Below are positions 1 through 12,992 of a DNA stretch of 12,992 nt, one piece after another; positions within the stretch are counted from its first letter, which is position 1; the number at the start of each line of letters is the position of its first letter. The translations under genes and the position numbers were made by a program. The notes beneath the pieces are model-generated. The model had not been told where the DNA came from. It did not search any database and worked only from the letters and a program-made list of their open reading frames with translations. This DNA comes from Polaribacter sp. (GTDB lineage Bacteria; Bacteroidota; Bacteroidia; Flavobacteriales; Flavobacteriaceae): contig DPRC01000190.1 of assembly GCA_003537695.1 (NCBI GenBank), positions 486 through 13,477 on the forward strand, written 5' to 3'.

Positions 1-615
1 GGTTTTATTGCAGGAGCAGGTCTTTTATTCATCTATGGAGGGTTGGTTTTAAGCGGTGCTTTATTTGCTTCAACACTTATTGGAAATACAACTAGAATTG
101 AAGTTCTATCGGGGATAAGTACACAAACTTTAGGGTCTTTTGGAACCACTTTTTTAAGTATTTTAGTGTCATTAGCTTGTTTTACAACTGCTGTGGGTAT
201 TGTTACAGGAACCGCAGATTATATCAAAGGGATTTGTAATGATTCTAAAACAGCATATCTAATTGCAGCAGCTGTTGCCGCGGTAATTGGAATTGTTATA
301 GGAAGTTACCAAGTCGATGCTATTATTACGCTAGCGGTGCCAGCACTTATGTTTTTATATCCGATAACGATTGTGCTCATTGTATTAAATAACTTGCCAA
401 ATCGTTATACTTCCAAATTGGTTTTTAGAGGGGTTGTTTCCGCTACTTTTATTTTTAGTATTCCAGACTTTTTAGGGTTTATAATTCCAAGAGAAAATCT
501 GATAGGGATTAAAAATAGTATTCCGCTAGCAGAAGATAGTTTGGGGTGGGTACTTCCCGCAATATTGGTATTTATTTTGATTAACTTTGGAGCGCGGTAT
601 AAAAAAAGTAAGTAA
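1..615 (+). CDS. brnQ: Branched-chain amino acid transport system carrier protein (BrnQ/LIVCS family), 3' part
   Basis: The reading frame is open from the first base of the window and ends with TAA at 613-615. This gives the last 204 residues of a longer protein whose start lies upstream. The fragment is almost entirely hydrophobic, with about five to six membrane segments and a short basic tail ending KKSK. The stretch ACFTTAVGIVTGTADYI near the first third matches the conserved CFTTAVGL region of BrnQ carriers. It is followed by the family-typical helix containing the VPALMFLYPITIVLIVLN segment. BrnQ proteins are inner-membrane symporters that import leucine, isoleucine and valine with a cation (family knowledge). 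The apparent TTG start at 43 is only an internal leucine codon. No convincing terminator follows it. The next gene starts 75 bp downstream on the same strand, so a link with the AraC regulator is possible but unproven. Confidence 0.9.
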   Translation, partial: GFIAGAGLLFIYGGLVLSGALFASTLIGNTTRIEVLSGISTQTLGSFGTTFLSILVSLACFTTAVGIVTGTADYIKGICNDSKTAYLIAAAVAAVIGIVIGSYQVDAIITLAVPALMFLYPITIVLIVLNNLPNRYTSKLVFRGVVSATFIFSIPDFLGFIIPRENLIGIKNSIPLAEDSLGWVLPAILVFILINFGARYKKSK

Positions 616-690
616 GGACATTTTAGCATTACCTTATTTTAAAATTTTTAGCAACAACTTTCTCTAAGTACAAATTACAACATATAAATA

Positions 691-1530
691 ATGGCAACTA
701 AAGATATTGTAAAATATGCATTTAAGGAATCCTTTTCACTAAGCATTGTGAACTTTGAAAATGCTTGCACAATATCGCATAATGAGCAGCAAAATGCATT
801 CACAATTTATTGGATTCAAGAAGGAAAAGGAACGTATAACATCGATTTTGAACAATATTTTTTTACAGATAATGTGTTGTTTTTTCTGTCTCCCGGACAA
901 GTTTTTACCGTGGAGTCAGAACAAATAAAAACAGCCTACAGACTCACTTTTCAAAGAGATTTTTACTGCATACAAACGCATGATAAAGAAGTGGCTTGTA
1001 ATGGAGTTTTATTTAATAATATTTATGAAACACCCTTTGTAAAACCTTGTAAAAAAGACATCGGAAAACTGAATTTTATTTTAGAAAGTCTAATTGAAGA
1101 GTTTCAGCAGAATGAGACTGCGCAATATGACATGCTGCAGTCCTATCTCAAGCAATTTATGATTTGCGCTGTGCGTGTAAAGAAAGAAAACCACCCCATT
1201 AAAGAAGTTGCAGAAACTCGCCTTTTTAAGGACTTTAGCTTGTTAGTTGAGAAAAATTTTAAGACGCTACATACAGTAACTTCTTATTCAGATCGCTTAG
1301 GGGTTTCCCCAAAATCAGTGACCAAGCATTTTCAAAAATTAGGGGCAGTAAAGCCGTCAACTTTCATAAAAAACCGTATTCTTTTGGAGGCAAAGCGCTT
1401 GCTTATCTATACTGATAAATCTGTGAAAGAGATTGCTTTTGAGCTTGGCTTCAACGACCCTGCTTATTTTACCCGCTCATTCACAAAAGCAGTTTTAAAG
1501 TCACCTTTGCAGTTTAAAAAAGAATATTAA
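691..1530 (+). CDS. AraC-family transcriptional regulator
   Basis: A 279-residue cytoplasmic protein with AraC architecture. The N-terminal half (about 1-160) looks like a small cupin-type sensing domain, with the WIQEGKGTYNIDF and VLFFLSPGQVFTV strands typical of AraC_binding regions. The C-terminal 100 residues carry two helix-turn-helix motifs. HTH1 lies around 193-218 (SYSDRLGVSPKSVTKHFQK). HTH2 lies around 242-265 (DKSVKEIAFELGFNDPAYF), followed by the canonical FTRSFTKAVLKSPLQF end of the AraC signature. The linker between them, FIKNRILLEAKRLL, is also family-typical. The ATG at 691 follows an A-rich leader and gives a normal-length family member. The inducer and targets cannot be read from the sequence. 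Neighbouring candidates are the BrnQ transporter upstream or a distant regulon. No operator repeat is obvious in the 75-bp upstream gap. Confidence 0.93.
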   Translation: MATKDIVKYAFKESFSLSIVNFENACTISHNEQQNAFTIYWIQEGKGTYNIDFEQYFFTDNVLFFLSPGQVFTVESEQIKTAYRLTFQRDFYCIQTHDKEVACNGVLFNNIYETPFVKPCKKDIGKLNFILESLIEEFQQNETAQYDMLQSYLKQFMICAVRVKKENHPIKEVAETRLFKDFSLLVEKNFKTLHTVTSYSDRLGVSPKSVTKHFQKLGAVKPSTFIKNRILLEAKRLLIYTDKSVKEIAFELGFNDPAYFTRSFTKAVLKSPLQFKKEY

Positions 1531-1618
1531 AAGGGATTAGGTATGCGGTTTTTTGTTCTGTAAGTTTTTAGTAACTTCAAATATTATTAGCTGCTATAAA
1601 TTAAAATAATAACTGATT

Positions 1619-1774
1619 ATGAAAGCATGTCCAAAATGTAAATCGTTCTCTAGAAAACGGATGATACGAAGAGGGTTTGCGAGGCTAGTATGCGGAGCAA
1701 AAGCCTACGCCTGTGACAAATGCAGCACACAATATGCTTGGATTCCATATATTAATGTGTCTATAAAGGTTTAA
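1619..1774 (+). CDS. Small zinc-ribbon protein with two CxxC motifs (51 aa)
   Basis: A short open frame from ATG 1619 to TAA 1772-1774 encodes 51 residues. It has CPKC at residues 4-7 and CDKC at 32-35, the spacing of a treble-clef or zinc-ribbon knuckle pair that would bind one Zn(II). Between the knuckles is a strongly basic stretch (SRKRMIRRGFAR), and the tail is aromatic (YAWIPYI). The coding call rests on the paired knuckles, an intact frame, an A-rich leader and a strong terminator immediately after the stop codon. Small ribbons of this type (CPKC, a basic region with G-F-x-R, then CxxC) occur widely as uncharacterised proteins. Nucleic-acid or protein binding is a guess from the charge. 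There is an extra Cys at residue 25. No specific family name is claimed. Confidence 0.75.
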   Translation: MKACPKCKSFSRKRMIRRGFARLVCGAKAYACDKCSTQYAWIPYINVSIKV

Positions 1775-1809
1775 AAAAGCGGCACAATTATTATTTGTGC
1801 CGCTTTTTT
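1773..1809. terminator. Bidirectional intrinsic terminator between the zinc-ribbon gene and rseP
   Basis: A perfect 9-bp GC-rich stem (GCGGCACAA at 1779-1787 with TTGTGCCGC at 1795-1803) encloses a 7-nt loop. It is flanked by six A on the left and six T on the right. The A-tract and T-tract symmetry makes it a U-tailed hairpin in both directions. It would terminate both the + strand zinc-ribbon transcript and the convergent - strand rseP transcript, which ends 13 bp beyond. Confidence 0.92.
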
Positions 1810-1821
1810 AAGAGTAGTTAT

Positions 1822-3168
1822 TTAACTAAATAATCTAAAAATATCATTTCCATTTGCAAAAAGCAACAAGGTAATTAATAAAATAAACCCAACTATTTGC
1901 GCATATTCTAAAAACTTATCTCCTGGTTTTCTACCGGTAATCATTTCCCAAAGGGTAAAAACTACATGCCCACCGTCTAGTGCGGGAATTGGTAATAGGT
2001 TCATGAAACCAAGCATAATCGATAGGAAAGCAGTAATATTCCAGAAAGATTCTGCACTCCATTCTTCAGGGAAAATACTTCCAATAGAGATGAAACCACC
2101 TAAACCCTTATAAGCACCAGTGCTTGGGTTAAAGATCTTTTTTAATTGCTTTACATAGTCGGTAAGCGTTTTCCAAGATTTATTTAAGCCTGCAGGAACG
2201 GCTTCTGCAAATGAGTATTCATAATCTGCTAATTTGTAATAGCCTAATTTCTCTAAATCACTAAAAGGCAATTGTAAAATCCCAACGCCTATTTTTCCAT
2301 CGCTCGTAACTTTTACTGGTATTTCTTTTATTTCAGCACCCCTTTTTACGGTCACTTGGATTTCTTGATTTTGGAACTTATTTAATTGTGCTTGCGCTTC
2401 ATCAAAATATCTTATTGCGTTTCCATTAATGCCAACAACAATATCTTTGGCCTGTAAATCTGACGTTTTATTTGGAGAGTCTTCTGAAAGTCCTGCAATT
2501 GCAAAAGGATATCTTGGTGATAAAAAAGCACCAGCTTCTTTTCCACGATCCATTAATTGAGAAATAAAATCTTCTGGAATTTCTTTATCTACAACTTGAC
2601 CATCTCTTTCAATTTGATAACTGTTTCCGTTAATAAACTCTAAAGCGAGTCCTCCAAATTTCTTTACTTTTTGACCGTCTACAGTTAAAACTTTATCACC
2701 GGTCTGTAGGCCTAAATTTTTTGCTAATTGATTGGTTACCCAGACACCATCTTTTACATTTTCATTTGGTAAATAGCGCTCACCATACACCCACATTAGC
2801 ATGATATAAATAAAAATTCCTAAAACGAAATTCACAAAAACACCCCCCAGCATTATAATAAGACGCTGCCAAGCCGGCTTGGAACGAAACTCCCAAGGTT
2901 GTGGAGGTAAAGCCATCTGTTCAGTGTCCATACTTTCATCAATCATTCCAGCGATTTTCACATACCCTCCTAAAGGAATCCAACCGATACCATAAACCGT
3001 ATCTCCAATTTTTTTCTTGAAGATTGAAAATTTATAATCGAAGAAAAGGTAGAATTTTTCTACTTTAATTTTAAATAATTTTGCAGGGATAAAGTGCCCT
3101 AATTCGTGCAAAACAATTAGCAAAGATAAACTTAGTATAAATTGTGATGCTTTTATTAATATTTCCAT
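1822..3168 (-). CDS. rseP: RIP site-2 metalloprotease RseP (M50 family)
   Basis: A 448-residue inner-membrane zinc protease, close to the 450 residues of E. coli RseP. The first transmembrane helix carries the zinc-binding HELGH motif at residues 21-25. A second hydrophobic block (about 103-127) contains GGVFVNFVLG. Two PDZ-like regions follow, roughly 138-200 (GLQTGDKVLTVDG) and 220-295 (DLQAKDIVVGINGN). The C-terminal membrane segment holds the third zinc ligand in the LDG motif (D398, within LLPIPALDGGH), and the protein ends with a final helix. Family members cut transmembrane segments of anti-sigma factors and clear signal-peptide remnants. In this lineage the substrates are not known from the sequence. 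The ATG at 3168 places HELGH correctly in helix 1 and lies downstream of a good promoter. It is transcribed alone, divergent from the SCO gene and convergent with the zinc-ribbon gene. Confidence 0.97.
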   Translation of the reverse strand: MEILIKASQFILSLSLLIVLHELGHFIPAKLFKIKVEKFYLFFDYKFSIFKKKIGDTVYGIGWIPLGGYVKIAGMIDESMDTEQMALPPQPWEFRSKPAWQRLIIMLGGVFVNFVLGIFIYIMLMWVYGERYLPNENVKDGVWVTNQLAKNLGLQTGDKVLTVDGQKVKKFGGLALEFINGNSYQIERDGQVVDKEIPEDFISQLMDRGKEAGAFLSPRYPFAIAGLSEDSPNKTSDLQAKDIVVGINGNAIRYFDEAQAQLNKFQNQEIQVTVKRGAEIKEIPVKVTSDGKIGVGILQLPFSDLEKLGYYKLADYEYSFAEAVPAGLNKSWKTLTDYVKQLKKIFNPSTGAYKGLGGFISIGSIFPEEWSAESFWNITAFLSIMLGFMNLLPIPALDGGHVVFTLWEMITGRKPGDKFLEYAQIVGFILLITLLLFANGNDIFRLFS

Positions 3169-3197
3169 TCGAGGTTAAATCTTAATTAAAAAAGTAA

Positions 3198-3228
3198 CAA
3201 ATGTACAATTTTCAAGAGAGTTGTAAAA
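3198..3228 (-). promoter_or_regulatory. Candidate rseP promoter (Bacteroidota type)
   Basis: Read on the minus strand, TACATTTG (3205 down to 3198) is an exact match to the Bacteroidota -7 consensus TAnnTTTG. It lies 19 nt downstream of TTTT (3228-3225), which differs from the -33 consensus TTTG at one base. The start codon is about 30 nt further on, leaving a short leader as is usual in this phylum. Confidence 0.65.
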
Positions 3229-3277
3229 GAACTATTCCTTGTTGCTTTTTATTTTAACATAGATTTTAGGTGTATAT

Positions 3278-3321
3278 TATTTTTGATTGCGCTTCTCTAG
3301 TATTTTTAAGTCGTATTTTTG
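3278..3321 (+). promoter_or_regulatory. Candidate promoter region of the SCO gene (two -7-like elements)
   Basis: TATTTTTG occurs twice, at 3278-3285 and 3314-3321, and each copy fits the -7 consensus TAnnTTTG exactly. Neither has a convincing TTTG at the right -33 distance. The downstream copy would give a leader of roughly ten bases before the ATG at 3338. Which copy is used, if either, cannot be decided from sequence in this T-rich region. Confidence 0.35.
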
Positions 3322-3337
3322 TAAAAAAAAGAAGTAC

Positions 3338-4018
3338 ATGGAGCTCAAATTCTTTAAAAAATCACTTCCCACATTTATTTTTTTAGCGGTGTTTTCGGCA
3401 GTGGTAATTCCAGTTTTTTATAACCTATTAAAGGTAGATAAAAAACTCAAAGTGTACAGTCCTGCAGATGTAAACCCTCGTTTGGTAGATTTTTCAATGA
3501 AGCACATTACAAAAGACCATACCATTGCCGATTTTAAACTAAGCAATCAGAATGGAGAAATTATCACCAATAACACGTATGCCAATAAAATTTATGTTGC
3601 AGACTTTTTTTTTACGCGCTGTCAAAGTATTTGTATTGCGATGGCTTATAATATGAGTGAATTACAAGATTTTTACAAGAATGACAAGGATATTATGTTC
3701 CTTTCCCACTCGGTAACACCTGTTATGGACAGCGTTGCTGTATTAAAAGAATATGCGGAAAGAAAGGGTGTGATTGATGAGAAATGGAACGTTACTACGG
3801 GATCTAAAAAAGACATTTATGAGTTGGCTAGAAAAAGTTATTTTGCTGTTTTAGATGAAGGAAATGGGGATGAAGATGATTTTATCCACACAGAACAATT
3901 TGTTTTGGTCGATAAAGAAAGACGTATCCGTGGATATTACGATGGTACTGAGAAAGAAGAGATGTTAAAATTAAAGGAAGATATTGCGCTATTAAGTGCG
4001 GAATATGCATCTAAATAA
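3338..4018 (+). CDS. SCO1/SenC family protein (membrane-anchored copper/redox assembly factor)
   Basis: A 226-residue protein anchored by one N-terminal transmembrane helix (about 10-30) with a periplasmic thioredoxin-like domain. The SCO metal and redox site is visible. It consists of two cysteines in a CxxxC spacing (C95 and C99, in FFFTRCQSICIAM) and the distal histidine H184 in FIHTEQFVLVDK. The LVD strand is the family signature. SCO proteins deliver copper to the CuA site of cytochrome oxidase or act as thiol reductants in its assembly. The usual CPxxCP prolines are absent here (Q and I instead), although all three ligands remain. The ATG at 3338 is preferred to a TTG at 3287. The upstream start would add 17 residues (RFSSIFKSYFCKKKKY after the initiator) and would run through a promoter-like element. 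The gene lies 51 bp upstream of feoA on the same strand. A functional tie between copper handling and iron uptake is inference only. Confidence 0.9.
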   Translation: MELKFFKKSLPTFIFLAVFSAVVIPVFYNLLKVDKKLKVYSPADVNPRLVDFSMKHITKDHTIADFKLSNQNGEIITNNTYANKIYVADFFFTRCQSICIAMAYNMSELQDFYKNDKDIMFLSHSVTPVMDSVAVLKEYAERKGVIDEKWNVTTGSKKDIYELARKSYFAVLDEGNGDEDDFIHTEQFVLVDKERRIRGYYDGTEKEEMLKLKEDIALLSAEYASK

Positions 4019-4022
4019 CCTG

Positions 4023-4051
4023 TTTAGAAAAATCTTAAATGATCATCTTTG
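4023..4051 (+). promoter_or_regulatory. Candidate feo operon promoter
   Basis: CATCTTTG (4044-4051) differs from the -7 consensus TAnnTTTG only at the first base. TTTA (4023-4026) lies 17 nt upstream and is one base off the -33 TTTG. Together they sit just after the SCO stop codon. The leader to the TTG start at 4070 would be about a dozen bases. Read-through from the SCO gene is equally possible. I could not recognise an iron-responsive operator here. Confidence 0.45.
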
Positions 4052-4069
4052 CACCTTAAATAAAAAATA

Positions 4070-4300
4070 TTGAGCACGATTGCATCCTTACGTATTGGTG
4101 AAATGGGCTATATTTCTGAAGAATCTTTGGATGTTATTCCGTTAAAATTATTGGAAATGGGTTGTTTGCCTGGAGCTGAGGTACGGCTAGTACAGATTGC
4201 ACCATTAAAAGACCCTTTATATATATGCGTCAATGGAAGCCATTTGGCAATTAGAAAAGAAACGGCAGCAAAAATAAAAATCCTAAAAGTAAATTTGTAA
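4070..4300 (+). CDS. feoA: Ferrous iron transport protein A (FeoA)
   Basis: A 76-residue cytoplasmic SH3-like domain protein. The family pattern is complete: an N-terminal ASLRIGEMGYI strand, then LKLLEMGCLPGAEVRLV (the L-x-E-x-G-x-x-P-G-x-x-V turn), and a C-terminal GSHLAIRKETAAKIKIL strand. FeoA is thought to bind FeoB and modulate Fe(II) import; its exact action is unsettled. The start is a TTG at 4070. The next in-frame ATG (residue 12) would delete the conserved first strand, so TTG is the better choice. The stop codon overlaps the feoB start by one base (TAATG), which points to translational coupling. Confidence 0.94.
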   Translation: MSTIASLRIGEMGYISEESLDVIPLKLLEMGCLPGAEVRLVQIAPLKDPLYICVNGSHLAIRKETAAKIKILKVNL

Positions 4301-6408
4301 TGCCTAAAAACAATATCAAAGTCGCTTTAATTGGAAATCCGAACACAGGTAAAACCTCACTGTTTAACCAGTTAACAGGTTTAACTCAAAAAGTTGGCAA
4401 TTACCCAGGAGTAACTGTAGATAAAAAGCAAGGGACTTCTAAATTGTCTGCAACACAAAATGCAATTATTACAGATTTACCAGGAACATATAGTATCAAT
4501 CCTACTTCCATAGATGAAAGTATTGTTTTAAAAACCTTACTTAAAAAAGATATTAAAGAATCTCCGGACGTAATTTTAGTGGTTGCAGATGTAGAAAACT
4601 TGAAGAGAAATTTACTATTGTTTTCTCAAATTAAAGATTTAGAAATCCCCACGGTTTTGGCTATAAATATGGTAGACCAAATGAGTAGAAAAGGAATTTC
4701 TATAGATTTAACGGCTTTAAAAGAAGAGTTAAATACAGAAGTAGTTTTAATTAGTGCTCGAAAAAACACAGGAATTGAAGCTGTAAAAGATGCAATTATA
4801 AAGTGTCATATTGCTGCAAAGGCAACTCCAATGTGCGACAATAAAAAGATTGACCCTGCATATTTTGATCAGTTGAAAGCAATCAATCCAAACTATACTT
4901 TGTATGAGTTGTGGCTAATGGTTACACAAAAAAATTTTCCAGAAGGCATTTCAAAACAAGAGAAAGAACAGTTGCTTTCTTTTAACAAAGATGTCTCTAA
5001 ATTAAGGAGATACCAGCACAAAGAAACTATTTATAGGTATCAAGAAATCAATAAGGTTTTAAAGAAAACGTATCTTGTTGACAAAAGTAAAGCAACCGAC
5101 ATTCGGGCGAAATTGGATAAAATTTTTACGCATAAAATATTTGGGTATTTTATATTCTTACTCGTTTTACTACTTATTTTTCAAGCGATTTTCGATTGGT
5201 CTTCGCTACCAATGGATTTGATTGACACCACCTTTGCACAGTTATCAGATTTTGCGCGAAGCAACCTGCCTGTTGGGGTGCTCTCTGATTTAATTGTTGA
5301 GGGAATTATTCCTGGTATTGGAGGAGTTATTATTTTTATTCCACAAATTGCGATTTTATTTTTGTTTATAGCGGTGCTAGAGGAAACAGGGTATATGAGT
5401 CGGGTTGTTTTTTTGATGGACAAAATTATGCGCCGATTTGGAATGAACGGAAAGTCTGTAATTCCTTTAATTTCTGGGACGGCATGTGCAATTCCAGCAA
5501 TTATGGCGACAAGAACTATTTCCAGTTGGAAAGAGCGCTTAATTACCATTTTGGTAGTTCCTTTTACCACTTGCTCTGCAAGATTGCCAGTATATGCGAT
5601 TTTAATTTCACTCATAATTCCGGAAACAAAAATATTTGGTTTCTATAATTTACAGGCATTTACGCTCCTAATGTTATATGCTTTAGGTTTTGTGACTGCT
5701 ATTTTATCAGCGTATATATTGCAGAGAACATTAAAAATAAAAAGCAGCTCTTTCTTTGTAGTAGAAATGCCAAACTATAAACTACCCTCTATTAAGAACG
5801 TATTGTTTGATGTTTTAGAAAAAACAAAAGCTTTCGTTTTGGGAGCGGGAAAAATTATTTTAGCACTGTCGGTAGTCTTATGGTTTTTAGCCTCTAATGG
5901 TCCAGAATCGTACAAGAACGCTGAGAAAAACACCCTAGATAAAGCAGAAAACGAGCATTTAGGATCAGATGAGCTTCTTCAAAAAGTAGCAGCAGCAAAA
6001 CTAGAGAGCTCTTATATAGGGATTATGGGGAAATCTATAGAACCCGCAATTAGACCTTTAGGTTATGATTGGAAAATTGGAATTGCCTTAATTACGTCTT
6101 TTGCAGCAAGAGAGGTTTTTGTAGGTACTTTAGCAACTATTTATAGTGTGGGATCAGATGATGAAAACACGACAACAATTAAAGAAAAAATGCGTTCGGA
6201 AATTAACCCAGTAACAGGAGAAAAAATATTTAATTTTCCAGCAGGAATGTCTTTACTTGTTTTTTATGCTTTCGCAATGCAGTGTATGGCAACTTTAGCC
6301 ATTGTAAAAAGAGAAACTAAAACATGGAAATGGCCGTTAATTCAACTTTTTGGAATGACCGGATTGGCTTATGTTTGTTCATTAATTGTATTTCAAATTC
6401 TTAAATAA
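4300..6408 (+). CDS. feoB: Ferrous iron transport protein B (FeoB), GTP-dependent Fe(II) transporter
   Basis: A 702-residue inner-membrane Fe(II) permease with an N-terminal G domain. All GTPase motifs are present: G1 GNPNTGKT (12-19), G2 around T39 in NYPGVTV, G3 DLPG (59-62), G4 NMVD (123-126, the usual FeoB version of NKxD) and G5 SAR (152-154). A helical spacer (about 170-280) leads to a polytopic membrane region. That region has two inverted Gate-type segments, including ISGTACAIPAIMATR and PFTTCSARLPVYA with their conserved cysteines, and the C-terminal AAREVFVGTL segment. It is slightly shorter than E. coli FeoB (773 residues) but complete. Both ends overlap the neighbouring genes by one base in TAATG, so feoA, feoB and the Cys-rich mini-protein form one translationally coupled unit. 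Control by iron is expected from the family but no operator is visible. Confidence 0.98.
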   Translation: MPKNNIKVALIGNPNTGKTSLFNQLTGLTQKVGNYPGVTVDKKQGTSKLSATQNAIITDLPGTYSINPTSIDESIVLKTLLKKDIKESPDVILVVADVENLKRNLLLFSQIKDLEIPTVLAINMVDQMSRKGISIDLTALKEELNTEVVLISARKNTGIEAVKDAIIKCHIAAKATPMCDNKKIDPAYFDQLKAINPNYTLYELWLMVTQKNFPEGISKQEKEQLLSFNKDVSKLRRYQHKETIYRYQEINKVLKKTYLVDKSKATDIRAKLDKIFTHKIFGYFIFLLVLLLIFQAIFDWSSLPMDLIDTTFAQLSDFARSNLPVGVLSDLIVEGIIPGIGGVIIFIPQIAILFLFIAVLEETGYMSRVVFLMDKIMRRFGMNGKSVIPLISGTACAIPAIMATRTISSWKERLITILVVPFTTCSARLPVYAILISLIIPETKIFGFYNLQAFTLLMLYALGFVTAILSAYILQRTLKIKSSSFFVVEMPNYKLPSIKNVLFDVLEKTKAFVLGAGKIILALSVVLWFLASNGPESYKNAEKNTLDKAENEHLGSDELLQKVAAAKLESSYIGIMGKSIEPAIRPLGYDWKIGIALITSFAAREVFVGTLATIYSVGSDDENTTTIKEKMRSEINPVTGEKIFNFPAGMSLLVFYAFAMQCMATLAIVKRETKTWKWPLIQLFGMTGLAYVCSLIVFQILK

Positions 6409-6524
6409 TGCAAGAAATATTCGTTTATATATTATTGATTTTCGCTTTGTTTTTTCTGGTAAAAAAATACGTATTGCCATCGAAGTCAAAAGGAAACTGT
6501 AATACAGGTTGTGACTGTCATTAA
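6408..6524 (+). CDS. FeoB-associated Cys-rich membrane mini-protein (38 aa)
   Basis: A 38-residue frame starts at the ATG that overlaps the feoB stop (TAATG, shared base 6408) and ends with TAA at 6522-6524. It has one N-terminal transmembrane helix (residues 3-18, IFVYILLIFALFFLV), a KKY basic flank, and a cysteine cluster at the C-terminus (C-N-T-G-C-D-C-H). This is the architecture of the FeoB-associated Cys-rich membrane proteins that follow feoB in many bacteria. The cluster could bind iron or take part in redox control of the transporter. That role is inferred from family context and is not shown by the sequence. The one-base overlap strongly supports its expression in stoichiometric coupling with FeoB. 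Confidence 0.88.
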   Translation: MQEIFVYILLIFALFFLVKKYVLPSKSKGNCNTGCDCH

Positions 6525-6598
6525 AAGGGCGCATAAATTTAATATGAGTTCTCTACAATAATCTCTATTGTTTGAGATCTTTAACAAAACAAAAAACC

Positions 6599-7147
6599 AT
6601 GAAAAAATTAATTTTAGTATTTACCGTTTTTGCATTTGTACTTATGAGTGCGACCAAAACCTTTGCACAAAAATGGAAAAAAATGGACACAAGTCCAATG
6701 GACGCTGCCACTTTTCCAGATAACTGGAGGGTTTCAGATAAAGTATTAAAGGTAGTTTACGGTCGCCCACAATTAAAAGGCAGAGATTTAGAGCAGTTAG
6801 CACCAAAAGATAAAGTTTGGAGAACTGGAGCCAATGAAGCGACAGAGATTACGTTTTATAAAGATGTGCTTTTTGGAGGAAAAGAAGTGCCGTCAGGAAC
6901 GTACTCTTTATTTACAATCCCAGCAGCAGGAAGCTGGATTGTTATTTTAAATTCAGCGAGAAATGTTTGGGGTCATTATACCTACAAGCAAGAAGAAGAT
7001 GTTGTGAGAGTTGCTGGAGTTGTTTCTTCATCAGTGGAAAATATAGAGGTTTTTTCTATGGTTTTCGAGGAGGATATGACGCTTAAAATGGGCTGGGCAA
7101 AGGTCATTATTTCTGTGCCAATTGCTTTGAATAGCAAAAAAGAGTAA
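6599..7147 (+). CDS. Secreted DUF2911 domain protein
   Basis: A 182-residue exported protein. A typical Sec signal peptide occupies residues 1-23 (KK start, hydrophobic core, ending TFA before QK, a type I signal-peptidase site). The rest is one DUF2911 domain with its signatures: VVYGRPQLKGR (about 52-62), KVWRTGANEATEI (about 72-84), a GTYSLFTIP strand (about 100-108) and NVWGHYTYKQEEDVVRV (about 122-138). DUF2911 is common in Bacteroidota and has no assigned function. The ATG at 6599 is chosen because it begins exactly at the signal peptide. A TTG at 6572 would add nine polar residues in front of it. It lies 74 bp after the feo operon with no clear promoter or terminator between, so co-transcription with feo is possible. 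A strong hairpin terminator follows. Confidence 0.93.
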   Translation: MKKLILVFTVFAFVLMSATKTFAQKWKKMDTSPMDAATFPDNWRVSDKVLKVVYGRPQLKGRDLEQLAPKDKVWRTGANEATEITFYKDVLFGGKEVPSGTYSLFTIPAAGSWIVILNSARNVWGHYTYKQEEDVVRVAGVVSSSVENIEVFSMVFEEDMTLKMGWAKVIISVPIALNSKKE

Positions 7148-7176
7148 TTTTTTTAAAAGACAAATAAATTATCTTT

Positions 7177-7212
7177 AAAAGAGGCTTTCAAATTGTTTTG
7201 GAAGCCTCTTTT
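7177..7212. terminator. Strong intrinsic terminator after the DUF2911 gene
   Basis: A 16-bp stem (7177-7192 with 7197-7212) with a single U-G wobble and a TTGT tetraloop. The core is AAAAGAGGCTT on the left and AAGCCTCTTTT on the right, so the base of the stem itself supplies the U-tract. It closes the transcript of the DUF2911 gene and insulates leuS, whose promoter begins about 20 bp further on. Confidence 0.93.
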
Positions 7213-7230
7213 AATTTAAATTAAATCAAC

Positions 7231-7261
7231 TTTTCACTTAGAAAGAATAAACGTAAATTTG
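7231..7261 (+). promoter_or_regulatory. Candidate leuS promoter (Bacteroidota type)
   Basis: TAAATTTG (7254-7261) exactly fits the -7 consensus TAnnTTTG. It lies 19 nt downstream of TTTT (7231-7234), one base off the -33 TTTG. The layout is the same as that found for rseP. The start codon is 22 nt downstream, so there is no room for a long leader or a T-box element. Confidence 0.68.
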
Positions 7262-7283
7262 CGGCTTAATCAAGTAAATAAAA

Positions 7284-10200
7284 ATGCAATACAACCATCA
7301 AGAAATAGAAGAAAATTGGCAAAAGTTTTGGGCAGAAAATCAAACTTTTAAGGCTGAAAACAATTCTAAAAAGCCAAAATATTATGTGTTAGATATGTTT
7401 CCTTATCCAAGTGGAGCAGGATTGCATGTTGGGCATCCTTTGGGATATATTGCAAGTGATATTTATGCGCGTTACAAGCGTCACAAAGGTTTTAATGTGT
7501 TGCACCCTCAAGGATATGACTCTTTTGGTTTGCCAGCAGAGCAGTACGCAATTCAGACAGGACAGCATCCAGCAAAAACTACAGAAGCGAACATTGCAAC
7601 GTATAGAAAACAATTAGATAAAATTGGTTTTTCTTTTGATTGGAGTAGAGAAGTTCGCACTTCAAATCCTGAATATTATAAATGGACACAATGGATTTTT
7701 ATTGAGCTTTTTAACTCTTGGTATAATAAAGATACAGAGAAGGCAGAAGACATTACTACATTAGAAAAAATATTTAAGACAGCAGGAAACACTGCTGTAA
7801 ATGCAGTCTCAGACGAAGACATACTTCTTTTTTCGGCAGCAGAGTGGGCCGCTTATTCAAAAATAACACAAGAAGAAATTCTATTACAATATCGACTGAC
7901 ATTCTTATCTGACACCGAGGTAAACTGGTGTCCGGGTTTAGGAACTGTTTTGGCAAATGATGAAATTTCCAACGGAGTTTCAGAAAGAGGAAGCCACCCT
8001 GTGGTCCGTAAAAAAATGACTCAATGGTCTATGCGAATTTCTGCATATGCGCAGCGCTTGTTAGATGGATTAGAAACTATTGATTGGCCACAGCCTTTGA
8101 AAGACTCTCAAACCAATTGGATTGGAAGAAGTCAGGGAGCAATGGTTTCTTTTAAGGTTGCAAACGGAACTGAGAAAACAACTTCTGAAGTAAAGCTATC
8201 GTATAAAGAGTTAGAGGCTTTAAAAGTTTTAAGACAAAATTTATCAAAGGCAGAAACAATGCTTTGGGATGAATTGAAAAATAAAAAAGGTGCAGCAAAG
8301 TTTAGAAAAAAATATACAATAGGTGCTTTTTTAGTAGATTATGTCTGTTTGGCAAAAAATATAATTATTGATTTCTCTGGAAAAGAAGACGAGGTAGCGA
8401 GAACTGCCTATTTTGAAAAGGAAGGTTTTAATATCGTTCGTTTTTCAAATGAAGCCGTAATTGAAAACGTACTTCAGGTAGTTTCTAAAATTAACTCGGC
8501 AATTCAATTTCCAAAATCAATTGAAAAATCAGTCACAAAAGAAACCGTTGTAAAAAAAGAAAATCAATTTAAAATTGATGTTTTTACAACAAGACCAGAT
8601 ACTATTTTTGGAGTTTCTTTTATGACATTAGCTCCAGAGCATGAGTTGGTGTCTAAAATTACGACAGCTGCTCAAAAAGAAGCTATCGAAACCTATATCA
8701 AGGCAACTGCAAAAAGGTCTGAACGCGATCGAATGGCGGATGTGAAAACTATTTCGGGTGCTTTTACAGGTGCCTATGCAATTCATCCTTTTTCGGGAGA
8801 GAAAGTTCAAATTTGGATCGGGGACTATGTATTAGCAAACTATGGCACAGGAGCAGTAATGGCCGTTCCTTGTGGCGATCAGCGTGATTATGATTTCGCA
8901 AAACACTTTGACATCCCAATTCCTAATATTTTTGAAGATGTAGATATTTCTGAAGCTGCACATGCGGGTAAAGACGGGACAAAAATAGCAAACTCAGATT
9001 TTTTAAGTGGATTGAAATATAAAAAAGCTTTAAAATTATCCATATTTGAAATGGAGAAACGCGGTTTTGGTTATGGCAAGATAAATTATCGTTTGAGAGA
9101 TGCTGTTTTTAGCAGACAGCGGTACTGGGGAGAACCGTTCCCTGTCTATTATAAAGATGGAATGCCGCAAATGATTGATGCAAAGCATTTGCCAATTGTA
9201 CTTCCAGAGGTGGAGAAATATTTACCAACGGAAGATGGACAACCCCCTTTAGGGAATGCAAATACGTGGGCATGGGATTCTAGAGCAAAGAAAGTTGTTG
9301 CGAATGAAAAACTTAAAAATAAGACTGTATACCCTTTAGAATTAAACACAATGCCAGGTTGGGCAGGAAGTTCTTGGTATTTTAATAGGTATATGGATGC
9401 TACAAACACAGCAGCATTTGCAAGTAAAGAGTCTTTAGAATATTGGAAAGAGGTAGACTTATATATTGGAGGCTCAGAGCATGCAACTGGACACTTATTA
9501 TATGCGCGTTTTTGGCAAAAATTCTTATTTGACAAAGGCATTGTCCCGGTTGATGAGTTTGCTAAAAAATTGATCAATCAAGGAATGATTTTAGGAACCT
9601 CTGCTTTTGTTTACAGAGCAACGGCTTTTGTGAAAAATGGCTGTTCTACAGAAAAATCCAATGATGATGTTCTTGAGAAAATACCAACAGTCCTCGTTTC
9701 TAAGAATTTATTTAGTTCTGATGATGAGTTTGAAGCGGTTGTTAAAAATTATTTATTAGACAAAGGGTTTTTGAATCCTAATTTTGCAGATTTAGTGATG
9801 TTTGTAAAGACTCCAATCCATGCAGATGTCTCTTTGGTAAATGCATCAGATGAGTTGGCTATTGAAGCCTTTAAAACGCATGCTTTAAATGCGGATTATA
9901 AAAATGCCGAATTTATTCTAGAGGAAGGAGTTTACAAGGTAGGACGAGAAGTAGAGAAAATGTCTAAGTCGAAGTACAATGTAGTAAATCCTGACGATAT
10001 TGTTGCCGAATACGGTGCAGATGCACTGCGTTTATTCGAAATGTTTTTAGGCCCTTTAGAGCAAGCAAAACCTTGGAAAACATCAGGTATTTCTGGGGTC
10101 GCTTCTTTTTTAAAGAAGTTATGGAAACTGTATTTTAACGAAGCTGGTTTTGAAGTTTCAAAAGCGAAAGCAACAAAAGAAGAGTTGAAGGTTTTACACA

Positions 10201-10637
10201 AAACAATAAAGAAGGTTCAAGAAGATATCGAGAGTTTTTCTTTTAATACATCGGTCTCTACCTTTATGATTGCTGTAAATGAGTTTACTGTTTTAAAATG
10301 CAATAAGCGTGCAATATTAGAACCGTTATTGGTTTTATTATCACCCTATGCACCGCATATTTCAGAAGAATTATGGAGTAAGTTGGGAAATAAGGAATCA
10401 ATTTCTACAGCAGATTTCCCAATTTTTGAAGCAAAACATTTAGTGGAAAGCACCAAAAACTATCCAGTTTCTTTTAATGGGAAAATGCGTTTTACGTTGG
10501 AACTTGCATTAGACTTGTCAAAAGAGCAAATCGAGAAGACGGTTTTGGAGCACGAAAAAACAATTGCGCAACTAGCAGGAGCGGCACCTAAAAAGGTAAT
10601 TATTGTTCCAGGTAAAATTATAAATATTGTGGCATAA
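7284..10637 (+). CDS. leuS: Leucyl-tRNA synthetase with a DUF559 domain inserted in the editing domain
   Basis: A 1117-residue class I synthetase that charges tRNA-Leu; E. coli LeuRS is 860 residues. The catalytic core shows the HIGH-type motif HVGH (48-51, in PYPSGAGLHVGHPLGY), the segments VFSRQRYWGEP (608-618) and GGSEHATGHLLYARFW (729-744), and KMSKS (892-896). The CP1 editing domain begins after NWIGRS (278-283). It contains the threonine-rich FTTRPDT (434-440) and GTGAVMAVP (521-529) with the editing aspartate D532. The anticodon-binding and C-terminal regions follow. Three segments account for the extra length: a Bacteroidota-type stretch at about 150-212, a DUF559-like insertion at about 294-428 (separate entry), and a long acidic and hydrophobic stretch at about 783-843 before KMSKS. 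The frame is intact throughout and all catalytic motifs remain, so the enzyme should be functional. The gene is monocistronic as far as can be seen. Confidence 0.98.
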   Translation: MQYNHQEIEENWQKFWAENQTFKAENNSKKPKYYVLDMFPYPSGAGLHVGHPLGYIASDIYARYKRHKGFNVLHPQGYDSFGLPAEQYAIQTGQHPAKTTEANIATYRKQLDKIGFSFDWSREVRTSNPEYYKWTQWIFIELFNSWYNKDTEKAEDITTLEKIFKTAGNTAVNAVSDEDILLFSAAEWAAYSKITQEEILLQYRLTFLSDTEVNWCPGLGTVLANDEISNGVSERGSHPVVRKKMTQWSMRISAYAQRLLDGLETIDWPQPLKDSQTNWIGRSQGAMVSFKVANGTEKTTSEVKLSYKELEALKVLRQNLSKAETMLWDELKNKKGAAKFRKKYTIGAFLVDYVCLAKNIIIDFSGKEDEVARTAYFEKEGFNIVRFSNEAVIENVLQVVSKINSAIQFPKSIEKSVTKETVVKKENQFKIDVFTTRPDTIFGVSFMTLAPEHELVSKITTAAQKEAIETYIKATAKRSERDRMADVKTISGAFTGAYAIHPFSGEKVQIWIGDYVLANYGTGAVMAVPCGDQRDYDFAKHFDIPIPNIFEDVDISEAAHAGKDGTKIANSDFLSGLKYKKALKLSIFEMEKRGFGYGKINYRLRDAVFSRQRYWGEPFPVYYKDGMPQMIDAKHLPIVLPEVEKYLPTEDGQPPLGNANTWAWDSRAKKVVANEKLKNKTVYPLELNTMPGWAGSSWYFNRYMDATNTAAFASKESLEYWKEVDLYIGGSEHATGHLLYARFWQKFLFDKGIVPVDEFAKKLINQGMILGTSAFVYRATAFVKNGCSTEKSNDDVLEKIPTVLVSKNLFSSDDEFEAVVKNYLLDKGFLNPNFADLVMFVKTPIHADVSLVNASDELAIEAFKTHALNADYKNAEFILEEGVYKVGREVEKMSKSKYNVVNPDDIVAEYGADALRLFEMFLGPLEQAKPWKTSGISGVASFLKKLWKLYFNEAGFEVSKAKATKEELKVLHKTIKKVQEDIESFSFNTSVSTFMIAVNEFTVLKCNKRAILEPLLVLLSPYAPHISEELWSKLGNKESISTADFPIFEAKHLVESTKNYPVSFNGKMRFTLELALDLSKEQIEKTVLEHEKTIAQLAGAAPKKVIIVPGKIINIVA
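8163..8567 (+). other. DUF559 (Vsr-like endonuclease fold) domain inserted inside leuS
   Basis: About 135 residues (294-428 of LeuRS) replace what in E. coli is a short hairpin loop between NWIGRSxG...FxV and the VFTTRPDT strand. The recognisable DUF559 core spans about 314-403 (8223-8492). It has an L-R-x-N-x-S-x-A-E-x-x-L-W start (316-328), AKFRKKYTIGAFLVDYVCL (338-356), a central IIIDFSG strand (360-366), AYFEKEGFNIVRF (375-387), and a closing V-I-E-N-V helix (392-396). These match the DUF559 order of an LR-N-x-T-x-A-E-x-x-LW helix, FRRQ-x-x-IG-x-x-VDFVC, an (I/V)-E-x-DG-x-QH strand, R-x-x-x-L-x-x-x-G-x-x-V-x-RF, and an E-x-V-L-x-N helix. A lysine- and threonine-rich linker (about 404-428) leads back into the editing domain. 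D352 of VDxVC is kept. The E-x-D-G-x-Q-H block is altered to D-F-S-G-K-E-D and the following segment is shortened. Domain identity is my own pattern recognition. Confidence 0.85.
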
Positions 10638-11007
10638 GAAGAATAGTGCTTTATTGTTTTTTTCTCTTGCGAGAGGATTGAAAGACCTTTTGTAGACGAA
10701 AGGGAAACTTCTTTTAAGTAGCTTATTATTGGTTTGTGGTCTATAAAAACAGTTTAAATTGAAGGTTAGGTCTTTTTATATTAGCACACAGATGCCTGTA
10801 AAAAAGATTTATTTTACTGCTATAATGAAGATTTTATATCAATTAAAAGAAGGAAGTATTGCAGTTGCTAGTTTTTGAAACAGTAATTTTAAAAAACGAT
10901 TCATTCAGAGGTGCAGCTCAAATGTAAATTGTTTTGCGAGACTTGTAACGGCTTTTTAATTTGGGTATCTTTAGCTAAATATTAAATATTAAAACAAGAA
11001 AATTACT
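10638..11007. other. 370-bp intergenic region between leuS and the histidine kinase
   Basis: No gene is supported here. There is a 7-bp hairpin with a UAGA loop (10686-10703, including one U-G pair). It is followed after a few bases by a T-rich stretch and could be a weak leuS terminator. A small 28-codon frame (10792-10878) and its continuation after a TGA (to about 10959) have no recognisable protein features. The last 65 bases hold the candidate kinase promoter. No tRNA, repeat or mobile-element ends were recognised. Confidence 0.5.
10943..10973 (+). promoter_or_regulatory. Candidate histidine-kinase promoter
   Basis: TTG (10943-10945) is followed after 20 nt by TATCTTTA (10966-10973), one base from the -7 consensus TAnnTTTG. 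The spacing is the same as or one base longer than at rseP and leuS. The TTG start codon is 34 nt further on. Confidence 0.5.
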
Positions 11008-12465
11008 TTGAGTCGTTTTAAAAACATTTCCTTAAAAATTCGTATTTTTTTATCCATGATATTATTGGTGTTATTGGCATCTGTTTTAATTTTGGTGGTT
11101 ACGGTGTATCAATATGATGAGCAAACAAAAGAGTATAATATTCAGCGTTTTGAGCGTAAAGAAACCATTTCTAAAAAGACGATTGATTTAGAGCTTTCAA
11201 ATAAAACAACACATGAGGTAAATACTGCAAACTTATCGAAGATATTTCAAAATAGAATTTATGAAATATCTTCCATAAATAAATTAAATATTAGTCTTTA
11301 CGATTTAGAGGGAAAGTTACTAAAAACTTCTTTTGGGAATGTTTTTGAAAAAACAGAAAAGGGACCATTAACCGAGTTTCTTATTTCTGAACTTTCGCAA
11401 AACTCAAATCATCGGGTTTTAAAAAACAAACAAATTGAAGGGTTAAGTTACCAAACGTCTTACTCATATATAGAGGACCCTAAATTTAAAAGAATCGGTA
11501 TTTTAGAGCTACAATTTACCCAGGATAATACAGAAATTGAACAAGAGCTTGAGGCTTTTATTTACAGGTTAGGGTTGGTCTATTTGTTGATGTTTTTATT
11601 AGCAATCTCGATTGCTTACTTCTTGTCAAGCTACATTACTCAGTCTATAAAAACCATTTCAGATAAAATGCAATTGACGCGATTAAATGAGCGCAATGAG
11701 AAAATTATTTTAGACAAAGCCAGTTTAGAAATTAAAATTTTAGTAGATGCATATAATAGTATGATAGATCAGCTAGAAGAAAGTGCTGCAAGGTTGGCAA
11801 AAAGTGAGCGAGAGCAGGCTTGGAGAGAAATGGCAAAACAAGTGGCACATGAAATTAAAAATCCACTGACACCAATGCGTTTAACTGTCCAAAATTTTGA
11901 ACGGAAATTCAACCCCAAAGATGAAAACATAAAAGTTAAATTGGCCGAATATAGCAAGACTTTAATTCAACAAATAGATGTAATGAGCGCTATTGCCTCT
12001 GCTTTTTCTGATTTCGCAATAATGCCAATTCAGAAAAAAGAGAAAATTGAAATTATAAGTGTTGTGAAATTGGCTTTAGATATTTTTAATGATACATCGG
12101 TGAGATATCAAACAGAGGAGGCTGAATTGCATGCCTTTTTAGATAAAACGCAGTTAATAAGGGTTGTAACAAATTTAGTTAAGAATGCACTCCATGCAAC
12201 AGAGAATGAAGAAGTTCCATTAGTAAATGTAGATGTGTTTTCTGAAGGAGATACGGTAAAAATAGTAGTTTCAGACAACGGTAAAGGGGTTTCTAGCGAT
12301 GTAAAAGATTTAATTTTTGAGCCTAAATTTACTACGAAGTCAAGTGGGATGGGACTGGGATTACCGATGATAAAAAACATTATAGAGGCGTATGAGGGAG
12401 AAATTTATTTCACTTCTACTGAAGGTCAGGGCACCATTTTTACGGTAGTTCTGCCAAAGAAATAA
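11008..12465 (+). CDS. NtrY-like membrane sensor histidine kinase
   Basis: A 485-residue inner-membrane kinase. The first transmembrane helix (about 13-33) and the second (about 187-207) enclose a periplasmic sensor region of about 150 residues of no recognisable family. A HAMP-like linker (about 208-262) leads to the H-box with phospho-acceptor H281 in VAHEIKNPLTPMRL. This version of the motif is typical of the NtrY/HPK4-like group. The ATPase domain has an N-box NLVKNA (389-394), G1 DNGKG (423-427), an F-box IFEPKFTTK (436-444) and G2 GMGLGL (447-452), so the kinase should be active. The start is a TTG at 11008: an in-frame stop lies six codons upstream, and the first ATG (11056) would cut into the first membrane helix. 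No response regulator is adjacent, so the partner must be encoded elsewhere. The next gene is an enoyl-CoA hydratase 92 bp away. Confidence 0.93.
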   Translation: MSRFKNISLKIRIFLSMILLVLLASVLILVVTVYQYDEQTKEYNIQRFERKETISKKTIDLELSNKTTHEVNTANLSKIFQNRIYEISSINKLNISLYDLEGKLLKTSFGNVFEKTEKGPLTEFLISELSQNSNHRVLKNKQIEGLSYQTSYSYIEDPKFKRIGILELQFTQDNTEIEQELEAFIYRLGLVYLLMFLLAISIAYFLSSYITQSIKTISDKMQLTRLNERNEKIILDKASLEIKILVDAYNSMIDQLEESAARLAKSEREQAWREMAKQVAHEIKNPLTPMRLTVQNFERKFNPKDENIKVKLAEYSKTLIQQIDVMSAIASAFSDFAIMPIQKKEKIEIISVVKLALDIFNDTSVRYQTEEAELHAFLDKTQLIRVVTNLVKNALHATENEEVPLVNVDVFSEGDTVKIVVSDNGKGVSSDVKDLIFEPKFTTKSSGMGLGLPMIKNIIEAYEGEIYFTSTEGQGTIFTVVLPKK

Positions 12466-12557
12466 AACAATTACAATGCTAATTCTTGGAGTTTGTGACC
12501 TTTAATAAAGTAAAAGAGTGCTTCTGCTGTGCAGGAAAAATTTTAAATATATAAAAA

Positions 12558-12992
12558 ATGAGTTTCGAGAATATTTTAGTGGAGAAAAGAGCAGCATTGG
12601 CTCAAATAACAATCAACAGGCCAAAAAAGTTAAATGCATTAAATAAGTGCACAATTTCGGAATTACACACTGCTTTTGATACATTGGAAAGTGACCCTGC
12701 CATAAAGACAATTATTTTAACAGGTAGTGGAGAGAAGGCTTTTGTTGCGGGTGCAGATATTTCTGAATTTTCAAATTTTTCTATGGAAGAAGGAAAGCGA
12801 CTGGCTAGAGAAGGCCAAGAAAAACTGTTTGACTTTGTTGAGCAATTAGCAACGCCAGTAATTGCTGCGATCAACGGTTTTGCATTGGGTGGAGGTTTAG
12901 AACTAGCGATGGCTTGTCATTTTAGAATTGCTTCAGAAAACGCAAAAATGGGCTTGCCAGAAGTTTCCTTGGGGGTTATTCCAGGCTATGGT
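12558..12992 (+). CDS. Enoyl-CoA hydratase/isomerase (crotonase family), 5' part
   Basis: Frame open from ATG 12558 to the window edge, giving the first 145 residues of a protein expected to be about 260. The crotonase pattern is clear: ITINRPKKLNALN (17-29), the oxyanion-hole strand AFVAGADI (61-68), and the second oxyanion motif NGFALGGGLELAMACH (106-121). Both catalytic glutamates are present: E115 in GGGLELA and E135 in LPEVSLGVIPGYG. Having both suggests true hydratase activity on short-chain trans-2-enoyl-CoA, as in beta-oxidation or butyrate-type metabolism. The exact substrate cannot be told. The ATG follows an A-rich leader, and no clear promoter was found in the 92-bp gap after the kinase gene. 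Confidence 0.96.
   Translation, partial: MSFENILVEKRAALAQITINRPKKLNALNKCTISELHTAFDTLESDPAIKTIILTGSGEKAFVAGADISEFSNFSMEEGKRLAREGQEKLFDFVEQLATPVIAAINGFALGGGLELAMACHFRIASENAKMGLPEVSLGVIPGYG

Follow-up and report, generated by a model that had tools for sequence, protein, structure and literature searches.

A Vsr-type DUF559 domain carried in frame by a Polaribacter leucyl-tRNA synthetase, a probable domesticated descendant of a palindrome-bounded nuclease cassette

Homing-type nucleases inhabit essential genes behind an intron or an intein, and introns are known to encode Vsr-like homing endonucleases. I-Bth0305I presumably belongs to the EDxHD homing endonuclease family, which is related to Vsr, and to our knowledge the known EDxHD/I-Bth0305I members sit in introns. 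Two further systems involve palindromes. Palindromic elements lying in frame (RPEs) are known from Rickettsia (PMC10969869). REPtrons, as described in PMC3733652, consist of palindromes flanking a RAYT transposase gene; for one REP class (CGTC), no dedicated transposase is known in that account.

The window, by which we mean the whole stretch of 12,992 nucleotides analyzed, contains leuS (7284..10637, forward strand) as one uninterrupted reading frame of 1117 codons. The product, a leucyl-tRNA synthetase (LeuRS) of 1117 aa, matches TIGR00396 (leuS_bact) across the full protein with 872 bits (cut-off 548), and the signature motifs HVGH, TTRPDT, and KMSKS are present on inspection by eye. A complete in-frame insert of 135 residues (aa 294-428; 8163..8567, +), delimited by alignment and by relatives with an empty site, separates NWIGRSQGAMVSFKV from the VFTTRPDT strand where the CP1 editing domain begins. 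Sequence, alignment, and relatives all place the NWIGRS motif (aa 278-283; 8115..8132, +) immediately upstream of the insertion site, and VFTTRPDT (aa 433-440; 8580..8603, +), the first CP1 editing motif past the insert, is intact. Alignment with the LeuRS of T. thermophilus pairs aa 208-293 of the window protein with residues 151-237, and aa 428-774 with residues 240-582; since aa 293 pairs with 237 and aa 428 with 240, that enzyme has two residues where the insert stands. The preliminary description of this DNA had reported an open leuS frame with an insert of about 135 residues, and both are borne out. The closest named proteins are from Polaribacter. The 90% cluster of the window LeuRS holds 40 member sequences from 35 contigs, and 41 of 71 LeuRS rows carry the window's insert type, so that the insert is not an artefact of a single assembly. 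Among the matches listed, no genome had two LeuRS genes, from which we surmise that the enzyme works with its insert; the window genome is approximately 70% complete.

A second, fast-evolving insert (dN/dS 0.53) is found directly before KMSKS at window positions 9603-9947 (LeuRS aa 774-888). The stretch from KKLINQGMI to KMSKS measures 88-168 residues in those relatives where both motifs were located, and the KMSKS-side insert of some relatives includes palindrome-like peptides (LSLGEGLGE in locus L047). The neighboring genes scanned (window 691-12462) are ordinary, encoding an AraC-type regulator, an M50 protease with PDZ domains, SCO1/SenC, FeoB, a DUF2911 protein, and a sensor histidine kinase.

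Within the whole LeuRS, aa 314-407 match Pfam family DUF559 (PF04480) with 62.8 bits (E 3.3e-17), and the 135-aa piece alone scores 67.7 bits, against a curated cut-off of 20.6 bits. The sole PDB sequence match to this piece at E values up to 1 is 3hrl, an endonuclease-like protein (5.6e-10), which is also the only structure that Foldseek returned for the predicted fold at E values up to 0.001. The structures nearest to that fold are, in order, a DUF559 crystal structure, the homing endonuclease I-Bth0305I, and Vsr. The DUF559 identity and the relation to Vsr first suggested for this segment are upheld by these matches, of which that to PF04480 is significant. In the predicted structure the domain folds while tethered within LeuRS, and the linkers (aa 295-306 and aa 414-427) fall below pLDDT 50. 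No intein profile occurs among the Pfam matches or the best 25 NCBIfam matches of the window LeuRS, and RAP is not among the Pfam matches of its inserted domain. The PADLOC "homing endonuclease" profile has no listed match for the window piece or for a LeuRS copy of the young type defined below; it matches a RecG copy weakly (2e-5).

The insert consists of an N-terminal linker (aa 294-303; 8163..8192, +), the folded DUF559 (Vsr-type) domain recognized by Pfam, dN/dS, and predicted fold (aa 304-410, the span used for dN/dS; 8193..8513, +), and a C-terminal linker (aa 411-428; 8514..8567, +). The two linkers are the sites of the left and right palindromes, respectively, in less eroded copies; no palindromes are present at the ends of the window insert. 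Its putative catalytic set (E, D, E-x-D-G..H) is likewise incomplete. The conserved Glu of AE..LW (residue 31 of the 135-aa piece; 8253..8255, +) and the conserved Asp of VDY/VDF (residue 59; 8337..8339, +) are kept, and DFSGKE (8370..8387, +) replaces the E-(V/I)-D-G-x-(I/Y)-H of less eroded copies, the second acid being Ser and the His gone along with a short deletion. The residues lost are needed for Vsr-type chemistry. Less eroded copies retain the putative catalytic residues intact.

The 71 LeuRS rows comprise 41 of an "old" insert type that includes the window, 16 of a "young" type, 11 empty sites, and three with another short insert; since most rows were chosen for holding DUF559, 41 of 71 is no frequency. 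A duplicate of the window (L001) was dropped. Other families of the order contribute rows L043, L044, and L045, and other genera of the family contribute the young L056, L059, and L080. From NWIGRS to TTRPDT the window has 163 residues, old types 161-171, young types 167-214, and the empty-site relatives 31-32. The young type is defined by the presence of E-(V/I)-D-G-x-(I/Y)-H, so that all 16 rows carry it, and the young inserts read have flanking peptides (e.g., SPTLSEGKG or SFPKGEE, and SLSSGKGVRDR) that are read-through palindromes. VEFSGKED or a near variant is found in 40 of the 41 old rows (L160 was missed by the motif search), and no palindromes were seen in those old-type inserts that were examined as DNA. 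The same LeuRS loop holds short in-frame repeats without DUF559 in L040, L041, and L044; by eye that of L040 (genome G015; VIASETKQ...SSQTPRNDE) resembles the CGTC REP class, and that of L041 (G028; ERSRSDQDVVSTTLNH) is a further repeat type.

Selection was measured by the Nei-Gojobori method, for old-type LeuRS over 695 of 820 pairs (core dS 0.1-1.2) and over fewer pairs for the linkers. The old-type domain (aa 304-410) gave a dN/dS of 0.135, and three parts of the LeuRS core gave 0.096, 0.095, and 0.101; the linkers are relaxed, at 0.955 (N-terminal, aa 292-303) and 0.448 (C-terminal). Values for the young LeuRS domains (0.131, 12 sequences) and the RecG domains (0.129, 16 sequences) are similarly low, with 0.38-0.51 for the linkers of these inserts. 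A low ratio in the domain beside relaxed linkers indicates that the domain is translated and kept. Both insert types are under purifying selection, and the window lineage keeps its domain although residues conserved in relatives are gone. The earlier suggestion of a recruited domain finds support as far as selection goes, the ratio being 0.135 despite the lost catalytic residues.

The same domain is present in unrelated host proteins. Of 146 genomes of the genus group searched for DUF559, 93 contain it, with many matches in frames of approximately 1070-1210, 844-872, or 1026-1082 aa; among the matches listed, 30 loci from this search gave LeuRS, RecG, MetH (C-terminal part), and HsdR as in-frame hosts, plus solo copies. 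Among the matches listed, 30 loci across the phylum added to these; in four of them the domain was not located (no result for L060, L070, and L076, a wrong frame for L055). One gene of genome G020 was read under two locus numbers, L028 and L051. Contigs of named genomes were then scanned with eight in-frame domains as query, and the best 80 loci kept, which favors that subfamily; these are 41 LeuRS, 16 RecG, one HsdR, 19 other long frames, and three solo copies. The LeuRS insertion site could be read in 38 of the 41 LeuRS loci, the motif being missed in L224 and L253 and L234 apparently representing another site. Hosts could be named from the best curated profile in 14 of 15 proteins (the L235 frame gave DUF559 only): a RecB-like helicase, RecJ, IleRS (two proteins), IspF, RsmA, ValRS, IspG, PurL (FGAM synthase), ArgB, a TrmH/RlmB-type methylase, MetH, RecG, and HsdR, with the RecB-like, ValRS, and methylase proteins below the profile cut-off. 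Including LeuRS, this makes 14 kinds of host.

The insert is internal in LeuRS, RecG, MetH, HsdR, the RecB-like helicase, RecJ, IleRS, and PurL; DUF559 is N-terminal in IspF, ArgB, and the methylase and C-terminal in RsmA and IspG, and the ValRS locus is cut off by a contig end. RsmA and L235 come from records labeled as candidate phyla (Staskawiczbacteria and Nomurabacteria) and one IleRS from a Bdellovibrio-labeled MAG, all of which may be binning errors. Loci L236, L238, L243, and L248 are of the Prevotella type of IspF, with an N-terminal DUF559 extension followed by coding palindromes; L236 is profile-confirmed. Solo DUF559 genes of approximately 120-200 aa are numerous across the phylum, and nuclease-fold homologues separate from LeuRS exist both alone and in other hosts, which, together with the significant DUF559 match, goes against both refutations that the preliminary description had envisaged. 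When a profile of the eight domains was run against 395 phylum genomes, 27 of the 28 best matches lay in frames of at least 425 aa. A viral origin was considered and set aside; viral contigs yielded 62 weaker loci (best identity 46%). Genomes G312, G430, G355, and G446 have 6-10 DUF559 matches each and are candidates for a search for recent movement.

RecG offers a parallel to LeuRS, with its insert before the PPH(I/V)LVMTATPIPRTL motif. A continuous match with the insert was found in 12 of 59 RecG relatives, and most others show a two-piece match in a frame of approximately 700-735 aa. Eleven empty RecG sites were read, including that of the window's own genome (L112). The RecG of genome G006 (L110) has a single in-frame palindrome with DUF559 absent; it groups at support 100 with L027, which has the full insert. 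The inserts in RecG of G012, G008, and G018 are without palindromes, as in the window LeuRS. No target duplication was recognized by eye among 11 empty, one solo-palindrome, and 18 full RecG rows (the latter counting the gene of G004 twice, as L024 and L119), whose flanks have diverged.

Many copies have inverted palindromic ends, among them young LeuRS, RecG, MetH, and HsdR copies. With a hairpin defined as C/T-armed with a perfect 7-bp stem, the best 80 named loci have 1.63 hairpins per kb (117) within 450 bp of the domain and 0.062 per kb (33) elsewhere in the same loci, a 26-fold enrichment; hairpins are on both sides in 38 loci, on one in 25, and on neither in 17. In 20 solo DUF559 loci hand-picked from the phylum (19 genomes), 42 of 53 hairpins are within 500 bp of the domain, on both sides in 13 loci, on one in four, and on neither in three. 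With a 6-bp stem, the outer tails of upstream hairpins have C at 0.49 and G at 0.10 (57/58), those of downstream hairpins have G at 0.46 and C at 0.11 (n = 68), and the inner sides are near 0.2. The ends are therefore asymmetric and, on average, inverted. Long matching inverted ends can be seen by eye in L343 and some other solo copies.

One palindrome pattern occurs at 36 sites in 18 of 146 genomes (0-4 per genome), several of them inside RecG inserts, and the reversed-pattern control gave zero sites in every genome listed. The pattern has no match in the approximately 70% complete window genome. A high-copy REP family was considered and rejected on these counts, which are low at least for this pattern. 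Solo palindromes, in frame and lacking DUF559, are also seen near the N-termini of several enzymes, which by eye appear KMO-like (L183, L184, and L185), HemW-like (L168), MenD-like (L165 and L173), MurD-like (L163), and TrpF-like (L170).

Relatives of the window insert thus lie in frame in other housekeeping enzymes, many bounded by palindromes, which gives the insert the look of a tamed descendant of a mobile element. We consider it probable that it is a domesticated descendant of a palindrome-bounded cassette with a Vsr/homing-type nuclease, kept as a folded and probably nucleic-acid-binding domain. As an account of origin, the earlier proposal of a protein-level mobile insertion is strongly supported by the 14 kinds of host, the inverted palindromic ends in many copies, and the empty sites in relatives. 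The ancestor would have been a small mobile cassette in which a Vsr/I-Bth0305I-type nuclease ORF (DUF559) lay between inverted, hairpin-forming, C/G-rich repeats. In genic copies the frame is open through the cassette ends, so that the cassette occupies loops or terminal positions of its host proteins. The nuclease may have cut DNA and thereby moved or copied (homed) the cassette, which would fit with its fold, with lineages faithful to their sites, and with ends that are inverted. In the window lineage, whose copy now lacks palindromes, the catalytic His, and one acid, these would have disappeared after insertion, and the remaining fold was presumably retained for a function performed while tethered beside the CP1 domain. 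Since the RAP relatives of Vsr bind RNA, the most likely present role of this domain would, by analogy, be binding of nucleic acid, either tRNA-Leu or the LeuRS-tRNA complex. Counting against this reading are the lack of observed movement, an insert dS close to that of the core, the low identity of copies within a genome, the failure to recognize a target duplication, the missing palindromes in the window insert and the unmatched pattern in its genome, the loci with no hairpin near the domain, the low copy number of the pattern, and the single structure returned by Foldseek.

The history of the domain was examined with trees from short alignments (119-127 columns), built by a quick method with SH-aLRT support and midpoint roots. 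In the smaller tree (94 domains), one clade unites the old LeuRS copies (41; support 100), another the RecG copies (18; support 98), and a third, at a weak support of 73, the young LeuRS copies (16); the MetH copies (8) require two changes, and the host label changes seven times overall versus 48.5 when shuffled. In a tree of 99 domains, a branch (support 98) sets 89 domains, namely in-frame inserts and three solo copies, apart from two HsdR inserts, which fall with other solo genes. The RecG, IleRS, RecB-like, and RecJ inserts each form one group here, and LeuRS shows eight changes, one of them forced. An N-terminal Y-x-T....Y-x-L-L motif is found in the clade of in-frame inserts. Random recent transposition was rejected because domain clades follow the host site and copies within one genome are 46-70% identical, as calculated for G330, G267, and G026, where the domain motif was found (in G244 and G450 it was found in one copy each).

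One alternative, possible though unlikely, is that homing is still active: a DUF559 endonuclease lineage for each site would cut the empty allele and be copied in by repair, with neither intron nor intein. The resemblance of the fold to I-Bth0305I, its second-nearest structure, the weak PADLOC match of the RecG copy, and the fidelity of domain clades to host sites all point this way. So does the interleaving of full and empty alleles on the host-gene trees, where presence of the insert is scattered, with nine changes for LeuRS and nine, at least eight of them forced, for RecG. Furthermore, L049 (old) groups with L047 and L123 (young) at support 99 in LeuRS, despite the different insert types, the genes being 77-96%, mostly near 90%, alike in 150-nt windows. 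Losses together with recombination could, however, yield the same pattern. Median dS is 0.947 for the LeuRS insert and 0.928 for its core, and 1.22 and 1.02, respectively, for RecG; divergence of insert and core is roughly proportional, and sliding nucleotide identity reveals no clear co-conversion tract at the LeuRS junction. In age, the inserts compared roughly match the divergence of the genes that host them, and no direct movement was seen.

The similar age of insert and host also accords with an explanation that we rank next and regard as improbable, namely that these are ancient accessory domains, inherited vertically for a benefit to the host (e.g., nucleic-acid quality control or defense) and frequently lost, with the palindromes being relics or independent repeats in the same loops. 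Purifying selection, strong in every type measured, the low copy number of the palindrome pattern, and the short repeats without DUF559 in the LeuRS loop (L040, L041, and L044) and in other genes agree with it. However, 89 domains united in one clade (support 98, midpoint root) and spread over 14 host kinds require repeated capture, and the hairpins lie tightly around the domain even in solo genes, with their ends inverted.

It is very improbable that RNA or protein splicing removes the insert ahead of LeuRS function, or that translational bypass skips it. Pairing in mRNA is conceivable for the inverted ends of less eroded copies; yet the old type has lost its palindromes, the frame is continuous, intein profiles are absent from the matches described above, the structure prediction shows the domain folded while tethered, and at the protein level it is the domain, not the linkers, that is conserved (0.135 versus 0.955 and 0.448). 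Gradual, lineage-wide lengthening of the CP1 loop into something merely resembling DUF559 can be practically dismissed: the KMSKS-side insert does vary in that fashion (dN/dS 0.53), but here the DUF559 and PDB matches are significant, the fold is that of a nuclease, and alleles of 31 and 163 residues alternate abruptly within the genus group.

The probably domesticated cassette in the window LeuRS may exemplify a new class of protein-level mobile element, mostly of Bacteroidota, a broader proposal to which we give even credence. Such elements would combine a homing-type nuclease domain with coding palindromes, lie in frame and unspliced in essential enzymes, spread or persist at the same loop of LeuRS, IleRS, RecG, and MetH, and be open to exaptation into a domain of an aminoacyl-tRNA synthetase. 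In the open-licence literature searched, no description of DUF559 cassettes in frame in housekeeping proteins was found, nor any paper treating DUF559 together with leucyl-tRNA synthetase. The nuclease domain appears to be retained in the finished protein of many unrelated enzymes, and in one lineage has seemingly become part of leucyl-tRNA synthetase. This would offer enzymes a one-step route to gaining a folded domain, and would give a natural collection of sites at which essential proteins tolerate insertion, as well as a testable candidate for the mover of a bacterial palindromic repeat family. For annotation, DUF559 matches inside housekeeping genes are to be taken as real.

By comparison with known systems, the inserts resemble RPEs in that palindromic repeats lie in frame in unrelated metabolic genes and are read as protein; an RPE, as presented in PMC10969869, is approximately 150 bp long and codes for a conserved peptide and no enzyme, whereas the present cassettes have a nuclease-type domain flanked by two inverted palindromes, and purifying selection acts on an eroded copy. 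With REPtrons they share a palindrome-flanked gene and repeats that also occur alone, some of them inside genes (PMC3733652). RAYT, however, is an HUH/tyrosine transposase, in contrast to DUF559 with its Vsr-type fold, and the palindromes look like a sequence family other than the REPtron repeats. RAP domains (e.g., of FASTKD4) are Vsr-like RNA-binding modules found in eukaryotic organelle proteins. DUF559 (PF04480; PRK09767-like; COG2852) is the same domain and includes many solo genes; what sets the in-frame inserts sampled apart is that most belong to one clade (89 domains, three of them solo). With homing endonucleases of the I-Bth0305I type the inserts have in common a Vsr-like catalytic fold; they differ in that intron and intein are absent, the domain remains part of the host reading frame, and catalytic residues have been lost from the window copy.
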